Part shown: positions 1 through 64,000 of the stretch, piece after piece
How positions within the stretch are numbered: the first letter of the stretch is position 1
Layout: every line of letters begins with the position of its first letter
Origin: Bordetella hinzii LMG 13501
GTDB lineage: Bacteria; Pseudomonadota; Gammaproteobacteria; Burkholderiales; Burkholderiaceae_B
Length of the DNA: 64,000 nt
Assembly (NCBI RefSeq): GCF_001548475.1
Contig: NZ_LRUJ01000001.1
Span: 1-64,000 of the forward strand
Direction: 5' to 3'
Notes under the pieces: generated by a model
Told to the model about the DNA's origin: nothing
The model's database searches: none
The model's input: the letters and a program-made list of their open reading frames with translations, nothing else
Program-made: the position numbers and the translations under genes

Positions 1-288
1 AGTCAGGTCGGGCTGCTTGTATTCGTCGATGGGCGTGGGCACGGTCACGATGAAGACATTGGCCTGGCCCAGCTCGGCGCGATCCGTCGTGTAGCTCAGG
101 TGCCTGGCCTCGGCCAGCTCCTTGTCGTCCACTTCCAGCGTATGGTCATGGCCACGGCGCAGTTCCTCGATGCGGCGCGTGTTGATGTCAAACCCGATGA
201 CGGGGCGCTTCTTGCCGAACTCCACCGCCAGCGGCAGACCGACATAGCCCAGGCCCACAATGGCCAGTTTCACATCTTGAATACGCAA
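1..288 (-). CDS. UDP-sugar 6-dehydrogenase (WbpO/TviB type), N-terminal part, runs off left edge
   Basis: Only the first 96 codons lie in the window. The protein opens with a Rossmann fold carrying GLGYVGLP (residues 12-19), followed by an acidic end of beta-2 (VIGFDIN), which is the NAD-binding signature of UDP-glucose/UDP-GlcNAc/UDP-GalNAc 6-dehydrogenases. These enzymes oxidise C6 of a nucleotide sugar to a uronic acid for O-antigen or capsule synthesis. I chose a TTG start at 286-288 because GGGAG sits 7 nt upstream; the in-frame GTG five codons later has no such site. The next gene leftward in transcription order is a lipid-linked sugar transferase, which fits an LPS or capsule locus. 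The exact substrate cannot be decided from this fragment. Confidence 0.85.
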   Translation of the reverse strand, partial: MRIQDVKLAIVGLGYVGLPLAVEFGKKRPVIGFDINTRRIEELRRGHDHTLEVDDKELAEARHLSYTTDRAELGQANVFIVTVPTPIDEYKQPDLT

Positions 289-387
289 GATAAATCTCCC
301 AGTTACCGTACAACGGCTACGGAATCGATAAAAGTTTCAGGAAGTCGTTTGGAAGTGCCCGCCGCGCCCGCGGCAGGCGTCAGGTTG

Positions 388-1491
388 TCAATGCGTGCGC
401 AGCACCGAGGGCAGCAGCAGCCACCCTGGACGGCGCCAGGACACCAGGCGCATATAGAGCCAGGTATAGACCAGAGCGAAGACCAGCAGGCTGGCGCACA
501 GCGCCCAGGCGTTGTCCCACCAGATCGTGGCCGGCACCAGCCCGATCAGGGCCAGCACCCACATATAGGGCGAGGCCAGGGCGTTGCACAGCGCGGGCAC
601 CGCGTGCCGGCTGCGGCGGCTGAAGGTGACGCGGACCAGGCGGCGGAACACCAGCTGATGCAGATGCAGCGCGTCGGGCTGATCCACCGGCACACCCCGC
701 TTGAAGCGGCGGCGCCAGATCGAAAAGCCCGTCTCGAATACGGGGTAGAACAGCACGGCCAGCGCGTAGAAGGGCGAGACGGAAGGATTGCGCACCACCA
801 GCAGCACCGCCAGCTCGGCCAGCATGAAGCCCAGGAAGTAGGCGCCGCCGTCACCCAGGAAGACGCGGCCGAAGGGGAAGTTCCAGACCAGAAAGCCCAG
901 GGTGGCCGAAGCCAGCGCGGCGGCGATCATGAAGATGGGCATGTCGCCGACCTGCAGCGCGACCAGGCTGATGGACACCGCCATCAACGTGGCGACCATG
1001 CCGGCCAAGCCGTTCATGCCGTCGACGATGTTCAGCGCGTGCGTGCAGCCGCCCACGGCGAAGACGGTAAACAACAGGGACACGGGCCAATAGGACAGCA
1101 CCCAATCCACCGGCGCGATGCCCACGCGAGACACGCCGCCCAGCAGCCACCAGGCGATGGCGGCCGAGGCAAAGGCCGCGAACAGGCGCTTGCTGGCGCC
1201 GATGTCCTTGGTGATGTCTTCGAGCAGGCCCGCCACGAAAACGGGCAAGGCGGCCACGAACAGCGCGGGCCACAGCCAGGTCAGCGTCATGTTGCTGGGG
1301 CCCAGCACCAGCAGGCCCGCCAGCGAGCCGGCCAGCACGGCCAGGCCGCCTACGCGGGGCGTGGCGCGCGTATGGGACGCCTGGGGTTTGTTGAGATCGC
1401 TGTCGCCAGTGAAGGCGCCATGCCAGCGCTCTGACGCGACGATGAGTCCCCCCACCATGAACGCGACCACGCAGATATACAGCCAGGTCAC
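388..1491 (-). CDS. Glycosyltransferase family 4 / WecA-WbpL-like undecaprenyl-phosphate sugar-1-phosphate transferase
   Basis: A 367-aa polytopic inner-membrane protein of the MraY/WecA superfamily, which transfers a sugar-1-phosphate from a UDP-sugar to undecaprenyl phosphate and so starts O-antigen repeat synthesis. Family marks seen: an acidic EDxxxD loop near residues 91-96 (position of the DDxxD motif), NIVDGMNGLAG at 154-164, FLGDGGAYF at 211-219, and a basic/His cytoplasmic loop HLHQLVFRR around 276-284. About ten hydrophobic segments alternate with these loops. The start is GTG, with AGGTG about 5 nt upstream. It shares the strand with the dehydrogenase fragment 99 bp downstream, so co-transcription is likely. 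WbpL-like (FucNAc) versus WecA-like (GlcNAc) specificity is not resolved. Confidence 0.9.
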   Translation of the reverse strand: MTWLYICVVAFMVGGLIVASERWHGAFTGDSDLNKPQASHTRATPRVGGLAVLAGSLAGLLVLGPSNMTLTWLWPALFVAALPVFVAGLLEDITKDIGASKRLFAAFASAAIAWWLLGGVSRVGIAPVDWVLSYWPVSLLFTVFAVGGCTHALNIVDGMNGLAGMVATLMAVSISLVALQVGDMPIFMIAAALASATLGFLVWNFPFGRVFLGDGGAYFLGFMLAELAVLLVVRNPSVSPFYALAVLFYPVFETGFSIWRRRFKRGVPVDQPDALHLHQLVFRRLVRVTFSRRSRHAVPALCNALASPYMWVLALIGLVPATIWWDNAWALCASLLVFALVYTWLYMRLVSWRRPGWLLLPSVLRTH

Positions 1492-1767
1492 AGGATCACC
1501 TTTGGTTGGTCTATCGAGACAGGTCCGCCATTATGTGCGGCAGGTGTAACGCCCATATATGGGAGAGATATTCAAGTGCAAGTCGCAAGTACAGAAAGTA
1601 ACGCCTGGGTCACAGGCCGCCGCCCTATCGGACCAAGATATGTCCGATACAAATTTATTGTAGAGCTTTCCTCTCTGCTACGCCGGGAAATTTAAGGGAA
1701 AACACTTAGGCGGCTGTCCCAATTATTAACAACGAGGGACAGACTCGTTACAAAGACCGCCCAAGCG
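1492..1767. other. Non-coding leader/upstream region of the glycosyltransferase gene
   Basis: No supportable ORF. It is less GC-rich than its surroundings and lies upstream of the minus-strand glycosyltransferase, so it should hold that promoter. It contains a perfect 7-bp inverted repeat (annotated separately) and a short palindrome CCCATATATGGG near 1552-1563. Confidence 0.5.
1627..1648. promoter_or_regulatory. Inverted repeat, candidate operator upstream of the glycosyltransferase gene
   Basis: ATCGGAC (1627-1633) and GTCCGAT (1642-1648) are perfect 7-bp arms separated by 8 bp, about 136 bp upstream of the GTG start at 1491. The size and spacing suit a dimeric regulator. No known regulator motif was recognised. 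Confidence 0.35.
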
Positions 1768-1955
1768 AAAAAAAAGCCCGAGATCTGACGATCTCGGGCT
1801 AAATCCACCAAAGGAGGAGGGTGGAGGAGACAACCGTGGCATGCCGGGGTAACCCTGGCGACCCGGGGAGCGCGGGAGGGGAAGTACCACTACCTCTTTG
1901 CTCTACCTCGGACCGCTTTGCTAGGCGCTTGCGCCATCGCGTTTCGGCATCCGTT
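1768..1955 (-). ncRNA. Candidate small RNA with exposed anti-Shine-Dalgarno loop
   Basis: Read on the minus strand, a possible promoter (TTGCAT, 17-bp spacer, TACTAT) is followed by about 190 nt with no convincing ORF. These end in a classical intrinsic terminator (11-bp GC-rich stem, 4-nt loop, U tract). Just before the terminator is a 6-bp hairpin whose 10-nt loop is CTCCTCCTTT (complement of 1810-1819). The last 8 nt of that loop, CCTCCTTT, match the 3' end expected for betaproteobacterial 16S rRNA. A second CTCCTCC stretch precedes it, and a GC-rich stem-loop lies further upstream (about 1840-1870). CU-rich sRNAs with looped anti-SD motifs are known in alpha- and betaproteobacteria; identity with a named sRNA is not claimed. 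Promoter and 5' end are inferred. Confidence 0.45.
1775..1800 (-). terminator. Rho-independent terminator, minus strand
   Basis: Perfect 11-bp stem AGCCCGAGATC / GATCTCGGGCT with a TGAC loop (1786-1789). On the minus strand it is followed by at least seven U (plus-strand A run 1768-1774). No protein gene ends within 400 bp upstream on that strand, which is the main reason to suspect an RNA gene here. Confidence 0.9.
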
Positions 1956-1961
1956 GAATGA

Positions 1962-1990
1962 ATAGTAGAGGATTCTTTTGTGCGATGCAA
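1962..1990 (-). promoter_or_regulatory. Possible sigma-70 promoter of the candidate sRNA
   Basis: On the minus strand: TTGCAT (complement 1985-1990), 17-bp spacer, TACTAT (complement 1962-1967). This predicts a start near 1955. The -35 match is only 3 of 6, the -10 match 4 of 6. Confidence 0.3.
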
Positions 1991-2231
1991 GATTTTTTTT
2001 GGAATCCGCTTTCACGATGTGCAATTGTGGGGTCCACGCCGCAAATCGGCCGGAGAGGCAAGCCAGGCAAGGCTTGCGGCGAATTCCCAGTTATACGTCC
2101 CCGAATTTTATCGGCCACGCGCGACGGGGAAACCCTTGGGTAGTAACCCTTAGAAACATTCCATCCATCGCCCTCTTGCCGGCCTTGCGCGGCGGGCATT
2201 GCGGCGGCGCACCATCGGCCGCCCGGCAAGC
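1991..2231. other. Non-coding gap downstream of coq7
   Basis: Short overlapping ORFs exist on both strands but none has a ribosome-binding site, family signature or typical codon bias. It includes a T8 run (1993-2000) and two AAGGGTT-like repeats around 2129-2155. Nothing else was recognised. Confidence 0.4.
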
Positions 2232-2885
2232 TCAGAGATGGTAGGCCGTGCGGGTCATGACCTTGGACATGGCGCGCATCAGGCCGCGCACCGGGGCGGG
2301 CAAGGCCACGCCTCCGGCCCGTTCGGCGCTCTCGCGGTGGCCGGCCTCGTCATCCTTCATCTGGCGCACGATTTCGCGCGAGCGCTCATCATCGGCCGGC
2401 AACGTATGCAGATGCTCATCCAGGTGCGCTTCGACCTGGCGTTCGGTCTCGGCCATGAAACCCAGGTTGCGCGGCACGCCGGCCACGCTGGCCGCCACGC
2501 CCAGCGCGAAGGAGCCCGCATACCAGAAAGGATTGAGCAGGCTGGGACGGCTGCCCAGCTCCTTCAGGCGCTCATCGCACCAGGCCAGGTGATCCACCTC
2601 TTCGGCGGCCGCTTCGCGCAACAGCTCGCGCGTGGCGCCGTCGCGGCAGACGGCGGCCTGTCCCCGGTAAAGCGCCTGCGCGCAGACCTCGCCCACATGA
2701 TTGACCCGCATCAGGCCGGCGGCGTGGCGTTTTTCGGTTTCGGTGAGGGCCGTCTCGGCGGCGCGGGCGGGGTAGGCGCGCCCGGCCACCGCGGAACGCG
2801 ACAGCACTTGCAAGGCGCGGTCCACTTCGACCAGCACGGCGTCGAGCGGGCCCGGGCGGCGGACAAGCGGGGTGGCGGAAATCAT
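2232..2885 (-). CDS. coq7: 2-polyprenyl-3-methyl-6-methoxy-1,4-benzoquinone monooxygenase (demethoxyubiquinone hydroxylase)
   Basis: A 217-aa di-iron hydroxylase that adds the C6 hydroxyl late in ubiquinone synthesis; membrane-associated. The carboxylate/His ligand pattern of the family is present: a Glu in VGEVCAQALYRGQ, EEVDHLAWC, then VEAHLDEHL and KDDEAGHRE in the C-terminal half. The family length is about 210-220 aa, so it is complete. I chose the ATG at 2883-2885 because GAAGGAG ends 6 nt upstream; the much longer ORF upstream of it runs antisense to thyA. It is divergent from the OsmC-like gene across 126 bp. Many betaproteobacteria use this bacterial Coq7 form in place of UbiF. Confidence 0.93.
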   Translation of the reverse strand: MISATPLVRRPGPLDAVLVEVDRALQVLSRSAVAGRAYPARAAETALTETEKRHAAGLMRVNHVGEVCAQALYRGQAAVCRDGATRELLREAAAEEVDHLAWCDERLKELGSRPSLLNPFWYAGSFALGVAASVAGVPRNLGFMAETERQVEAHLDEHLHTLPADDERSREIVRQMKDDEAGHRESAERAGGVALPAPVRGLMRAMSKVMTRTAYHL

Positions 2886-3011
2886 ATGCGGCTCCTTCTG
2901 TGCGCCCCGCCCCTGAAAGCAGCCGGGGAACTCCAACGGGGATTGTAGCCAACGGGTATGATCGGCCTTTGACCGGGCGCAAGCGCCCTCTCCCGCACAA
3001 GGATTTCCGCG

Positions 3012-3443
3012 ATGGAATGCACGATCGATTGGGGCGGCCCCTCGGGCATGCTCTTCATGGCCACCACCGGCAGCGGCCACGTCGCCGCCATGGACGGCGC
3101 CGTCGAAGGCGGCGGCCACAACCGCGCCCCGCGCCCCATGGAAATGCTGCTGGCCGGCACCGGCGGCTGCACGGCCTATGACGTGGTGCTCATCCTCAAG
3201 CGCGGCCGCCACGATGTCACCGGCTGCAGCGTCAAGCTTGAAGCCGACCGCGCCGACACCGATCCCAAGGTATTCACGCGCATCCATTTCGCCTTCACGG
3301 TGACCGGCAACAAGCTGCCGCGCGCCGCCGTCGAACGGGCCGTCCAGCTGTCGCACGAAAAGTACTGCTCGGCTTCGGCCATGCTCGAAAAGACCGCCGA
3401 GCTGACCTTCTCGGTCGACATCGTCGACACGGCCGCCGCCTGA
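3012..3443 (+). CDS. OsmC/Ohr-family protein, YhfA type
   Basis: A 143-aa OsmC-fold protein. The two family cysteines are in GGCTAYDVV (C53 region) and KYCSASAML, each at the expected position for the redox pair of OsmC/Ohr peroxidases. The short length and N-terminal WGGPSG segment resemble the YhfA subgroup, whose physiological substrate is unknown. The start is the ATG at 3012. It lies head-to-head with coq7 and 43 bp upstream of thyA on the same strand, so it may be co-transcribed with thyA-folA. Peroxidase activity is family knowledge, not shown here. Confidence 0.88.
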
Positions 3444-3486
3444 CCCTTCTCTGTCTTGCCCCGGGCGCGCCGCGCCCGCCTCCGCG

Positions 3487-4458
3487 ATGAAACAGTATCT
3501 CGACCTCGTCCAGTCCATTCTCGACCACGGCGCCTGGCAGGAAAACCGCACCGGCGTGCGCACCCTGTCCCTGCCCGGCGCCATGCTGCGCTTCGACCTG
3601 CAACAGGGCTTTCCGGCGGTCACCACCAAGAAGCTGGCCTTCAAATCGGCCATCGGCGAGCTGGTGGGCTTCATGCGGGGCGCGCGCAGCGCGGCCGATT
3701 TCCGCGCGCTGGGCTGCAAGGTCTGGGACCAGAACGCGAATGAAAACAGCCAGTGGCTGGCCAACCCCTACCGCGAAGGCCCCGATGACCTGGGCCCGGT
3801 CTACGGCGTGCAATGGCGCAACTGGCCGGCCTACAAGCTGCTGCCGGCCGGGCGCCTGGCGCAGATCGACGACGCACTGGGCCGGGGCTATGCGCGCGTG
3901 GCCACCGTCGAGGACAACGGCGAGCCCCACGTGCTGCTCTACAAGGCCGTGGATCAACTGCGCCAATGCCTGGACACCATTCATCGCAATCCCTCGGACC
4001 GGCGCATCCTCTTTCATGGCTGGAACTGGGCGCAGATCGAAGAGATGGCCCTGCCGCCCTGCCACCTGCTGTATCAGTTCTTGCCCAACGCCAGCACGCG
4101 CGAGATCTCGCTGTGCCTGTACATCCGTTCCAACGACGTGGGGCTGGGCACGCCCTTCAATCTCACCGAGGGCGCGGCCCTGCTGCACCTGGTGGGCCGC
4201 CTGACGGGCTACACGCCGCGCTGGTTCACGTATTTCATCGGCGATGCGCATATCTACGAAAACCATCTGGACATGCTGCGCGAACAGCTCACGCGCCAGC
4301 CCTACGAGGCGCCGCGCCTGCTGCTGTCCGACCGCATCCCGGATTTCAGCCAGACCCAGCGCTATGAACCCGAGTGGCTCGAACGTGTCGAACCGGGCGA
4401 TTTCACGCTCGAAGGCTATCAGCACCACGCGCCGCTGACCGCGCCCATGGCGGTATGA
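3487..4458 (+). CDS. thyA: Thymidylate synthase
   Basis: A 323-aa ThyA that converts dUMP plus methylene-tetrahydrofolate to dTMP and dihydrofolate. The catalytic Cys is C192 in [21 protein letters not shown] near the N-terminus binds phosphate; [14 protein letters not shown] and YHHAP-like [15 protein letters not shown] close the fold. At 323 aa it is about 60 residues longer than the E. coli enzyme. The extra material is an insertion around residues 115-165, in the region where Lactobacillus casei ThyA also has an insert. Its stop overlaps the folA ATG (ATGA), so the pair is translationally coupled, making a dTMP/folate recycling unit. Confidence 0.97.
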
Positions 4459-4946
4459 CCATGGCACGCCTGACCCTCGTCGTCGCCTACGCCCGCAATC
4501 GCGTCATCGGCCGCGACAACACCTTGCCCTGGCGCCTGCCAGGCGACCTGGCGCATTTCAAGCGCACCACGCTGGGCCACCCCATCGTGATGGGCCGCAA
4601 TACCTGGGAGTCGCTGGGCCGCCCGCTGCCCGGCCGCCAGAACATCGTGGTCAGCCGCAATCCGGATTACCGCGCCGAAGGCGCGCGAGTCGTGCCCGAC
4701 CTGCAGGCCGCGCTGGACGCGGCCGAGGCCGAGGACGTCTACGTCATCGGCGGCGCGCAGATCTACGCCCAGGCCCTGCCCCTGGCCGACCGCATCATCG
4801 CCACCGAGATCCAGGCCGACGTGGACGGCGACGCCTGGTTTCCGCTGCTGCCCGGCTATGCCTGGAAGGAAACCTCGCGCCAGCCCCAGCCCGAAGAAAA
4901 CGGCTACCGCTACGACTTCGTGGTCTACGAAAGAGCCGCCGCCTGA
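4455..4946 (+). CDS. folA: Dihydrofolate reductase
   Basis: A 163-aa enzyme (161 aa from the second ATG at 4461) that reduces the dihydrofolate made by ThyA to tetrahydrofolate with NADPH. The sequence shows [18 protein letters not shown] with the substrate-binding acidic residue, then [20 protein letters not shown] and [14 protein letters not shown], the NADPH-binding core. I placed the start at the ATG overlapping the thyA stop (4455). The ATG two codons later is equally possible and gives MARLTLVV, closer to the usual DHFR N-terminus. Its 3' end overlaps the convergent MocR-type gene by 22 bp. Confidence 0.96.
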
Positions 4947-6358
4947 GCGGGGCCTAAGCCGGCCTGCCCGCGCATGAAGCGCCACAAGGCCGGCTGGTCC
5001 GCATAGGCGACATTGAAGCGCATCCAGGGGATGTCGGCCTGGCCGGCATCGAAGTAGCAGCCCGGCGCCAGCCAGATGCCATCGCGCAGCGCCGCCTCGG
5101 CCACGGCCAGCGCGCCCTGCCCGCGCCCCGGCAACCGGGCCCACAGGAACAGCCCGGCCTGCGGACGCGCGGCGATCTCCAGTCCGGAATCATCCATCTG
5201 CCGCATGACCTGGGCATGCGCCTGGGCCAGGCGCTCGCGCGTGCGCAGGATATGCGCCCGGAAGCGGCCTTCGCGGATGACCTGGTGCACGACCCGCTCC
5301 ATGATCTCGGGCGAGGTCAGGCCCACGGCCATCTTGGTGCGCGCGATGTCTCGCGCCAGGTCGCGGTGGGCCACCACATAGCCCACGCGCACGGAGGGGC
5401 TGATGACCTTGGAATAGCCCCCCAGATAGATCACGCGCTCGCCGCCGTCCAGCGCGGCCAGCAGGGGCGCCAGCCCCGGCTGCAGCTCGCGGGAGATGTC
5501 GTCCTCGATGATCCAATAGCCATGGCGGCCGGCCGATTGCAGCAGGCGGAAGGCATTGGCCATGGACAGCGACATGCCCGAGGGATTCTGCAGCACGGTG
5601 TTCACGAAGAGCGCGCGCGGCTGGTGATCGCGCACCGCCCCCTCCAGCGCCTCGAGATCCAGCCCCTCTTCGCCGCGCGGCACGGCCACCACGCGCATGC
5701 CCGCCAGCCGCAGCAGCTGCAGCAGGTTGGCATAGCAGGGCTGCTCGACCAGCACCGTATCGCCCGGCCGCAGTACGCTGCGGATGACGATGTCCAGCCC
5801 GTGGGTCACGCCTTGTGTGAGCACCACCTGTTCGGGGCCGGCCAGCAGGCCGTGCTGGGCCAGCGCGGCGACGATGCTTTCGCGCAGCGGCGCATAGCCC
5901 TGCGGATGCCCATAGCCCGAGATGCGCAGCGCCGGCACCCGGCCCATATGGCGCAAAGCCAGATGCAGGCCTTCTTCGTTGAGCCATTCGCCCGGCAGCC
6001 AGCCGCAGCCCGCCTTGATGGGAATGGAGTGGTCGGCATAGATGTCCGACAGCAGCCAGTCGGTGTTGAGCCGGGGAGGCACCCAGGCGGACGGGCGGGC
6101 CGCGGGCGGGCGCGGCGGCGCCAGCACGCGATAGCCCGAACCCGGGCGCGCGGCCAGCCAGCCCTGGGCGACCAGCCGGTTATAGGCGCTGGCCACGGTG
6201 AATGTGCTCAGGCCATGCTCGCGCGCGAACTCGCGCACCGAGGCTACGGGCATACCCGGACGCAGCACCTGCTGCTCGATGGCCCGGGCGAACGCCCGCA
6301 CGACCTGTTCCACCAGGGTAGGCCCCTGTTTGCGCGAACGCACGGGCTGGAATTCCAT
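4925..6358 (-). CDS. MocR/PdxR-family transcriptional regulator (GntR winged helix fused to aminotransferase-like domain)
   Basis: A 477-aa protein in two parts. Residues 10-80 are a GntR winged helix (SVREFAREHGLSTFTVASAY). From about 110 to the end is a fold-type-I PLP aminotransferase domain with the PLP Lys at about K317 (GGYSKVISPSVRVGY). MocR regulators sense an amino compound through the PLP Schiff base and usually control an adjacent gene. Here the divergent neighbour is an omega-amino acid aminotransferase, so the likely effector is beta-alanine or a related omega-amino acid (inference). The start ATG at 6358 precedes MEFQPVRSRK. It is convergent with folA. Confidence 0.9.
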   Translation of the reverse strand: MEFQPVRSRKQGPTLVEQVVRAFARAIEQQVLRPGMPVASVREFAREHGLSTFTVASAYNRLVAQGWLAARPGSGYRVLAPPRPPAARPSAWVPPRLNTDWLLSDIYADHSIPIKAGCGWLPGEWLNEEGLHLALRHMGRVPALRISGYGHPQGYAPLRESIVAALAQHGLLAGPEQVVLTQGVTHGLDIVIRSVLRPGDTVLVEQPCYANLLQLLRLAGMRVVAVPRGEEGLDLEALEGAVRDHQPRALFVNTVLQNPSGMSLSMANAFRLLQSAGRHGYWIIEDDISRELQPGLAPLLAALDGGERVIYLGGYSKVISPSVRVGYVVAHRDLARDIARTKMAVGLTSPEIMERVVHQVIREGRFRAHILRTRERLAQAHAQVMRQMDDSGLEIAARPQAGLFLWARLPGRGQGALAVAEAALRDGIWLAPGCYFDAGQADIPWMRFNVAYADQPALWRFMRGQAGLGPAQAAALS

Positions 6359-6361
6359 GGC

Positions 6362-6393
6362 TTATCTGTACAGTTATCTGGATTCGATCTATA
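6362..6393. promoter_or_regulatory. Direct repeats, candidate MocR operator
   Basis: TTATCTG occurs at 6362-6368 and again at 6374-6380, 12 bp apart, with a related ATCTATAC at about 6387-6394. The site lies between the divergent regulator and aminotransferase genes, directly next to the regulator start. Direct repeats are the usual target form for MocR proteins. Within it CTGTACAG (6366-6373) is also a palindrome. Confidence 0.4.
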
Positions 6394-6515
6394 CGGTTTA
6401 GGACTTTTGGCTTGATTGTATATTTTCATTCCCCGCCCGGCGGCAGAGAATGCCCTGCATCCCCTATGAGCGCGGGCCGCGAGGCGCCGTGCAGATTTCT
6501 CCCCTGGAGCCCCCC

Positions 6516-7841
6516 ATGAACGCCCCCGCCGGCCTGCCCGACCTGTCCCATCTCTGGATGCCGTTTACGGCCAACCGCCAATTCAAGGCGCAGCCCCGCA
6601 TGCTGGCCGGCGCCAAAGGCATGTACTACACCTCGGTCGACGGGCGCCGGATCCTGGACGGCACGGCCGGCCTGTGGTGCGTGAACGCCGGCCACTGCCG
6701 CGAGGAGATCGCCGGCGCCATCGCCCGCCAGGCCGCCGAGATGGACTATGCCCCCGGCTTCCAGCTGGGCCATCCGGGCGCCTTCGAAGCCGCCACGGCC
6801 GTGGCGTCCTTCATGCCGGAAGGGCTGGACCGCATTTTCTTCACCAACTCCGGGTCGGAATCGGTCGATACCGCGCTGAAGATCGCGCTTGCCTACCACC
6901 GCGCGCGCGGCGAAGCCCAGCGCACCCGCCTGGTGGGCCGCGAGCGCGGCTATCACGGCGTCGGCTTCGGCGGTATCTCGGTAGGCGGCATTTCGCCCAA
7001 CCGCAAGACCTTCTCGGGCGCGCTGCTGCCAGCCGTCGACCACCTGCCCCATACTCACAACCTCGAGAAGAACGCCTTCACCCAGGGCCAGCCGGAATGG
7101 GGCGCCCACCTGGCCGATGACCTGGAGCGCATCATCGCCCTGCATGATGCGTCGACCATCGCCGCCGTGGTGGTCGAACCCATGGCCGGCTCCACCGGCG
7201 TGCTGATCCCGCCCAAGGGCTACCTGGAACGCCTGCGCGAGATCACCGCCCGCCACGGCATCCTGCTGATCTTCGACGAGGTCATCACGGCCTATGGCCG
7301 CCTGGGCTCGGCGACGGCTTCGGAATACTTCGGCGTCACGCCCGACATCATTACCATGGCCAAGGGCGTCAGCAATGCCGCCGTGCCGGCCGGCGCGGTC
7401 GCGGTGCGCCGCGACGTGCATGACGCCATCATCAATGGCGCGCAGGGCGGCATCGAGTTCTTCCATGGCTATACCTATTCGGCCCATCCGCTGGCCACGG
7501 CGGCCATCCTGGCCACGCTGGACATCTATCGCCGCGAACGCCTGTTCGAGCGCGCCCGCGAGCTGTCGCCCGCCTTCGAGCGCGCCGCCCACGGCCTGCG
7601 CGGCGCCGACCATGTCATCGACGTGCGCAACATCGGCCTGGTAGCGGGCATCGAGCTGGCGCCGCGCGCCGGCGCGCCCGGCGCCCGCGCCGCCGAAGCC
7701 TTCCAGAAGTGCTTCGACCGGGGCCTGATGGTGCGCTACACCGGCGACATCCTGGCCATCTCGCCGCCGCTCATCATCGACGAAGCCCAGATCGGCGAAA
7801 TCTTCGATACGATCGGCAAAGTCCTCAAGGAAATCGCCTGA
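6516..7841 (+). CDS. Omega-amino acid (beta-alanine)--pyruvate aminotransferase
   Basis: A 441-aa class III PLP aminotransferase that moves the amino group of beta-alanine (or another omega-amino acid) to pyruvate, giving malonate semialdehyde and alanine. Seen: the N-terminal LWMPFTANRQFK typical of OapT-type enzymes, FFTNSGSESVDTALK (PLP phosphate), LLIFDEVITAYGR, and the Schiff-base Lys K283 in ITMAKGVSNAAVPAG. The ATG at 6516 gives the family's normal 440-450 aa; TGGAG precedes it by about 6-8 nt. It is followed 42 bp later by the semialdehyde dehydrogenase that would consume its product, and controlled from the divergent MocR side. Taurine or gamma-aminobutyrate use cannot be excluded. 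Confidence 0.92.
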   Translation: MNAPAGLPDLSHLWMPFTANRQFKAQPRMLAGAKGMYYTSVDGRRILDGTAGLWCVNAGHCREEIAGAIARQAAEMDYAPGFQLGHPGAFEAATAVASFMPEGLDRIFFTNSGSESVDTALKIALAYHRARGEAQRTRLVGRERGYHGVGFGGISVGGISPNRKTFSGALLPAVDHLPHTHNLEKNAFTQGQPEWGAHLADDLERIIALHDASTIAAVVVEPMAGSTGVLIPPKGYLERLREITARHGILLIFDEVITAYGRLGSATASEYFGVTPDIITMAKGVSNAAVPAGAVAVRRDVHDAIINGAQGGIEFFHGYTYSAHPLATAAILATLDIYRRERLFERARELSPAFERAAHGLRGADHVIDVRNIGLVAGIELAPRAGAPGARAAEAFQKCFDRGLMVRYTGDILAISPPLIIDEAQIGEIFDTIGKVLKEIA

Positions 7842-7883
7842 ACCTTCCGGGCGGGCCCCTGCCCGCCCCTTGCGCCCTCACCC

Positions 7884-9377
7884 ATGAACAAACTCACCCA
7901 CTACATCAACGGCCAGCTGCACGAAGACCGCTCCGGCCGCTACACCGAAGGCTATAACCCGGCCACCGGCGAAGTCATCAGCTCCATCGCGCTGGCCTCG
8001 GCCGATGACGTCGGCGCCGCCGTGGCCGCCGCGCGCGCGGCCTATCCCGCCTGGTCCGAAACCCCGGCGCTCAAGCGCGCCCGCATCCTGTTCAATTTCA
8101 AGGCCCTGCTGGACAAGCACCAGGACGAACTGGCCGCCCTCATCACGCGCGAGCACGGCAAGGTCTTCTCCGACGCCAAGGGCGAAGTCACCCGCGGCAT
8201 CGAGGTGGTCGAGTTTGCCTGCGGCATTCCGCAGTTGCTCAAGGGCCAGTACAGCGACCAGATCGGCGGCGGCATCGACAACTGGAGCATGCGCCAGCCG
8301 CTGGGCGTGGTGGCCGGCATCACGCCGTTCAACTTCCCCATGATGGTGCCCTGCTGGATGTTCCCGGTGGCGCTGGCCTGCGGCAACACCTTCGTGCTCA
8401 AGCCCTCCGAGCGCGACCCCTCCGTCTCGCTCAGGCTGGCCGAACTGCTCAAGGAAGCCGGCCTGCCCGACGGCGTGTTCAACGTCGTGCAGGGCGACAA
8501 GATCGCCGTCGACGCCCTGATCGCCCATCCCGATGTCGAAGCCCTGTCCTTCGTGGGATCCACGCCCATCGCGGAGTACATCTATGCCGAAGGCACCCGC
8601 CGCGGCAAGCGCGTGCAGGCCCTGGGCGGCGCCAAGAACCATCTGGTGGTGATGCCCGACGCCGACCTCGACCAGGTCACCGACGCCCTCATGGGCGCGG
8701 CCTACGGCTCGGCCGGCGAACGCTGCATGGCGATCTCGGTCGCGGTGGCCGTGGGCGATGTGGCCGACAAGGTCATCGAGCGCCTGAAGCCGCGCGTGGC
8801 CGCCCTGGTCGTCAAGGACGGCATGGAGCCCGACGCCGAGATGGGCCCCCTGGTCACCCCGCAGCACCGTAAAAAGGTGCTGGGCTATATCGAAGACGGC
8901 ATCGCGGCCGGCGCGACGCTGGTGGCCGACGGCCGCGGCCTGAAGGTGCCGGGCCGCGAGCAGGGTTTCTTCCTGGGCGGCACGCTGTTCGACCATGTCA
9001 CGCCGCAGATGAACATCTACCGCGAGGAAATCTTCGGCCCGGTGTTGTGCGTAGTGCGCGTGCCCGATTTCGCCGCCGCGGTGGATCTCATCAACCGCCA
9101 CGAGTTCGGCAACGGCGTGTCCTGCTTCACGTCGGATGGCGGCATCGCGCGCGCCTTCGCGCGCCAGATCAAGGTGGGCATGGTGGGCATCAACGTGCCC
9201 ATCCCCGTGCCCATGGCCTGGCACTCCTTCGGCGGCTGGAAACGCTCGCTGTTCGGCGACCACCATGCCTACGGCGAGGAAGGCGTGCGCTTCTACTCGC
9301 GCTACAAGAGCGTGATGCAGCGCTGGCCCGACAGCATCGCCAAGGGCGCCGAATTCACCATGCCGGTCGCGAAATAA
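7884..9377 (+). CDS. mmsA: CoA-acylating methylmalonate/malonate semialdehyde dehydrogenase
   Basis: A 497-aa aldehyde dehydrogenase of the MmsA/IolA type, which oxidises malonate or methylmalonate semialdehyde to acetyl- or propionyl-CoA with CO2 release. Seen: [17 protein letters not shown], the NAD-binding [12 protein letters not shown], the catalytic Cys C281 in GERCMAIS, and the C-terminal [16 protein letters not shown]. It lies 42 bp downstream of the aminotransferase, and together they convert beta-alanine to acetyl-CoA. A strong intrinsic terminator follows, so the unit is bicistronic. Involvement in valine or inositol breakdown is possible for the family but has no support from neighbours. 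Confidence 0.95.
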
Positions 9378-9389
9378 AACCGGTCGCGC

Positions 9390-9415
9390 AAGGCGGGCAC
9401 AAGCCCGCCTTTTTC
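9390..9415 (+). terminator. Rho-independent terminator after mmsA
   Basis: AAGGCGGGC (9390-9398), ACAA loop, GCCCGCCTT (9403-9411), continuing into a T tract. It separates the beta-alanine pair from the M81/ABC genes on the same strand. Confidence 0.92.
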
Positions 9416-9496
9416 TTTCGAGGAGCCCCTAGGCAAAAAAACACAACGCATGTAAATCTGCCTGCGATGATGTCGTTTCCCAAAAGAGGTCAATCA

Positions 9497-10999
9497 ATGC
9501 GTATTGGTATAGGCGGCTTTCAGCACGAAACGAATACCTTCGCCCCGTCCCGGGCGGCGTGGGAAGATTTCGCCGACAAGGGCGGCGGCTGGCCCAAGCT
9601 GGTCAGCGGGCCGGCCATGTTCGAGACGGTCGCCGGCGCCAACATACCGATCGCCGGCTTTATCGAGGCCATGGCCGGGCACACGCTGCTTCCCACGACG
9701 TGGACGGCGGCCAGCCCCTCCGGCCCGGTCACCCGCGACGCCTTCGAGCGCATCAGCGCCCTCATTCTCGACGGCCTGCGCCAGGCCATGCCGCTGGACG
9801 CGGTCTACCTCGACCTGCACGGCGCCATGGTCACCGAGCACCTGGACGACGGCGAAGGCGAGATGCTGCGCCGGGTGCGCGAGCTGATCGGCCCGGACAT
9901 CCCGCTGGTCGCCAGCCTGGACCTGCACGCCAATGTCACGCGGGCCATGGTGCGTCACGCCGACGGCCTGGTCTGTTACCGCACCTATCCGCACGTGGAC
10001 ATGGCCGAGACCGGCGCGCGCGCCGCGCGCTTCCTGCAGCAAAGACTGGACGGCATGCCGCGCCCCCATGTGGCGCTGCGCTCCCTGCCCTACCTGATTT
10101 CGCTGTGCTGGCAGTCCACCGACATCGAGCCGGCGCGCAGCCTGTATCGCCTGCTGGACGATATCGAAGGACGCGAGGCCTTCAGCCTGTCTTTCGCCAC
10201 CGGTTTCCCGGCCGCCGATTTCCCTGACTGCGCGCCCGCCGTCTGGGCCTATGGCGAAAGCCAGCGCGCCGCCGATGCCGCGGCCGACGAGATGACGCGG
10301 GCCGTGCTCAACGCCGAGGCGGACTTCGGCGGCCGCATCTACGACCCGGACGAGGCGGTCCAGGAAGCCATGCGCGCGGCCGCCACGGCCAGCAAGCCCG
10401 TAGTGATCGCCGACGTCCAGGACAACCCCGGCGCCGGCGGCAGCTCCGACACTACCGGCCTGCTGCGGGCCCTGATCCGCAACCGCGCCCGCCATGCCGC
10501 CATCGGCCTGATCGTCGACCCCGAGGCGGCGCTGGCCGCGCACCGCGCCGGCGCGGGCAAGACTGTGCGCATCGCACTGGGTGGACACTCGGGTATTCCC
10601 GATGACGAACCCCTGGTCGCCGACTTTATCGTAGAGAAAGTCTCCGACGGCCGCTTCGACACGCATGGCGCCTTCTATCGCGGTTTCCATATGGACCTGG
10701 GCCCCAGCGCCTGCCTGCGCATCGACGATGTCCGCATCGTGGTGGCTTCCATCAAGGTGCAGATGGCCGACCAGGAGATGTTCCGCTTCGCTGGTATCGA
10801 GCCTCGGCGGGCGGCCATCCTGGTGGTCAAGAGCACGGCGCATTTCCGCGCCGACTTCACCGACATCGCCGACCGCATCCTGGTCTGCGCGGCGCCGGGC
10901 TCCATGCTGATGGATGCGGCCAAACAACCATGGACACGGCTGCGGCCCGGCATCAGAATGGCACCCTGCGGGCCGGAATTTACCCACCCTACCGCGTAG
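9497..10999 (+). CDS. M81-family metallopeptidase (MlrC-like), first copy
   Basis: A 500-aa protein of the M81/MlrC family (the founding member degrades linearised microcystin). Seen: N-terminal GGFQHETNTFAPS, YLDLHGAM, SLDLHANVT and the central DNPGAGGSSDTTGLL segment that marks the C-terminal MlrC domain. The ATG at 9497 has AGAGGT about 7 nt upstream and gives a full-length protein. It opens a plus-strand run of six genes, followed 83 bp later by a peptide-binding protein. Actual substrates of most M81 proteins are unknown; hydrolysis of an unusual amide imported by the neighbouring transporter is an inference. It is only distantly similar to the second M81 gene at 16277. Confidence 0.9.
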   Translation: MRIGIGGFQHETNTFAPSRAAWEDFADKGGGWPKLVSGPAMFETVAGANIPIAGFIEAMAGHTLLPTTWTAASPSGPVTRDAFERISALILDGLRQAMPLDAVYLDLHGAMVTEHLDDGEGEMLRRVRELIGPDIPLVASLDLHANVTRAMVRHADGLVCYRTYPHVDMAETGARAARFLQQRLDGMPRPHVALRSLPYLISLCWQSTDIEPARSLYRLLDDIEGREAFSLSFATGFPAADFPDCAPAVWAYGESQRAADAAADEMTRAVLNAEADFGGRIYDPDEAVQEAMRAAATASKPVVIADVQDNPGAGGSSDTTGLLRALIRNRARHAAIGLIVDPEAALAAHRAGAGKTVRIALGGHSGIPDDEPLVADFIVEKVSDGRFDTHGAFYRGFHMDLGPSACLRIDDVRIVVASIKVQMADQEMFRFAGIEPRRAAILVVKSTAHFRADFTDIADRILVCAAPGSMLMDAAKQPWTRLRPGIRMAPCGPEFTHPTA

Positions 11000-11082
11000 A
11001 ACCCTTATCGCCGCCACTGGCGGCTCGTTCACAACAAGGGCGGCATACCCGCCGCCTGCTTGCCAGAATCAGGGGAACATCC

Positions 11083-12648
11083 ATGCTGAAGTTCGTTCGA
11101 GCGGCCTTCGTTGCCGGCGCAACATTGATGGCGGCGCACGGCGCCTATGCCGAGACCACCATCAAGGCCGTCATGCACTCGCCTTTGCGCCTGACCGACC
11201 CGCATGCCACCACGGCGTACATCACGACCTGGCACGGCTACATGATCTACGACACCCTGTTGGCGACCGACGCGGACAACAAGATCCAGCCGCAGATGCT
11301 CGAAAAATGGGAGGTCTCGCCCGACGGCAAGACCTACACGATGACCCTGCGCGACGGCCTCAAGTGGCACGATGGCAAGCCGGTCACCGCCGATGACTGC
11401 GTGGCCTCCATCAAGCGCTGGGCCGCCGGCGACGGCATGGGCCGCACCCTGCTGAAGTTCACCGACAAGATCGAAAAGGTGGACGACAAGCAGTTCCGCA
11501 TCGTCATGAAGGAACCCACCGACCTCGCGCTGCGCGCCCTGTCCAAGCCCACGGGCACGGCCGCCTTCATGATGCCCAAGCGCATCGCCGAGATCCCCAT
11601 CGGCCAGCCCATCACCGACATGACCGGCTCGGGACCCTTCAAGGTGGCGGAGTTCAAGCCCGGCGTCAAAACGGTCTACGTCAAGAATACCGACTACGTG
11701 CCGCGCAAGGAGCCGGCCAGCGGCCTGGCCGGCGGCAAGGTGGTCAACGTGGACCGCGTCGAATGGGACGTGATGCCCGATGCGCTCACCACGGCCAACT
11801 CCCTGCTCAATGGCGAGATCGACTTCGTCGAGCAGTTCCCGTATGACCTGCTGCCCATGGTCGAAGGCCACAAGGAGCTCAAGGAAGAAACCCTGAGCCC
11901 GGTCGGCTACTTCACCATGTACCGCTTCAACTTCAAGTATCCGCCCTTCAACAACAAGAAGATCCGCCAGGCCGCGATGTACGCCATCGGCCAGGAAGAC
12001 GTCATGAAGGCGCTGGTGGGCAATCCCAAGTATTGGCAGACCTGCGCCTCGCTGTGGGGCTGCGGCACGCCGCTGCAAAGCGATATCGGCAAGGACATGA
12101 CGGTGCCCGGCAATATCGACAAGGCGAAGGCGCTGCTCAAGGAGGCCGGCTACGACAACACGCCCATCCTCATCATGCACGCCACCGATGTCGGCACCCT
12201 GAGCGCCCAGCCGGTCGTGATGGCCCAGGCGCTGCGCAAGGCGGGCTTCAACGTCAACCTGCAGGCCATGGACTGGCAAAGCGTGGCCACCCGCCGCGCC
12301 TCCAAGGCCGCGCCGGCCGAGGGCGGCTGGAACATCCATAACACCAACTGGTACGCCACCGACATCATGGATCCGGTGCGCTCGGCCCCGGCCGCGGCCA
12401 ATGGCGACAACGCCTGGTTCGGCTGGCCCGACTTCCCGCAGATCGAAGAGCTGCGGACCAAGTTCGCGCTGAGCGCCGACCCGGCCGAACAGAAAAAGAT
12501 CGCCGACGAGGTCCAACGCATCGGTGTCGACGAAGGCCTCTACGTGCCCCTGGGCCAGATGTCGGTGCCCACCGTGTACTCGACCAAGCTGAGCGGCCTG
12601 GTGCACGCGCCTGTCTTCGCGTTCTGGAACGTGAAGAAGGCCCCCTGA
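11083..12648 (+). CDS. ABC transporter periplasmic peptide/solute-binding protein (family 5)
   Basis: A 521-aa binding protein of the DppA/OppA/GsiB family. A Sec signal peptide ends at about residue 23 (AYA|ET). Family features include the N-terminal KWEVSPDGKTYTMTLRDGLK block (residues 70-90) and the DIDKAKALLKEAGYDN-type C-lobe segment. It captures small peptides or similar solutes in the periplasm for the permeases encoded next. The ATG at 11083 has AGGGGA upstream. A strong hairpin with no T tract lies between it and the first permease, which would favour higher amounts of binding protein than permease. Confidence 0.92.
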   Translation: MLKFVRAAFVAGATLMAAHGAYAETTIKAVMHSPLRLTDPHATTAYITTWHGYMIYDTLLATDADNKIQPQMLEKWEVSPDGKTYTMTLRDGLKWHDGKPVTADDCVASIKRWAAGDGMGRTLLKFTDKIEKVDDKQFRIVMKEPTDLALRALSKPTGTAAFMMPKRIAEIPIGQPITDMTGSGPFKVAEFKPGVKTVYVKNTDYVPRKEPASGLAGGKVVNVDRVEWDVMPDALTTANSLLNGEIDFVEQFPYDLLPMVEGHKELKEETLSPVGYFTMYRFNFKYPPFNNKKIRQAAMYAIGQEDVMKALVGNPKYWQTCASLWGCGTPLQSDIGKDMTVPGNIDKAKALLKEAGYDNTPILIMHATDVGTLSAQPVVMAQALRKAGFNVNLQAMDWQSVATRRASKAAPAEGGWNIHNTNWYATDIMDPVRSAPAAANGDNAWFGWPDFPQIEELRTKFALSADPAEQKKIADEVQRIGVDEGLYVPLGQMSVPTVYSTKLSGLVHAPVFAFWNVKKAP

Positions 12649-12662
12649 TCCACGCAACACTC

Positions 12663-12690
12663 GGCCCGCGCGCGCAGCGGCGCGCGGGCC
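12663..12690 (+). repeat. Intercistronic GC hairpin between binding-protein and permease genes
   Basis: Perfect 11-bp arms GGCCCGCGCGC and GCGCGCGGGCC around a 6-nt loop, with no T run after it. Such hairpins often protect the 3' end of a binding-protein mRNA segment and give it more transcript than the downstream permeases. Confidence 0.6.
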
Positions 12691-12725
12691 GGCCGCCACG
12701 GCGGCGCACCCACGGGGAAATATAT

Positions 12726-13667
12726 ATGCTGGCATTCGTCTCACGCCGGCTGCTGGCCACCATTCCAGTGCTCATCATGGTGGCCGTAGTCGTTTTCGCT
12801 ATTTTGCGCTTGAGCCCGGGGGATCCGGCCATCATCATGGCCGGCGACGGCGCCACGCCGGACCGCATCGAACAGATCCGCCAGGCCATGGGCCTGGACC
12901 AGCCCCTGCTCAAGCAGTTCTTCATCTGGGCCGGCCATCTCCTGCAAGGCGATATGGGAACCTCGCTGATGTCCGGCGTGCCGGTGCGGCAGCTGATCGG
13001 GCAGCGCCTGGAGCCCTCCCTCAGCCTGGCGGCCATCACGCTGGTCTTCACCCTGATCATCGCCATTCCGCTGGGCGTGCTGGCCGCCTGGCGGCGCGGC
13101 AAGCTGCTGGACCGCGCCGTGATGGGATTTTCCGTGATGGGCTTCTCGGTGCCGGTCTTCGTGACCGGCTACCTGCTCATCTGGGCCTTCGCCATCAAGC
13201 TGGGCTGGTTCAACGTCCAGGGCTACACCCCGCTGTCGCAGGGCTTCTGGCCCTATCTGCACCGCCTCATCCTTCCCTCGCTGGCGCTGTCCACGGTCTA
13301 CATCGCCCTGATCGCCCGCATCACGCGCACCAGCGTGATCGAGGTCATGGGGGAGGATTTCATCCGCACCGCGCGGGCCAAGGGCCTGGGCGAGACCGGC
13401 GTCCTGCTCGGCCACGCCCTGCGCAATGCCGCCGTGCCGATCGCCACCGTGGTGGGCGTGGGCGTGGCGCTGCTGATCAGCGGCGTGGTGGTGACCGAGT
13501 CGGTCTTCAACATCCCCGGCCTGGGCCGGCTGGTGGTCGAAGCGGTGCTGGCGCGGGACTACCCGGTCATCCAGGGCCTGACGCTGTTCTTCGCCTTCGT
13601 TTACGTATTCATCAATCTGCTTGTCGATTGCGCCTACACGGTGTTCGACCCGCGCATCCGGTACTGA
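12726..13667 (+). CDS. ABC transporter permease, DppB/GsiC type
   Basis: A 313-aa inner-membrane permease, first of a pair. It has the DppB-type N-terminal start (MLAFVSRRLLATIPVLIMV), a long periplasmic segment with RLSPGDPA, and the cytoplasmic EAA-type loop containing DFIRTARAKGLGE, which contacts the ATPase. Six hydrophobic segments are visible. The ATG follows GGGGAAATATAT. The stop is 2 bp before the next permease ATG, so the pair is tightly coupled. Confidence 0.93.
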   Translation: MLAFVSRRLLATIPVLIMVAVVVFAILRLSPGDPAIIMAGDGATPDRIEQIRQAMGLDQPLLKQFFIWAGHLLQGDMGTSLMSGVPVRQLIGQRLEPSLSLAAITLVFTLIIAIPLGVLAAWRRGKLLDRAVMGFSVMGFSVPVFVTGYLLIWAFAIKLGWFNVQGYTPLSQGFWPYLHRLILPSLALSTVYIALIARITRTSVIEVMGEDFIRTARAKGLGETGVLLGHALRNAAVPIATVVGVGVALLISGVVVTESVFNIPGLGRLVVEAVLARDYPVIQGLTLFFAFVYVFINLLVDCAYTVFDPRIRY

Positions 13668-13669
13668 AC

Positions 13670-14563
13670 ATGCAGACAGACGCCATCACCGATGACTCCC
13701 TGCCCGGCAGCGGCAGCCCCAATGCCGGCGCCTGGCAGCGCCTGCGCCAGGAGCTGCGCAGCTGGCCCGTGCTGCTTTCGCTGGCCATCCTCGTGCTCGT
13801 GGTCGCCGGCGCCCTGTTCGCGCCCTGGATGGGCACGGTCGATCCCACCGCCATCAATCCCGGCGCCCGGCTCAAGCCGCCTTTCGGCGACTTCCTGCTG
13901 GGCACCGACGCCTTCGGGCGCGACGTCTGGTCGCGCGTGGTCTATGGCGCGCGCGTCTCGCTGGTCGCCGGCCTGGGCGCGGCCCTGATCAGCGTCGGCC
14001 TGGGGCTGGTGATCGGTGTGCTGGCCGGGTGGTTCCGCAGCCTGGACGGCATCATCATGCGCACCATGGACGCCATCATGGCCATCCCCGGCATCCTGCT
14101 GGCCATCGCCCTGGTGTCGGTCAGCGGCGCGAGCCTGACGACCGTGCTGGTCGCCATCACCATCCCCGAGATCCCGCGCGTGGTGCGGCTGGTGCGCGGC
14201 CAGATCCTGAGCGTGCGCGAGGAACCCTATGTCGAGGCCGCGCTCGCGCTGGGCACGCCGCTGCCGCTGCTGCTGTGGCGGCATATGGTGCCCAGCACCA
14301 TCGCGCCGCTCACGGTCCAGGGCACCTATGTCTTTGCCTCGGCCATGCTCACCGAGGCCATCCTGAGTTTCCTGGGCGCGGGCATCCCGCCGGAAATTCC
14401 CTCCTGGGGCAACATCATGTCCGAAGGCCGCATGTATTTCCGCATGCTGCCCGGCCTGATTCTCTTTCCCGGCCTGTTCCTGTCGCTGACCGTGCTGTCG
14501 GTCAATATGCTGGGCGACGCCCTGCGCGACGCGCTGGATCCCAAAATGGCCCGACGGAGCTGA
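13670..14563 (+). CDS. ABC transporter permease, DppC/GsiD type
   Basis: A 297-aa permease partner. It shows an N-terminal cytoplasmic tail, one membrane segment, then FLLGTDAFGRDVWSRVVYGAR (the DppC signature), and the EAA loop EEPYVEAALALGTP. The ATG at 13670 lies 2 bp after the preceding stop; the longer upstream ORF overlaps the first permease and is rejected. The ATPase gene starts 2 bp after its stop. It forms the heterodimeric channel with the DppB-type partner. Confidence 0.93.
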   Translation: MQTDAITDDSLPGSGSPNAGAWQRLRQELRSWPVLLSLAILVLVVAGALFAPWMGTVDPTAINPGARLKPPFGDFLLGTDAFGRDVWSRVVYGARVSLVAGLGAALISVGLGLVIGVLAGWFRSLDGIIMRTMDAIMAIPGILLAIALVSVSGASLTTVLVAITIPEIPRVVRLVRGQILSVREEPYVEAALALGTPLPLLLWRHMVPSTIAPLTVQGTYVFASAMLTEAILSFLGAGIPPEIPSWGNIMSEGRMYFRMLPGLILFPGLFLSLTVLSVNMLGDALRDALDPKMARRS

Positions 14564-14565
14564 AC

Positions 14566-16218
14566 ATGCATCATCCCCATCCCTCCGACGCCGTTCTTTC
14601 CATCCGGGACCTCACCGTCGAGGTGCAGGGCGCCGGCAACCGCGTGGTGCGCAACTTCAGCCTGCAAGTGCGCCCCGGCGAAACGGTCTGCGTGGTCGGC
14701 GAATCCGGCTCCGGCAAATCGGTGACGTCGCTGGCCGTCATGGGCCTGCTGCCCGCGGGCATTCTCAAGGTGCAGGGCGGCAGCATCATGGTCGAAGGCG
14801 AAGACGTCGTGCGCGCCACGCCGCGCCGCCTGCGCGAGATGCGCGCCACCCACATGGCCATGGTCTTCCAGGAGCCCATGACCGCGCTCAACCCCGTGCA
14901 TACCGTGGGCCGGCAGGTCGACGAGGTGCTGCGCCTGCACCGCAGGCAGATGAGCCGGGCGCAGCGCCGCGATAAAGTGCTCGAGATGTTCCGCTCCGTG
15001 CACCTGCCGGATGTCGAGCGCGTCTACGACTCCTACCCGCACCAGCTCTCCGGCGGCCAGCGCCAGCGCATCGTCATCGCCATGGCCCTCATCCTGGAGC
15101 CCAAGCTGCTGATCGCCGACGAGCCGACCACGGCGCTCGATGTCACCACCCAGAAGCAGATCCTGGCCCTCATCAAGGAGCTGCAGGACAAACAGGGCAC
15201 GGCCGTGCTCTTCATCACGCACGACTTTGGCGTGGTGGCCGAGATCGCCGACCATATCGTCGTCATGAACCGCGGCGACCTGATCGAGTCCGGCACGCGC
15301 GACGATATCCTGGCGCGTCCCAAAGAGGACTACACGCGCCGCCTGGTGTCCTCGGTGCCCAGTCTGGTGCCCATCGAGCGCGCAGCCCCCGACGGCATGC
15401 CGGTGCTGCATGTGCAGAAGCTGGGCCGCACCTATTCCAGCCGTCGCGGGCTTTTCGGCGCCGGCGGCCACTCGGTGGTGGCCGCCGCCGACGTCAATCT
15501 GGTCCTGCGCCGTGGCGAGATCCTGGGCATCGTGGGCGAATCCGGCTCGGGCAAGTCCACCGTGGCGCGCTGCATCATGCGCCTGATCGAACCCACCGAG
15601 GGCTCGCTGTGCCTGGGCGGCGAGGACGTGGCGCGCGTGCAGGGCGCGGCGCTGCGGCCCCTGCGCCGGCGCATCCAGATCGTGTTCCAGGATCCCTACC
15701 GCTCGCTCAATCCGCGCCGGCCCGTGGGCGAATCCATCATCGAGGGGCTGCTCAACTTCGGCACGCCGCGCGCCGAGGCGGAACGGCGCGCCGGCGAAAT
15801 GCTGCGCGTGGTGGGCCTGAGCCCGGACGTCATGCAGCGTTATCCGCATCAGTTCTCGGGCGGCCAGCGCCAGCGCATCTGCATCGCCCGCGCGCTGGTC
15901 ATGGAGCCCGAAGTGCTGGTGGCCGACGAAGCCGTGTCGGCGCTGGATGTGTCGGTGCAGGCGCAAGTGCTGGAGCTGCTTGAAGAGGTGCGCCGCCGCA
16001 CCGGCGTGGGCGTGCTTTTCATCACGCACGACCTGCGCGTGGCGGCCCAGATTTGCGACACCATCATGGTGATGCAGCGCGGCCAGGTCGTGGAGACCGG
16101 CAGCGCGGCCACCGTGCTCACCCAGCCCCAGCACGCCTACACGCGCGCCCTGATCGACGCCGCGCCGGGAAGAGGCTGGGATTTCCGCAATTTCCGCCCC
16201 CTGCAGGCGGCTGCCTGA
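14566..16218 (+). CDS. Fused double ATP-binding subunit of the peptide ABC transporter (DppD-DppF/GsiA type)
   Basis: A 550-aa protein with two complete ABC ATPase modules, equivalent to DppD and DppF in one chain, as in GsiA. Module 1 (about 8-250) has [16 protein letters not shown] and [13 protein letters not shown]. Module 2 (about 280-535) has a second [16 protein letters not shown] and [12 protein letters not shown]. In module 2 the residue after the Walker B Asp-Glu is Ala rather than Pro. It powers the importer from the cytoplasmic face. The ATG at 14566 is 2 bp after the permease stop. The second M81 peptidase follows 58 bp downstream. Confidence 0.94.
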
Positions 16219-16276
16219 AGCCGCCCGCGGAGCATGGCCGCGCCACGGGCCGGCCCCACATGACAAGGAGCAGTAG

Positions 16277-17752
16277 ATGCGTTGGCTGTTGGCAATGATC
16301 AAGCACGAAACCAATACCTTCTCCCCCGTGCCCACGCCGCTTGCGCGGTTTTTCCGCGGCAATCCGGAAATCCTGTCGGGCGAGCGCGCCATCCGCGCCT
16401 ATGAGAACACCGACAGCGGCCTGGGCGGCTATATCGAGGTGGCGCGGCGCGAAGGCGCCGAGATCGTCGTCCCGGTGGCGGCCGAATCCTGGCCCAGCTC
16501 GCCCACCGACGCGGCCACCTACGAAAAACTCTGCGGCCTCATCCTGGACGAAGTCCGCCAAGGCGGCTACGACGCCATCCTGCTGGATTTGCACGGCGCC
16601 ATGGTCGCCGAGGGCGTGGAGGATGCCGAAGGCCAGCTGCTCAAGCGGCTGCGCGAGATCGACCCGCGCACGCCGGTGGGCGTGACGTTGGACATGCATG
16701 CCAACATCTACGACGACATCATCGCGAACGCCAATGTCGTCACCGGCTTTCACACCTATCCGCACGTCGACATCCGCGAAAGCGGCGTGCGCGCCGCCGA
16801 TGTCATCGTGCGCATGCTCAAAGGCGAGATCAAGCCCGTGATGCGCTGGGGCAACGTGCCCATGCTGCCTCACATCATGTGCCAGGGCACGCATGCGGAT
16901 CCCAACAAGTCGCTGCAGGCGCGCTGCATCGAGCTCGAGCGCGGCGAGGTACTGGCCGCCTCGGTCTTCGTGGGCTTTCCGCACGCCGACATCCGCGAGG
17001 CCGGCCTGTCGGCCGTGGTCTGTACCGATGACAACGCCCGCGCCGCCGAGCAGTATCGCGACGAACTGCTCGACGCCGCCTGGACGCGCCGCGCGCAATG
17101 GGTCTTTCATCCCGAGCCCCTGGAGCCGACCATCGCGCATGCCAAGACGCTGACCGAAGGGCCGGTCATTCTCCTGGACCACTTCGACAATACCGGCTCG
17201 GGCGGCACCATGGACACCACCGCCGTGCTGGCCGAGATCTTGCGCCAGGGCCTGGAGAACGTGGCTTTCTATGCCATCTGCGATCCGCAGGCGGCCGAAG
17301 AAGCGGCCGCCGCCGGCGTGGGCAAGACCCTCACACTGACGCTGGGCGGCAAGGTGCCCATGCCCGCCCTGAAGGTGCGGAGCGGACCGCTCACCGTCAC
17401 GGGACGGGTCAAGCTGGTCTTTGACGGTGTCTACCTCAACCGCGGCCCCATGTACCGCGGCGTGCGCAACGACACCGGCCTGACCGTGGTGCTCGACACC
17501 GGCAAGGTGGAGATCGTCATCGTCTCGCGGCACCAGGAGCCCTTCGACATCAACTGCCTGCTGTCGGCCGGCATCGACCCGCTGCAGAAGCGCTATGTGG
17601 CGTTGAAGTCGCGCGTGCACTGGCGCGCGGGCTTCGCCGAGATGGCGCGCGCCATCATCGAATGCACCGGCGTGGGCGTGACGACCTCGGACTACAGCCA
17701 GATCGAATTCAAGCACGTCAGGCGGCCGATCTACCCGCTGGATATGATGTAG
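16277..17752 (+). CDS. M81-family metallopeptidase (MlrC-like), second copy
   Basis: A 491-aa M81/MlrC-type protein with MIKHETNTFSPV at residues 7-18, LLDLHGAMVAEG, LDMHANIYDD, HTYPHVD and the central LDHFDNTGSGGTMDTTA segment. AAGGAG sits about 8 nt before the ATG. It is clearly divergent from the first M81 protein (the shared blocks are short), so the two copies probably differ in substrate rather than being a recent duplication. It closes the importer gene run. Catalytic ligands of M81 are mostly His/Asp in the blocks quoted (family knowledge). Confidence 0.9.
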   Translation: MRWLLAMIKHETNTFSPVPTPLARFFRGNPEILSGERAIRAYENTDSGLGGYIEVARREGAEIVVPVAAESWPSSPTDAATYEKLCGLILDEVRQGGYDAILLDLHGAMVAEGVEDAEGQLLKRLREIDPRTPVGVTLDMHANIYDDIIANANVVTGFHTYPHVDIRESGVRAADVIVRMLKGEIKPVMRWGNVPMLPHIMCQGTHADPNKSLQARCIELERGEVLAASVFVGFPHADIREAGLSAVVCTDDNARAAEQYRDELLDAAWTRRAQWVFHPEPLEPTIAHAKTLTEGPVILLDHFDNTGSGGTMDTTAVLAEILRQGLENVAFYAICDPQAAEEAAAAGVGKTLTLTLGGKVPMPALKVRSGPLTVTGRVKLVFDGVYLNRGPMYRGVRNDTGLTVVLDTGKVEIVIVSRHQEPFDINCLLSAGIDPLQKRYVALKSRVHWRAGFAEMARAIIECTGVGVTTSDYSQIEFKHVRRPIYPLDMM

Positions 17753-17768
17753 GCGCAAGGCCCCGCGC

Positions 17769-17808
17769 TATACTGCTTCGGGTTTACCCTTGCCGCGGCG
17801 CGGCAAGG
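17769..17808 (+). promoter_or_regulatory. Possible -10 box and 9-bp hairpin upstream of first DUF945 gene
   Basis: GCTATACT (TATACT at 17769-17774) is a good -10 box; the same octamer recurs upstream of the second DUF945 gene (TATACT at 19425-19430). No convincing -35 was found for either. CCTTGCCGC / GCGGCAAGG (17788-17796, 17800-17808) forms a tight stem that would lie in the 5' leader. Confidence 0.35.
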
Positions 17809-17849
17809 CGGCCGGCGCGGCTGGCGCCAACAACCCGACGAGGAAAGAC

Positions 17850-19292
17850 ATGAAAAAAGGCGTGGCGATAGGCGCTGGCGTGGTCGTAGTGGTGGCGGGC
17901 GCCTGGCTGGGAGGCACCTGGTATACCGGCCAGCGCATCGCCGATGACAGCCAGGCACGGCTGGACCAGGTCAATGCCTACCTGGCCGCCACCTATCCCG
18001 GCACCGGCCTGCAAGTCGAGCAACTGTCTTTCACGCGCGGCTTCTTCTCCACCCAGGCCCGCTATGGCCTGACGGCCACGGCCCTGCCCGGCAGCCCCCT
18101 CAAGCCGGGCGAGCGCCTGGAATTCGATGCCCGCGTGGACCACGGGCCGCTGCCGGCCGGCGCCCTGGCCCGCGGCCACTTCCTGCCCGCCATGGCCTTC
18201 GTGCACACCGAGATGGCCGACACCGACACGGCCCGGCCTTTCTTCGCGGCGGCCCAGGGCAAGAATCCCCTGCTCACCGATATGGTGCTCAAGTATGGCG
18301 GCGGCGCCTCGCTGCGGGCCGAGGCCGCGCCGCTGCAATGGGCCGAACCCAAGGTGGATTTCGGCGGTGCGCGATTCGAGGGCGACATCGGCAGGAATCT
18401 CGGCAGCCTCAAAGGCCGGCTGCAGGCCAAGCCCATCGCCATCCTGCTGCCCAAGGACGAGCACTTGCCCGCCACCCAGGTCAGGCTGGGCGACAGCGTG
18501 GCCGACGTCGACAGCAAGCTGGGCCAGTCCGGCTACCAGACCGGCACGAGCAGCCTGCATATCGACCGCGTCGAAATCCTTCCCCAGGACGACAGCGGTT
18601 CCTGGCTGAGCGAAGACATCGCCTACAAAGGCCTGGTGACCGAGGAAGACCGCTTCCTCAATGGCCAAGTGGATATATCGGCCGGCAAGCTCACGGTCAA
18701 TGGCGGCGCCCTGGGCAGCCAGCAGATCAGCCTGAAGTTCGCGCGCCTGGATGGCCAGAAGCTCAAGGCCGTCAACGAGGTCTATCTGCGCCTGTCCCAG
18801 CAAGCGGCCGAACAGGGCCGCAAGCCCGGCGACTTCAGCGGCGAGCAGACGCAGCAGCTGGCCGAGGCCGCGCTGCCGCTGCTGGCCGACAACCCCACGC
18901 TGACCCTCGACCCCTTTGCCTGGAAGAACGACAAGGGCGAGAGCCGGCTGAGCCTGGCCCTCACTCTGGCCCAACCCGCCGACCGCCAGGCCAAGGGCGT
19001 CGAGCTCATGCGCCAGCTGGTCAAGAACCTGGAGGCCCGGCTGGTGCTGAACAAGCCCATGCTGACGGCCCTGGGCACGACCGTCCTCAAGCTGCAGGGC
19101 AATAGCGAGGAAGAAGCCGCCACGCAGGCCGCGCGCCAGGTCAACAACATCGCCGGCATGGCAATGATGCTCAACCTCGGCAAAGCACAGGGAGACGACA
19201 TCATCGGCACCCTGCAGTATGGCGACGGCAAGCTCAACCTCAACGGCCGAGAAATGCCCACCAACGCGCTGCTGGGTGCCCTGCCCCGCTGA
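17850..19292 (+). CDS. DUF945/YdgA-family protein, first copy
   Basis: A 480-aa protein of the YdgA (DUF945) family. The N-terminus has one hydrophobic segment (about residues 4-20) that can act as an uncleaved anchor or a signal. The family block follows (GTWYTGQRI, then RGFFSTQARYGLT around residues 60-73). Most of the remainder should be an extracytoplasmic beta-rich domain. E. coli YdgA is an inner-membrane/periplasmic protein of unclear role. The ATG at 17850 has GAGGAAAG upstream; the longer ORF adds an implausible basic N-terminus. A paralogue lies 198 bp downstream on the same strand. Function unknown. Confidence 0.82.
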   Translation: MKKGVAIGAGVVVVVAGAWLGGTWYTGQRIADDSQARLDQVNAYLAATYPGTGLQVEQLSFTRGFFSTQARYGLTATALPGSPLKPGERLEFDARVDHGPLPAGALARGHFLPAMAFVHTEMADTDTARPFFAAAQGKNPLLTDMVLKYGGGASLRAEAAPLQWAEPKVDFGGARFEGDIGRNLGSLKGRLQAKPIAILLPKDEHLPATQVRLGDSVADVDSKLGQSGYQTGTSSLHIDRVEILPQDDSGSWLSEDIAYKGLVTEEDRFLNGQVDISAGKLTVNGGALGSQQISLKFARLDGQKLKAVNEVYLRLSQQAAEQGRKPGDFSGEQTQQLAEAALPLLADNPTLTLDPFAWKNDKGESRLSLALTLAQPADRQAKGVELMRQLVKNLEARLVLNKPMLTALGTTVLKLQGNSEEEAATQAARQVNNIAGMAMMLNLGKAQGDDIIGTLQYGDGKLNLNGREMPTNALLGALPR

Positions 19293-19305
19293 TGCCCCGC
19301 GGTGA

Positions 19306-19359
19306 CGCCGCCCGGCATGCCTGGGCGGCGGCGCGATGGCATGCCGCCGCCATCGCGCC
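19306..19359 (+). repeat. Two tandem GC-rich hairpins between the DUF945 genes
   Basis: First stem CGCCGCCC / GGGCGGCG (19306-19313, 19323-19330). Second stem is 11 bp, GGCGCGATGGC / GCCATCGCGCC (19330-19340, 19349-19359). There is no T run after either, so this may be a factor-dependent terminator region or mRNA-stabilising structure. Confidence 0.55.
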
Positions 19360-19490
19360 CCATTCCTCTTGCAATTTGACATGGCTCGTAACCTGACACG
19401 CTACTGTCAGCCGCATGCCCTGGCTATACTCGCCGCGGACCAGACCCCGGCCGCCTTGGCGTGCCGAGTGATTACTCAGGAACACAGAAA

Positions 19491-21371
19491 ATGAAGAAAA
19501 GCGTTGCGATCACCTCTGGCGTGATCATTGTGGGAGCGGGCGCGTGGCTGGGTGCCACGTGGTATACGGGCAAGCGCATCGAAGAGCAGACCCATCAGTA
19601 TCTGGCCCAGGCCAATGAAAAGCTCGCCAACGCCCTGCCCGGCGTGGGTATCCGCATCGAACAGGATCGCTACGAACGCGGTTTCTTCAACAGCCAGGCG
19701 CGCTACACCATCACCTTCACCACCGAGAAGACCGAAGAAGAGAAGACGCCGGTCACCATCGCGGTGGCCAGCAGAATCGAACATGGCCCCTTCCCCGGCG
19801 GCGCGCTCAAGCGCGGCAAATGGCTGCCGCAACTGGCCTTCGTGCATTCCGAGCTGGAAAACAATGAACTGCTCAAGCCCGTCTTCGACATGGCGCAAGG
19901 CAAGCCGCTGCTCTGGAGCGACACCGTGGTGAGCTACAACGGCCAGGCCGACGGCGAGGGCGGCGTGGCCGCGTTGAGCCTGAAGGACGACAACGGTTCG
20001 TTCAGCTTCAGCGGCGCCACCGTCCGCTCCCGCTACGATCACCGCAGCCAGAGCGTCAAGGGCCGCATCGAAGCCGATGCCTTTGTGCTCGATGTCCATG
20101 AGGACGACGAGCCGGTCAAGGCCAGCGTGAACGGCATCGGCGTGGACATCGACAGCCGCATGGGCAAGTTCGGCCTGTCGATCGGCACCTCGGGCATGCT
20201 GGTCAAGTCGCTCGAAGTCACCAGCCCCAGCCTGGAGTCGGCCCTGCGGGTCGAAAACCTCGGCTATGCCATGGACATCACCGAAGACGACACCTTCGTG
20301 GGCGGCAAGGCCGTCTACAAGATCGGCAAGGTCAGCCTGGGCAAGGACGACTTCGGCGGCGGCGAGCTGGCCCTGTCGGTCGCCCACCTCGACGGCCAGA
20401 CCCTGAAGGCCTTCTCCGAAACCTACGGGCAGATGATGCGTGGCCTCATGGCCGCAGGCGAGCCCGACGACGGCCTGAAGGATGAGCAGATCGGATCGCT
20501 GATCGAGAACGGCCGCAAGCTGCTGGCCGGCAACCCCAGCATCGGGATCGACCAGCTGGTCTGGCGCAACGCGGCGGGCGAAAGCCGTTTCGGCCTCAAG
20601 GTGGACCTGACCAAGCCTCAGGGCGACGCCAGCAACGGCGATGACTTCATCCAGGGCGGCGTGGACTTCCTGCAGAAGGCGATCAAGCGCATCGATGCCA
20701 GCCTGCAGATCTCCAAGCCCATGGCCGCCGCGCTGACCGAACAGATCCTGCGCCTGCGCGGCGCCGAGGACGCCAAGCGCGAAGCGGAGGAGTCCATCCA
20801 GGGCATGGCCGGCATGGCCGAGATGATGAACCTGGGCCGCAATGACGGCGACAATATCGTCAGCAAGTTCAGCTATGCCGACGGCCGCGGCGAACTCAAC
20901 GGCAAGGAAGTGCCGGTCAAGGAGTGGCTGGCCGAACTCGCCAGCGCCGGCGGCGGCATGGACGCGGACGAGGCGGAATCGGTCATCGTCGACGAGCTCG
21001 ATCCCGAGATGGTGGCCGGCATCATCGACAGCGCGGGCTATGACTACGGCTACGACGAGAACAAGAAAGTGTTCACGCTCGACGCCGAAGAACTCTCTCC
21101 CACCGAAATCACCGTCGCCCTGGTCTGCGCGCCGGATTGCGGCACGCTGCGCCTGACCGCCGTCTATGGCGACCAGCAAGCCCCTTCGGCCGCCGCGATC
21201 AAGCAATGGAATGCCAGCGAATTCGGCCGCGCTTCGCTGAACAAGCGGGGCAAGGCTGTTCTGCAATACGACATCGACGTCTCCGAGGGCATGGCCCTGG
21301 ACACGGTCCAATCGCTGCTGCAGACTTTCCTGTCGGTGGCGGACGACTTCCCGAACGCGCCCGAGGAGTGA
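19491..21371 (+). CDS. DUF945/YdgA-family protein with C-terminal YbjN-like domain
   Basis: A 626-aa paralogue of the preceding gene. The N-terminal anchor, GATWYTGKRIEE and RGFFNSQARYTIT blocks align with the first copy, and so does the end of the DUF945 part (GMAGMAEMMNLGRNDGDNI versus the matching stretch at 440-465 of copy one). Residues about 501-626 are extra. They read like a YbjN domain: an N-terminal helix with a DYGYDENKKVFTL strand, a Cys pair C-APDC, then IKQWNASEFGRASLNKRGK and LQYDIDVSEGMA, matching the usual YbjN order of WN-x-x-xRF-x-xAYLD and LEMD-x-x-LxGG. The ATG at 19491 is used; upstream codons lack a ribosome-binding site. The role is unknown. Confidence 0.82.
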   Translation: MKKSVAITSGVIIVGAGAWLGATWYTGKRIEEQTHQYLAQANEKLANALPGVGIRIEQDRYERGFFNSQARYTITFTTEKTEEEKTPVTIAVASRIEHGPFPGGALKRGKWLPQLAFVHSELENNELLKPVFDMAQGKPLLWSDTVVSYNGQADGEGGVAALSLKDDNGSFSFSGATVRSRYDHRSQSVKGRIEADAFVLDVHEDDEPVKASVNGIGVDIDSRMGKFGLSIGTSGMLVKSLEVTSPSLESALRVENLGYAMDITEDDTFVGGKAVYKIGKVSLGKDDFGGGELALSVAHLDGQTLKAFSETYGQMMRGLMAAGEPDDGLKDEQIGSLIENGRKLLAGNPSIGIDQLVWRNAAGESRFGLKVDLTKPQGDASNGDDFIQGGVDFLQKAIKRIDASLQISKPMAAALTEQILRLRGAEDAKREAEESIQGMAGMAEMMNLGRNDGDNIVSKFSYADGRGELNGKEVPVKEWLAELASAGGGMDADEAESVIVDELDPEMVAGIIDSAGYDYGYDENKKVFTLDAEELSPTEITVALVCAPDCGTLRLTAVYGDQQAPSAAAIKQWNASEFGRASLNKRGKAVLQYDIDVSEGMALDTVQSLLQTFLSVADDFPNAPEE

Positions 21372-21390
21372 TAGGCGCCCCGCCCCATGC

Positions 21391-21419
21391 AAAACGCGCC
21401 GTGACCCGGCGCGTTTTTC
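21391..21419. terminator. Rho-independent terminator after DUF945-YbjN gene
   Basis: AAAACGCGCC (21391-21400), 7-nt loop, GGCGCGTTTT (21408-21417) followed by T. It has A and T runs on both sides, so it can act for the plus-strand DUF945 gene and possibly for gcvP arriving from the other strand. Confidence 0.88.
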
Positions 21420-21504
21420 TTGCCTCCACGGCGGCGCCCATCGCTTCAGCCGCCGGCAAGGTCCAGGGCGCCTCCCCCGGCGGGAAGGCGCCCGGCAGGC
21501 GGGA

Positions 21505-24378
<2,874 letters not shown>

Positions 24379-24427
24379 GGTGTTCTCGAAAGTCGGGGTG
24401 GGCGCGGACCGGGGCCCGCGCGGCCGG

Positions 24428-24805
24428 TCAGCTGTTGGCGACCGCCTCGTAGCCGGCCGCATCCAGCAGCTTGTCGGCATCGGCGGCATTGGCCGGCTTG
24501 ATCTTGAAGATCCAGGCCGTGAAGGCGGACTCGTTGATCAGGTTGGGATTGGCTTCGAGCGCCTCGTTGAACGCGACGATTTCGCCATCGACCGGGGCGT
24601 AGATGTCGGAGGCCGCCTTGACGGACTCGACCACGCCGGCGGTTTCGCCGGCCTTCAGCGTGGCGCCGACGTTGACGTCGCCCACGAAGACCAGGTCGCC
24701 CAGCTGGTCCTGGGCATTGTCGGTGATGCCGACGACGAAGACGTCGCCTTCGGCCTTGACCCACTCGTGGGAGGAGGTGTACTTGCGATCGGTAGGCAGA
24801 CTCAT
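24428..24805 (-). CDS. gcvH: Glycine cleavage system H protein
   Basis: A 125-aa lipoyl carrier. The lipoylated Lys is K63 in [14 protein letters not shown], in the hairpin turn typical of the family; [19 protein letters not shown] is the conserved N-terminal block. It shuttles the aminomethyl intermediate from GcvP to GcvT and electrons to the lipoamide dehydrogenase (not encoded here). AGGAG lies 6 nt upstream of the ATG. It sits 85 bp downstream of gcvT. Confidence 0.97.
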
Positions 24806-24890
24806 GGGAGCTCCTGGAGAAATCCGGTGATAGGTATTGAAAAAGGTAAGCGCGCCTTGCGCGCGGACAGGCCGCGCGCAAGCTTGGAGT

Positions 24891-25991
24891 TTACGAGTGT
24901 TCGACGGCTTTGCCGTTACGCACGAAAGGCAGCTTGGCCACGGTGGCCGGCACCCACTTGCCGCGGATGTCGACCTCGACCGTGTCGCCCGGCTTGACCG
25001 CCAGCGGCAGGCGGGCGAAGGCGATGGACACGCCCAGGGTGGGCGACATGGTGCCGCTGGTGGTCTCGCCCGGGCCTTCGGCAGTGCGCACCGCCATGTG
25101 GGCGCGCATCACGCCGCGCTCGGCCAGCTTCAGGCCCAGGAAGGCGCAGGGAGTGGCGAATTGCTCCAGCGCCTCGCGGCCGATGAAGCGGCGCGATTCG
25201 TCCTTGAGCGACACCGTCCAGGACAGGCCGGCCTGGTTGGGATGGATGAGCTCATCCATGTCCTGGCCGTAGAGATTCATGCCGGCTTCCAGGCGCAGCG
25301 TGTCGCGCGCGCCCAGGCCGCAGGGACGCACGCCCTGGGCCGCGAGGTCTTGCCAGAAAGCCACGGCCGCGCTTGCCGGCAGCACGATCTCGAAGCCGTC
25401 CTCGCCGGTGTAGCCGGTGCGGGCCACCAGGATGTCCTCGGACAGGCGCGCGGCGGAAAACGGCGCGAGGCCTTCGGTCTCGGCCTGCCAGGCCGGACGG
25501 GCCGCCCAGACCTTGGCGCGGGCACTGGGGCCTTGCACGGCGATCATGGCCAGATCGCGGCGCGGCGTGATGGCGACGTCGAAACGGCCGGCGGCCGCCA
25601 CGCGCGCCATCCAGGCCATGTCCTTGTCGGCCGTGCCGGCATTGACGACCACCCGCCAGCGGTCGGGCGCGAAGTAATAGATGATGAGATCGTCGATCAC
25701 GCCGCCCTGCGGATTGAGCATGCAGGAGTACAGGGCCTTGCCGGGGGTGCCCAGGCGGGCGACGTCATTGGCCACCAGGCGGCGCAGGAAGGCCGTGGCA
25801 TCCGGGCCGGTGACATCAGCGTTGAGCATGTGCGAGACATCGAACATGCCGGCATCCTGGCGCACCGCGTGATGCTCCTCCAGCTGCGAGCCATAGGCCA
25901 GCGGCATTTCCCAGCCGCCGAAATCGACCATGCGGGCGCCGGCGGCCAGATGGGTTTCGGCCAGGGGAGTACGTTTCAAAGAGGCGGACAT
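24891..25991 (-). CDS. gcvT: Aminomethyltransferase, T-protein of the glycine cleavage system
   Basis: A 366-aa folate-dependent enzyme that releases ammonia and forms methylene-tetrahydrofolate. Seen: [20 protein letters not shown] at residues 19-38, [21 protein letters not shown] and [19 protein letters not shown], all signature stretches of GcvT. It is the first gene of the operon, with a tandem glycine riboswitch in its 5' leader. The product links serine/glycine metabolism to the one-carbon pool used by thyA at the left of this window. Confidence 0.97.
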
Positions 25992-26067
25992 GCGGGGCGC
26001 TCCAATGGCATAGAGGAATGCCGGCCCCAGGGATGCGGAAAACGCCCGGTAGCCGGTCGGGTTTCCG

Positions 26068-26290
26068 CCCCTCTGTCCTTTTGCCTGAGAGTTGCCCCGC
26101 GCGCATGGCGGGTTTGCACCTTCGGCGCCTGGGCTGGCCGCAAGGCGGCGCCAGGTCTCTCCAGAGTGCTGTTACGGCAGCCGCCCAGCGGCTGGCCGTG
26201 CAATGCGCGGTATGGGTTACCTGAGCGATTCCGGGCGAATTGCGCCTTCGGCGGCGGACCTGGCGGCCCGCTCTCTCCCGCGGCATGCAT
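26068..26290 (-). promoter_or_regulatory. Tandem glycine riboswitch in the gcvT leader
   Basis: Two aptamers in series on the minus strand. Aptamer 1 (about 26290-26205) shows GGGAGAGA, then GCCGCCGAAGGCGCAA and CTCAGGT. Aptamer 2 (about 26178-26068) shows TGGAGAGACC, then GCGCCGAAGGTGCAAAC and CTCAGGCAAAAGGACAGAG. The GGAGAGA, CGAAGG-GCAA and CTCAGGCAAAAGGACAG elements are the conserved glycine-binding core. The second aptamer ends about 76 nt before the gcvT start. In most bacteria this element switches on gcv expression when glycine is high. It fills most of the 356-bp gap between gcvT and the next gene. Confidence 0.95.
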
Positions 26291-26347
26291 GACAGCGTGC
26301 GAAGCATACAACGAAAGCGCGGGCCGGCGAAACCCGGATTGGCCCGG

Positions 26348-27403
26348 TCAGGGCGTCATGATCATGCGTCCGACGATGCGGCCCGCTTCCAGGTCGCGCA
26401 GCGCCTGGCCGAGCGCGCCCATGCCGCAGGTCGAGACCGGGATCAGCTCCAGGCGTTCGCGGGCGACCAGGGCGACCAGCTCTCGCAATTCGGGGAGCGA
26501 CCCTACATAGCTGCCCTGGATGGTGGCCGATTTCATGGGGATGAGCGGCAGCGGCCAGGGCGCCGCGCCGCCGAACAGGCCGACCAGCACCAGGCGCCCG
26601 CCCTTGGTGAGCAGATCGAAGCCCAGCGCGGCCGATTCCGGGTTGGCCACCAAGTCCAGCACCGCCCGCACCGGGCCGCCCACGGCGTCGCGGATCGCCT
26701 GGGCGGCATCGGGCGCCTTGGGATCGATGGCGGCCAGCGCGCCGGCCCGCAGGGCCGCCTCGCGCTTGGCCGCGTCGACCTCGACCACCACGGCGCCCGG
26801 CGCGCCCATGGCCTTGAGCAACTGCAGGCTCATCAGGCCCAGGCCGCCGGCGCCCACCACCACGATGGCGCCGCGCCGCAGGACGTCCTCACCGATCTTG
26901 CGCAGGGCAGAAAAGCAGGTCAGTCCCGAGCAGGCCAGCGGCGCGGCGCGCACCGGGTCCAGGCCCTGCAGGTCGACCAGATGGCGCGGGTCGGGCACCA
27001 GGATATAGTCGGCGTAGCCGCCGGCCCGGTTGATGCCTATGGTGCGAGGCGTCAGGCACAGATTCTCGCGCCCCTCCCGGCACACCTCGCACTGGCCGCA
27101 GCCTATCCAGGGATAGACCAGGCGCACGGCGCCCAGGGGCACCTCGCCGGCGTCTTCGCCCACCGCCTCGACGATGCCCACGGTCTCGTGGCCCATGGTC
27201 AGCGGCAGGGTCACGCCGCGCTCCTTGAGCGAAAGCGTGCGCCCATGCCCGAGGTCATAGCCGCCGTGCCACAGGTGAAGATCCGTATGGCAGACGCCAG
27301 CGGCGCGCACGCGCAGCAATACCTCGCGGCCGCGCGGCACAGGGGTGGGGGTATCGGCCTGCACCAGCGGCTGGCCGAATTCCGTGACTTGCATGCTTTT
27401 CAT
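26348..27403 (-). CDS. Zinc-dependent alcohol dehydrogenase (MDR family)
   Basis: A 351-aa medium-chain dehydrogenase. The catalytic zinc site is the Cys of GVCHTDLH, HE of MGHETVGIVEAVGE and the Cys of ACSGLTCFSALRKI. The structural zinc lobe has four cysteines in CGQCEVCREGRENLC. VVVGAGGLGLMSLQLL is the NAD-binding turn. It oxidises an alcohol or reduces an aldehyde; the substrate is not readable. GGGAGA precedes the ATG. It is the last gene of the minus-strand run starting with livK and lies 27 bp after the GldA-like gene, so it probably belongs to that catabolic operon. Confidence 0.92.
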   Translation of the reverse strand: MKSMQVTEFGQPLVQADTPTPVPRGREVLLRVRAAGVCHTDLHLWHGGYDLGHGRTLSLKERGVTLPLTMGHETVGIVEAVGEDAGEVPLGAVRLVYPWIGCGQCEVCREGRENLCLTPRTIGINRAGGYADYILVPDPRHLVDLQGLDPVRAAPLACSGLTCFSALRKIGEDVLRRGAIVVVGAGGLGLMSLQLLKAMGAPGAVVVEVDAAKREAALRAGALAAIDPKAPDAAQAIRDAVGGPVRAVLDLVANPESAALGFDLLTKGGRLVLVGLFGGAAPWPLPLIPMKSATIQGSYVGSLPELRELVALVARERLELIPVSTCGMGALGQALRDLEAGRIVGRMIMTP

Positions 27404-27430
27404 TGTGTGTCTCCCGCGCCAGGCGCGTAT

Positions 27431-28507
27431 CTATCCGCCCGCGCGCCCGGCCGTCCCCCAGGCTCGCGCCTGCTCCAGGACCGCCCGCAGACGCGCCGGC
27501 GTGAGCGCCGGCAGCAGGTGCCGGCTGTATTCCGTGGCGAGCGTGGCGTCGATCAGCCTTTGCCACTCGCCCTCTTCCAATTCCCGCTGCAGGCCCAGCG
27601 CCCGCAGGCTGACCGGCAGGCCGACCGCGCGCATCAGCGCCAGCACCGGCGCCACCTCGGCGGACTCGCAAGCCATGGCCGCCATTTGCGCCAGGGTGCC
27701 GAAGGCCACCAGTTCGCCATGCAGGCAAGCCGCCAGCTCGGGCACCGTGGTCAACCCGCGCACCAGGGCATGGGCCAGCGACAGGCCGCCGCTTTCGAAT
27801 CCCAGCCCGGACAAGAGCACCGTGGCCTCGACGACGGCCTCGACATCGTCCCCGCCCTGGCGGGCGCGCACGGCCTGCATGGCCCGTTCGCCGCGGGCCA
27901 GGAGGATTGCCAGGCAAGCGTCGGCCAGCCGCAGCGCCGTGCCGGTGGCGCGGTAGCCGTAGGCATTGCGTCCGCCGGCCTGCACGCAGGCTCTTGCCTC
28001 GAAAGCCTTGCTCATGGCATCGCCGATGCCGGCGGCGAACAGGCGCGCCGGGGCGCGCACGATGACATCGGTGTCGACCACCACGGCATCGGGATTGCGC
28101 CGCAATTTGTCCACGCCGGCCACGGCATGGCGCGCGTCATAGCGCACGATGAGACGGCTGGTGGGCGCATCGCTGGAGGCGGCGCTGGGACAGACCACGA
28201 TGGGCAGGGCATGCTCGCGGGCCACGCCCTTGGCGGTATCGATGGTCTTGCCGCCGCCAAACGCCACCAGGCAGTCGATGCCGGCGGGCAGGCGGCGGGC
28301 CAGCCCGTCGATTTCTTCGCGGGTGCATTCGCCGCCGAAAGGCAAGCGGGGCATGCCGGCCATGACGGTGGCCGCCAGGTCCGCGACGGCCGGGTCCACC
28401 ACGGCCAGCGGCCGCGAGCAGCCCAGCTCGTCCAACAGCCCCGCCAGGCAGGCCAGGGCGCCCGGACCCTGCAGATAGCGCCCAGGGAAACCCATGCCGG
28501 CGATCAT
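27431..28507 (-). CDS. Iron-containing alcohol dehydrogenase of the glycerol dehydrogenase (GldA) type
   Basis: A 358-aa type III dehydrogenase. The NAD-binding GGGKTIDTAKGVA is at about residues 88-100. The three metal ligands expected from GldA are present: Asp in GIGDAMSKAFEA, His in SLAHALVRGLTTVPE and His in CLHGELVAFGTL. The fixed order and the HGELVAFGTL block are closer to GldA than to maleylacetate reductase or Fe-ADH II. The ATG overlaps the SDR stop (ATGA), which sets the start and shows translational coupling. It acts on a polyol, ketone or aldehyde; the substrate is unknown. Confidence 0.9.
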   Translation of the reverse strand: MIAGMGFPGRYLQGPGALACLAGLLDELGCSRPLAVVDPAVADLAATVMAGMPRLPFGGECTREEIDGLARRLPAGIDCLVAFGGGKTIDTAKGVAREHALPIVVCPSAASSDAPTSRLIVRYDARHAVAGVDKLRRNPDAVVVDTDVIVRAPARLFAAGIGDAMSKAFEARACVQAGGRNAYGYRATGTALRLADACLAILLARGERAMQAVRARQGGDDVEAVVEATVLLSGLGFESGGLSLAHALVRGLTTVPELAACLHGELVAFGTLAQMAAMACESAEVAPVLALMRAVGLPVSLRALGLQRELEEGEWQRLIDATLATEYSRHLLPALTPARLRAVLEQARAWGTAGRAGG

Positions 28508-29268
28508 GACATCACCCAGCCGCCCGCCACATCCACCACCTGGCCGGTCACGAAAGAGGCCTGGGGCGACGTCAGGTAGAGGCAAGCGTCGGCCACCTCG
28601 GCCGGCTGCCCGAGCCGCCTCAAGGGCGTGCGGGCCACCACCTCGTCATTGACGCCGTCGGCCACGCCGCGCACCAGCGGCGTGTCGATGCGCCCCGGCG
28701 CCAGCGCATTGACCGTGATGCCGTGCGGGCCCAGTTCGCCGGCCAGATGCCGGGTCAGCCCGGCGATGCCGGCCTTGGTGGCGCTGTAGTGCGCGGCCAC
28801 CATGTCCAGATAGACCTTGCCCGCCACCGAGGACATGAAGACGATGCGGCCGAAGCCGCGCTCGATCATGCCGCCGGCCAGCAGATGCGAAAAATAGAAA
28901 GCGCTGTCCAGATTGACCGATACCACCCGGCGCCATTCGGCCGGGTCCATCTGCTGCACGGGCGCCGGCCGGCCCGCGTGCTTGGGCGAAATGCCGGCAT
29001 TGCAGACCAGCGTGTCCGGCGCGCCCAGGGCGGCGCCCAGGCTGCGCACGGCGCGCCGGCAGGCCTCCAGGTCGCCCACGTCGGCCGCCGCGAAGGCGGC
29101 GCGCGCGCCGCGCGCCTGCAGTTCGCGCGCCTGGCGCTGGCCGGCTTCCTCGTCCAGGTCGACCACGCCGACCGCCGCGCCGCGCGCCACATAAGCCTGG
29201 ACGATGGCCTGGCCGATACCGCGCAGGCCGCCTGTCACCAACACCACCCGGCCTTCGTGATCCTGCAT
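28504..29268 (-). CDS. Short-chain dehydrogenase/reductase (FabG-like)
   Basis: A 254-aa classical SDR. TGGLRGIGQA (about residues 11-20) binds the cofactor, VVDLDEEAG places an acidic residue after beta-2 (NAD preference), NAGIS is present, and the catalytic Ser-Tyr-Lys is MSSVAG ... YSATKAG. The C-terminus VAGGWVMS is typical. I chose the ATG at 29266-29268 because GGAGG lies 6 nt upstream; the longer ORF overlaps the cupin gene. It is 13 bp downstream of the cupin gene and overlaps the GldA-like gene by 4 bp. Substrate unknown. Confidence 0.92.
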   Translation of the reverse strand: MQDHEGRVVLVTGGLRGIGQAIVQAYVARGAAVGVVDLDEEAGQRQARELQARGARAAFAAADVGDLEACRRAVRSLGAALGAPDTLVCNAGISPKHAGRPAPVQQMDPAEWRRVVSVNLDSAFYFSHLLAGGMIERGFGRIVFMSSVAGKVYLDMVAAHYSATKAGIAGLTRHLAGELGPHGITVNALAPGRIDTPLVRGVADGVNDEVVARTPLRRLGQPAEVADACLYLTSPQASFVTGQVVDVAGGWVMS

Positions 29269-29281
29269 GCTGGCCTCCGGA

Positions 29282-29821
29282 TCAGCGGATGATTTGCTTG
29301 ATGTAGTCATCGGGCAGGCCCAGCGACTGATAGTGGCGCCGCGCCGTCTCGATCTTGGTGAACACGTCCTCGTAGCCTTGGGCCACGCCGTCCGGATCGA
29401 CATAGGTGTAGCCGCCGGTGACGTGGAACCAGGTGATCATCTCGGGGACGTCTTCCGGCACATAGAGCGTATGGGTCTCGCCGGCCGGCTCGAAGGCATA
29501 GCCGCCCTGCTCGGCCACCCAATCGTGCTCCAGGTAATACCAGCGGCCCTTGAGCACCATGGCATGCACTGGGCCGGTATGGCGATGGCGCGAGACCACG
29601 CCGCTGCCGCGCACGCGCAGCAGGTTGACGTAATAGCCCTGGCTGGCACAGAGCAGCAGGGGCTTGAAGGACACCGTCGAGGACGACGGCACCCACAGCC
29701 GGTCGTCGGCCAGCCAATCGGTCGCCACGCCCGGATGCACGAGATCGCGCATCATGTCCGGCGCCTGCGGCAGCCGGTAGGCAATGGCCTGTTCGTCGGG
29801 ACGATGGATGTTTCCGCTCAT
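29282..29821 (-). CDS. Cupin-fold protein resembling 2,4'-dihydroxyacetophenone dioxygenase
   Basis: A 179-aa single-domain cupin. Motif 1 is SRHRHTGPVHAMVLKG (His, His, later His/Glu metal ligands) and motif 2 is FEPAGETHTLYVPE. The WVPSSSTVSFKPLLLCASQG lead-in and the C-terminal Tyr-rich VTGGYTYVDPDG resemble the family annotated as 2,4'-dihydroxyacetophenone dioxygenase, a non-haem iron enzyme cleaving a C-C bond next to a carbonyl. GGAGG lies 8 nt before the ATG. It is the first enzyme gene after livF in the LacI-controlled operon, so it may act first on the imported compound. Enzyme activity is an inference from the family. Confidence 0.8.
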   Translation of the reverse strand: MSGNIHRPDEQAIAYRLPQAPDMMRDLVHPGVATDWLADDRLWVPSSSTVSFKPLLLCASQGYYVNLLRVRGSGVVSRHRHTGPVHAMVLKGRWYYLEHDWVAEQGGYAFEPAGETHTLYVPEDVPEMITWFHVTGGYTYVDPDGVAQGYEDVFTKIETARRHYQSLGLPDDYIKQIIR

Positions 29822-29851
29822 GATGCAATCCTCCTTGCGCTAGCGCAGTGT

Positions 29852-30556
29852 TCAATGGCCCAGGTACGCGCGTCGCACGTGCGGGCTGTTCAGCAATTCT
29901 TCGCCGCTGCCGGACAGCGCGATGCGGCCGTTCTCCAACACATAGCCCATGTCCGCCAGCTTCAGGGTGTGATAGACGTTCTGTTCGACCAGCAGCACGG
30001 TGATGCCCTGGCGCACGACCGTGCGTATCACTTCGAACATCTGCTCGACCAGCAGCGGAGACAGGCCCAGCGAGGGCTCGTCGAAAATCAACAGGCGCGG
30101 GCAGGCCATCATGCCGCGCGCGATGGCCACCATCTGCTGCTCGCCGCCGGACAGCGAGCCGGCGAACTGGTCCAGCCGCTCGCGCACGCGCGGAAAGAGG
30201 TCCAGCACCTCTCCCAGCCTTTGCTGCACGGCCGGCCGGGCGCTGCGCTTGTAAGAGCCCATCAGCAGGTTGTCGCGCACCGTCAAGAAGGGAAAGAGCT
30301 GGCGGCCTTCCGGAATCATGGTGATGCCGCGCTCGACGATGCGGTGCGGGGCCTCGCCGGCGATCTGCCGGCCTTCGAACTCGATACTGCCCGCCGTGGG
30401 GCGGACCAGGCCGCACAGCGTCTTGAGCGTGGTGGTCTTGCCCGCGCCGTTGGCGCCGATCAGCGTGACCACCTTGCCTTCGGGGACATCCAGGCTGATG
30501 CCCCGCAAGACTTCGCTCTTGCCGTAGCCGGCCGAAAGATCACGAATGCTGAGCAT
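29852..30556 (-). CDS. livF: Branched-chain-amino-acid-type ABC transporter ATPase, LivF
   Basis: A 234-aa ATPase with Walker A GANGAGKTT, signature SLSGGEQQM and Walker B LLIFDEPSLGLSP, all in the LivF order. It energises the HAAT-type importer together with the LivG module. The ATG at 30554-30556 has GGAG 8 nt upstream and overlaps the end of the livM-livG gene by 17 bp. Paralogues of this family import many carboxylates, aromatics and amides as well as branched-chain amino acids; the neighbouring enzymes suggest an aromatic or hydroxy-ketone substrate. Confidence 0.95.
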   Translation of the reverse strand: MLSIRDLSAGYGKSEVLRGISLDVPEGKVVTLIGANGAGKTTTLKTLCGLVRPTAGSIEFEGRQIAGEAPHRIVERGITMIPEGRQLFPFLTVRDNLLMGSYKRSARPAVQQRLGEVLDLFPRVRERLDQFAGSLSGGEQQMVAIARGMMACPRLLIFDEPSLGLSPLLVEQMFEVIRTVVRQGITVLLVEQNVYHTLKLADMGYVLENGRIALSGSGEELLNSPHVRRAYLGH

Positions 30557-32321
30557 GCAGATACTCCTTGCCGAGATAGGCCTCGATGACTTGCGGATCG
30601 TTGACGACCGCCTGCGGCGAGCCGCTGGTCAGCACCTGCCCCAGGTTGATGACCAGGATGCGGTCGGACAGGGCCATGGTGGCTTGCATGAGGTGTTCGA
30701 TGAGCAACACCGACACCCCGGCGTCGCGCACGCGGCGCACCATGCGGATGGCGCGCTCCACATCGGTGGGATTCAGGCCCGCCATCACTTCGTCCAGCAG
30801 CAGGATGCGCGGCCGCGTGGCCAGGGCGCGCGCCACTTCGAGGCGTTTCAGCCCGCCGACGGTCAGGCTGCGGGCCTCGGCGTCCAGGCTGCCGGACAGC
30901 TCCGTCAGCTCGGCCACCTGGCGCGCGATGGCCTCGGCCTCGCGGCGGTCCGAGGTGTGCAGGAAGGCGCCCAGCATGATGTTCTCCAGCACGCTCAGGC
31001 CCGAGAAGGGCTGGGCGATCTGGAAAGTGCGGCCCACCCCGGCGCGGGCAAAGGCCTGCGAATCGGCCGGCTGCTCCCAGCCCTTGGGGCCGCGCACGCT
31101 GACCGTGCCGCTGTCCGGGCGGATAAAGCCGGAAAGCTGGTTGAAGACGGTGGTCTTGCCAGCGCCATTGGGCCCGATCACGCCCAGGATCTCGCCTTCG
31201 TGCAGGGTGAGCGACACATTGTTGGTGGCATGCAGGCCGCCGAAGTGCTTGTTCAGCGATTCGGCCTTCAGGATGGGCTCGCCGCCGGCCCGCGCCCGCG
31301 CCGCCGCGGGCGGCGCGGCGGGCGCCACCGGCGGCTCGCCCAGTCCCGGCAGGCGGTCGATCCAGGACCGCACGCGCACGCCGAAGTGACCCACGATGCC
31401 GCGCGGCATGGTCAACACCACCACGACGAGGATGACGCCATAGATGAAACCGTGCATGCCGCTGCCGAAGGCGCCCAGCCAGCCGCGCGCCAGTTCGGCG
31501 ATGGGCACCACCAGCACGGTGCCGGCCAGCGGGCCGGCCACGCTGCCCAGTCCGCCGATGAGGGCGAACATCGCGATCTGGATGGACAGCTCGAGCGAAA
31601 AGGCCGCCGACGGCTCGATGAAGGTCAGGTACATGGCATGGAAAGCCCCCACCATGGCGGTCAGCATGGCCGAGATGACGGCGGCGGCCAGCTTGACGCG
31701 CACCGTGTCGATGCCCACGGCCGGGGCGGCGTACTCGCGCTCGCGCACGGCCACCAGGTAAAAGCCGAGCCGGGAATGGCGGATGCGCCAGGCCGCCCAC
31801 AGGGTGATCAGCAGGAGCAGGAAGGCCACCAGCAGATAGGCCCACTTCTCGCGGAAGATCATCCATGGCAGGCCGATATTGAGCGGCACGCTCAGGCCGG
31901 CCGCGCCGCCCGTCCAGCCGTCCTGGTGGACCACCAAGAGCTTGACCACTTCCAGCACGGCGATGGTGGCCAGCGCGAAGAAGGGGCCGCGCAGGCGGAA
32001 AGTGGGATAGGCGATCAGCAGCGCCACCAGCGCGGCCACCGCCATACCGGCGAACATGCCCAGCCATGGCGAGATGCCGAAATGGATGACCAGCAGCGTG
32101 GCGGCATAGCTGCCCAGGCCATAGAACACCGCGTGGCCGAGCGAGAGCTGGCCGGCGTAGCCGCCGACGATGTTCCACGCCGTGGCCAGCGCGCCGTACA
32201 CACAGATCAGCACGAAAAGGTGATAGACGAAAGGCGATTGGATGGCAAAGGGAATGATCAGCAGCAGGGACAGCGCGAGCAGGCCCATGTAGACGCGCGG
32301 GCGTCGGATATCCGGAAACAT
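30540..32321 (-). CDS. Fused LivM permease-LivG ATPase of a branched-chain-type ABC transporter
   Basis: A 593-aa fusion. Residues 1-318 are a LivM-type permease with about ten membrane segments (GGYAGQLSLGHAVFYGLG at 53-70 is the family block). A Pro/Ala-rich linker covers about 328-346. Residues 349-593 are a LivG ATPase with Walker A GPNGAGKT (383-390), LTVGGLKRLEVARAL in place of the usual LSGGQ-type signature, and ILLLDEVMAGLNP. The signature TVGGLKR is that of LivG. LivM-LivG fusions are known in Burkholderiales; the reading frame here is continuous, so it is not a sequencing artefact. GAGGGG precedes the ATG. Confidence 0.94.
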   Translation of the reverse strand: MFPDIRRPRVYMGLLALSLLLIIPFAIQSPFVYHLFVLICVYGALATAWNIVGGYAGQLSLGHAVFYGLGSYAATLLVIHFGISPWLGMFAGMAVAALVALLIAYPTFRLRGPFFALATIAVLEVVKLLVVHQDGWTGGAAGLSVPLNIGLPWMIFREKWAYLLVAFLLLLITLWAAWRIRHSRLGFYLVAVREREYAAPAVGIDTVRVKLAAAVISAMLTAMVGAFHAMYLTFIEPSAAFSLELSIQIAMFALIGGLGSVAGPLAGTVLVVPIAELARGWLGAFGSGMHGFIYGVILVVVVLTMPRGIVGHFGVRVRSWIDRLPGLGEPPVAPAAPPAAARARAGGEPILKAESLNKHFGGLHATNNVSLTLHEGEILGVIGPNGAGKTTVFNQLSGFIRPDSGTVSVRGPKGWEQPADSQAFARAGVGRTFQIAQPFSGLSVLENIMLGAFLHTSDRREAEAIARQVAELTELSGSLDAEARSLTVGGLKRLEVARALATRPRILLLDEVMAGLNPTDVERAIRMVRRVRDAGVSVLLIEHLMQATMALSDRILVINLGQVLTSGSPQAVVNDPQVIEAYLGKEYLHAQHS

Positions 32322-32333
32322 GGCAGCCCCTCT

Positions 32334-33206
32334 TTATTCAGATCCACGGCCCAGGCCGAACAGGCCGGTGGGGCGCAATACCAGGATGAGCAGGAAGATC
32401 GCGAAATAGACGATCTCCTTGAGGTCCGGCGCGATGTAATAGCCCGCCAGGCTGTCGACCAGGCCGATCAGCATGGACCCGAGCAAAGCGCCCAGCAGGC
32501 TGCCCATGCCGCCCAGCACGACGATGACGAAGGCCGTCAGCACGAAATAGGTGCCTATGGTCGGGAAGGCCGGATATTGCGGCGTCAGGAGCGCCGCGGC
32601 CACGCCGACAAAGGCCGAGCCGATGGCGAACGCCAGCACATAGATGCCGCGCACATTCACCCCCATGAGGGCAGCGGCGTTGCGATGCTGGGCCACGGCG
32701 CGGAAGGCGCGGCCCAGGTAGGTGCGCGTCATGAACAGGTGCAGCCCGCCGGCCAGCAGCAGCGCCACCACCAGGGTGATCACCTGGCCGCTCACCACGC
32801 TCAGGCCGCCGAAGGCCAGGATGCCCGTGCCGGCCTCGACCGGCGTGGCCCGCACATCGGCGCCGAACACCAGCAGGGCGAGATTCATCAGGGCCGTGGA
32901 CACGCCCACGGTGGCGAAGATCTGGATATGGCCGTCGGCATCGAGCAGCGGCTGGATGATGAAGCGCTGCATGGCCGCGCCAACGGCAAACAGCAGCAGG
33001 GCCACCGGAGCCACCGACACATAGGGATGCCAGCCCAGTTTCAGGGCCAGCAGATAGGTGGCGTACATGCCCACCATCAGGAATTCGCCGTGGGCGAAGT
33101 TGACGACGCGCACCACGCCGAAGATCAGCGTCAGGCCGATGCTGATGATGGCGTAGGCGCCACCGAGCAGCAGACCGTTGACGATCAGTTGCAGAAGAAT
33201 GTCCAT
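32334..33206 (-). CDS. livH: Branched-chain-type ABC transporter permease, LivH
   Basis: A 290-aa permease with about eight hydrophobic segments, opening MDILLQLIVNGLLLGGAYA. It carries the LivH cytoplasmic loop TYLGRAFRAVAQHRNAAALMG near residues 163-183 and GGMGSLLGALLG in the C-terminal part. It is 12 bp upstream of the livM-livG fusion and 61 bp downstream of the binding-protein gene. CAGGACA upstream of the ATG is a moderate ribosome-binding site. Confidence 0.95.
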   Translation of the reverse strand: MDILLQLIVNGLLLGGAYAIISIGLTLIFGVVRVVNFAHGEFLMVGMYATYLLALKLGWHPYVSVAPVALLLFAVGAAMQRFIIQPLLDADGHIQIFATVGVSTALMNLALLVFGADVRATPVEAGTGILAFGGLSVVSGQVITLVVALLLAGGLHLFMTRTYLGRAFRAVAQHRNAAALMGVNVRGIYVLAFAIGSAFVGVAAALLTPQYPAFPTIGTYFVLTAFVIVVLGGMGSLLGALLGSMLIGLVDSLAGYYIAPDLKEIVYFAIFLLILVLRPTGLFGLGRGSE

Positions 33207-33267
33207 CTCGGAATGTCCTGGGCGGGCGGGGCGGCCCGCGCCGCCCGCCCCGCCGGATGATGCGGAA

Positions 33268-34482
33268 TCAGCGATTGACGATGGGCTTGGCCACGGCGGC
33301 GGCCTCGGGCCAGACAGTGACCAGCTTGCCGTCCTGCCACTGCATCAGCGTGGTGGTCGCGGCGCGGTTCTGGCCGTTGTCGCCGAAATCAAAGCCCCAG
33401 CCGGCGGCATTGCTGCCCACGGGCTGCTTGTAGGCCAGCACGGCTGCGCGGACCTTGTCCTTGTCCAGCGAACCCGCCTTCTCGATCGCGTCCAGGAAGG
33501 CGCGCGCGCCCACGTAGTTCACCAGGCTGTGGCCCGAACGCGGCTCGCCATTGAAGCGCTTCTTGTAGGCGGAGACGAAGTCCGACAGACCGGGCGCGCC
33601 CTTCTCGTTCATCGCGAATTGCGGGAAGTCGATGTCGAAGGCGCCGTCCATGTCGCCGTTGAGGGCCTTGGCCGTGTCGGACAGCGAATAACCGCCGCCC
33701 GCGCCGATGACGGCGCGCGGCTTGTAGCCCGCCGACTTGGCCTGGCGGAAATACAGCATGGTGTCGTTCTGGTAGGACGTCTGCAGCACCACGTCGGCCT
33801 GGGCGCCGCGCAGACGCAGGATCAGCGAGGACAAGTCCACCGCCTTGGCCGAGTAAGGCAGCACCTGCACCACGTTCAGGCCCAGGGCCTTGGCGCGCTC
33901 CTGCTGGAAGCCGGCGATGGTCTTGCCGTACAGGCCGTCCTCGTGAATGATGGCCAGCTTCAGCGACTTGGGATCCACGCCGAGCGCCGGCGCCACGACG
34001 TTGACCACGCCCTCGATGGTGCCATTGGCGAAATCGCGCGCGGTGGAGTTGCTGCGGAACACATACTTGAACCCGCGGTCGGTCACGCTGTCGGAGACGG
34101 CGCCCAGCTCGAAGAAGGGCACGCCGGCCAGCTCGGTGACCTGGGTAGCGGCAAAGGACAGCGCCGAGGAAAAGCTGCCGAACACGGCGGAGACATTCTC
34201 CACCGAGGTCAGGCGGCGGGCCTCGCCCACGGCCTGGTTGGCATCCACCGCGTCGGCCTTGATGAGCGCGATCTTGCGGCCCAGCAGCCCGCCCTGGGCA
34301 TTGCGCTCTTCCACCGCCAATTGCAGGCCGCGATAGCTCTCGTCGCCCAGTTGGGCCAGCGCGCCGCTGAAGGGAAACAGCGCGCCCATCTTGATGTCAT
34401 CGGCCGCCAGCGCGGTCGCCGTCACGCCCAGCGCCACGGACACACCCGCCAGCCAGCGCGCGCAAACCTTAGCCACTTCCAT
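33268..34482 (-). CDS. Branched-chain-type ABC transporter periplasmic binding protein
   Basis: A 404-aa LivK-type protein. A signal peptide ends after residue 26 (ALA|AD), followed by IKMGALFPFSGALAQLG, the usual first strand and ligand loop of type I binding proteins. The start at 34480-34482 (MEVAKV) has AGGAGA upstream; the longer ORF has no such site. It is the promoter-proximal gene of the operon, facing the LacI-type gene over 253 bp that hold two LacI-like palindromes. The ligand is unknown; the downstream enzymes make an aromatic ketone or a related hydroxylated compound more likely than leucine. Confidence 0.93.
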   Translation of the reverse strand: MEVAKVCARWLAGVSVALGVTATALAADDIKMGALFPFSGALAQLGDESYRGLQLAVEERNAQGGLLGRKIALIKADAVDANQAVGEARRLTSVENVSAVFGSFSSALSFAATQVTELAGVPFFELGAVSDSVTDRGFKYVFRSNSTARDFANGTIEGVVNVVAPALGVDPKSLKLAIIHEDGLYGKTIAGFQQERAKALGLNVVQVLPYSAKAVDLSSLILRLRGAQADVVLQTSYQNDTMLYFRQAKSAGYKPRAVIGAGGGYSLSDTAKALNGDMDGAFDIDFPQFAMNEKGAPGLSDFVSAYKKRFNGEPRSGHSLVNYVGARAFLDAIEKAGSLDKDKVRAAVLAYKQPVGSNAAGWGFDFGDNGQNRAATTTLMQWQDGKLVTVWPEAAAVAKPIVNR

Positions 34483-34533
34483 GTCTTGTCTCCTGTCGTC
34501 GTTGGACCCATGGCGCGCCGCCTCCGGAAGCAT

Positions 34534-34547
34534 TTGAAGCGCTTCAA
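34534..34547. promoter_or_regulatory. LacI-family operator 1 (binding-protein side)
   Basis: TTGAAGCGCTTCAA, a perfect 14-bp palindrome with the central CG typical of LacI/GalR operators. It lies 52 bp upstream of the livK-type start. Confidence 0.75.
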
Positions 34548-34620
34548 CTAGGAGATCAAAAAAAAGCCAGGCCATTGGTAACACCGGGCTTTATTGCGCT
34601 TATTGGGTGTCTCAGTGTTT

Positions 34621-34634
34621 TTGAAACGCTTCAA
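34621..34634. promoter_or_regulatory. LacI-family operator 2 (regulator side)
   Basis: TTGAAACGCTTCAA differs from operator 1 by one base and lies 87 bp from it centre to centre, 102 bp before the lacI-type start. Two sites in one divergent region allow cooperative binding or DNA looping over both promoters. Confidence 0.72.
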
Positions 34635-34735
34635 TTCTGCGGCCGTTTATGGCAAGCTGTCAATCCACGCACGACGTACTTCGCGTTTTCCCCAGGAGGC
34701 GTCTTGGTTACACTTGCCGCTTGGCCTCCCATCCC

Positions 34736-35782
34736 ATGAAACCCTCGATCCGCCGCCCCACCCTCGCCGACGTCGCCAAACTGGCGGGCGTCTCGCTGGG
34801 CAGCGCCTCGCGGGCCCTGTCAGTGCCCAACGAGGTCAAGCCGGCGACGCTGGAGCGCGTCAACCGCGCGGTCGCGCAGCTGGGCTATATCCGCGACGGC
34901 GCCGCCGCCGCGCTGGCGTCGCGCCGCACCCGCACGGTGGGCGCGGTCTACCCCACGCTCAACAATCCCATCTTCGCGCACTCCACGCACTCCATGCAGC
35001 AGACGCTGTGGGAGATGGGCTACCAGCTGCTCATCGCCAGCCATGAGTACCATGACGACGACGAGGCCGCCGTGCTGCGCGCCACGGTCGAGCGCGGCGT
35101 GGACGGCATCATCATGGTGGGCACGGACCACGGCGAAGAGGTTTTCGCCCTGCTGCATCAGCGCGGCCTGCCCTATGTGCTGACCTGGTCAGTGGACGAC
35201 AGCCACTACCCGCATTGCGTGGGCATCTCCAACTACGATGCATCCTATGACCTGGCGCGTTGCGTGCTGGCGAAAGGCCATACGCGCATCGGCGTGTGCG
35301 GCGGCCCCATCGCCCGCAACGAGCGCGCCCGCGGGCGCCGCAACGGCGTGCTGGCGGCGCTGCGCGAACGCGGCCTGTCCGTGCCGCCGGAGTGGATCAT
35401 CGAGCAGCCCTTCTCCTTCGAAGGCGGCCGCCAGGCCATCCGCGACTACTGGGCGCTGCCCGACCGTCCCTCGGTGATTTTCTTCGGCACCGACCTGCTG
35501 GCCATGGGCGCCCTGCATGAATGCCGGCGGCTCGGCATCGCCGTGCCCGGCGAACTGTCCATCGTGGGCTTCGACGGCATCGACGAAGCCGAGATGATGC
35601 AGCCGGAACTCACCACGGTAAGCATCCCGGCGCAGGAAATCGGCCGGCGCGCGGCGCGCCACATCGTCGATCTTATCGAGGACCGCGAGCCGCCGCCGGC
35701 TGGTCCGCTGGCCCATGTGGTGCTGGAACGCGGCAGCCTGGGGCCGCCGCCCGCCCGCCCGCGGCGCGGCCGCCGCGCCTAG
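34736..35782 (+). CDS. LacI-family transcriptional regulator
   Basis: A 348-aa regulator. The N-terminal helix-turn-helix (TLADVAKLAGVSLGSASRAL, residues 9-28) and hinge helix (AAAALASRRT) are followed by a type I periplasmic-binding-like effector domain (TRTVGAVYPTLNNPIF onward) that closes with the usual SIVGFDGIDEAEMMQPELT region. The start at 34736 (MKPSIRRPTL) is chosen because the helix begins just after it. It is divergent from the liv-cupin-dehydrogenase operon, with palindromic sites between, so it very likely represses that operon and itself. The effector is presumably the imported compound or a metabolite of it. Confidence 0.93.
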   Translation: MKPSIRRPTLADVAKLAGVSLGSASRALSVPNEVKPATLERVNRAVAQLGYIRDGAAAALASRRTRTVGAVYPTLNNPIFAHSTHSMQQTLWEMGYQLLIASHEYHDDDEAAVLRATVERGVDGIIMVGTDHGEEVFALLHQRGLPYVLTWSVDDSHYPHCVGISNYDASYDLARCVLAKGHTRIGVCGGPIARNERARGRRNGVLAALRERGLSVPPEWIIEQPFSFEGGRQAIRDYWALPDRPSVIFFGTDLLAMGALHECRRLGIAVPGELSIVGFDGIDEAEMMQPELTTVSIPAQEIGRRAARHIVDLIEDREPPPAGPLAHVVLERGSLGPPPARPRRGRRA

Positions 35783-35788
35783 GCGCGC

Positions 35789-36982
35789 TCAGAGCGCCCG
35801 GCCGCAGGCCACGGCCGAGGCCCAGGCCCACTGGAAGTTGTAGCCGCCCAGCCAGCCCGTCACATCCACGGCCTCGCCGATGAAGTACAGGCCCGGCATC
35901 GCGCGCGCCTGCATGGACTTCTGGTCCAGGCCGCGGGTATCGACACCGCCGCGCATGACCTCGGCCTTTTTGTACCCGGCCGTCCCCGTGGGCACCAGCG
36001 ACCAGCGGTGGATGCGGGCGGCCAGCTCGCGCAGCTTGCGGTCGGGCACGTCGGCCAGCCGCGCCTGCGCCAGGTCCGCATCGCCGGACTGCGCCAGCCA
36101 GGCGTCGGCCAGGCGCTTGGGCCACAAGCCGGCCAGCACGGTGTGCATCTGCTGGCGCGCGCCGGACTTGGCCTCGCGCAGCTCCGTGCCCAGGTCGCGT
36201 CCCGGCGCCAGATCGATGTCGATGGCGGCCCCCGGCTTCCAGTAGCTGGAAATCTGCAGGATGGCCGGACCGGACAGGCCGCGGTGAGTAAACAGCAGAT
36301 CCTCGAGGAATTCCCCCCGGGCCTTGCCCTGCCCCGTGGCCAGGCCCACCTCGAGCGCCACGCCCGACAGCTCGGCAAAGGGCTGCCATTGCTGCGTGTC
36401 GAAGGTCAGCGGCACCAGGGCGGGCCGGGGCTCCACCACCTTCAGGCCGAACTGGCGCGCCACTTTCAGGCCGAAGTCGGTCGCCCCCAGCTGCGGAATA
36501 GCCATGCCGCCGGTGGCGATGACCAGCCGCGAGGCGCGCAGCGCGCCGCCATCGGTGGCCAGCGCCCAGCCCTCGCCTTCGCGCGCGATGCCTTGGACCG
36601 CGCAGGGCATGCGCCAGGACACGCGGCCACGGTCGCACTCGCGGCGCAGCATCTCGATGATGTCCTCGCTGCTGTCGTCGCAGAACAGCTGGCCGCGATG
36701 TTTTTCATGCCAGGCGATGCGATGCTCGCGCATCAGCGCCAGGAAATCCTGCGGCGTGAAGCCGGCCAGCGCCGAACGGCAGAAATGCGGATTCTCGGAC
36801 AGGAACTGGGCGGGGCTGGCGCCCAGGTTGGTGAAATTGCAGCGCCCGCCGCCGGAGATGCGGATCTTCTCGGCCAGGCGGCTGGCGTGGTCGATCAGCA
36901 CCACCGACAGTCCGCGCTGGCCGGCGACGGCCGCGCACATCATGCCGGCCGCGCCGGCGCCTATGATCGCGACGTCAAACAT
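35789..36982 (-). CDS. HI0933/YhiN-family NAD(P)/FAD-dependent oxidoreductase
   Basis: A 397-aa flavoprotein. Residues 5-16 (AIIGAGAAGMMC) bind the FAD ADP moiety, KIRISGGGRCNFTN is the family hallmark, LVIATGGMAIPQLGATDFG is the second dinucleotide block, and the C-terminal YFIGEAVDVTGWLGGYNFQWA closes the FAD site. Members are also called BaiN- or YhiN-like; the cellular reaction of most is unknown. Tail-to-tail with the lacI-type gene (6 bp apart) and 14 bp downstream of the decarboxylase gene, with which it may be co-transcribed. Confidence 0.9.
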   Translation of the reverse strand: MFDVAIIGAGAAGMMCAAVAGQRGLSVVLIDHASRLAEKIRISGGGRCNFTNLGASPAQFLSENPHFCRSALAGFTPQDFLALMREHRIAWHEKHRGQLFCDDSSEDIIEMLRRECDRGRVSWRMPCAVQGIAREGEGWALATDGGALRASRLVIATGGMAIPQLGATDFGLKVARQFGLKVVEPRPALVPLTFDTQQWQPFAELSGVALEVGLATGQGKARGEFLEDLLFTHRGLSGPAILQISSYWKPGAAIDIDLAPGRDLGTELREAKSGARQQMHTVLAGLWPKRLADAWLAQSGDADLAQARLADVPDRKLRELAARIHRWSLVPTGTAGYKKAEVMRGGVDTRGLDQKSMQARAMPGLYFIGEAVDVTGWLGGYNFQWAWASAVACGRAL

Positions 36983-36996
36983 GCCGCAGGACAGCC

Positions 36997-39264
36997 TCAG
37001 GCATCGCTCTCTTTGAGGCAGTCCACGTAGTAGCGTTTGGCGCCGTCCGGCCCCACATCCTGGGCCAGGCCATGGATATAGGTTTCAAAACCCGGGAAGC
37101 GCTCATTGAACTCGCGCGCGAATTGCAGGTACTGGACGATGGTGCGGTTGAAGCGCTCGCCCGGGATCAGGAGCGGAATGCCCGGCGGGTAGGGCGTGAG
37201 CAGCACGCCGGTCACGCGGCCTTCGAGCTGGTCGATCTCCACCCGCTCGACCTGGCGGTGCGCCATGCGCGCAAACGCATCCGAGGGCTTGAGCGCCGGC
37301 ACCATATCGCTCAAATACATTTCGGTGGTCAGGCGCGCCACATCGCGCTCGCGATAGGCCTCGTGGATCACTTGGCACAGATCGCGCAGGCCCATGCGCT
37401 CGTATTGCCGGTGCTCGCGGCAGAAATCCGGCAGGATGCGCCACAGGGGCTGGTTGCGGTCGTAGTCGTCCTTGAACTGCTGCAAGGCGGTCAAGAGCGT
37501 ATTCCAGCGGCCCTTGGTGATGCCGATGGTAAAGAGGATGAAGAAGGAATACAGGCCAGTCTTCTCGACCACCACGCCGTGCTCGGTCAGGTACTTGGAC
37601 ACCAGGGCGGCCGGGATGCCGGTTTCGCCGAAGCTGCCCGACATGTCCAGGCCCGGGGTGATGATGGTGGCCTTGATCGGGTCCAGCATGTTGAAGCCTT
37701 CGGCCAGCTCGCCGAAACCGTGCCAGTGATCGTTGGCCTCCAGGATCCACTCATTGCGATTGCCGATGCCCTCGGGCACCAGGCGGTTGGGCCCCCAGAC
37801 CTTGAACCACCAGTCGTTCTTGCCGTACTCGGACTCCACCTTGCGCATGGCGCGGCGGAAGTCCAGGGCTTCGCGGATGCTTTCTTCGACCAGGGCGGTG
37901 CCGCCCGGCGGCTCCATCATGGCCGCGGCCACATCGCAGGACGCAATGATGGCGTATTGCGGCGAGGTCGAGGTATGCATCAGGTAGGCTTCGTTGAACA
38001 CATTGCGGTCCAGCCTGCGCGACTCCGACTCCTGCACGATGATCTGCGAGGCCTGCGAAATGCCGGCCAGCAGCTTGTGCGTGGAGTGGGTGGCGAAGAC
38101 CATGGCGTCCTTGCTGCGCGGACGGTCCTGGCCGATGGCATGCATGTCCTGGTAGTACTCGTGGAAAGCCGCGTGCGGCAGCCACGCCTCGTCGAAATGC
38201 AGCGTGTCCACATAGCTGCCCAGCTTTTCCTTGATCATCTCGACGTTGTAGATCACGCCGTCGTAGGTGCTCTGCGTCAGCGTCAGGATGCGCGGATTCT
38301 TGTTGACGGCCTCGCGCGCGAACGGATTGGCCTCGATCTTCTTGCGGATGTTCTCCGGATCGAACTCTTCCAGCGGGATGGGGCCGATGATGCCCAGGTG
38401 GTTGCGCGTGGGGCGCAGGAACACCGGGATGGCGCCGGTCATCGTGATCGCATGCAGGATGGACTTGTGGCAGTTGCGATCCACCACCACCACGTCGCCG
38501 GCGGCCACGTTGGCATGCCAGACGACTTTGTTGGAGGTCGAGGTGCCGTTGGTCACGAAGAAGCAATGGTCGGCATGGAAGATGCGCGCGGCATTGATCT
38601 CCGACTCGGCCACCGGGCCCGTGTGATCGAGCAGCTGGCCCAGTTCGTCCACCGCGTTGCACACGTCGGCGCGCAGCATGTTCTCGCCGAAGAACTGGTG
38701 GAACATCTGGCCCACGGGACTCTTGAGAAAGGCCACGCCGCCCGAGTGGCCCGGGCAGTGCCAGGAATACGATCCGTCCTGGGCGTACTTGACCAGCTCG
38801 CGGAAAAACGGCGGCGGCAGGCTGTCCACATAGCTGCGCGCTTCGCGGATGATGTGGCGCGCCACGAACTCCGGCGTGTCCTCGAACATATGAATGAAGC
38901 CGTGCAGCTCGCGCAGGATGTCGTTGGGGATGTGCTCCGAGGTGCGCGTCTCGCCGTACAGATAGATGGGGATATCGGCGTTGCGGAAACGCAGCTCGCC
39001 GATGAAGGTCCGCAAGTTCTTGATGGCGCTGGCCACGTCCTCGGGCGAATCGACGTCGAACTCCTCATCGTCGATCGACAGGATGAAAGCGCTCGCGCGG
39101 CTTTGCTGCTGGGCAAAGGAGCTCAGGTCGCCGTAGCTGGTCACGCCGATGACTTCCACACCCTCGGCCTCGATGGCCGACGCCAGGGCGCGAATCCCCA
39201 GGCCCGAGGCGTTCTCGGAGCGGAAGTCTTCGTCGATGATGAATATGGGGAAGCGAAATTTCAT
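36997..39264 (-). CDS. Biodegradative arginine/lysine/ornithine decarboxylase (AdiA-type, PLP)
   Basis: A 755-aa fold-type-I decarboxylase with a flavodoxin-like N-terminal wing (residues 1-130), the PLP core (Lys about K397 in ATHSTHKLLAG) and a C-terminal domain. The length equals that of E. coli AdiA (arginine), while LdcC/CadA and SpeC are about 711-731 aa, so arginine is the likeliest substrate. Such enzymes consume cytoplasmic protons (acid resistance) or start polyamine synthesis. AGGAG lies 8 nt before the ATG. No antiporter (adiC) or regulator (adiY) gene is adjacent. An arginase is encoded 15 kb away on the same strand. Confidence 0.9.
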   Translation of the reverse strand: MKFRFPIFIIDEDFRSENASGLGIRALASAIEAEGVEVIGVTSYGDLSSFAQQQSRASAFILSIDDEEFDVDSPEDVASAIKNLRTFIGELRFRNADIPIYLYGETRTSEHIPNDILRELHGFIHMFEDTPEFVARHIIREARSYVDSLPPPFFRELVKYAQDGSYSWHCPGHSGGVAFLKSPVGQMFHQFFGENMLRADVCNAVDELGQLLDHTGPVAESEINAARIFHADHCFFVTNGTSTSNKVVWHANVAAGDVVVVDRNCHKSILHAITMTGAIPVFLRPTRNHLGIIGPIPLEEFDPENIRKKIEANPFAREAVNKNPRILTLTQSTYDGVIYNVEMIKEKLGSYVDTLHFDEAWLPHAAFHEYYQDMHAIGQDRPRSKDAMVFATHSTHKLLAGISQASQIIVQESESRRLDRNVFNEAYLMHTSTSPQYAIIASCDVAAAMMEPPGGTALVEESIREALDFRRAMRKVESEYGKNDWWFKVWGPNRLVPEGIGNRNEWILEANDHWHGFGELAEGFNMLDPIKATIITPGLDMSGSFGETGIPAALVSKYLTEHGVVVEKTGLYSFFILFTIGITKGRWNTLLTALQQFKDDYDRNQPLWRILPDFCREHRQYERMGLRDLCQVIHEAYRERDVARLTTEMYLSDMVPALKPSDAFARMAHRQVERVEIDQLEGRVTGVLLTPYPPGIPLLIPGERFNRTIVQYLQFAREFNERFPGFETYIHGLAQDVGPDGAKRYYVDCLKESDA

Positions 39265-39319
39265 GCGGGCGCTCCTGGGGCGGGCAAGGCAAAACGGACG
39301 CGAGTGTACTTCGGGACGC

Positions 39320-39340
39320 CCGCCTGAACTCCTCAGGCGG
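39320..39340 (-). repeat. 8-bp inverted repeat in the decarboxylase leader
   Basis: CCGCCTGA and TCAGGCGG around a 5-nt loop, 56 bp upstream of the decarboxylase start and 114 bp after the end of the preceding minus-strand gene. No T run follows on the minus strand, so it is either a weak terminator for the unknown gene upstream or a leader structure. Confidence 0.4.
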
Positions 39341-39453
39341 ACGCGGGGCCGGCGATTCGGGGGGGATTGTAGGACGGATTTTTAGCCATGCGGATGACAG
39401 GCGCGGAAATTGCCTTGGCGCGGGGGCATGCCGTGGCCGCCACGCCGCGCCGC

Positions 39454-39909
39454 TCAGCGCAGGACCGCCGGCCGGGCGGCCGCCACGGCCGCCTCGAAAC
39501 GGCCGAAAAACGCCGCCAGGGGCTCGTCCACCTCGCCCTTGAGGGTGCGCTCGACCCGCGAGATGCCGCACAGGCAGACGTCGAAGGCCGGCTGGCCGGT
39601 CACCAGCACCGCGGGATCGTCGTTGTCGCAGACCTCGTACTGCCCGCCATGGCGGCGCCGCGCGACCTCGTACAGATAGGCCGCCATGCCCACCCGCTGC
39701 ATGGGCGTGAGCGCCAGCGTGCCGGCGCGCACCTGCGCGGCCACGTCGTCGAGCAGCGCCACGCTGGCCGGCCGGTAATCAAACCGGCCGCGGTCGGGCA
39801 AGGCCTGCAGAAAATCGGCCGCGGCGGCATTCACGCGCTCGACGAACTCGGCCTGCACCTGCGGGTCGACCCGCGGGACCTGGACTTTCTTTTTGAAGAA
39901 ACCAAACAT
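39454..39909 (-). CDS. Hypothetical protein, 151 aa
   Basis: Not recognised. The N-terminus MFGFFKKKVQVPRV is short and basic, without a convincing signal peptide or membrane segment. The rest is mainly helical. It contains Cys residues at about 103, 121 and 123 (VCDNDD, VCLCG). AGGAG lies 6-7 nt before the ATG, and codon usage matches the neighbours, so it is a real gene. It sits 189 bp upstream of the decarboxylase and 81 bp from the divergent acetyltransferase gene. No functional link is evident. Confidence 0.7.
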   Translation of the reverse strand: MFGFFKKKVQVPRVDPQVQAEFVERVNAAAADFLQALPDRGRFDYRPASVALLDDVAAQVRAGTLALTPMQRVGMAAYLYEVARRRHGGQYEVCDNDDPAVLVTGQPAFDVCLCGISRVERTLKGEVDEPLAAFFGRFEAAVAAARPAVLR

Positions 39910-39990
39910 CGGCGGCTCCTGCGTTCAGGTATCTTCCATTATAGGAAGCCATGAGGCCGCAACGGCCCGCGCCCGCAAAAAGGATCGTCC

Positions 39991-40500
39991 ATGCAAGCTA
40001 TCAGCATACGCCCGCTAGGCCCCGAAGATGCGTCACATTTCCGGTCTCTGCGGCTTGCCGCCCTGCGCGACGCGCCGCAGGCTTTCGGGTCGAGTTACGA
40101 AGAGGAGCACCTTGTCACGCCGCAAGAATGGGCCCGCAGGCTGGAGCCCGCGCCGACGCGGGCGGTCTTCGGCGCCTGGGACGGCGAACGCCTGGTGGGC
40201 AGCGCCGGCCTGCTGCGCATGGCGCCGCTGAAACAATTGCACAAGGCGGTGATCTGGGGGGTATACGTTGCGCCTACGCAACGCGGCAGCGGCCTGGGCC
40301 GGCGCCTCATGGGCGCCGTGCTCGAAGAAGCGGGCCGTTGGCAGGGCGTGCGCCAGGCGCTGCTGACCGTGGCCGAAGACAACCCGGCCGCGCAGCGCCT
40401 GTACGAGAGCCTGGGCTTCGTCGCCTACGGGCGCGAACCGGCCGCGCTGCAGGTGGGCGGCCGCTATCTCGCCGAGACCCTGATGATCAGGACGCTGTGA
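39991..40500 (+). CDS. GNAT-family N-acetyltransferase
   Basis: A 169-aa GNAT enzyme. The acetyl-CoA pyrophosphate loop is QRGSGLGRRL after VIWGVYVAPT (about residues 88-107), and AEDNPAAQRLYESLGFVAYG is the usual motif B region. AAGGA lies about 8 nt before the ATG. The substrate could be an amino group on a protein, antibiotic or small metabolite; nothing in the sequence decides it. It is tail-to-tail with dcd, the two stops abutting. Confidence 0.9.
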   Translation: MQAISIRPLGPEDASHFRSLRLAALRDAPQAFGSSYEEEHLVTPQEWARRLEPAPTRAVFGAWDGERLVGSAGLLRMAPLKQLHKAVIWGVYVAPTQRGSGLGRRLMGAVLEEAGRWQGVRQALLTVAEDNPAAQRLYESLGFVAYGREPAALQVGGRYLAETLMIRTL

Positions 40501-41064
40501 TCAGGTGCGCGGCAGCGTGACGCCGCGCTGGCCCTGGTACTTGCCGCCGCGATCGCGATAGGAAGTCTCGCAGACCTCGTCGCTTTCCAGGAAGAGCATT
40601 TGCGCGCAGCCCTCGCCGGCGTAGATCTTGGCCGGCAGCGGCGTGGTGTTGGAGAACTCCAGCGTCACATGGCCTTCCCATTCGGGTTCCAGCGGCGTGA
40701 CGTTGACGATGATGCCGCAGCGCGCGTAGGTGCTCTTGCCCAGGCAGATCGTCAGCACGCTGCGCGGGATGCGGAAGTACTCCACCGTGCGCGCCAGCGC
40801 GAAGGAGTTCGGCGGGATGATGCAGACATCGCCCTTGAAGTCCACGAAGGACCCCTCATCGAAGTTCTTGGGATCGACGATGGTGGAATTGATGTTGGTG
40901 AAGATCTTGAACTCGTCGGCGCAACGCACGTCGTAGCCGTAGCTGCTCGTGCCATAGCTGACGATGCGTCCGCCGTTCGCGGTGCGCACCTGGCCTGCCT
41001 CGAACGGTTCGATCATGCCGCCCTCGGCCGCGCGGCGGATCCAGCGGTCGCTCTTGATGCTCAT
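40501..41064 (-). CDS. dcd: dCTP deaminase
   Basis: A 187-aa trimeric enzyme that deaminates dCTP to dUTP, feeding dUMP to ThyA. Seen: KSDRWIRR at the N-terminus, [43 protein letters not shown], and [20 protein letters not shown] with the catalytic Glu. The length and blocks match the E. coli Dcd type. AGGGG precedes the ATG by about 9 nt. Confidence 0.96.
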
Positions 41065-41133
41065 GAATGGGTACCCCTATGCAATAGGCGGTATTTTATC
41101 TCGTCGCCGCCAGGACCCGGCAGGGGCCCTGGC

Positions 41134-44100
41134 TTATTGGCCCACCAGCCAGCGGTAGACCAGCTCGATGCCGTTGACCGAGCCGCCCTTCAGGTCCAGG
41201 GACAGGCCGCGCGCCAGCCGGTAGCTGGCCCGGCCCACGGTCTCGCTGCCGGCCATGGCCTGCTCCACGCTCAGGGTGATGCCGTTGGCGAAGTTCTTGC
41301 TGGCCACCAGGAATTGCGTGGCCAGGTCGGCGTCGGCGTCGCGGTTGACGGAACTGGCCACCGTGCGGTCGGGCAGGAGGCTGCCCGAGCTGCCGATGGC
41401 GCCGGTGCGCACGCTGACATCGTCCAGGCCGAACTGTTTGTACAGCGGCTGGCCGCCGCCCAGCAGCGCCGTGCCGATGGACAGCAGCAAGGCCGTGTCG
41501 CCGCCCCCGGCGTCCGGCCCGCGGCCCAGCACCAGCCAGGACAGTTTCTCGACATCGCTGACATCGGGATAGGAAACCAGGTCGATGCGCGGACGCTGGG
41601 CCGTGCCGGCCACCCGCACCCCCGCCTCGACCGCCTCGCCCGTGCGCAAGGCCTCGATGTCGAGAATGGGATTGTCCAGGCGGCCCTGGAAAGTGAGCGT
41701 GCCGCGCCGCAGGCGCAGTTTCTGGCCATAGGCCTCGATGCCCCCGGCCCGGGTGTGCAGGGCGCCCATGCCCGTCAGGCGGCCGCCCTGCATCACGATC
41801 TGGAGATCGCCGATCAGGCCGGCATCCAGCCCCATGCCGGTGATATAGAAGCGCGGCCCCATGTCGACTTTCAGATTGATGCCCACCTGGATGGGGGGGC
41901 CGGCCTTCTGGTCGTCGCCCGGCCGGACCACCCGGACGTCATCGTCCAGCGAGGGCACCCCCTGCAGGATCTCCAGGCTGACCCAGCCGGCGTCGGCGGT
42001 GATCTCGCCATCGATGTTGATGCGCGGCAGGGCGATGTCGATATCCACGCGGCCGCTGACCATGGCGTAGCGGTCCGAACGCTGCAGCGCCGGGAAACGG
42101 TACAGGGTCACGCCGATGCGGCCGGCCATATCGGTCAGGCCCCACTCGCCCCGCGCCTCGGCATAGCCGCCCTTGGCCTCGGGATTGGTGGTCACCCACT
42201 CCTTGGTGCGCCATTCATCGGGCATCACGCGCAGCACCGCCGGAAAGCGCAGCGAATCCAGCACCAGCCGGTCGCCGGCCAGGCGGGCGCGCAGCGTGCC
42301 GTCGACCATGCGCACGCCATCGTCGATGCGCACCACGCGCAATTTGTCGCCCTCGATGGCGCCGTTGGCCTGCCAGCCGCCGGCCAGCGAGCCGTCGATG
42401 CGCGCATTGGCGCGCAGCGACCCGCCGAGCTCCAGCGTATCGCCGACGAACAGGCCCAGCCAGGCCAGGTCGGCGATGTCGGCGTTGATGTCGGCGCGCA
42501 CGGGCTGGCGCGGCTCCAGCGCCAGCCCCTTGAGCTGGGTGGTGGCGGTGGCCTTCACGCGGCCCATTTTCTCGGTGTCGACATCGAGCGCCGCGTCGAG
42601 CCGGCTGGCGCCGCCTTGCCCGGCGCTGGCGGTGAGATCCAGCTGCAAGGTCTTCAGGCCCAGGGCGATGGGCGGGTCGCCCGGCATGCGCAGGTCGCCG
42701 CTGCGCCGCGCCAGCCGCGCCCGCCCGGACAGCGCGCCGGCATATTTCAGGTCCCATGAGACGTCCAGCGCGATGCGGCGCTGCTCATCCGAGACCATCG
42801 CATTGACGCGGCCGCCCGGGTTTTCTTTGTTTTCCTGGCCCAGGGCGGCCATCAGCTGGCGCAGCATGGTGGCGCGCAATTCGAAGTTCTCGGCCCGGCC
42901 GGCGGTCTCCCAGCGCCCTGGGCCCCCGCGCGAGCCGCCATGCGACAGCGACAGCCGCTGCTTGTCCGGAAAACGGGCCTGGATCTCGGCCGCGCCCACC
43001 TGCCACTGCCAGGCAGGGGCGGCGGCCCCGGGCATATAGGCCAGGGCGACCGCCCCCGGCACGGCGACCGTAAAGCCCGCGCTTTGCACCGACAGGCCGG
43101 ATACCCGGCCCCGCCAGCCCGCCAGGCCCTCCGCTTCGCCCCACCCACCGTCGAACGCCAGCTGGGCCTCGACCGGCGCGCTGCCCAGGCGCTTGGGCTG
43201 GGACCGGGGCGGGAGGTAGCGGGCCTGCACCTTGCCTTGGTGGCGGCCCGCCTGGCCATCGACCTCGCCCTTGAGCATTACGCCGCCGGGCAATTCTGGC
43301 CAGAAAGCCGCCAGCTCCGGGGCCTGGACGTCCAGGGCCAGCCTGGCCTGGGCCTCCTGCAACCCCCCTTGCGCGCGCAGCCGGTTCTTGCCCAGGGTGA
43401 CATCCAGGTCCAGCCGCGGCAGACGCCAGCCGGCAGGCATCCCCGGGGCCAGCGCCGCGCCGCCGTCCTCGGTGCGCAGCTCAAAGGACAGCGCGCCGGC
43501 CAGCGGCTGCTTGTTCCAGCGGCTGTCGGGCGCCACGCGCAGCCGCACATCGGCCGAACGCAAGTCGCTCAGGTCCTGGACGCCGGCCTTGATCTCGGCC
43601 TCGGCGCTCAAGATGGCGGGCGGCAGCCAATCGCCCAGCAGCCGCTTCAGGTCCAGGCGGTCGGCGGTGACGCGGGCCTGGACGCGGTCGGGCGTACCGG
43701 GCTGGCCGGCGTCCTGCCAGTCAAGCACGGCGCCCAGCCCCGAGCCATCGTCGCGCTTTAGGTCCAGGCGCGCGTCGCGCAGCGGAAAACCCGCCATGGG
43801 GGCCAGCCCGGCCTGGGCATCGAGCTGCAGGCCCGCGCCGCTGCCCTGCAGCGTGACCGCCAGGCGATCCAGCGACCCCTCGGCCTGGGCGGACAGCGCA
43901 ATCGGGCACAGCTGGCCCACGGCCTCGCGCCAGCGCTCGCGCCGCAAGGCCGCCTCGCCGGCGTCCGGCGCCTGGCCGCCCAGGGTACTGGCGGCGCTCT
44001 CGGCCACCTCGGGACGGGTCACCAGATAGGCGCCCTGCTCGCCGGCACGGGCGGCCTCTTGCTCGCGCTGCTGCGCCGGCTTGACGCCGCCCAGCTCGGC

Positions 44101-44784
44101 GCAGACCGAGGCATCGGACCGGGCGGCCGCGAGGCGCGCCTGCAGGCGCGCCGACAGCGGCCAGGGCGCGGCCAGCCGCCGCACGTCCAGCAGGCCGTTC
44201 AGGCGCAGCCGCGCTTGCGGGTGATCCACTCTCAGGCTCTGGATCTCCAGCCGGGCGGCCGCCTCGCGCTGCACGTGCAGGGCCAGCGCGATGTCGTGCA
44301 AGCCCACGGGCAGGGGCTGGCCGCCGCGGCTGAGCGCAAACTCGCCCACGGCCAGCCGGTCCACGTCGATGGAGACCGGCAAGGACAACGATTCCGGCAA
44401 TCCACCGGCCTCGCCGTCGGCTTGCCCATCCGGCCCGGGCGGCGGCAGCCCGACGGCGAGGCGGTCGGCCGTCAGGGCGCGCACATGGGCGCGGCGATGG
44501 CCCAATTCGCTCCAGTCGACATCCAGCCAGAGGTTGCCGGCCTCGATGCGCGTGCCGGCCACGGTGACGTCCAGCCGGCCGAGCCGCAGCCCCAGCAGCA
44601 CCGAACCTTCGATGTTCTCCACCTCGCCGCCCAGCAACTGCACGGCGGAATTGACCAGCAGCCGGCTGCCGTTGTGCGAGGCCACCAGCCAGAACACAAA
44701 GGAGGCGGCCAGGGCGGCCAGCATGGCCAGGCCCGGCAACCACCAGATGAGCAGATGCCGCAATACGGCGCGCAGCTTGGTCAA
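41134..44784 (-). CDS. tamB: TamB, translocation and assembly module inner-membrane-anchored subunit
   Basis: A 1216-aa protein with one N-terminal membrane anchor (about residues 12-34), a very long AsmA/TamB-like repetitive beta-strand region, and a C-terminal DUF490 domain ending in GGSVNGIELVYRWLVGQ. TamB spans the periplasm and works with TamA in outer-membrane protein insertion and probably lipid transport. The start is a TTG at 44782-44784 overlapping the tamA stop (TTGA). No ATG near the correct N-terminus exists, so coupled re-initiation on TTG is the simplest reading. It completes the apbC-tamA-tamB operon. Confidence 0.92.
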   Translation of the reverse strand: MTKLRAVLRHLLIWWLPGLAMLAALAASFVFWLVASHNGSRLLVNSAVQLLGGEVENIEGSVLLGLRLGRLDVTVAGTRIEAGNLWLDVDWSELGHRRAHVRALTADRLAVGLPPPGPDGQADGEAGGLPESLSLPVSIDVDRLAVGEFALSRGGQPLPVGLHDIALALHVQREAAARLEIQSLRVDHPQARLRLNGLLDVRRLAAPWPLSARLQARLAAARSDASVCAELGGVKPAQQREQEAARAGEQGAYLVTRPEVAESAASTLGGQAPDAGEAALRRERWREAVGQLCPIALSAQAEGSLDRLAVTLQGSGAGLQLDAQAGLAPMAGFPLRDARLDLKRDDGSGLGAVLDWQDAGQPGTPDRVQARVTADRLDLKRLLGDWLPPAILSAEAEIKAGVQDLSDLRSADVRLRVAPDSRWNKQPLAGALSFELRTEDGGAALAPGMPAGWRLPRLDLDVTLGKNRLRAQGGLQEAQARLALDVQAPELAAFWPELPGGVMLKGEVDGQAGRHQGKVQARYLPPRSQPKRLGSAPVEAQLAFDGGWGEAEGLAGWRGRVSGLSVQSAGFTVAVPGAVALAYMPGAAAPAWQWQVGAAEIQARFPDKQRLSLSHGGSRGGPGRWETAGRAENFELRATMLRQLMAALGQENKENPGGRVNAMVSDEQRRIALDVSWDLKYAGALSGRARLARRSGDLRMPGDPPIALGLKTLQLDLTASAGQGGASRLDAALDVDTEKMGRVKATATTQLKGLALEPRQPVRADINADIADLAWLGLFVGDTLELGGSLRANARIDGSLAGGWQANGAIEGDKLRVVRIDDGVRMVDGTLRARLAGDRLVLDSLRFPAVLRVMPDEWRTKEWVTTNPEAKGGYAEARGEWGLTDMAGRIGVTLYRFPALQRSDRYAMVSGRVDIDIALPRINIDGEITADAGWVSLEILQGVPSLDDDVRVVRPGDDQKAGPPIQVGINLKVDMGPRFYITGMGLDAGLIGDLQIVMQGGRLTGMGALHTRAGGIEAYGQKLRLRRGTLTFQGRLDNPILDIEALRTGEAVEAGVRVAGTAQRPRIDLVSYPDVSDVEKLSWLVLGRGPDAGGGDTALLLSIGTALLGGGQPLYKQFGLDDVSVRTGAIGSSGSLLPDRTVASSVNRDADADLATQFLVASKNFANGITLSVEQAMAGSETVGRASYRLARGLSLDLKGGSVNGIELVYRWLVGQ

Positions 44785-46691
44785 AACGCGATCCCCAGCG
44801 AAAAATGCAGGCGCAGGTCGTGATCGCGCTGGCCGTAGGCCACGTCGAGAAAGAGCGGACCGGCCGGTGTGCGCACGCGCGCGCCCACGCCATAGCCCAC
44901 GGCGACGTCCATGGAGCCGAACGACTCCGCCGCGTCGCCCGCGTCGACAAAAAAGCCCACGCCCCAGCGCTCGTTGAAATAGTGGTCGTACTCCAGGCTG
45001 GCGACCGCCAACGTGGGCGCGCCCACCGTGGCGTCATTCTGCTTCAGGCCTATGCTCTGGTAGCGGTAGCCGCGGATGGAGCGCGCCCCGCCCGTGCGGA
45101 AACCAAAGTCATCCGGCACCCGGGTCTTGCTGTTGGACCATACGCGGCCGACCTCGCCGCGCAGGGTCAGCACATCGCGCTCGCCCACGGGCCACCACTT
45201 CTGGCCGCGCAGGCGCAGGCGGAAATAGGGATCCCCGCTATCGAGCACGGCCCCCAGGCCGCCGCCCACCGCGATCAGATTGCCTTCGCGCGGGTCGTAC
45301 TTGCTGTCCACGTCGCGGCGCAGCCAGTCGGCCGTCAGCGTGGCGGTGGGCAGGTCGTAGGTGTCGCCCCCGTCGATCTTGACATGATCGTGGGCCAGCA
45401 GCGCCCCCCAGCGGGTCTCGTACTCGACCCGGCTGTCGCCGGCGCCCTTGCGCTCCTGCGTGCGCGTGAAGCCCAGCGCATAGCGGGTGACGTCCAGGCC
45501 CTGGATGTCCGAATGCTGGGCCAGCACGCCGATGGCATCGCGCCGCCCGCGCGCGTCCGGCGGCAGGGTGAAGTCCATGAAGGCGCGCTGCTGCAGGCGG
45601 TCCACCCCCAGGCCGGTCTCCATCGTGACCGGCTGGCCGAAGACGACATTCTGTCGGTAGATGGTCTCAAAGCGGGCGCCGGCCGTGTCGTCGATCCCCA
45701 CGGCCACGGCGGCCCGCTTGGGCGGCGCCTCCACCACGCGGACATCGACCGGCAAGGTCACTTCGCCATCGGGGTCATAGACGGCAGGAGGCGCCGCGCC
45801 GGGCGCGCCCGAGACCTTGGCGTCGCCCGAGGGCTGGGCCGAGGCCAGCCCGCTCGCGCCCGGCGCGCGCGCCTTGATCTCGCCATCCGGCTTGATCGCC
45901 GCCGGCGCCTGCGAAAGCTGCCCGTCGGAGCGGCGCAGCGACACGAAGGCGCCACGGAAAAACGCGGTCGACTGCAGCTCCTGCTGCCAGTTGTCGAGCT
46001 TATCCTGGTCATAGGCATCGCCCTCGCTGTAGCGGACATAGCGCGTGATGAGGCTTTCGGGCACGCGCTGCAGGCCCTGGGTCTGCAGCGCGCCCAGGCG
46101 CACCAGGGGCCCGCTGTCGATCTGCACCGACAAGTCCACCATGGCGCTGTCCGCGTGCACCTCGGCCTGCGATTCGGTGAGGGTGGCCAGCAGGAAGTCG
46201 CGCGCGGACACGCTGTCCAGCAGATTGGACTTGGCCTTGTTCCATTCGCCGTTGACGAAGGGCTGGCCGGGCTTCAGGCTCCAGGCCTCGCGCCACTGCG
46301 TGATCCGGGCGGCGTACTCGGGCCGCAGCACCCGGCCGGTAAAGCGCAGATCGACCGTGCGGATGACCGCCCGGGGCCCCGGCTGGATGGCGATATCCCA
46401 GGTATCGCCGCCCACGTCGGTGCCCGGGGCCAGCGTGACGGTGGGCGTGAAATAGCCCTGGGTGGCCAGGGCCGCCACGGTCGCGTCGCGGGCCCGCCGC
46501 CGCAGGCGGGTGATTTCGCCGCCGTCCTGGTCTTCGGCCAGGCGCGCAATGGCGTTGACGGCCTCGGTGATGACCGTCAAGGACTGCGGCGTGACACCGC
46601 CGGGATCGATGATGATCTCGGGCCGGTTGGCATGCGCCTGCACGGACCACGCCAGGACTGCCAGGGCAAGAGCGGCGCGATACCTCCGCAT
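44781..46691 (-). CDS. tamA: TamA, outer-membrane BamA-like autotransporter assembly factor
   Basis: A 636-aa Omp85-family protein. A signal peptide ends at about residue 21 (AHA|NRPE). POTRA domains fill roughly residues 22-250, and the C-terminal 16-strand beta-barrel follows, with the Omp85 lid motif GGARSIRGYRY and a terminal HFSLGIAF ending in Phe. Between POTRA and barrel is a low-complexity Ala/Pro/Gly-rich stretch (about residues 262-305) not usual in the E. coli protein. It starts 3 bp after the apbC stop and overlaps tamB by 4 bp. Confidence 0.93.
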   Translation of the reverse strand: MRRYRAALALAVLAWSVQAHANRPEIIIDPGGVTPQSLTVITEAVNAIARLAEDQDGGEITRLRRRARDATVAALATQGYFTPTVTLAPGTDVGGDTWDIAIQPGPRAVIRTVDLRFTGRVLRPEYAARITQWREAWSLKPGQPFVNGEWNKAKSNLLDSVSARDFLLATLTESQAEVHADSAMVDLSVQIDSGPLVRLGALQTQGLQRVPESLITRYVRYSEGDAYDQDKLDNWQQELQSTAFFRGAFVSLRRSDGQLSQAPAAIKPDGEIKARAPGASGLASAQPSGDAKVSGAPGAAPPAVYDPDGEVTLPVDVRVVEAPPKRAAVAVGIDDTAGARFETIYRQNVVFGQPVTMETGLGVDRLQQRAFMDFTLPPDARGRRDAIGVLAQHSDIQGLDVTRYALGFTRTQERKGAGDSRVEYETRWGALLAHDHVKIDGGDTYDLPTATLTADWLRRDVDSKYDPREGNLIAVGGGLGAVLDSGDPYFRLRLRGQKWWPVGERDVLTLRGEVGRVWSNSKTRVPDDFGFRTGGARSIRGYRYQSIGLKQNDATVGAPTLAVASLEYDHYFNERWGVGFFVDAGDAAESFGSMDVAVGYGVGARVRTPAGPLFLDVAYGQRDHDLRLHFSLGIAF

Positions 46692-46694
46692 GCC

Positions 46695-47789
46695 TTAAGA
46701 GGGCCGTTGCTGCTGAACCACGACGCCGGGCATCTTGCCCGCCATGTCCTTGGGCAGCGCCGCCACCTGCGCGGCGACCTTGCGCGCGATGGCGCGATAC
46801 AGGCCGGCGGCCTCGCCTTGCGGATCGGCCACGACGGTGGGCCTGCCCGAATCGGTCTGCTCGCGGATGGCCAGCGTCAGCGGCAGGCTGCCCAGCCAGG
46901 GCACCTCGTATTGCGCCGCCATGCGCTGCCCGCCGCCCTCGCCGAAGATATGCTCGGCGTGGCCGCATTGCGTGCAGATATGGATGGCCATGTTCTCGAC
47001 CACGCCCAGGATGGGGACCTCGACCTTCTGGAACATGCGCAAGCCCTTGCGCGCGTCCAGCAATGCGATGTCCTGCGGCGTCGTGACGATGACCGCGCCG
47101 ACCACCGGCACTTTCTGGGCGAGGGTGAGGGCCACGTCCCCGGTGCCCGGCGGCATGTCGACGATCAGGTAGTCCAGGTCGCGCCAATTGGTCTGGCGCA
47201 GCAATTGCTCCAGCGCCTGGGTGACCATGGGGCCGCGCCAGATGGCCGGCGAATCGGCATCGATCAGGAAACCGATGGAATTGGCCTGGATGCCGTGGCC
47301 CACCAGCGGCTCCATGGACTTGTTGTCCAGGCTCTCGGGCCGGCCCGAGATGCCCAGCATGGTCGGGATGCTCGGGCCGTAGATATCGGCGTCGAGCACG
47401 CCCACGCTGGCGCCTTCGGCGGCCAGGGCCAGGGCCAGGTTGACCGAAGTGGTGCTCTTGCCCACCCCGCCCTTGCCCGAGGCCACGGCGATGATGTTGC
47501 GCACATTGGGCAGGGGCTTCAGGCCACGCTGCACCGCGTGCGGCTGCACGCGCACGGCCACCGAGATCTCGGCCCGGGCCACGCCCGCCGCGGCCAGCGC
47601 GCCGCGCGCCAGCTCGGCCAGCTGCGCCTGCGCCTCGCGGCCGGGATAGCCCTGCTCGATCAGGACCCGGACCAGGCCGTCTTCGACCTGGATGTCACGA
47701 TCTTTTACAGAAACGGCCAGGGACACCCCGGTATTCGGGTCGGAAACGCCGCGCAATGCGCCACGGATTTGGTCTATCGTTATACTCAT
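46695..47789 (-). CDS. apbC: Mrp/ApbC-family iron-sulfur carrier ATPase
   Basis: A 364-aa P-loop protein with an N-terminal DUF59 (MIP18) domain (residues 1-85), deviant Walker A SGKGGVGKS (residues 104-112), and a C-terminal CxxC (CTQC) that holds the bridging 4Fe-4S cluster. It delivers Fe-S clusters to apo-proteins in the cytosol. It heads the tamA-tamB operon (3 bp gap); the functional link between Fe-S carrier and TAM is unclear. Divergent from the small membrane-protein gene. Confidence 0.95.
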   Translation of the reverse strand: MSITIDQIRGALRGVSDPNTGVSLAVSVKDRDIQVEDGLVRVLIEQGYPGREAQAQLAELARGALAAAGVARAEISVAVRVQPHAVQRGLKPLPNVRNIIAVASGKGGVGKSTTSVNLALALAAEGASVGVLDADIYGPSIPTMLGISGRPESLDNKSMEPLVGHGIQANSIGFLIDADSPAIWRGPMVTQALEQLLRQTNWRDLDYLIVDMPPGTGDVALTLAQKVPVVGAVIVTTPQDIALLDARKGLRMFQKVEVPILGVVENMAIHICTQCGHAEHIFGEGGGQRMAAQYEVPWLGSLPLTLAIREQTDSGRPTVVADPQGEAAGLYRAIARKVAAQVAALPKDMAGKMPGVVVQQQRPS

Positions 47790-47891
47790 GTCACTATGAT
47801 TTCAGAGGCGCTGCGGGAAATACGTCAGCCATTACCCACAAGGATAGCGGAAGCGACGGAACCTTTTGCCCTGTTTTTACATCCTATCTAC

Positions 47892-48164
47892 ATGACCGAC
47901 GCTCTCATCCGCTTTCTTCGCGCCATTCCCGTCATCGTGCTGGGCCTGATCGGCATGCTGATGGCGCTGGTCTTCATGGCCTCGACCGCCATTGCCCTGG
48001 GCATCCTGTATGTGGTGGCCAAGGTGCGCGGCAAGCCGTTCGGCGTGCGCGCCTATTGGAGCCAGCGCCAATCCGGCCGCCCCTTCCCGGGCCAATCGCC
48101 CTTTGCCGCGGCCCCGGCCCGCGGCGGCGAGGTCATCGACGTCGAGGCCCGCGAAGTCCGCTAA
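47892..48164 (+). CDS. Small inner-membrane protein, 90 aa, function unknown
   Basis: A 90-aa protein with two adjacent hydrophobic segments (about residues 10-25 and 28-43), then a basic cytoplasmic tail with VRGKPFGVRAYWSQRQSGRP and an acidic end (VIDVEAREVR). The ATG at 47892 lies inside a much longer open frame that runs antisense to apbC and tamA; only this end fits codon usage and a protein-like profile. It is divergent from apbC across 102 bp and lies 167 bp before metG. Not recognised. Confidence 0.6.
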   Translation: MTDALIRFLRAIPVIVLGLIGMLMALVFMASTAIALGILYVVAKVRGKPFGVRAYWSQRQSGRPFPGQSPFAAAPARGGEVIDVEAREVR

Positions 48165-48331
48165 GCGCCCCGCCGGGCTCCGCCCGTCCGCGCCCCTTCC
48201 GTTTAATATGTCCCTTTTGGCGGCAGGCCCTGCGGGTCTGGCCGCCCGCCCGTGCCGGCGCCGCCTGGCTCTAAAATAGCCAGCTTCCATCCGGCGGGTG
48301 TGCCCGCCTTTCCCCCTCCGTCAAATCCGTC

Positions 48332-50407
48332 ATGTCACGCACGCTATTTGTCACTACTGCCCTGCCCTACGCCAACGGCTCCTTCCATATCGGCCACATC
48401 ATGGAGTACATCCAGGCCGACATCTGGGTCCGTTCGATGCGCATGGCGGGTCATACCGTGCATTTCGTGGGCGCGGACGACGCGCACGGCGCGCCCATCA
48501 TGCTCAAGGCCGAAAAGGAAGGCATCACCCCGCAGCAGCTGGTGGCCCGCTATGCGGCCGAGCGCCCGCGCTACCTGGACGGCTTTCACATCCGCTTCGA
48601 TCACTGGCACACCACCGATTCGCCCGAGAACGTGGCGCTGTCGCATGAGATCTATGGCGCGCTGAAGGCGGCCGGCCTGATCGAGACGCGCTCCATCGAG
48701 CAGTTCTTCGACCCGGTCAAGGGCATGTTCCTGGCCGACCGCTATATCAAGGGCGAGTGCCCGCGCTGCCACGCCAAGGACCAGTACGGCGACTCCTGCG
48801 AAGTCTGCGGCGCCGTGTACGCGCCCACCGAACTGATCAATCCCTATTCGGCGCTGACCGGCGCCACCCCGGTGCTCAAGCGCTCCGATCACTTCTTCTT
48901 CAAGCTCTCCGATCCGCGCTGCGTCGAATTCCTGCAGCAATGGACCACGGGCAGCAATCGCAACGGCGTCAAGCACCTGCAGTCGGAAGTCCAGGCCAAG
49001 ACCCGCGAATGGCTGGGCACGGACGACGGCCAGGCCAAGCTGGGCGACTGGGACATCTCTCGCGATGCGCCCTATTTCGGCATCGAGATCCCCGATGCGC
49101 CGGGCAAGTACTTCTATGTCTGGCTGGACGCGCCGGTGGGCTACCTGGCCTCGCTGAAATCCTACTGCGCCAAGACCGGCATGGACTTCGACGCCCTGCT
49201 CGACCCGGCCGGCCCCACCGAGCAGATCCACTTCATCGGCAAGGACATCATCTATTTCCATGCCCTGTTCTGGCCCGCGATGCTCAAGTTCGCCGGCCGC
49301 AAGACGCCCGACGCGCTGAACGTGCATGGCTTCATCACCGTCAGCGGTGAAAAGATGTCCAAGAGCCGCGGCACCGGCATCTCGCCGCTGCGCTATCTTG
49401 AAGTGGGCATGGATGCCGAGTGGCTGCGCTACTACATGGCCGCCAAGCTGAACGCGCGCGTCGAAGACATGGATTTCAATCCCGAGGATTTCATCGCCCG
49501 CGTCAACAGCGACCTGGTCGGCAAGTACGTCAATATCGCTAGCCGCGCGGCCAACTTCATCACGCGCCACTTCGACGGCAAGCTCGGCTACCAGGGCGAC
49601 ACCGCCGCGCTGTCGGCCGAGTTCGCCCGCCAGGCCGAGTCCATCCGCGCCGCCCTGGAAGGCCGCGAATACAACCGCGCCATCCGCGAGATCATGGCCT
49701 ATGCCGACAACATCAACCAGGCGTTCGACGCGGCCCAGCCCTGGGTGCTGGCCAAGAACTACGCCGAAGCCGACGACGCCCGCCGCGCCCAGCTGCAGGA
49801 TGTCTGCTCGCGCGCGCTGGCGGGTTTCAAGGCCCTGTCGGTAATGCTGGCGCCGGTGCTGCCGGCCCTGGCCTCGCGCGTGGCGCGCGAGCTCTTCGGC
49901 GCCACGCGCGACTTCATCTGGAGCGATGCCGCCGAACTGCCCGCCCAGGTCGCGCCCTTCAAGCACCTGATGCAGCGCGTCGATCCCAAGATGCTGGACG
50001 CCCTGTTCGAGCCGCCGGCCCCGGCGGCCGAAGCCGCCCCCGCCCCGGGCGGCGAGCCCCTGGCAGAGACCATCTCCATCGACGACTTCGCCAAGGTGGA
50101 CCTGCGCATCGCCAAGATCGTCAATTGCGAAGCCGTCGAAGGCTCGACCAAGCTGCTGCGCCTGACCCTGGACGTGGGCGAGGGCCGCCATCGCAACGTC
50201 TTCTCCGGCATCAAGTCGGCCTACAAGCCCGAAGACCTCATTGGCAAGCTCACCGTGCTGGTCGCCAACCTGGCGCCGCGCAAGATGAAATTCGGTGTTT
50301 CCGAGGGCATGGTGCTGGCCGCCAGCCATGCCGACGAGAAAATCGATGCCGGCATCTACGTGCTCGAACCCTGGCCCGGCGCCCAGCCCGGCATGCGCAT
50401 CCACTGA
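48332..50407 (+). CDS. metG: Methionyl-tRNA synthetase
   Basis: A 691-aa class I synthetase that charges tRNA-Met. HIGH at residues 19-22, the zinc knuckle [18 protein letters not shown], the KMSKS loop at 341-345, the anticodon-binding helical domain, and a C-terminal tRNA-binding EMAP-like domain ([18 protein letters not shown] onward, about residues 585-691) that drives dimerisation. Lengths and domain order match the E. coli type. An intrinsic terminator follows. Confidence 0.97.
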
Positions 50408-50415
50408 TGCCCAAG

Positions 50416-50439
50416 CGCCGCGCAAGCGGCGTTTTTTTT
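50416..50439 (+). terminator. Rho-independent terminator after metG
   Basis: CGCCGC (50416-50421), loop GCAA, GCGGCG (50426-50431), then a T8 run (50432-50439). It starts 8 bp after the metG stop. Confidence 0.93.
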
Positions 50440-50461
50440 GGTGTCAGGCACCTGGGGCCCC

Positions 50462-51238
50462 TCACGCCCCCGCTCGGTCTCCCATGGTGTCTGACGCCCC
50501 GGGGAAAGAGGCCACCGGCTTGAGCGCGGGATCCAGCGCCACGCGCTCGTCAAAGACAAAGCAGGCGCCGTCGTAGCCCGGGCCGCCGGTCTCTTCGAAG
50601 TACTTCAGGATGCCGCCTTCGAGCTGGTAGACGTGGTCGATGCCCAGCTCGCCCATGAAGATCGCGGCCTTTTCGCAGCGGATGCCGCCGGTGCAGAAGC
50701 TCACGACCGTCTTGCCCTCGAGTTCGGCGCGGTGCTCGCGCACCGCGTCCGGAAACTGGGTGAAGCGCTCGATGCGCCAATCGATGGCATTGCGAAAGGT
50801 GCCGACATCGACTTCGAAGGCGTTGCGGGTGTCGAGCATGACCACTTCACGCCCCTCGTCATCGCGCCCCTGCTCCAGCCAGCGGGCCAGGGTCCGGGCG
50901 TCCACGCTGGGCGCCCGGCCGGCCTCGGGCCGGATGGCGGGGTGGTTCATGCGGATGATCTCGCGCTTGAGCCGCACGCGCATCTTGCCGAAAGGCACGG
51001 CGTCCGACAGGCTGTACTTGGCCTGCAAGTCGGCAAAACGGCTGTCCTTGCGCAGATCGGCGAGAAAATCCTCGATGGCCTGCCCGGCGCCAGCCAGGAA
51101 AAGGTTGATGCCCTCGGGGGCCAGCAGAATGGTGCCCTTGAGGGCCAGCGCGTCGGCGCGCGCCTGCAGCGACTCGCGCAAGGAGGCCGTGTCGGGCAGG
51201 CTGACGAACTTATAGGCGGCGATATTGACGATGGACAT
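50462..51238 (-). CDS. trhO: tRNA uridine(34) hydroxylase, TrhO-type rhodanese
   Basis: A 258-aa UPF0176/YceA-type protein: an acylphosphatase-like N-terminal domain (residues 1-100) and a rhodanese domain with [19 protein letters not shown], Cys 182 and 188. TrhO uses O2 to make 5-hydroxyuridine at tRNA position 34, the first step to cmo5U/mo5U. The fold, length and [10 protein letters not shown] match. It is convergent with metG, so the two translation genes share the small gap between them but not a transcript. Older annotations say sulfurtransferase. Confidence 0.9.
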
Positions 51239-51273
51239 GAAAACAAGCGAGGAAGGCGCGCGGGCGGGCCGGA

Positions 51274-51768
51274 TTATCGGCGGGCAAAATCCAGCACGTC
51301 GCCCGAAGACAGCGTGAGGGTCATGCGGCTGGGACGGGCAACGTCGTCCAGGCGCGTGGCCGTGATGCGGGTCAGGCCGGCGAGGTAATCCTGCTCCAGC
51401 TGCATATTGGCCGAGGGGCAGGACATATAGGTCGAGACGGGCGGGTATTGGAGGATCAGCAGCCCGTTGGCCACCACATACTGGCCCGAGTAGGTGTTGC
51501 AGCCCGAAAAGCCCGACAGCCGCGCCTGGCCCTGCTCATGGTTGAAGACCAGCGTGATCGGACGCTCCTTGCTATGCGCATGCGGCACGGGACGCAAGGC
51601 GCCGCCCGGTTTGGTCCAGCGGGCCAGCTCCCAGGCGGTCTGCGCCAGGACATCCGATTGCTGTCCGGGCTGCTGCCCCACCACGGGGGGCACGGGCGGG
51701 CGGGAAGCGCAGGCCGCCAGGCCGAGCACGAGCATCAAGGGCCACAGAGAGCGTAGGGTAACGGGCAT
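51274..51768 (-). CDS. META-domain lipoprotein (HslJ-like), first of tandem pair
   Basis: A 164-aa protein with a lipoprotein signal peptide (LGLAAC, Cys20) and one META domain: [35 protein letters not shown], then [13 protein letters not shown] at the end. The E. coli relative HslJ is a small outer-membrane-associated protein linked to novobiocin resistance. It lies 35 bp upstream of trhO on the same strand and 74 bp downstream of its paralogue. The exact role is unknown. Confidence 0.85.
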
Positions 51769-51842
51769 GGCTGCCTCCTGAAGGACTGGCCGGCCAGGGC
51801 CGGCTGGAGGCGGTATTTTAGGCCGGCCCGGCGGCGAACGCC

Positions 51843-52367
51843 TCAGGGCGTGGGCGGATCCTGGCGGCGGGTGAAGTCCAGCACATCGCCGGTGGCCACA
51901 TTGAAGGTCAGGTGGCGCGGGGCCCCGCTGGCGTCCAGCGTGAACGAACGGATGTCCGCCAGGGCCCGCAGATAGTCGATCTCGAGCTGGGCGCGGCGGG
52001 GGTCCGGGCAGGCCATGCGCGTGGAGGCCGGCGCCGTGATGCTCAGCTTGCCCGCCTCCAGCTTGTAGGCGCCGCTATAGCGGTTGCAGCCGGAAAAGCC
52101 TTGCACCACGTAGCGCTTGCCATCGGCCAGAAAGGTCAGCGAGATCGGCTCGCCGTTGTCGCCATGCGGGATGTTGCGCCGATTGCCCAGCGCGTCGACC
52201 CAGCCGGTGAGTTCCCAGCGGGTCTGGGCCAGCGAATCGGCGCTGGTCGTGGCGCGCGCGGCGGCCGCTCCCTCGGGACGCGCCTGGCCGGTCTGCGTGG
52301 CGCAACCCGCCAGCGCGGCCAGCAGCCCAGCGCACAACACCGCCCGGGGAATGGAAATCAAGAACAT
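51843..52367 (-). CDS. META-domain lipoprotein (HslJ-like), second of tandem pair
   Basis: A 174-aa paralogue. Lipobox LAGC (Cys22), then GFSGCNRYSGAYKLEAG, MACPDPRRAQLEIDYLRAL and a terminal ATGDVLDFTRRQDPPTP. The start at 52365-52367 gives a proper signal peptide and has GGAGAGA upstream; the longer ORF would bury it. The two copies share the GFSGCN, ACP/SCP and DVLDF blocks but differ elsewhere, so the duplication is old. It is the upstream gene of the pair. Confidence 0.85.
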   Translation of the reverse strand: MFLISIPRAVLCAGLLAALAGCATQTGQARPEGAAAARATTSADSLAQTRWELTGWVDALGNRRNIPHGDNGEPISLTFLADGKRYVVQGFSGCNRYSGAYKLEAGKLSITAPASTRMACPDPRRAQLEIDYLRALADIRSFTLDASGAPRHLTFNVATGDVLDFTRRQDPPTP

Positions 52368-52472
52368 CGCACTCTCTCCGTCTAAAGGACTCCGGTTTAC
52401 TGTAACCGGGCGACCGTATTCAGACCAGCATGAATGCAACAGGGCGCGACCGCCTCCCGGCGCGGCGCGGGC

Positions 52473-52820
52473 CTAGGGTCCCCGGGCGGCGATATAGGCG
52501 GCCAGCACCTGTTCCAGCTGGCGTTTCTCCCGCTGCGTCAGCGCCAGATAGGAGGCGTAGGGCACGCTATGGAAAGGCCAGGCCAGCTCCTCGGAACCGC
52601 CCTCGCCCCGCATCGGCCCTTCGCCCGAACTCAGCCACTGCGCCGTGACACGCAAGGCGCGGGTGAGCTTGATCAGCGACGCTCCGCTAGGCCGGGTGCG
52701 CAGGCCGCTTTCGTAATTGCCTATGGCGCTTTGGGACAGCTGGCAAGCCGCCGCCAGGTCTTTCTGCGTCCATCCCCGGAGTACACGCGCGCTGCGCAGA
52801 CGATGGCCGAAAGTTTCCAC
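52473..52820 (-). CDS. XRE-family helix-turn-helix regulator, 115 aa
   Basis: A 115-aa protein with an N-terminal Cro/CI-type helix-turn-helix (ARVLRGWTQKDLAAACQLSQ, residues 11-30, continuing IGNYESGLRT). The C-terminal half lacks a LexA-type peptidase or a known sensor domain. The start is GTG at 52818-52820; the ATG 4 bp upstream is in another frame. Two CGGATTAG direct repeats lie just upstream and may be its own operator. It shares its strand with the META pair (105 bp gap) but a functional tie is unproven. Confidence 0.82.
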   Translation of the reverse strand: METFGHRLRSARVLRGWTQKDLAAACQLSQSAIGNYESGLRTRPSGASLIKLTRALRVTAQWLSSGEGPMRGEGGSEELAWPFHSVPYASYLALTQREKRQLEQVLAAYIAARGP

Positions 52821-52830
52821 TCATTAGACT

Positions 52831-52863
52831 CGGATTAGTGATTTCAGGTGGCTGCCGGATTAG
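52831..52863. promoter_or_regulatory. Direct repeat CGGATTAG, candidate XRE operator
   Basis: CGGATTAG at 52831-52838 and again at 52856-52863, 25 bp apart, starting 11 bp upstream of the XRE gene's GTG. A related ATTAG lies at 52823-52827. Autoregulation is an inference. Confidence 0.4.
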
Positions 52864-53041
52864 AGCATTGTCCCCGTCGCCGGAAACATGGGGAGGAAAC
52901 CCGAATGGCGGGCCGCATCCCTGGCTTGTGACATCCGCCGGCGGACGCAACGCCGTCGCCGGCTTGCCATGCGGATACATATAGAAAATAATGTAGCGTA
53001 TTTATACAAAAACGCGGCCAAAAACCCCGGAGATCATGGCA

Positions 53042-53059
53042 GGAATCACGCAGGATTCC
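53042..53059. promoter_or_regulatory. Inverted repeat GGAATC / GATTCC
   Basis: Perfect 6-bp arms (53042-53047, 53054-53059) with a 6-bp spacer, 14 bp from the larger palindrome that follows. Confidence 0.4.
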
Positions 53060-53072
53060 CACGTTTTCATTG

Positions 53073-53090
53073 GAATAGAAACTTCTATTC
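53073..53090. promoter_or_regulatory. Near-perfect palindrome GAATAGAA-AC-TTCTATTC
   Basis: Two perfect 8-bp arms with a 2-bp centre, the best-formed operator-like site in the window. It lies 161 bp upstream of the response-regulator start. A third, smaller repeat GTGTT / AACAC follows at 53107-53123. Confidence 0.6.
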
Positions 53091-53250
53091 ACAAATAATC
53101 ACAATCGTGTTTAAATCGAACACAAGCGTGGCATGACATGGCGCAGGCCGTGCCCAGGCTGTCATCCCCCGGAACACCCCATGCGCCACAGAGATGCCGT
53201 GACACCAGCGGGACGGGCTGGAGCTGCCGCCCATGCACTCGGGAAAATGA

Positions 53251-54039
53251 ATGAACAGCACGCTGGATGTCATCTTTTTAACCAAAGACGATGCCGCGCA
53301 TAAGGAACAGTTGGACAGCCTGGGCCACCTCGGCTTCAGGGTGCGCGTGTGCCCCGATCTGGTCAGTCTCTATGAGCACTACGGCAAGCAATCCTGCCCC
53401 CTGCTGGTCCTGAGCGCTCCACTGGCCGACATCCATATCGCGGCCGTGCGCATCCGCGCCATGGACCGCAGCGTCGGCATCATTGCCCTGGCCCACTTCA
53501 CCGACAGCGAAGCCCGGGTGCGGACCCTGCTATGCGGCGCCGATGCCTGCCTGGACCGCAACGCCAGCGGGCTGGAGCTGGCCGCCGTCCTGCAATCGCT
53601 GCTGCGCCGTATCACGAGCCTGAGCGCGCCGGCCGTCGACGCCGGCGAACGCGCCGATCCGGCCTTCGACCCGCTGCCTGAAGAATCCGCCCTGCCCGCC
53701 TGGCCCGGCACGCCCGCCAAGTGGCGCTTGGCCAACCGGGGCTGGACGCTGGTGAGCCCGTCCGGGCGCGCGTTGGGCCTGACCACCGGAGAGCGCGCTT
53801 TTCTATCGCGCCTGATGACGGCGCCCGAACGCAAGCTCAGCCGCGACGCGCTGCTGCCCGAAGAACTCGGCGTGGAGGCGGGCGCGCAGCGCAGCCGTTT
53901 CGTGGACGTGATGATCAGCCGCTTGCGGCGCAAGGCCTCGCATCATCAGATGGCGCTGCCCATCCGGGCCGTGCATGGCTGGGGCTATATGTTCGCGGCC
54001 GAGGTGGCCCATGACCATGACGCGGCCGAAGCGGCGTAA
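53251..54039 (+). CDS. OmpR-like transcriptional regulator with degenerate receiver domain
   Basis: A 262-aa protein. Residues 1-122 look like a CheY-type receiver, but the key residues are gone: the acidic pair DD13-14 is kept, the phospho-acceptor Asp is Ser (about S55 in LLVLSAPL), the Thr/Ser switch is non-polar, and the Lys is Arg (about R103 in GADACLDRN). Residues about 158-252 are an intact OmpR winged helix (LTTGERAFLSRLM, then RFVDVMISRLRRKA and IRAVHGWGYMF). It should bind DNA without classical phosphorylation. No sensor kinase gene is adjacent. An orphan fimbrin gene lies 141 bp downstream, a possible target. Confidence 0.85.
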   Translation: MNSTLDVIFLTKDDAAHKEQLDSLGHLGFRVRVCPDLVSLYEHYGKQSCPLLVLSAPLADIHIAAVRIRAMDRSVGIIALAHFTDSEARVRTLLCGADACLDRNASGLELAAVLQSLLRRITSLSAPAVDAGERADPAFDPLPEESALPAWPGTPAKWRLANRGWTLVSPSGRALGLTTGERAFLSRLMTAPERKLSRDALLPEELGVEAGAQRSRFVDVMISRLRRKASHHQMALPIRAVHGWGYMFAAEVAHDHDAAEAA

Positions 54040-54122
54040 GGCCGCGCCGGGCAGCGAACCCGTCTGATGCGACAGCTGTCCGACTACTATAGTGATAGCA
54101 GTTGAGGCGCGTTTTGCGGACG

Positions 54123-54149
54123 TTTCCTATGAGGCGGGCTCGGCATACT
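54123..54149 (+). promoter_or_regulatory. Possible fimbrial promoter with TTTCCTA heptad
   Basis: TTTCCTA (54123-54129) equals the consensus heptad bound by Bordetella BvgA; CATACT (54144-54149) could be a -10, 32 bp before the ATG. An alternative -10, TATAGT, lies at 54088-54093. There is no poly-C tract of the kind that phase-varies other Bordetella fim promoters. Only one heptad is clear. Confidence 0.3.
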
Positions 54150-54180
54150 GGGGCCTTTCACCAGGGAAAAACAGAGCGAT

Positions 54181-54813
54181 ATGACAAGGAATGCCATCCG
54201 CCAATCCGCGATCCCGCGCGTAAGCATCGCCGCCGCCTCGCTGGCCGTGGCGGCCATGACGGGCATGCCGCCGGCCCATGCCGTCGACGGCACGATCACC
54301 ATCACCGGCGAGATCACTGACCAGACCTGCAAGATCAATGGCGCCGAGCCGCCGCACAACCTGCTCGTCACGCTGCCCAAGATCGGCACGTCGGCCATGA
54401 AGAACGTCAATGACACCGCGGGCGCCACGCTCTTCCAGATCCGTCTGACCGACTGCCCCGAAGCCCTCAATGCCCAGACACTCACGGCCTATTTCGAGCC
54501 GGGCTCCACCACCGACTACGCCACCGGCAACCTGGTCGCCTATACGACGGCCGCCGCGGCGACCGTGGCCGCGACGATTCCATCGCCGCCCGGCGCCACC
54601 GTGTTCAAGAACGTGCAGATCCAGCTGGCCAATCTCGATGGCACGGCGATCCGGGTGGGCGCGGACGTCACCGCGCAGGCCGCGCAAGGCGCCGTGGTCT
54701 CGGACAAGGCCGCGACCTTGCGCTATCTGGCGCGCTACGTCCGGACCAGCACCGAGGCCATCACGGCCGGCAAGCTGGTGAGCTACGTGCAGTACTCCAT
54801 CGTCTATCCCTGA
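54181..54813 (+). CDS. Bordetella Fim2/Fim3/FimX-type major fimbrial subunit
   Basis: A 210-aa chaperone-usher pilin. The signal peptide ends after about residue 34 (AHA|VDG). The mature start DGTITITGEITDQTC, the disulfide pair C50-C92, YFEPGSTTDYATGNLVAY, TLRYLARYV and the terminal YSIVYP (penultimate Tyr for chaperone binding) closely resemble Bordetella serotype fimbrins. No chaperone or usher gene is near, so it would need machinery encoded elsewhere (as the Bordetella fim genes use fimBCD). Whether it is fimN, fimX or another member is not decided. It ends 10 bp inside the convergent arginase gene. Confidence 0.9.
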   Translation: MTRNAIRQSAIPRVSIAAASLAVAAMTGMPPAHAVDGTITITGEITDQTCKINGAEPPHNLLVTLPKIGTSAMKNVNDTAGATLFQIRLTDCPEALNAQTLTAYFEPGSTTDYATGNLVAYTTAAAATVAATIPSPPGATVFKNVQIQLANLDGTAIRVGADVTAQAAQGAVVSDKAATLRYLARYVRTSTEAITAGKLVSYVQYSIVYP

Positions 54814-55727
54814 CGCCGGATCAAGGTCGACTTGCCGAACAGGCTTTCGACCAATTCGGCCGCGACGATGGCTGTCTTGTTGCGCACATCCAGCGCCGGG
54901 TTGAGTTCGACGATGTCCAGCGAAGCCATGAGACCGGTATCGGCGATCATTTCCATGCACAGCTGGGCTTCGCGATAGGTGGGGCCGCCGGGTACGGTGG
55001 TCCCCACGCCCGGCGCGACGTCGGGATCCAGGAAGTCCACATCGAAACTGACATGCAGATGCGTGTCGTCATCGAGATCGACGAGGGCGGCCTGCATGGT
55101 GGCGCGCATGCCCGCCTCGTCGAGATAGCGCATGTCGAAGACTTCCAGCCCGGCTTCGTGGATGAGGCCGCGCTCGCCTTCATCGACGCTGCGTATCCCG
55201 ATCTGGCGCACCCAGGCGGGCTGCAGCGCGGGCACGGCGCCGGAAAGGCGGATCAGCGCCTCGGGGCCGGCCCCGCACAGGCAGGCCACGGGCATGCCAT
55301 GGATGTTGCCTGTAGGCGTAAGCACCTGGGTATTGAAATCGGAGTGCGCATCGAGCCAGAGTACGCGCAGACGCTTGCCGGTGTCGCGGCAATGGCGCGC
55401 CACCGCGCTGATCGAACCAATGGCCAGGCTGTGGTCGCCGCCCAGCATGATAGGGAAATACCCGGCCCGCAATTCGGCGTGCACGGCGTCATGCACTTGT
55501 TGATTCCAGGCGATGACCTCGTCCAGATGCCGATAGCCGTTGACGGGGCGCCGCCAGGGATTGGGCGGGCCCGCCAGGTTGCCGCGATCGTGCACGCGCA
55601 TGCCGCGGCCCAGCAGTCTTTCGATCAGGCCGGCCACGCGCAAGGCCTCGGGCCCCATCGACGCGCCGCGGGCGCTGGCCCCGACATCGGTCGGCACGCC
55701 GATCAAACTGATATCCCTGGCTTGCAT
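54804..55727 (-). CDS. rocF: Arginase
   Basis: A 307-aa ureohydrolase that splits arginine to ornithine and urea. All six manganese ligands are present: H99 (GGDHS), D126, H128 and D130 (DAHSD), D229 and D231 (SFDVDFLDP). NIHGMP and the length fit arginase rather than agmatinase. The ATG at 55725-55727 has AAGGAGA upstream; the longer ORF has no such site. It is divergent from an Lrp/AsnC-type gene, the usual arginine-responsive arrangement. The 3' end overlaps the fimbrin gene by 10 bp. Confidence 0.95.
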   Translation of the reverse strand: MQARDISLIGVPTDVGASARGASMGPEALRVAGLIERLLGRGMRVHDRGNLAGPPNPWRRPVNGYRHLDEVIAWNQQVHDAVHAELRAGYFPIMLGGDHSLAIGSISAVARHCRDTGKRLRVLWLDAHSDFNTQVLTPTGNIHGMPVACLCGAGPEALIRLSGAVPALQPAWVRQIGIRSVDEGERGLIHEAGLEVFDMRYLDEAGMRATMQAALVDLDDDTHLHVSFDVDFLDPDVAPGVGTTVPGGPTYREAQLCMEMIADTGLMASLDIVELNPALDVRNKTAIVAAELVESLFGKSTLIRRQG

Positions 55728-55859
55728 GGCGTCTCCTTGGCGCACGTCCGGCCCCATCTTGGGCCAGGACACCGGGTTAAGGCAAGTCAAGCAGGCGCCA
55801 TGGTAGAGCGGATAGAACCTAGCGGATAGATAGAAAACTGCTTCGTTATGGCACAAATC

Positions 55860-55894
55860 TGATCAATATGGCAGCCAATGTGGCGATTTGATCA
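55860..55894. promoter_or_regulatory. Paired TGATCA sites, candidate Lrp-type operator
   Basis: TGATCA at 55860-55865 and 55889-55894, each within an AT-rich context (CTGATCAATAT and TTTGATCATC), 29 bp apart, in the 216-bp region between the divergent arginase and Lrp genes. Multiple loosely spaced sites are typical for Lrp/AsnC octamers. Confidence 0.4.
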
Positions 55895-55943
55895 TCTTCG
55901 ATTATGATGCCCGCTCCTCCTCCGCCCGCCCGCCCGACCCATC

Positions 55944-56369
55944 ATGCTGCTCGATCCGCTGGACCGCCGCCTCATTGCCCTGCTGCGCACCGACGCCCGC
56001 CTGCCCACGGCGGCGCTGGCCAAGCAACTGGCCGTCTCGCGCGGCACCGTCCAGAACCGCATGCAGCGCCTGGAGCGCGAAGGCGTGATCACGGGCTATA
56101 CCGTGCGCATGGCCGAACACGAGGATGAGGCCGGCGTGCAGGCCATCACGCTCATCGAAGTGCATGGCGCGGCGACCGACCGGGTCATCGCGGCGCTGCG
56201 CCGCCTGCCCGAGGCCACGCGGGTGCATTCGACCAACGGCCGCTGGGACCTGGTCGTCCATGTGCACGCGGCCGACCTGAGCGCTTTTGACCGCGTGCTC
56301 AGGGAGGTGCGCAGCATCAGCGGCGTCTCCAACTCCGAGAGCCACCTGCTGCTGGCCGCCCACCGCTAG
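55944..56369 (+). CDS. Lrp/AsnC-family transcriptional regulator
   Basis: A 141-aa regulator with an N-terminal helix-turn-helix (ALAKQLAVSRGTVQNRMQRL, residues 24-43) and a C-terminal RAM-type ligand domain (VQAITLIEVHG to the end). It probably controls the divergent arginase gene, sensing arginine, ornithine or another amino acid (inference from position). It is somewhat shorter than E. coli Lrp (164 aa), like many AsnC-type paralogues. Its end overlaps the convergent IclR gene by 4 bp. Confidence 0.92.
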   Translation: MLLDPLDRRLIALLRTDARLPTAALAKQLAVSRGTVQNRMQRLEREGVITGYTVRMAEHEDEAGVQAITLIEVHGAATDRVIAALRRLPEATRVHSTNGRWDLVVHVHAADLSAFDRVLREVRSISGVSNSESHLLLAAHR

Positions 56370-57217
56370 GCCATCCCCGGCGCCGCGCCGCCCTGACCCA
56401 GGAAATGGTTGGGCCGGCGCAGGGCCGGGTCGAAGGGATTGACCTGCGCGCCGATCTGGCTGGCTTCCTTGCGCAGCATTTGCACAATCATGGGCAGACG
56501 CTCGGCGCTCATGCGTTCGGATGGCGCGGCCACGCTGAGCGCGGCCACCACGGTACCGCTGCGATCCGTAATGGGAACGGCCAGGCCCATGGTCCCCGGA
56601 TACAGCGCCGGCCCCGTCGACAATGCGTAATCGTGCGCCAGGCATTCGTTCAGGCGTACCCGCACCGATATCTCGTCCATGAAGCCCAGATGCCGCAGGC
56701 GCGGGATATTGAAACGGATGATTTCTTCGCGCTCGGCTTCGGGCAAACGCGCCAGCAGAATCAGCCCCGCCTGGCCCAGGCCCAGAGGCACTTTGCCGCC
56801 AATATCTCCGGTGTGCGAGCGCACGGGAAAGGGCCCGTCGATGCGGTCCAGGCAGACCGCGTCAAAACCATGACGCACCAGCAGGAAGACGGTGTCATTG
56901 AGCATGCCCGATAAACGCAGCAGGGCCGGCCGGCAGATTTCACGCAGCGTGGAATGGCGGTTGCCGGCGCTGGCCGCCAGGGCAAAGAAGGCGACGCTGA
57001 GCTGGTAGGCCTTGCTCTGAGGCGGCTGCTCGACCATGTCTTCCTGGATGAGGGCCTGCAGCACGCGATGCGCGGTGGCCGGCGCCTGGCCCGTGCGCGC
57101 GGCGATGTCGGTCAGGCGCAAGCGCTCGCCCTGGGCCTCGGCCAGGACCCGCAAGACACCGAAGGCCCTGCTCAACACCCCCTGGCCGGCGCCCTCGTCC
57201 TTGTCTTCCACCTTCAT
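56366..57217 (-). CDS. IclR-family transcriptional regulator
   Basis: A 283-aa regulator: winged helix at residues about 16-75 (LTDIAARTGQAPATAHRVL), then the IclR effector domain with LNDTVFLLVRHGFDAVCLDR and the C-terminal VPITDRSGTVVAALSVAAPS block. AGAGGAAAG lies upstream of the ATG. It is divergent from the importer-oxidase operon, with two GGAA-type palindromes in the gap, so it very likely controls that operon with the imported compound or its product as effector. Confidence 0.92.
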   Translation of the reverse strand: MKVEDKDEGAGQGVLSRAFGVLRVLAEAQGERLRLTDIAARTGQAPATAHRVLQALIQEDMVEQPPQSKAYQLSVAFFALAASAGNRHSTLREICRPALLRLSGMLNDTVFLLVRHGFDAVCLDRIDGPFPVRSHTGDIGGKVPLGLGQAGLILLARLPEAEREEIIRFNIPRLRHLGFMDEISVRVRLNECLAHDYALSTGPALYPGTMGLAVPITDRSGTVVAALSVAAPSERMSAERLPMIVQMLRKEASQIGAQVNPFDPALRRPNHFLGQGGAAPGMA

Positions 57218-57229
57218 GGCTTTCCTCTT

Positions 57230-57280
57230 TTCCGGAATGTTATGTCTCTATCCATGACTGTAATTCCAATAATCGGAATT
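57230..57280. promoter_or_regulatory. Candidate IclR operator(s)
   Basis: TTCCGGAA (57230-57237) and AATTCC-7 bp-GGAATT (57262-57280, perfect 6-bp arms) lie between the divergent IclR and importer genes. A CGGAAAA half-site follows near 57304. IclR-type operators commonly carry such GGAA/TTCC arms. Confidence 0.5.
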
Positions 57281-57427
57281 TTCTAAATAAAAATTACCTT
57301 ATACGGAAAAACACTAATGGCCGGTGGATTTGGCGGACTCCTAGACTGGGCTCCGTTCTCATCGGCGCCCGCCAGTCCTGACCGGCCTGCGCCCCCATAC
57401 GCCGCGGCAAGCGGACACGAGGCGGAC

Positions 57428-58483
57428 ATGGCATTCCTGCGGCTGGAGCACGTCTCCAAGAATTACGGCGATCTCTGTGTGGTCGCCGATATGAACCTGG
57501 AAGTGGAACAGGGCGAGTTTCTGTCTCTGCTCGGCCCGTCGGGCTGCGGCAAGACCACCACCTTGCAGATGATCGCCGGCTTTGCCGAGGTCACGCGCGG
57601 GCGCATCACGCTCGACGGCCGAGATATCACGCACGCCAAGCCCAATACGCGCGGCCTGGGTATCGTGTTCCAGAGCTATGCGCTGTTTCCGCACATGACG
57701 GTCAATGACAATGTGGCGTTCGGCCTGGCCATGCGGCGCCTGGCGCGCGACGAGCGCGAGCGCCGCACGCGCGAGGCGCTGGCCCTGGTCAAGCTGGATA
57801 AATACGGCGAACGCTATCCGCGCGAACTGTCCGGCGGCCAGCGCCAGCGCGTGGCCCTGGCGCGCGCCCTGGTGATCCGGCCGCCCGTGCTGCTGCTGGA
57901 CGAACCCTTGTCCAATCTCGACGCGCAGCTGCGCGAGGAGATGCAGTTCGAGCTGCGTGGCATCCAGCGTCAGATCGGCACCACGACCATCATGGTCACG
58001 CACGACCAGGCCGAGGCCCTGTCGATCAGCGACCGGGTGGTGGTCATGCAGGAGGGCCGCGTGACGCAGATCGACGCCCCCTACCGCATGTACGAACACC
58101 CGCGGACCGATTTCATTTCGCGCTTCGTCGGCAAGACCAATATGGTGGCCGCGCGCGTGGCGCGCGCCGGCGAGCGCGCCGACATCCAGGCTGGCCCCCT
58201 GACGCTGCAAGTCGATGGCCGGGGCTTGCGCGCCGGCGACGACCTGCAACTGTCGCTGCGCCCGGAAAAGCTGCTGCCGGTGGCCCCGGGCCAGGGCCGT
58301 GTCGACGGCCGCGTGGTCACGCGCTACTTCCTGGGCAGCCAATGGCAATACGAACTGGACACGCCGCTGGGCAGGCTGATCATGCTCACGCCCAATGACG
58401 GGCGGGCGCCCCATGCCGATGGCCAGACCGTGGGTCTGGACTGGGCCGACGGCACGCCGCGGCTATTGGCCGCCGAGGAGTGA
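57428..58483 (+). CDS. ABC transporter ATPase, PotA/spermidine-putrescine type
   Basis: A 351-aa ATPase. Walker A GPSGCGKTTT, the Q-loop [32 protein letters not shown] and a C-terminal TOBE domain (from about residue 270: SLRPEKLLPVAPGQ). The ATG at 57428 is chosen (GAGG upstream); the longer ORF adds a Pro/Ala-rich leader over the promoter. It energises the PotBC-like permeases that follow. The family imports polyamines, but also opines and other cations; the oxidase genes downstream argue for an opine- or imino-acid-like substrate. Confidence 0.92.
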   Translation: MAFLRLEHVSKNYGDLCVVADMNLEVEQGEFLSLLGPSGCGKTTTLQMIAGFAEVTRGRITLDGRDITHAKPNTRGLGIVFQSYALFPHMTVNDNVAFGLAMRRLARDERERRTREALALVKLDKYGERYPRELSGGQRQRVALARALVIRPPVLLLDEPLSNLDAQLREEMQFELRGIQRQIGTTTIMVTHDQAEALSISDRVVVMQEGRVTQIDAPYRMYEHPRTDFISRFVGKTNMVAARVARAGERADIQAGPLTLQVDGRGLRAGDDLQLSLRPEKLLPVAPGQGRVDGRVVTRYFLGSQWQYELDTPLGRLIMLTPNDGRAPHADGQTVGLDWADGTPRLLAAEE

Positions 58484-58485
58484 CG

Positions 58486-59352
58486 ATGAGCACCCTGACC
58501 GCCAAGCCCCGTAGCGATGGCCTGCCCGCCCTGCTGGGCTCGCTGCCCTTGACGCTGCTGTTCCTGACGCTGGTGCTCACGCCGCTGGTGCTGACGCTGC
58601 TGCTGTCCTTCGCGCAGTTCGACTACAACACCGGCATCCAGCCAGGCTATACGCTGGACCAATACCTGCAGGTACTGACGGACGGGTATTTCCTGGAGAT
58701 CTTCTGGCGCACCTTCTGGATCGCCGCGCTCACCACGCTGATCTGCGTGCTGGTCGGCGCGCCCGAGGCCTATATCCTGTCGCGCATGCGCAAGCCCTGG
58801 CGTTCCATCTTCCTCCTGGTGGTGCTCTCGCCGCTGCTGATTTCCCTGGTGGTGCGCGCCTTCGGCTGGAGCCTGCTGCTGGGCCCTGGCGGCCCGCTGG
58901 GCAAGGCCGCCGCCGCCCTGGGCCTGGGCCCGCTGCTCTACACGCCCACGGCCATCATCATCGGCCTGGTGCACGTGATGCTGCCCTTCATGGTCATCCC
59001 GGTGTGGACCTCCCTGCAAAAGCTGGACCCCACGGTGGAACAGGCCGCGTATTCGCTGAATGCCTCGCGCGCGCAGACGCTGTGGCGGGTGGTGCTGCCG
59101 CAGGCCATGCCCGGCGTGCTCTCGGGCAGCCTCATCGTCTTCGGCCTGGCGGCCAGTTCTTTCGCCATCCCCGCGCTGCTGGGCGGACGCCGCCTGAAGA
59201 TGGTGGCCACCATTGTCTACGACGAATTCCTGACGGAACTGAACTGGCCCCTGGGCGCGGCCATCGCCGTGCTGCTGCTGGTGGCCAACGTCATCATCAT
59301 GATGAGCTACAACCGGGTGGTGGAGCGATCCTACCGCCGCAGCCTGGGCTGA
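58486..59352 (+). CDS. ABC transporter permease, PotB type
   Basis: A 288-aa permease with six membrane segments and the cytoplasmic EAA loop AAYSLNASRAQTLWRVVLP (residues about 188-206). The ATG at 58486 has GAGGAG 5-6 nt upstream; the GTG at 58480 is in frame but overlaps the ATPase stop. The second permease follows 6 bp later. Confidence 0.92.
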   Translation: MSTLTAKPRSDGLPALLGSLPLTLLFLTLVLTPLVLTLLLSFAQFDYNTGIQPGYTLDQYLQVLTDGYFLEIFWRTFWIAALTTLICVLVGAPEAYILSRMRKPWRSIFLLVVLSPLLISLVVRAFGWSLLLGPGGPLGKAAAALGLGPLLYTPTAIIIGLVHVMLPFMVIPVWTSLQKLDPTVEQAAYSLNASRAQTLWRVVLPQAMPGVLSGSLIVFGLAASSFAIPALLGGRRLKMVATIVYDEFLTELNWPLGAAIAVLLLVANVIIMMSYNRVVERSYRRSLG

Positions 59353-59358
59353 CGCGCC

Positions 59359-60153
59359 ATGCAGAAAAACGGTCCTTTCGCCCTGGCCTTCAATCTCCTG
59401 GTGGTGGCCTTTGTGCTCGCGCCGCTGGTGATCGTGTGCCTGGTCGCCTTCACCCCGGCCTCTACCCTGTCGATCCCCACGACGGCTTTTTCGCTGCGCT
59501 GGTTCCGGGCGGTCTTTGCTCACGCGGACTTCATGCAAGCCCTGCGCAACAGCCTGTGGCTGGCCTTTTGTTCGGCCAGCATCGCGACCCTGCTGGCCAT
59601 CCCCGCCGCCATCGCCATCACGCGCTACCGCTTCCCCGGACGCGACGCGCTCAACGGCCTGTTTCTGTCTCCGCTCATGATCCCCCACCTGGTGTTGGGC
59701 GTGGCCCTGCTGCGTTTTTTCGCGCTCATCGGCACCACCGGCAGCTTCGGCTGGCTGGTGCTGGCGCATGTCGTGGTGATCACCCCTTATGTGATGCGCC
59801 TGGTGATCGGCGCGCTGGTGGGCTTTGACCGTTCGGTCGAGCATGCCGCGCAATCGCTGGGCGCCAGCCGCGCCACGGTCTTCCTGAGGATCACGCTACC
59901 CATGATCCTGCCGGGGGTCTCCGGCGGATGGCTGCTGGCCTTCATCAACAGTTTCGATGAACTGACCATGTCCGTCTTCATCACCGCGCCCAGCACGGTG
60001 ACGCTGCCGGTGCGCATGTATATGTACGCCACGGAGTCGATCGATCCCATGATGGCGGCGGTCTCGGCCCTGGTGATCGCGCTGACCGCGCTCACCATGT
60101 TGCTGCTGGACCGTGTCTATGGGCTGGACCGTGTGCTGGTCGGGCAAAAATAA
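59359..60153 (+). CDS. ABC transporter permease, PotC type
   Basis: A 264-aa permease with FALAFNLLVVAFVLAPLVIV as the first membrane segment and the EAA loop AAQSLGASRATVFLRITLP (about residues 162-180). It pairs with the upstream permease. An oxidase subunit gene follows 16 bp later, so importer and enzymes are one transcription unit. Confidence 0.92.
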   Translation: MQKNGPFALAFNLLVVAFVLAPLVIVCLVAFTPASTLSIPTTAFSLRWFRAVFAHADFMQALRNSLWLAFCSASIATLLAIPAAIAITRYRFPGRDALNGLFLSPLMIPHLVLGVALLRFFALIGTTGSFGWLVLAHVVVITPYVMRLVIGALVGFDRSVEHAAQSLGASRATVFLRITLPMILPGVSGGWLLAFINSFDELTMSVFITAPSTVTLPVRMYMYATESIDPMMAAVSALVIALTALTMLLLDRVYGLDRVLVGQK

Positions 60154-60169
60154 TCCGGCGGAGATCACC

Positions 60170-60475
60170 TTGCCTTTACTGAATCGCGTGGCCGAGACCC
60201 AGCGTCCCGCACTGGCCTTCACGCTCGATGGCCAGCCGGCCGTCGCCTTGCAGGGCGACACCCTGCTCACGGCCGTGCTCACATGCGGCGAACAACTGCG
60301 GCTCTCGGAGTTCAGCGGCGCCCCGCGCGCCGGCTTCTGCATGATGGGCGCTTGCCAGGACTGCTGGATGCAACTGGAGGACGGCCGGCGCGTGCGCGCC
60401 TGCTCGACCCTGGTGCAGGCCGGCATGCGGGTATTGACCCATCCCCCTGCCGCGGGCCCGGGAGCGGCGCCATGA
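60170..60475 (+). CDS. (2Fe-2S)-binding small subunit of an opine/hydroxyproline-type oxidase
   Basis: A 101-aa ferredoxin-like subunit. The cluster ligands are C57, C62, C65 (GFCMMGACQDC) and C78 (RACST), the plant-type 2Fe-2S pattern of HcnA-like and D-hydroxyproline dehydrogenase gamma subunits. The start is TTG at 60170: GGAG lies 6 nt upstream, no ATG fits, and an earlier start would overlap the permease. It overlaps the next ATG (ATGA), so the subunits are translationally coupled. Confidence 0.85.
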   Translation: MPLLNRVAETQRPALAFTLDGQPAVALQGDTLLTAVLTCGEQLRLSEFSGAPRAGFCMMGACQDCWMQLEDGRRVRACSTLVQAGMRVLTHPPAAGPGAAP

Positions 60476-61842
60476 TGCCCAATCCCGTTATCGTGGGCGC
60501 CGGTCCGGCCGGCGTGCGCGCCGCGCAGAGACTGGTCGCCGCGGGCCTGCGGCCGGTGGTGATTGACGAGGCGCCGCGCGCCGGCGGCCAGATCTATCGC
60601 CAGCCCCCCGAGGGCTTCACGCGCGCCAAGGCCGAACTCTACGGCTCGGAGCATCGCAAGGCCGACGCCATCCATCGCGCGATGGAGGCGCTGCGCGACA
60701 AGGTCGATTTCCATCCCGAGAGCCTGGTCTGGAACTGCGAGGATGGCGTTCTCGACGTGATGCGCGACGGCGTTTCGCAAGGCATCGGCTACAGCCATCT
60801 CATCCTGGCCACCGGCGCCACGGATCGGGTACTGCCTTTTCCGGGCTGGCTGACCCCGGGTGTCTACACCCTGGGCGGCTCGCAGGTCGCGCTCAAGTAC
60901 CAGGGCTGCGCCATCGGCAGCCGCTGCGTGTTCCTGGGTACGGGACCGCTGCTCTACCTGGTGGCGTATCAGTACGCCCGCGCCGGCGCCCGGGTCGAGG
61001 CAGTGCTGGATACGGCGCGGCCGGGCGACCGGCTGGCCGCGCTGCCCGGCATGCTGGCCGCGCCCGGCCTGCTGGCGCGCGGCATGGGCTATATGGCCCG
61101 GCTGCGCCTGCATGGCGTGCCGGTGCGCACCGGCGTGCGCCCGCTGGCGGTGCTGGGCGGCAAACGTGTGGCCGGACTGCGCTACCGCGACGGCCGGGGC
61201 CGTGAACAGCAGGTCGAATGCGATGCCGTGGGCTACGGCCTGGCCTTGCGCGCCGAAACCCAGCTGGCCGGCCTGGCCGGCTGCGAATTCGAGTTCAACG
61301 CGCGGGACCGCAACTGGCTGCCGCGCCGCGATGCCGCCGGACGCAGTTCGGTGCCGGGAGTCTATGTGGCCGGCGACGGCGCGGGCATCGCGGGCGCCGA
61401 TGCGGCCGAACTGGCCGGCGAGCGCGCGGCGCTGGCCCTGCTGGCCGACGCCGAGCTGCCGCATGATCCGGCGCGCGCCCAACGGCTGGAACGCCAGCTC
61501 GCCCGCATCGGCCGCGTGCGCGACGCGCTGGAGCGCGCCTTTCCCTTTCCCGCCGATTGGCCGATCGCCGATGACGTCATGCTCTGCCGCTGCGAGGAGA
61601 TCAGCGCCGGCGCCTTGCGCGCCGTGGCCCGCGACGGCCTGGCCGACGAACTGAATCGCGCCAAGGCGCTCACGCGCGTGGGCATGGGCCGCTGCCAGGG
61701 GCGCATGTGCGCGGCCGGCGCGGCCGAAGTCATGTCGCAGGCCCTGGGCGTGGCGCCGCAGGCGGTGGGCCGCCTGCGCAACCAACCGCCGGTCAAACCC
61801 ATTCCGGTGCATCTGGCCATCGCGCGGGAAGCCGGGCAATGA
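60472..61842 (+). CDS. FAD/NAD(P)-binding subunit of an opine/hydroxyproline-type oxidase
   Basis: A 456-aa flavoprotein. The N-terminal Rossmann block VIVGAGPAGVRAAQRL (residues 6-21) is followed by VIDEAPRAGGQIYRQPP. The second dinucleotide site is VFLGTGPLLYLVA. The C-terminus has a four-Cys BFD-like cluster site (LCRCEE and CQGRMC). This architecture is that of OoxA/HcnB/D-hydroxyproline dehydrogenase alpha. It works with the 2Fe-2S and DAO subunits. ATGA overlaps both sides (60472 with the small subunit, 61839 with the next gene). Confidence 0.9.
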   Translation: MMPNPVIVGAGPAGVRAAQRLVAAGLRPVVIDEAPRAGGQIYRQPPEGFTRAKAELYGSEHRKADAIHRAMEALRDKVDFHPESLVWNCEDGVLDVMRDGVSQGIGYSHLILATGATDRVLPFPGWLTPGVYTLGGSQVALKYQGCAIGSRCVFLGTGPLLYLVAYQYARAGARVEAVLDTARPGDRLAALPGMLAAPGLLARGMGYMARLRLHGVPVRTGVRPLAVLGGKRVAGLRYRDGRGREQQVECDAVGYGLALRAETQLAGLAGCEFEFNARDRNWLPRRDAAGRSSVPGVYVAGDGAGIAGADAAELAGERAALALLADAELPHDPARAQRLERQLARIGRVRDALERAFPFPADWPIADDVMLCRCEEISAGALRAVARDGLADELNRAKALTRVGMGRCQGRMCAAGAAEVMSQALGVAPQAVGRLRNQPPVKPIPVHLAIAREAGQ

Positions 61843-62993
61843 GTATCGAGACCGAAGTCCTCATCATCGGCGGCGGCATCGTCGGGGCCAGCGCCGCCCT
61901 GTTCTTGCGCCGCCGCGGCCTGCCCGTGATCTTGCTGGACATGGGCGCTTGCGGCGCGCGCGCCAGCGGCGTGAATTATGGCGGCGTGCGCCGCCAGGGC
62001 CGCCCGCTGGCGCAAATGCCCCTGACCGCGCGCGCCCATGAACTGTGGGGTCAGTTACCGAGCCTGATAGGCACCCATGGCGAATATGTGCGCAGCGGCC
62101 ATCTCAAGCTGGCGCGCACCGAGCAGGACCTGGACGAACTCCGGGCCTATCGCGAGCGCACCGAAGGCTGGGGCATGGATCTGCGCATCCTCCCGGCCGA
62201 CGCGCTGCGCCGGCGCTTCGCCTGGCTGGACCCCGGACTGGCGGGCGGCTCATTCTGCCCCGAGGATGGGCACGCCAACCCGCGCCTGGTTTCGCCGGCC
62301 TTCGCTCAGGCGGCCATCCGCGCCGGCGCGGACGTGCGCGAGCAACAGCGCGTGGTCCAGACGGTCGCCGAGGGCCGGCGCTTCGTGGTGCGCACCGCCT
62401 CGGGCGAGACAATCCGCGCCCGCTTCCTGCTGAACTGCGCCGGCGCCTGGGGCGGAGAGATCGCCGCCGCGTTTGGCGAACCCGTGCCCGAGACGGCCAT
62501 CCATCCGCTCATGATGGTGACCGAGCCCCTGCCGGCCTTCATGGACGTAAGCCTGGGCATTCAGGGCGGCGGCATCTACGCGCGCCAGGTCGCACGCGGC
62601 AACTGCGTGATTGGCGGCGGGCGCGGCGCGCTGCAATCCGACGGTTTTGCCCGTCCTTCGCGCAAGGAGGTCCCCGCCCTGCTGGCGCGTGCGGCCGCCT
62701 TGCTGCCGCCGCTGCGTGGCGCGCAGGTCATCCGTTTCTGGACCGGCGTGGAAGGCAGTATGCCCGACCACAACCCGGTGCTCGGCCCAAGCAGCAAGGT
62801 GCCTGGCCTGTTTCACGCCTTTGGCCTGTCTGGCGCCGGCTTCCAGATCGGGCCCGCCGTCGGCGAGGTGTTGTCCCAATTGGTGGTGGACGGCGTCTCG
62901 TCCCTGCCCATCGATGCATTCCGCATCGAGCGATACACGGCCGCCGCTCACGCTGCCGAGTCTCAGTCTTCCCGTGAGCACACGCTGGAGTGA
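61839..62993 (+). CDS. FAD-dependent (DAO-type) catalytic subunit of an opine/hydroxyproline-type oxidase
   Basis: A 384-aa D-amino-acid/glycine-oxidase-type flavoprotein: VLIIGGGIVGASAALFLRR (residues 7-25), NYGGVRRQGRP, LNCAGAWGG and the C-terminal FGLSGAGFQIGPAVGEVL. It is the likely substrate-oxidising subunit, removing hydride from a secondary or primary amine and passing electrons through the partner subunits. Translationally coupled to the alpha subunit (ATGA). Amine, opine or imino acid specificity is unknown. Confidence 0.9.
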   Translation: MSIETEVLIIGGGIVGASAALFLRRRGLPVILLDMGACGARASGVNYGGVRRQGRPLAQMPLTARAHELWGQLPSLIGTHGEYVRSGHLKLARTEQDLDELRAYRERTEGWGMDLRILPADALRRRFAWLDPGLAGGSFCPEDGHANPRLVSPAFAQAAIRAGADVREQQRVVQTVAEGRRFVVRTASGETIRARFLLNCAGAWGGEIAAAFGEPVPETAIHPLMMVTEPLPAFMDVSLGIQGGGIYARQVARGNCVIGGGRGALQSDGFARPSRKEVPALLARAAALLPPLRGAQVIRFWTGVEGSMPDHNPVLGPSSKVPGLFHAFGLSGAGFQIGPAVGEVLSQLVVDGVSSLPIDAFRIERYTAAAHAAESQSSREHTLE

Positions 62994-62995
62994 AC

Positions 62996-64000
62996 ATGAA
63001 CAAGCATAAGCACGGCGCTCGCGCCAAACTGGGAAAATGGATAGCCGGCGCGCTGGTGCTGGCAGCGACGGCCACGGGCGCCCAGGCCCAGGAGAAAACC
63101 CTGTACGTGGGCATGAACGGCGGCGACATGGAGCGCGCCTTCACGCAGAATGTCTTCCCGGCCTTCGAAAAAGCCAACAATGTGAAGATCGTGGTGGTGC
63201 CCGGCACCTCCACCGACATTCTGGCCAAGGCGCAGGCCTTCAAGGACAAGCCGCAGATGCATGTGATGTTCCTGGACGACGGCATCATGGCGCGCGCGAT
63301 CAGCATGGGCCTGTGCCAGCAGATGACCGATGATCCGGTCTTCAAGGATCTTTATCCGAACGCCGTCATGAAGGACCGCATGGCCGCCGGCATCGATATC
63401 GGCATGACGGGCCTGGGCTACAACACGCGGATCTTCAAGGAAAAAGGCTGGGCGCCGCCCACCTCCTGGATGGACCTGGCCGACCCGAAGTACAAGGGCA
63501 AGGTGGTGTTCCAGTCGGCCGCCGGCAGCACCTTCGGGCTGCACGCCTTCCTGATGTACAACCGCATCGAGGGCGGCGACGACAAGAACACCGAGCCCGG
63601 CTTCAAGAAATGGGCCAGCACCATCGGGCCCAATGTGCTGGAATACATCCCCAACTCGGCCAAGCTGGCCGAGATGATCCAGAGCAACGAGGCGGCGATT
63701 TTCCCGCTTACGCCCACGGCGATCGCGCGCTTGAAAAAGCGCGACATCCCGGTAGAGTACGCCCAGCCCAAGGAGGGATCGGTCATTTTGATGGTGGGCG
63801 AATGCGTCATCGCCAACAACAGCGAGCCCGAGCTGTCGCAGAAACTGGCCCGCTACCTGCTCACGCCCGAGGCCCAGGCCGCGGCGCTGGAACATGGCGG
63901 CCACTTCCCGTCCAACCGCAAAGTCCAGGCCAGCGCGCAGAATGAAGCCATGCTCACCCAGTTCCAGGGCTATATGGCCAATGCCAAAATCCTCGACTGG
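62996..64000 (+). CDS. ABC transporter substrate-binding protein, PotD/SBP_bac_8 type, runs off right edge
   Basis: The first 335 codons of a periplasmic binding protein. A Sec signal ends at about residue 31 (AQA|QE). GPNVLEYIPNSAKLAEMI and VGECVIANNS are seen in the middle. It belongs to the spermidine/putrescine-like cluster and should feed the permeases encoded upstream. GGAG lies about 7 nt before the ATG, 2 bp after the oxidase stop. Only the last few codons are likely to be missing. Confidence 0.92.
   Translation, partial: MNKHKHGARAKLGKWIAGALVLAATATGAQAQEKTLYVGMNGGDMERAFTQNVFPAFEKANNVKIVVVPGTSTDILAKAQAFKDKPQMHVMFLDDGIMARAISMGLCQQMTDDPVFKDLYPNAVMKDRMAAGIDIGMTGLGYNTRIFKEKGWAPPTSWMDLADPKYKGKVVFQSAAGSTFGLHAFLMYNRIEGGDDKNTEPGFKKWASTIGPNVLEYIPNSAKLAEMIQSNEAAIFPLTPTAIARLKKRDIPVEYAQPKEGSVILMVGECVIANNSEPELSQKLARYLLTPEAQAAALEHGGHFPSNRKVQASAQNEAMLTQFQGYMANAKILDW

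Follow-up and report, generated by a model that had tools for sequence, protein, structure and literature searches.

The locus studied here lies in a window of 64,000 nucleotides from Bordetella hinzii LMG 13501, the whole stretch of DNA that was analysed. It raises the question of why the second of two neighbouring DUF945 genes ends in an additional domain, and to which proteins this domain relates it. A preliminary description had proposed a YbjN-like domain, by which DUF945 would be tied to the motility and surface phenotypes of YbjN. The features of the locus are as follows.

17767..17774, + strand: GCTATACT, -10-like element before ORF1
17850..19292, + strand: ORF1, 480 aa, ATG at 17850, DUF945 (PF06097) only, 385.1 bits, no cysteine
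19388..19392, + strand: GTAAC box whose first base lies 37 nt ahead of TATACT, a conserved feature in front of fused genes
19423..19430, + strand: GCTATACT, -10-like element before ORF2
19491..21371, + strand: ORF2, 626 aa, ATG at 19491, fusion of DUF945 and YbjN
19491..20918, + strand: DUF945 domain of ORF2, residues 1-476, PF06097 match
19494..19559, + strand: hydrophobic stretch at the N-terminus of ORF2 (residues 2-23), opening with Lys2-Lys3, read from the sequence
20919..21002, + strand: acidic linker of ORF2, residues 477-504, differing in length among relatives in the alignment
21003..21356, + strand: YbjN-fold domain of ORF2, residues 505-622, PF10722 match and predicted fold
21126..21128, + strand: codon of Cys546
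21138..21140, + strand: codon of Cys550, putative disulfide partner of Cys546

Both open reading frames are present and matched the DUF945 profile far above its gathering cut-off of 26.8 bits (ORF1 385.1 bits, ORF2 413 bits, over positions 1 to 458/459 of 460), which bears out the proposed tandem paralogues. These sister proteins, probably of the cell envelope, share 36% identity over residues 1-478 of ORF1 and carry the blocks in common that had been read from the sequence (TWYTGQRI/TWYTGKRI and RGFFSTQARY/RGFFNSQARY). A match to the YbjN profile PF10722 (cut-off 22 bits) was obtained in ORF2 and not in ORF1; residues 505-622 scored 30.9 bits (E = 3.5e-7) with the whole protein as query, and the tail searched alone scored 34.4 bits (E = 3e-8). 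The extra part of ORF2, previously placed at residues 501-626, is real, but it sets in at about residue 477 with the acidic linker and the domain proper starts at residue 505. The Cys pair described for this part was found at C546 and C550, the only cysteines of ORF2. For the genes of ORF1 and ORF2, the YbjN part included, dN/dS was 0.22-0.28; linker and YbjN domain together gave 0.23-0.26 against 0.24-0.27 for the DUF945 portion of that gene, the tail being no higher. Both genes are under purifying selection. A fused frame arising by chance or by a frame error was ruled out, since the frame is open in relatives and under purifying selection.

The full-length AF2 model of ORF2 (pLDDT 80.5, pTM 0.63) contains a helix at residues 3-48, with pLDDT below 50 at residues 1-18 and again in the linker region at 486-497. 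The tail was modelled with a pLDDT of 79.6 and a pTM of 0.75. Among solved structures it came closest to E. coli YbjN (6vu7, Z 13.6, 3.0 A across 120 residues), AmyR (5fr7, Z 13.3), SycT (2bsi, Z 12.9, 2.4 A across 110 residues) and DR1245 (4h5b, Z 12.8), which are tied in these scores; Foldseek agreed with the YbjN fold. In its predicted fold the tail matches YbjN and type III chaperones alike, and the Z-scores do not tell the two apart. A sequence search of the PDB with the tail alone produced nothing convincing, its best hit being an antibody-domain chain (whole-sequence E 0.00097, no single stretch passing), and a search with the full alignment gave no relative below E 0.29, for DUF945 either. 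The identification of the tail as a YbjN-family domain survived the refutation test set for it in advance, because it has both the PF10722 match and the predicted YbjN/chaperone fold.

The survey for the fusion in relatives found it in 40 of 200 genomes of the family, distributed over 7 of 43 genera, with PF10722 located within a frame of 629-718 aa; DUF945 as such is present in 160 of the 200. That DUF945 and YbjN share one frame was confirmed by blastp in all 30 fetched loci and by PF06097 coordinates in the remaining ten. With the window's own tail as blastp query, the YbjN part was recovered in 26 of the 30 fetched loci and the other four were recognised through Pfam. The fusion is an established architecture of several genera and not peculiar to this genome. 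Outside the family, no one-frame fusion was found in two samples, one of 369 and one of 249 genomes. Its usual setting is between MlrC on one side and gcvPHT on the other: among 20 loci of Bordetella kin and Achromobacter, with neighbours named by Pfam, 18 have MlrC beside the fusion and 15 have gcvP there. In the window, ORF2 is directly flanked by ORF1 and gcvP, and MlrC adjoins ORF1. No defence-system families were found. In all 44 fused proteins compared, the YbjN domain has exactly two cysteines while the DUF945 core is free of them, and the pair is likewise present in 31/31 fused domains of the family sample, a set overlapping the 44. The gap between the two profile matches ranges from 20 to 59 residues in the 44 relatives. 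Both parts, DUF945 and YbjN, are known; no description of their fusion was found in the open literature, subscription journals, preprints and domain-architecture tables lying outside the search.

The position of the fused domain among YbjN proteins was assessed with a fused-domain profile run against 89 standalone domains, a non-random set made up of loci from the 369- and 249-genome samples, 40 hand-picked places, L001 and E. coli YbjN. The best 14 all look exported, 13 according to a home-made simple signal-peptide rule and one (L170) by eye, and they rank ahead of any cytosolic protein. The highest scores were those of L078 (72.5 bits), L180 (71.7 bits) and L079 (61.3 bits), and 10 of the 14 have a Cys pair. 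Among these 89, the closest profile kin of the fused domain are YbjN proteins with a predicted signal peptide. E. coli YbjN scored -0.5 bits. The YbjN tree, with 139 columns and 17 open forks, holds 79 rows, of which 18 are from the 31 fused and 61 from the 89 standalone domains, leaving out L094, L127, L132, L135, L140, L141 and 22 of L095-L124. In this tree E. coli YbjN lies across a split supported at 95/86 from the fused domains; 16 cytosolic rows of the family (L001 type) fall on the fused side, and the fused rows form no clean clade, two changes being required. The fused domain probably belongs to a separate, periplasmic branch of the YbjN fold. An expected company of exported YbjN with DUF945 was not borne out: 4 of the 14 genomes concerned have a DUF945 match, three above the cut-off and one below it only, and the other 10 have none. 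The proposed tie between DUF945 and YbjN holds for a YbjN-fold domain, but for another and probably periplasmic branch than the one that had been meant.

Among known systems, the E. coli proteins YdgA (518 aa) and YihF (490 aa) resemble ORF2 in scoring 338.5 and 200.5 bits with a DUF945 profile built in this analysis, but the fused-domain YbjN profile matches nothing in their frames; ORF2 has the linker and the second domain in addition. E. coli YbjN, Erwinia AmyR and Deinococcus DR1245 have the predicted fold and the Pfam family in common with the ORF2 tail, which differs in being fused and putatively periplasmic. The standalone exported-looking proteins L078, L180 and L079, with a signal peptide and in this group frequently a Cys pair, are unlike ORF2 in being unfused, with frames of 151-269 aa. 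Class I type III secretion chaperones (SycT, SicP, ExsC) have the fold predicted for the tail, whereas ORF2 has ORF1, MlrC and gcvPHT instead of type III genes as neighbours, and its tail belongs to a longer polypeptide that has a hydrophobic stretch at the N-terminus.

The reading preferred here, with a probability of roughly 0.6, is that ORF2 is a periplasmic DUF945 protein tethered to the inner membrane and provided with a disulfide-bearing, partner-binding YbjN-fold domain. For ORF2 we infer a periplasmic location, disulfide formation and the following mode of working. The N-terminal anchor, as read from the N-terminus, would hold the protein in the inner membrane with the N-terminus in and the C-terminus out, followed by a beta-rich DUF945 body, a flexible acidic linker and the YbjN-fold domain. 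With a hydrophobic N-terminus and a lone Cys pair, Cys546 and Cys550 would form a disulfide in the periplasm. YbjN proteins are described as acting via protein-protein interaction (PMC5398634, PMC3575483). By analogy with its fold elsewhere, the domain would most likely dimerise and bind peptides or proteins as a module shaped like a type III chaperone, and it may hold or recruit a periplasmic partner next to the DUF945 body.

Other readings were weighed against this one. If the tail were an equivalent of E. coli YbjN, the fusion would link DUF945 to motility and surface regulation, as had first been suggested; the Pfam match and the predicted E. coli YbjN fold agree with this, and ybjN mutants of E. 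coli are altered in motility, fimbriation and biofilm (PMC3181261). The profile score of E. coli YbjN, the supported split and the exported appearance of the 14 nearest standalone relatives all speak against kinship with the enterobacterial YbjN/AmyR subgroup. The Cys pair of the fused domain is moreover not at the place of the C28-C31 bridge of AmyR (PMC5398634), the two domains would reside in different compartments, and the genome already has a separate YbjN without signal peptide (L001). The motility link is therefore weak and is considered very improbable. It is improbable to a lesser degree that DUF945 forms a lipid-handling groove of the TULIP/AsmA kind to which the YbjN domain, as an adaptor, docks partners. 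The DUF945 model does have one anchor helix followed by many long strands, with weak resemblance to P47 (5wix, Foldseek E 6.7e-3, prob 0.44) and to JlpA (3uau, Z 9.6 but rmsd 6.9). The remaining structure matches of this region are mostly outer-membrane barrels with large rmsd, and hydrophobic alternation is weak in three long strands (252-301). Comparison of DUF945 with AsmA and YdbH by hhalign gave at most 2.2% probability, but the positive control AsmA-YdbH failed too, at 1.2%, so that this comparison tells neither for nor against such a kinship.

The tail might also be without a client, as a mere dimerisation or stability module or in decay. Divergence is strong in the lineage of the window, where Pfam gives 30.9 bits against 61-72 in the five best fused relatives; among the end branches listed for the YbjN tree, that of the ORF2 domain is the second longest (1.32), and the domain could be losing its function. 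In one relative (G113) Pfam misses the domain altogether, the linker is variable in length, and the lineage of ORF1 seems to have lost YbjN. Against this, both tail cysteines are kept in 44/44 fused proteins and the dN/dS of the tail does not exceed that of the DUF945 part. A tail without a client is considered unlikely, and the partner-binding domain is retained as the preferred reading.

In the DUF945 tree, which leaves out 22 loci (near-duplicates, L075 with an insertion and the short L077) and uses 10 of the 30 loci L003-L032, tandem copies without YbjN are nested within the fused clade, two changes being required, and a single clade of fused rows was rejected (AU p 0.0007). Because of this nesting, the best interpretation of ORF1 is a copy from a tandem duplication whose YbjN domain has since been lost. 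Most likely, the fusion would first have existed as a single copy and been duplicated in part of Bordetella, after which the upstream copy, ORF1, lost YbjN.

A shared sequence had been noticed before both genes, and GCTATACT indeed occurs exactly twice in the window, only before ORF1 and ORF2 (0.20 expected; 1 of 100 shuffles reached two). It is likely a -10 element, and presumably resembles that of sigma-S promoters. An RpoS-type promoter was nevertheless rejected, no RpoS being found above cut-off in the genome (best 281.4 vs 378.7 bits). A sigma-70 consensus scan gave no sites (0.5 expected). The GTAAC box, picked after viewing the alignment, is conserved before fused genes and absent before ORF1. 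The candidate promoter of the fusion has the form GTAAC-N31/32-TATACT. ORF1 and ORF2 appear to have a promoter each. In five relatives GTAAC-TATACT was found once each before the fusion; G075 had one more match, and the backward control in that genome likewise yielded one. A wider regulon was dismissed, the genome of the window having a single exact match.

Taken further, and offered tentatively as something possible rather than probable, the type III chaperone/YbjN fold may have a branch in the periplasm, which one Burkholderiales family would have tethered permanently to DUF945 as a scaffold in the inner membrane, there to present clients as a chaperone under an activator-dependent promoter of its own; DUF945 would then be one partner of a pair that handles clients in the periplasm, and ORF1 its paralogue lacking the chaperone. 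No assigned function for DUF945 or for exported-looking YbjN proteins was found in the literature searched. Since the profile of one branch misses another, the function of E. coli YbjN should not be transferred to every protein labelled YbjN. The conserved fusion implies that in one family DUF945 and YbjN work in one polypeptide and in one compartment. Because it is conserved, the function of DUF945 may be approached through the binding partner of the tail, and becomes a question of what the tail binds.

Two tandem genes were located between an MlrC-like gene and gcvPHT, the latter on the opposite strand (neighbours named by Pfam):

ORF1: 17850-19292, forward strand, DUF945 (PF06097) over the first 470-476 residues, without YbjN
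ORF2: 19491-21371, forward strand, DUF945 over the first 470-476 residues, then a linker and a YbjN domain (PF10722) at residues 505-622 of 626

Translation of both frames confirmed the motifs and coordinates of the two DUF945 genes in the preliminary description, and Pfam matched YbjN in ORF2 only. The Bordetella pseudohinzii counterpart of ORF2 is 88% identical. An AlphaFold2 model of the tail (alignment of 23 sequences, pLDDT 79.6, pTM 0.75) matched best, among solved structures, E. coli YbjN (6vu7, Z 13.6 with 3.0 A over 120 residues; Foldseek E 3.1e-5), AmyR (5fr7, Z 13.3), SycT, a type III chaperone (2bsi, Z 12.9), and DR1245 (4h5b, Z 12.8). The full-length model was consistent with this, and the tail is predicted to have the YbjN fold. 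Since these Z-scores are tied, with SycT level with the YbjN proteins, the modelled fold alone cannot separate YbjN from type III chaperones; it is the Pfam match that assigns the tail to YbjN. The YbjN-like domain proposed earlier was thus recovered as a profile match and, on a predicted model, as a related fold; neither outcome named beforehand as refuting it was seen.

The survey of other genomes that had been proposed found the fusion in 40 of 200 family genomes and 7 of 43 genera. YbjN was matched in 55 of the 200; for 40 of the 55 the match sits inside a single open frame (629-718 aa) that always carries DUF945 as well (30 by blastp in fetched loci, 10 by coordinates of a DUF945 search). 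Genome G113, for which Pfam reported no YbjN match, also carries the domain (59.2 bits), found only with the profile built in this analysis. With that profile, the tails at L148:1391-3349 (from G113) and L070:5860-7920 score only 59 and 55 bits. Outside the family, no single-frame fusion was found in 17 (of 369 class genomes) and 115 (of 249 phylum genomes) further YbjN genomes, in overlapping samples; the frames, at most 411 aa, are too short to hold DUF945 too, though a fusion broken over two frames could have gone unseen. In a named scan, 41 of the 45 loci found were fusions, all from Bordetella and Achromobacter records. Of 20 Bordetella-kin and Achromobacter loci examined, 18 have MlrC and 15 have gcvP next to the fused gene; in L058, L060, L068, L070, L148 and L164 at least one of the two is missing from the flanking stretch examined. 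Within 16277-25991 the fused protein is only 38-41% identical to Achromobacter counterparts, versus 80-87% for the flanking MlrC and GcvP. In the Bordetella genomosp. 4 fusion (L075:6001-8121) the DUF945 match is split (frame residues 18-253 and 320-550), which suggests an insertion of about 65 residues. Judged by these sequences, the DUF945-YbjN fusion is a real, established and confined architecture.

In a DUF945 tree of 67 rows, the YbjN-less tandem copies and one non-tandem copy (L162, genome G006) formed a group nested within the fused clade (42-row clade, support 92/79). A single clade of all fused rows was rejected (p-AU 0.0007); the label requires two changes, the simplest history being a single gain with a single loss. 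Within the flank examined (up to 6 kb), just four of the 41 named fusion loci, L033, L034, L035 and L055, have a second DUF945 gene. The likely reading is that ORF1 is a derived copy. Four same-family genomes of genus g4 (L150, L152, L153, L154) have a separate neighbouring DUF945 pair, both without YbjN, elsewhere than the fusion; in E. coli K-12 (L147) the DUF945 gene yihF (b3861) directly follows dsbA on the same strand.

The octamer reported before both genes is indeed common to the two upstream regions. All 51 upstream regions examined (44 fused, 7 YbjN-less including ORF1) contain TATACT no more than 140 nt from the start codon; among controls it was present in 16 of 1850 random 140-nt windows and in 94 of 5100 shuffled 200-nt upstream regions. 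In 42 of 44 fused genes (exceptions L070 and L075) a GTAAC box begins 36-38 nt upstream of TATACT; GTAAC within 45 nt was seen in one of seven YbjN-less genes versus 6 of 1850 random 45-nt windows. Because the box was chosen after viewing the alignment, and because the rows are related to one another, these counts are not independent tests. The composite is placed as follows:

19388-19430: GTAAC-N31/32-TATACT, conserved and promoter-like, upstream of ORF2; also before the fused genes of L033-L072, in two genera

In most cases a GC-rich stretch, CGCCGCGGG, comes after it. The own genome (4.99 Mb) holds one match, before ORF2, and five relatives have one each before the fusion, G075 with one extra. 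A sigma-70 scan found no full promoter in this region. The octamer probably serves as the -10 element in each of two separate promoters, and the additional GTAAC box conserved before the fused gene could bind an activator.

ORF2 begins with Met-Lys-Lys and about 20 mostly hydrophobic residues. Among 44 fused proteins (one species twice), the YbjN domain has exactly two cysteines, separated by 3-8 intervening residues, and the DUF945 core none; 546 and 550 are the only cysteines in ORF2, and ORF1 has none. This lone, never-lost pair is consistent with a disulfide in an oxidising compartment, and we infer a periplasmic location and cysteine bridge for ORF2. In the full-length model, predicted strands 539-545 and 552-559 are joined by a turn that carries the pair, whereas the AmyR disulfide C28-C31 lies in a loop preceding the first strand (PMC5398634).

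The fused-domain profile was scored on 89 standalone YbjN domains, chosen rather than random, that come from the own genome, from its family, class and phylum, and from E. coli K-12. The 14 best-scoring of the 89 look exported without exception (a simple signal-peptide rule picks out 13; L170 was judged by eye), and 10 have a cysteine pair. The family's cytosolic proteins rank below them (L001, the own genome's second YbjN, 32.9 bits), as do four more rule-positive proteins at 4.6-18.7 bits; a rank test of 17 rule-positive against 72 others gave p 1.9e-8, with rows not independent. E. coli YbjN scored -0.5 bits. A YbjN tree of 79 rows and 139 columns, with 17 forks left open, has a 95/86 split that places it with 27 other cytosolic rows, opposite 51 rows: 18 fused, 17 exported and 16 cytosolic (15 from the family). 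The profile puts the fused domain closest to the exported branch, though a cytosolic family group shares its side of the tree. The link to motility drawn earlier from YbjN finds no support, given the score and position of E. coli YbjN. The L001 gene (L001:1453-1926, G000:C9; start codon uncertain) encodes neither signal peptide nor cysteine pair. There is a 4-base overlap between its stop and the start of the next gene (1923-2882), which codes for a PPIC-type peptidyl-prolyl isomerase (Pfam) whose N-terminus, read by eye, is lipoprotein-like.

Published work describes the YbjN and type III chaperone folds as dimeric protein binders (PMC5398634, PMC3575483), and Pseudomonas BacA, which shares this fold, is interpreted as a chaperone or regulator (PMC10948618). 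Because of that description, ORF2 is most likely a membrane-tethered periplasmic binder: the DUF945 body would be fixed at the inner membrane, and a flexible acidic leash would carry the YbjN head, which would hold a partner. Structure comparison of the model gave DUF945 a weak resemblance to curved lipid-binding sheets; a sequence test of this kinship was uninformative, its positive control having failed. The chief alternative is that the tail is passive or decaying, in keeping with a YbjN domain that in the window is among the most diverged and seems to have been dropped in the ORF1 lineage. In comparisons with B. pseudohinzii and B. genomosp. 12, dN/dS was 0.22-0.28 for ORF1, the DUF945 part of ORF2 and its linker plus YbjN part, and 0.03-0.16 for the neighbouring MlrC and gcv genes; these ratios indicate that both ORFs are maintained, yet faster-changing in protein than their neighbours.

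No description of this architecture was found in the open literature searched; DUF945 and YbjN were already known, and what would be new is their combination. The fusion gives a handle to test DUF945, a family of unknown function.
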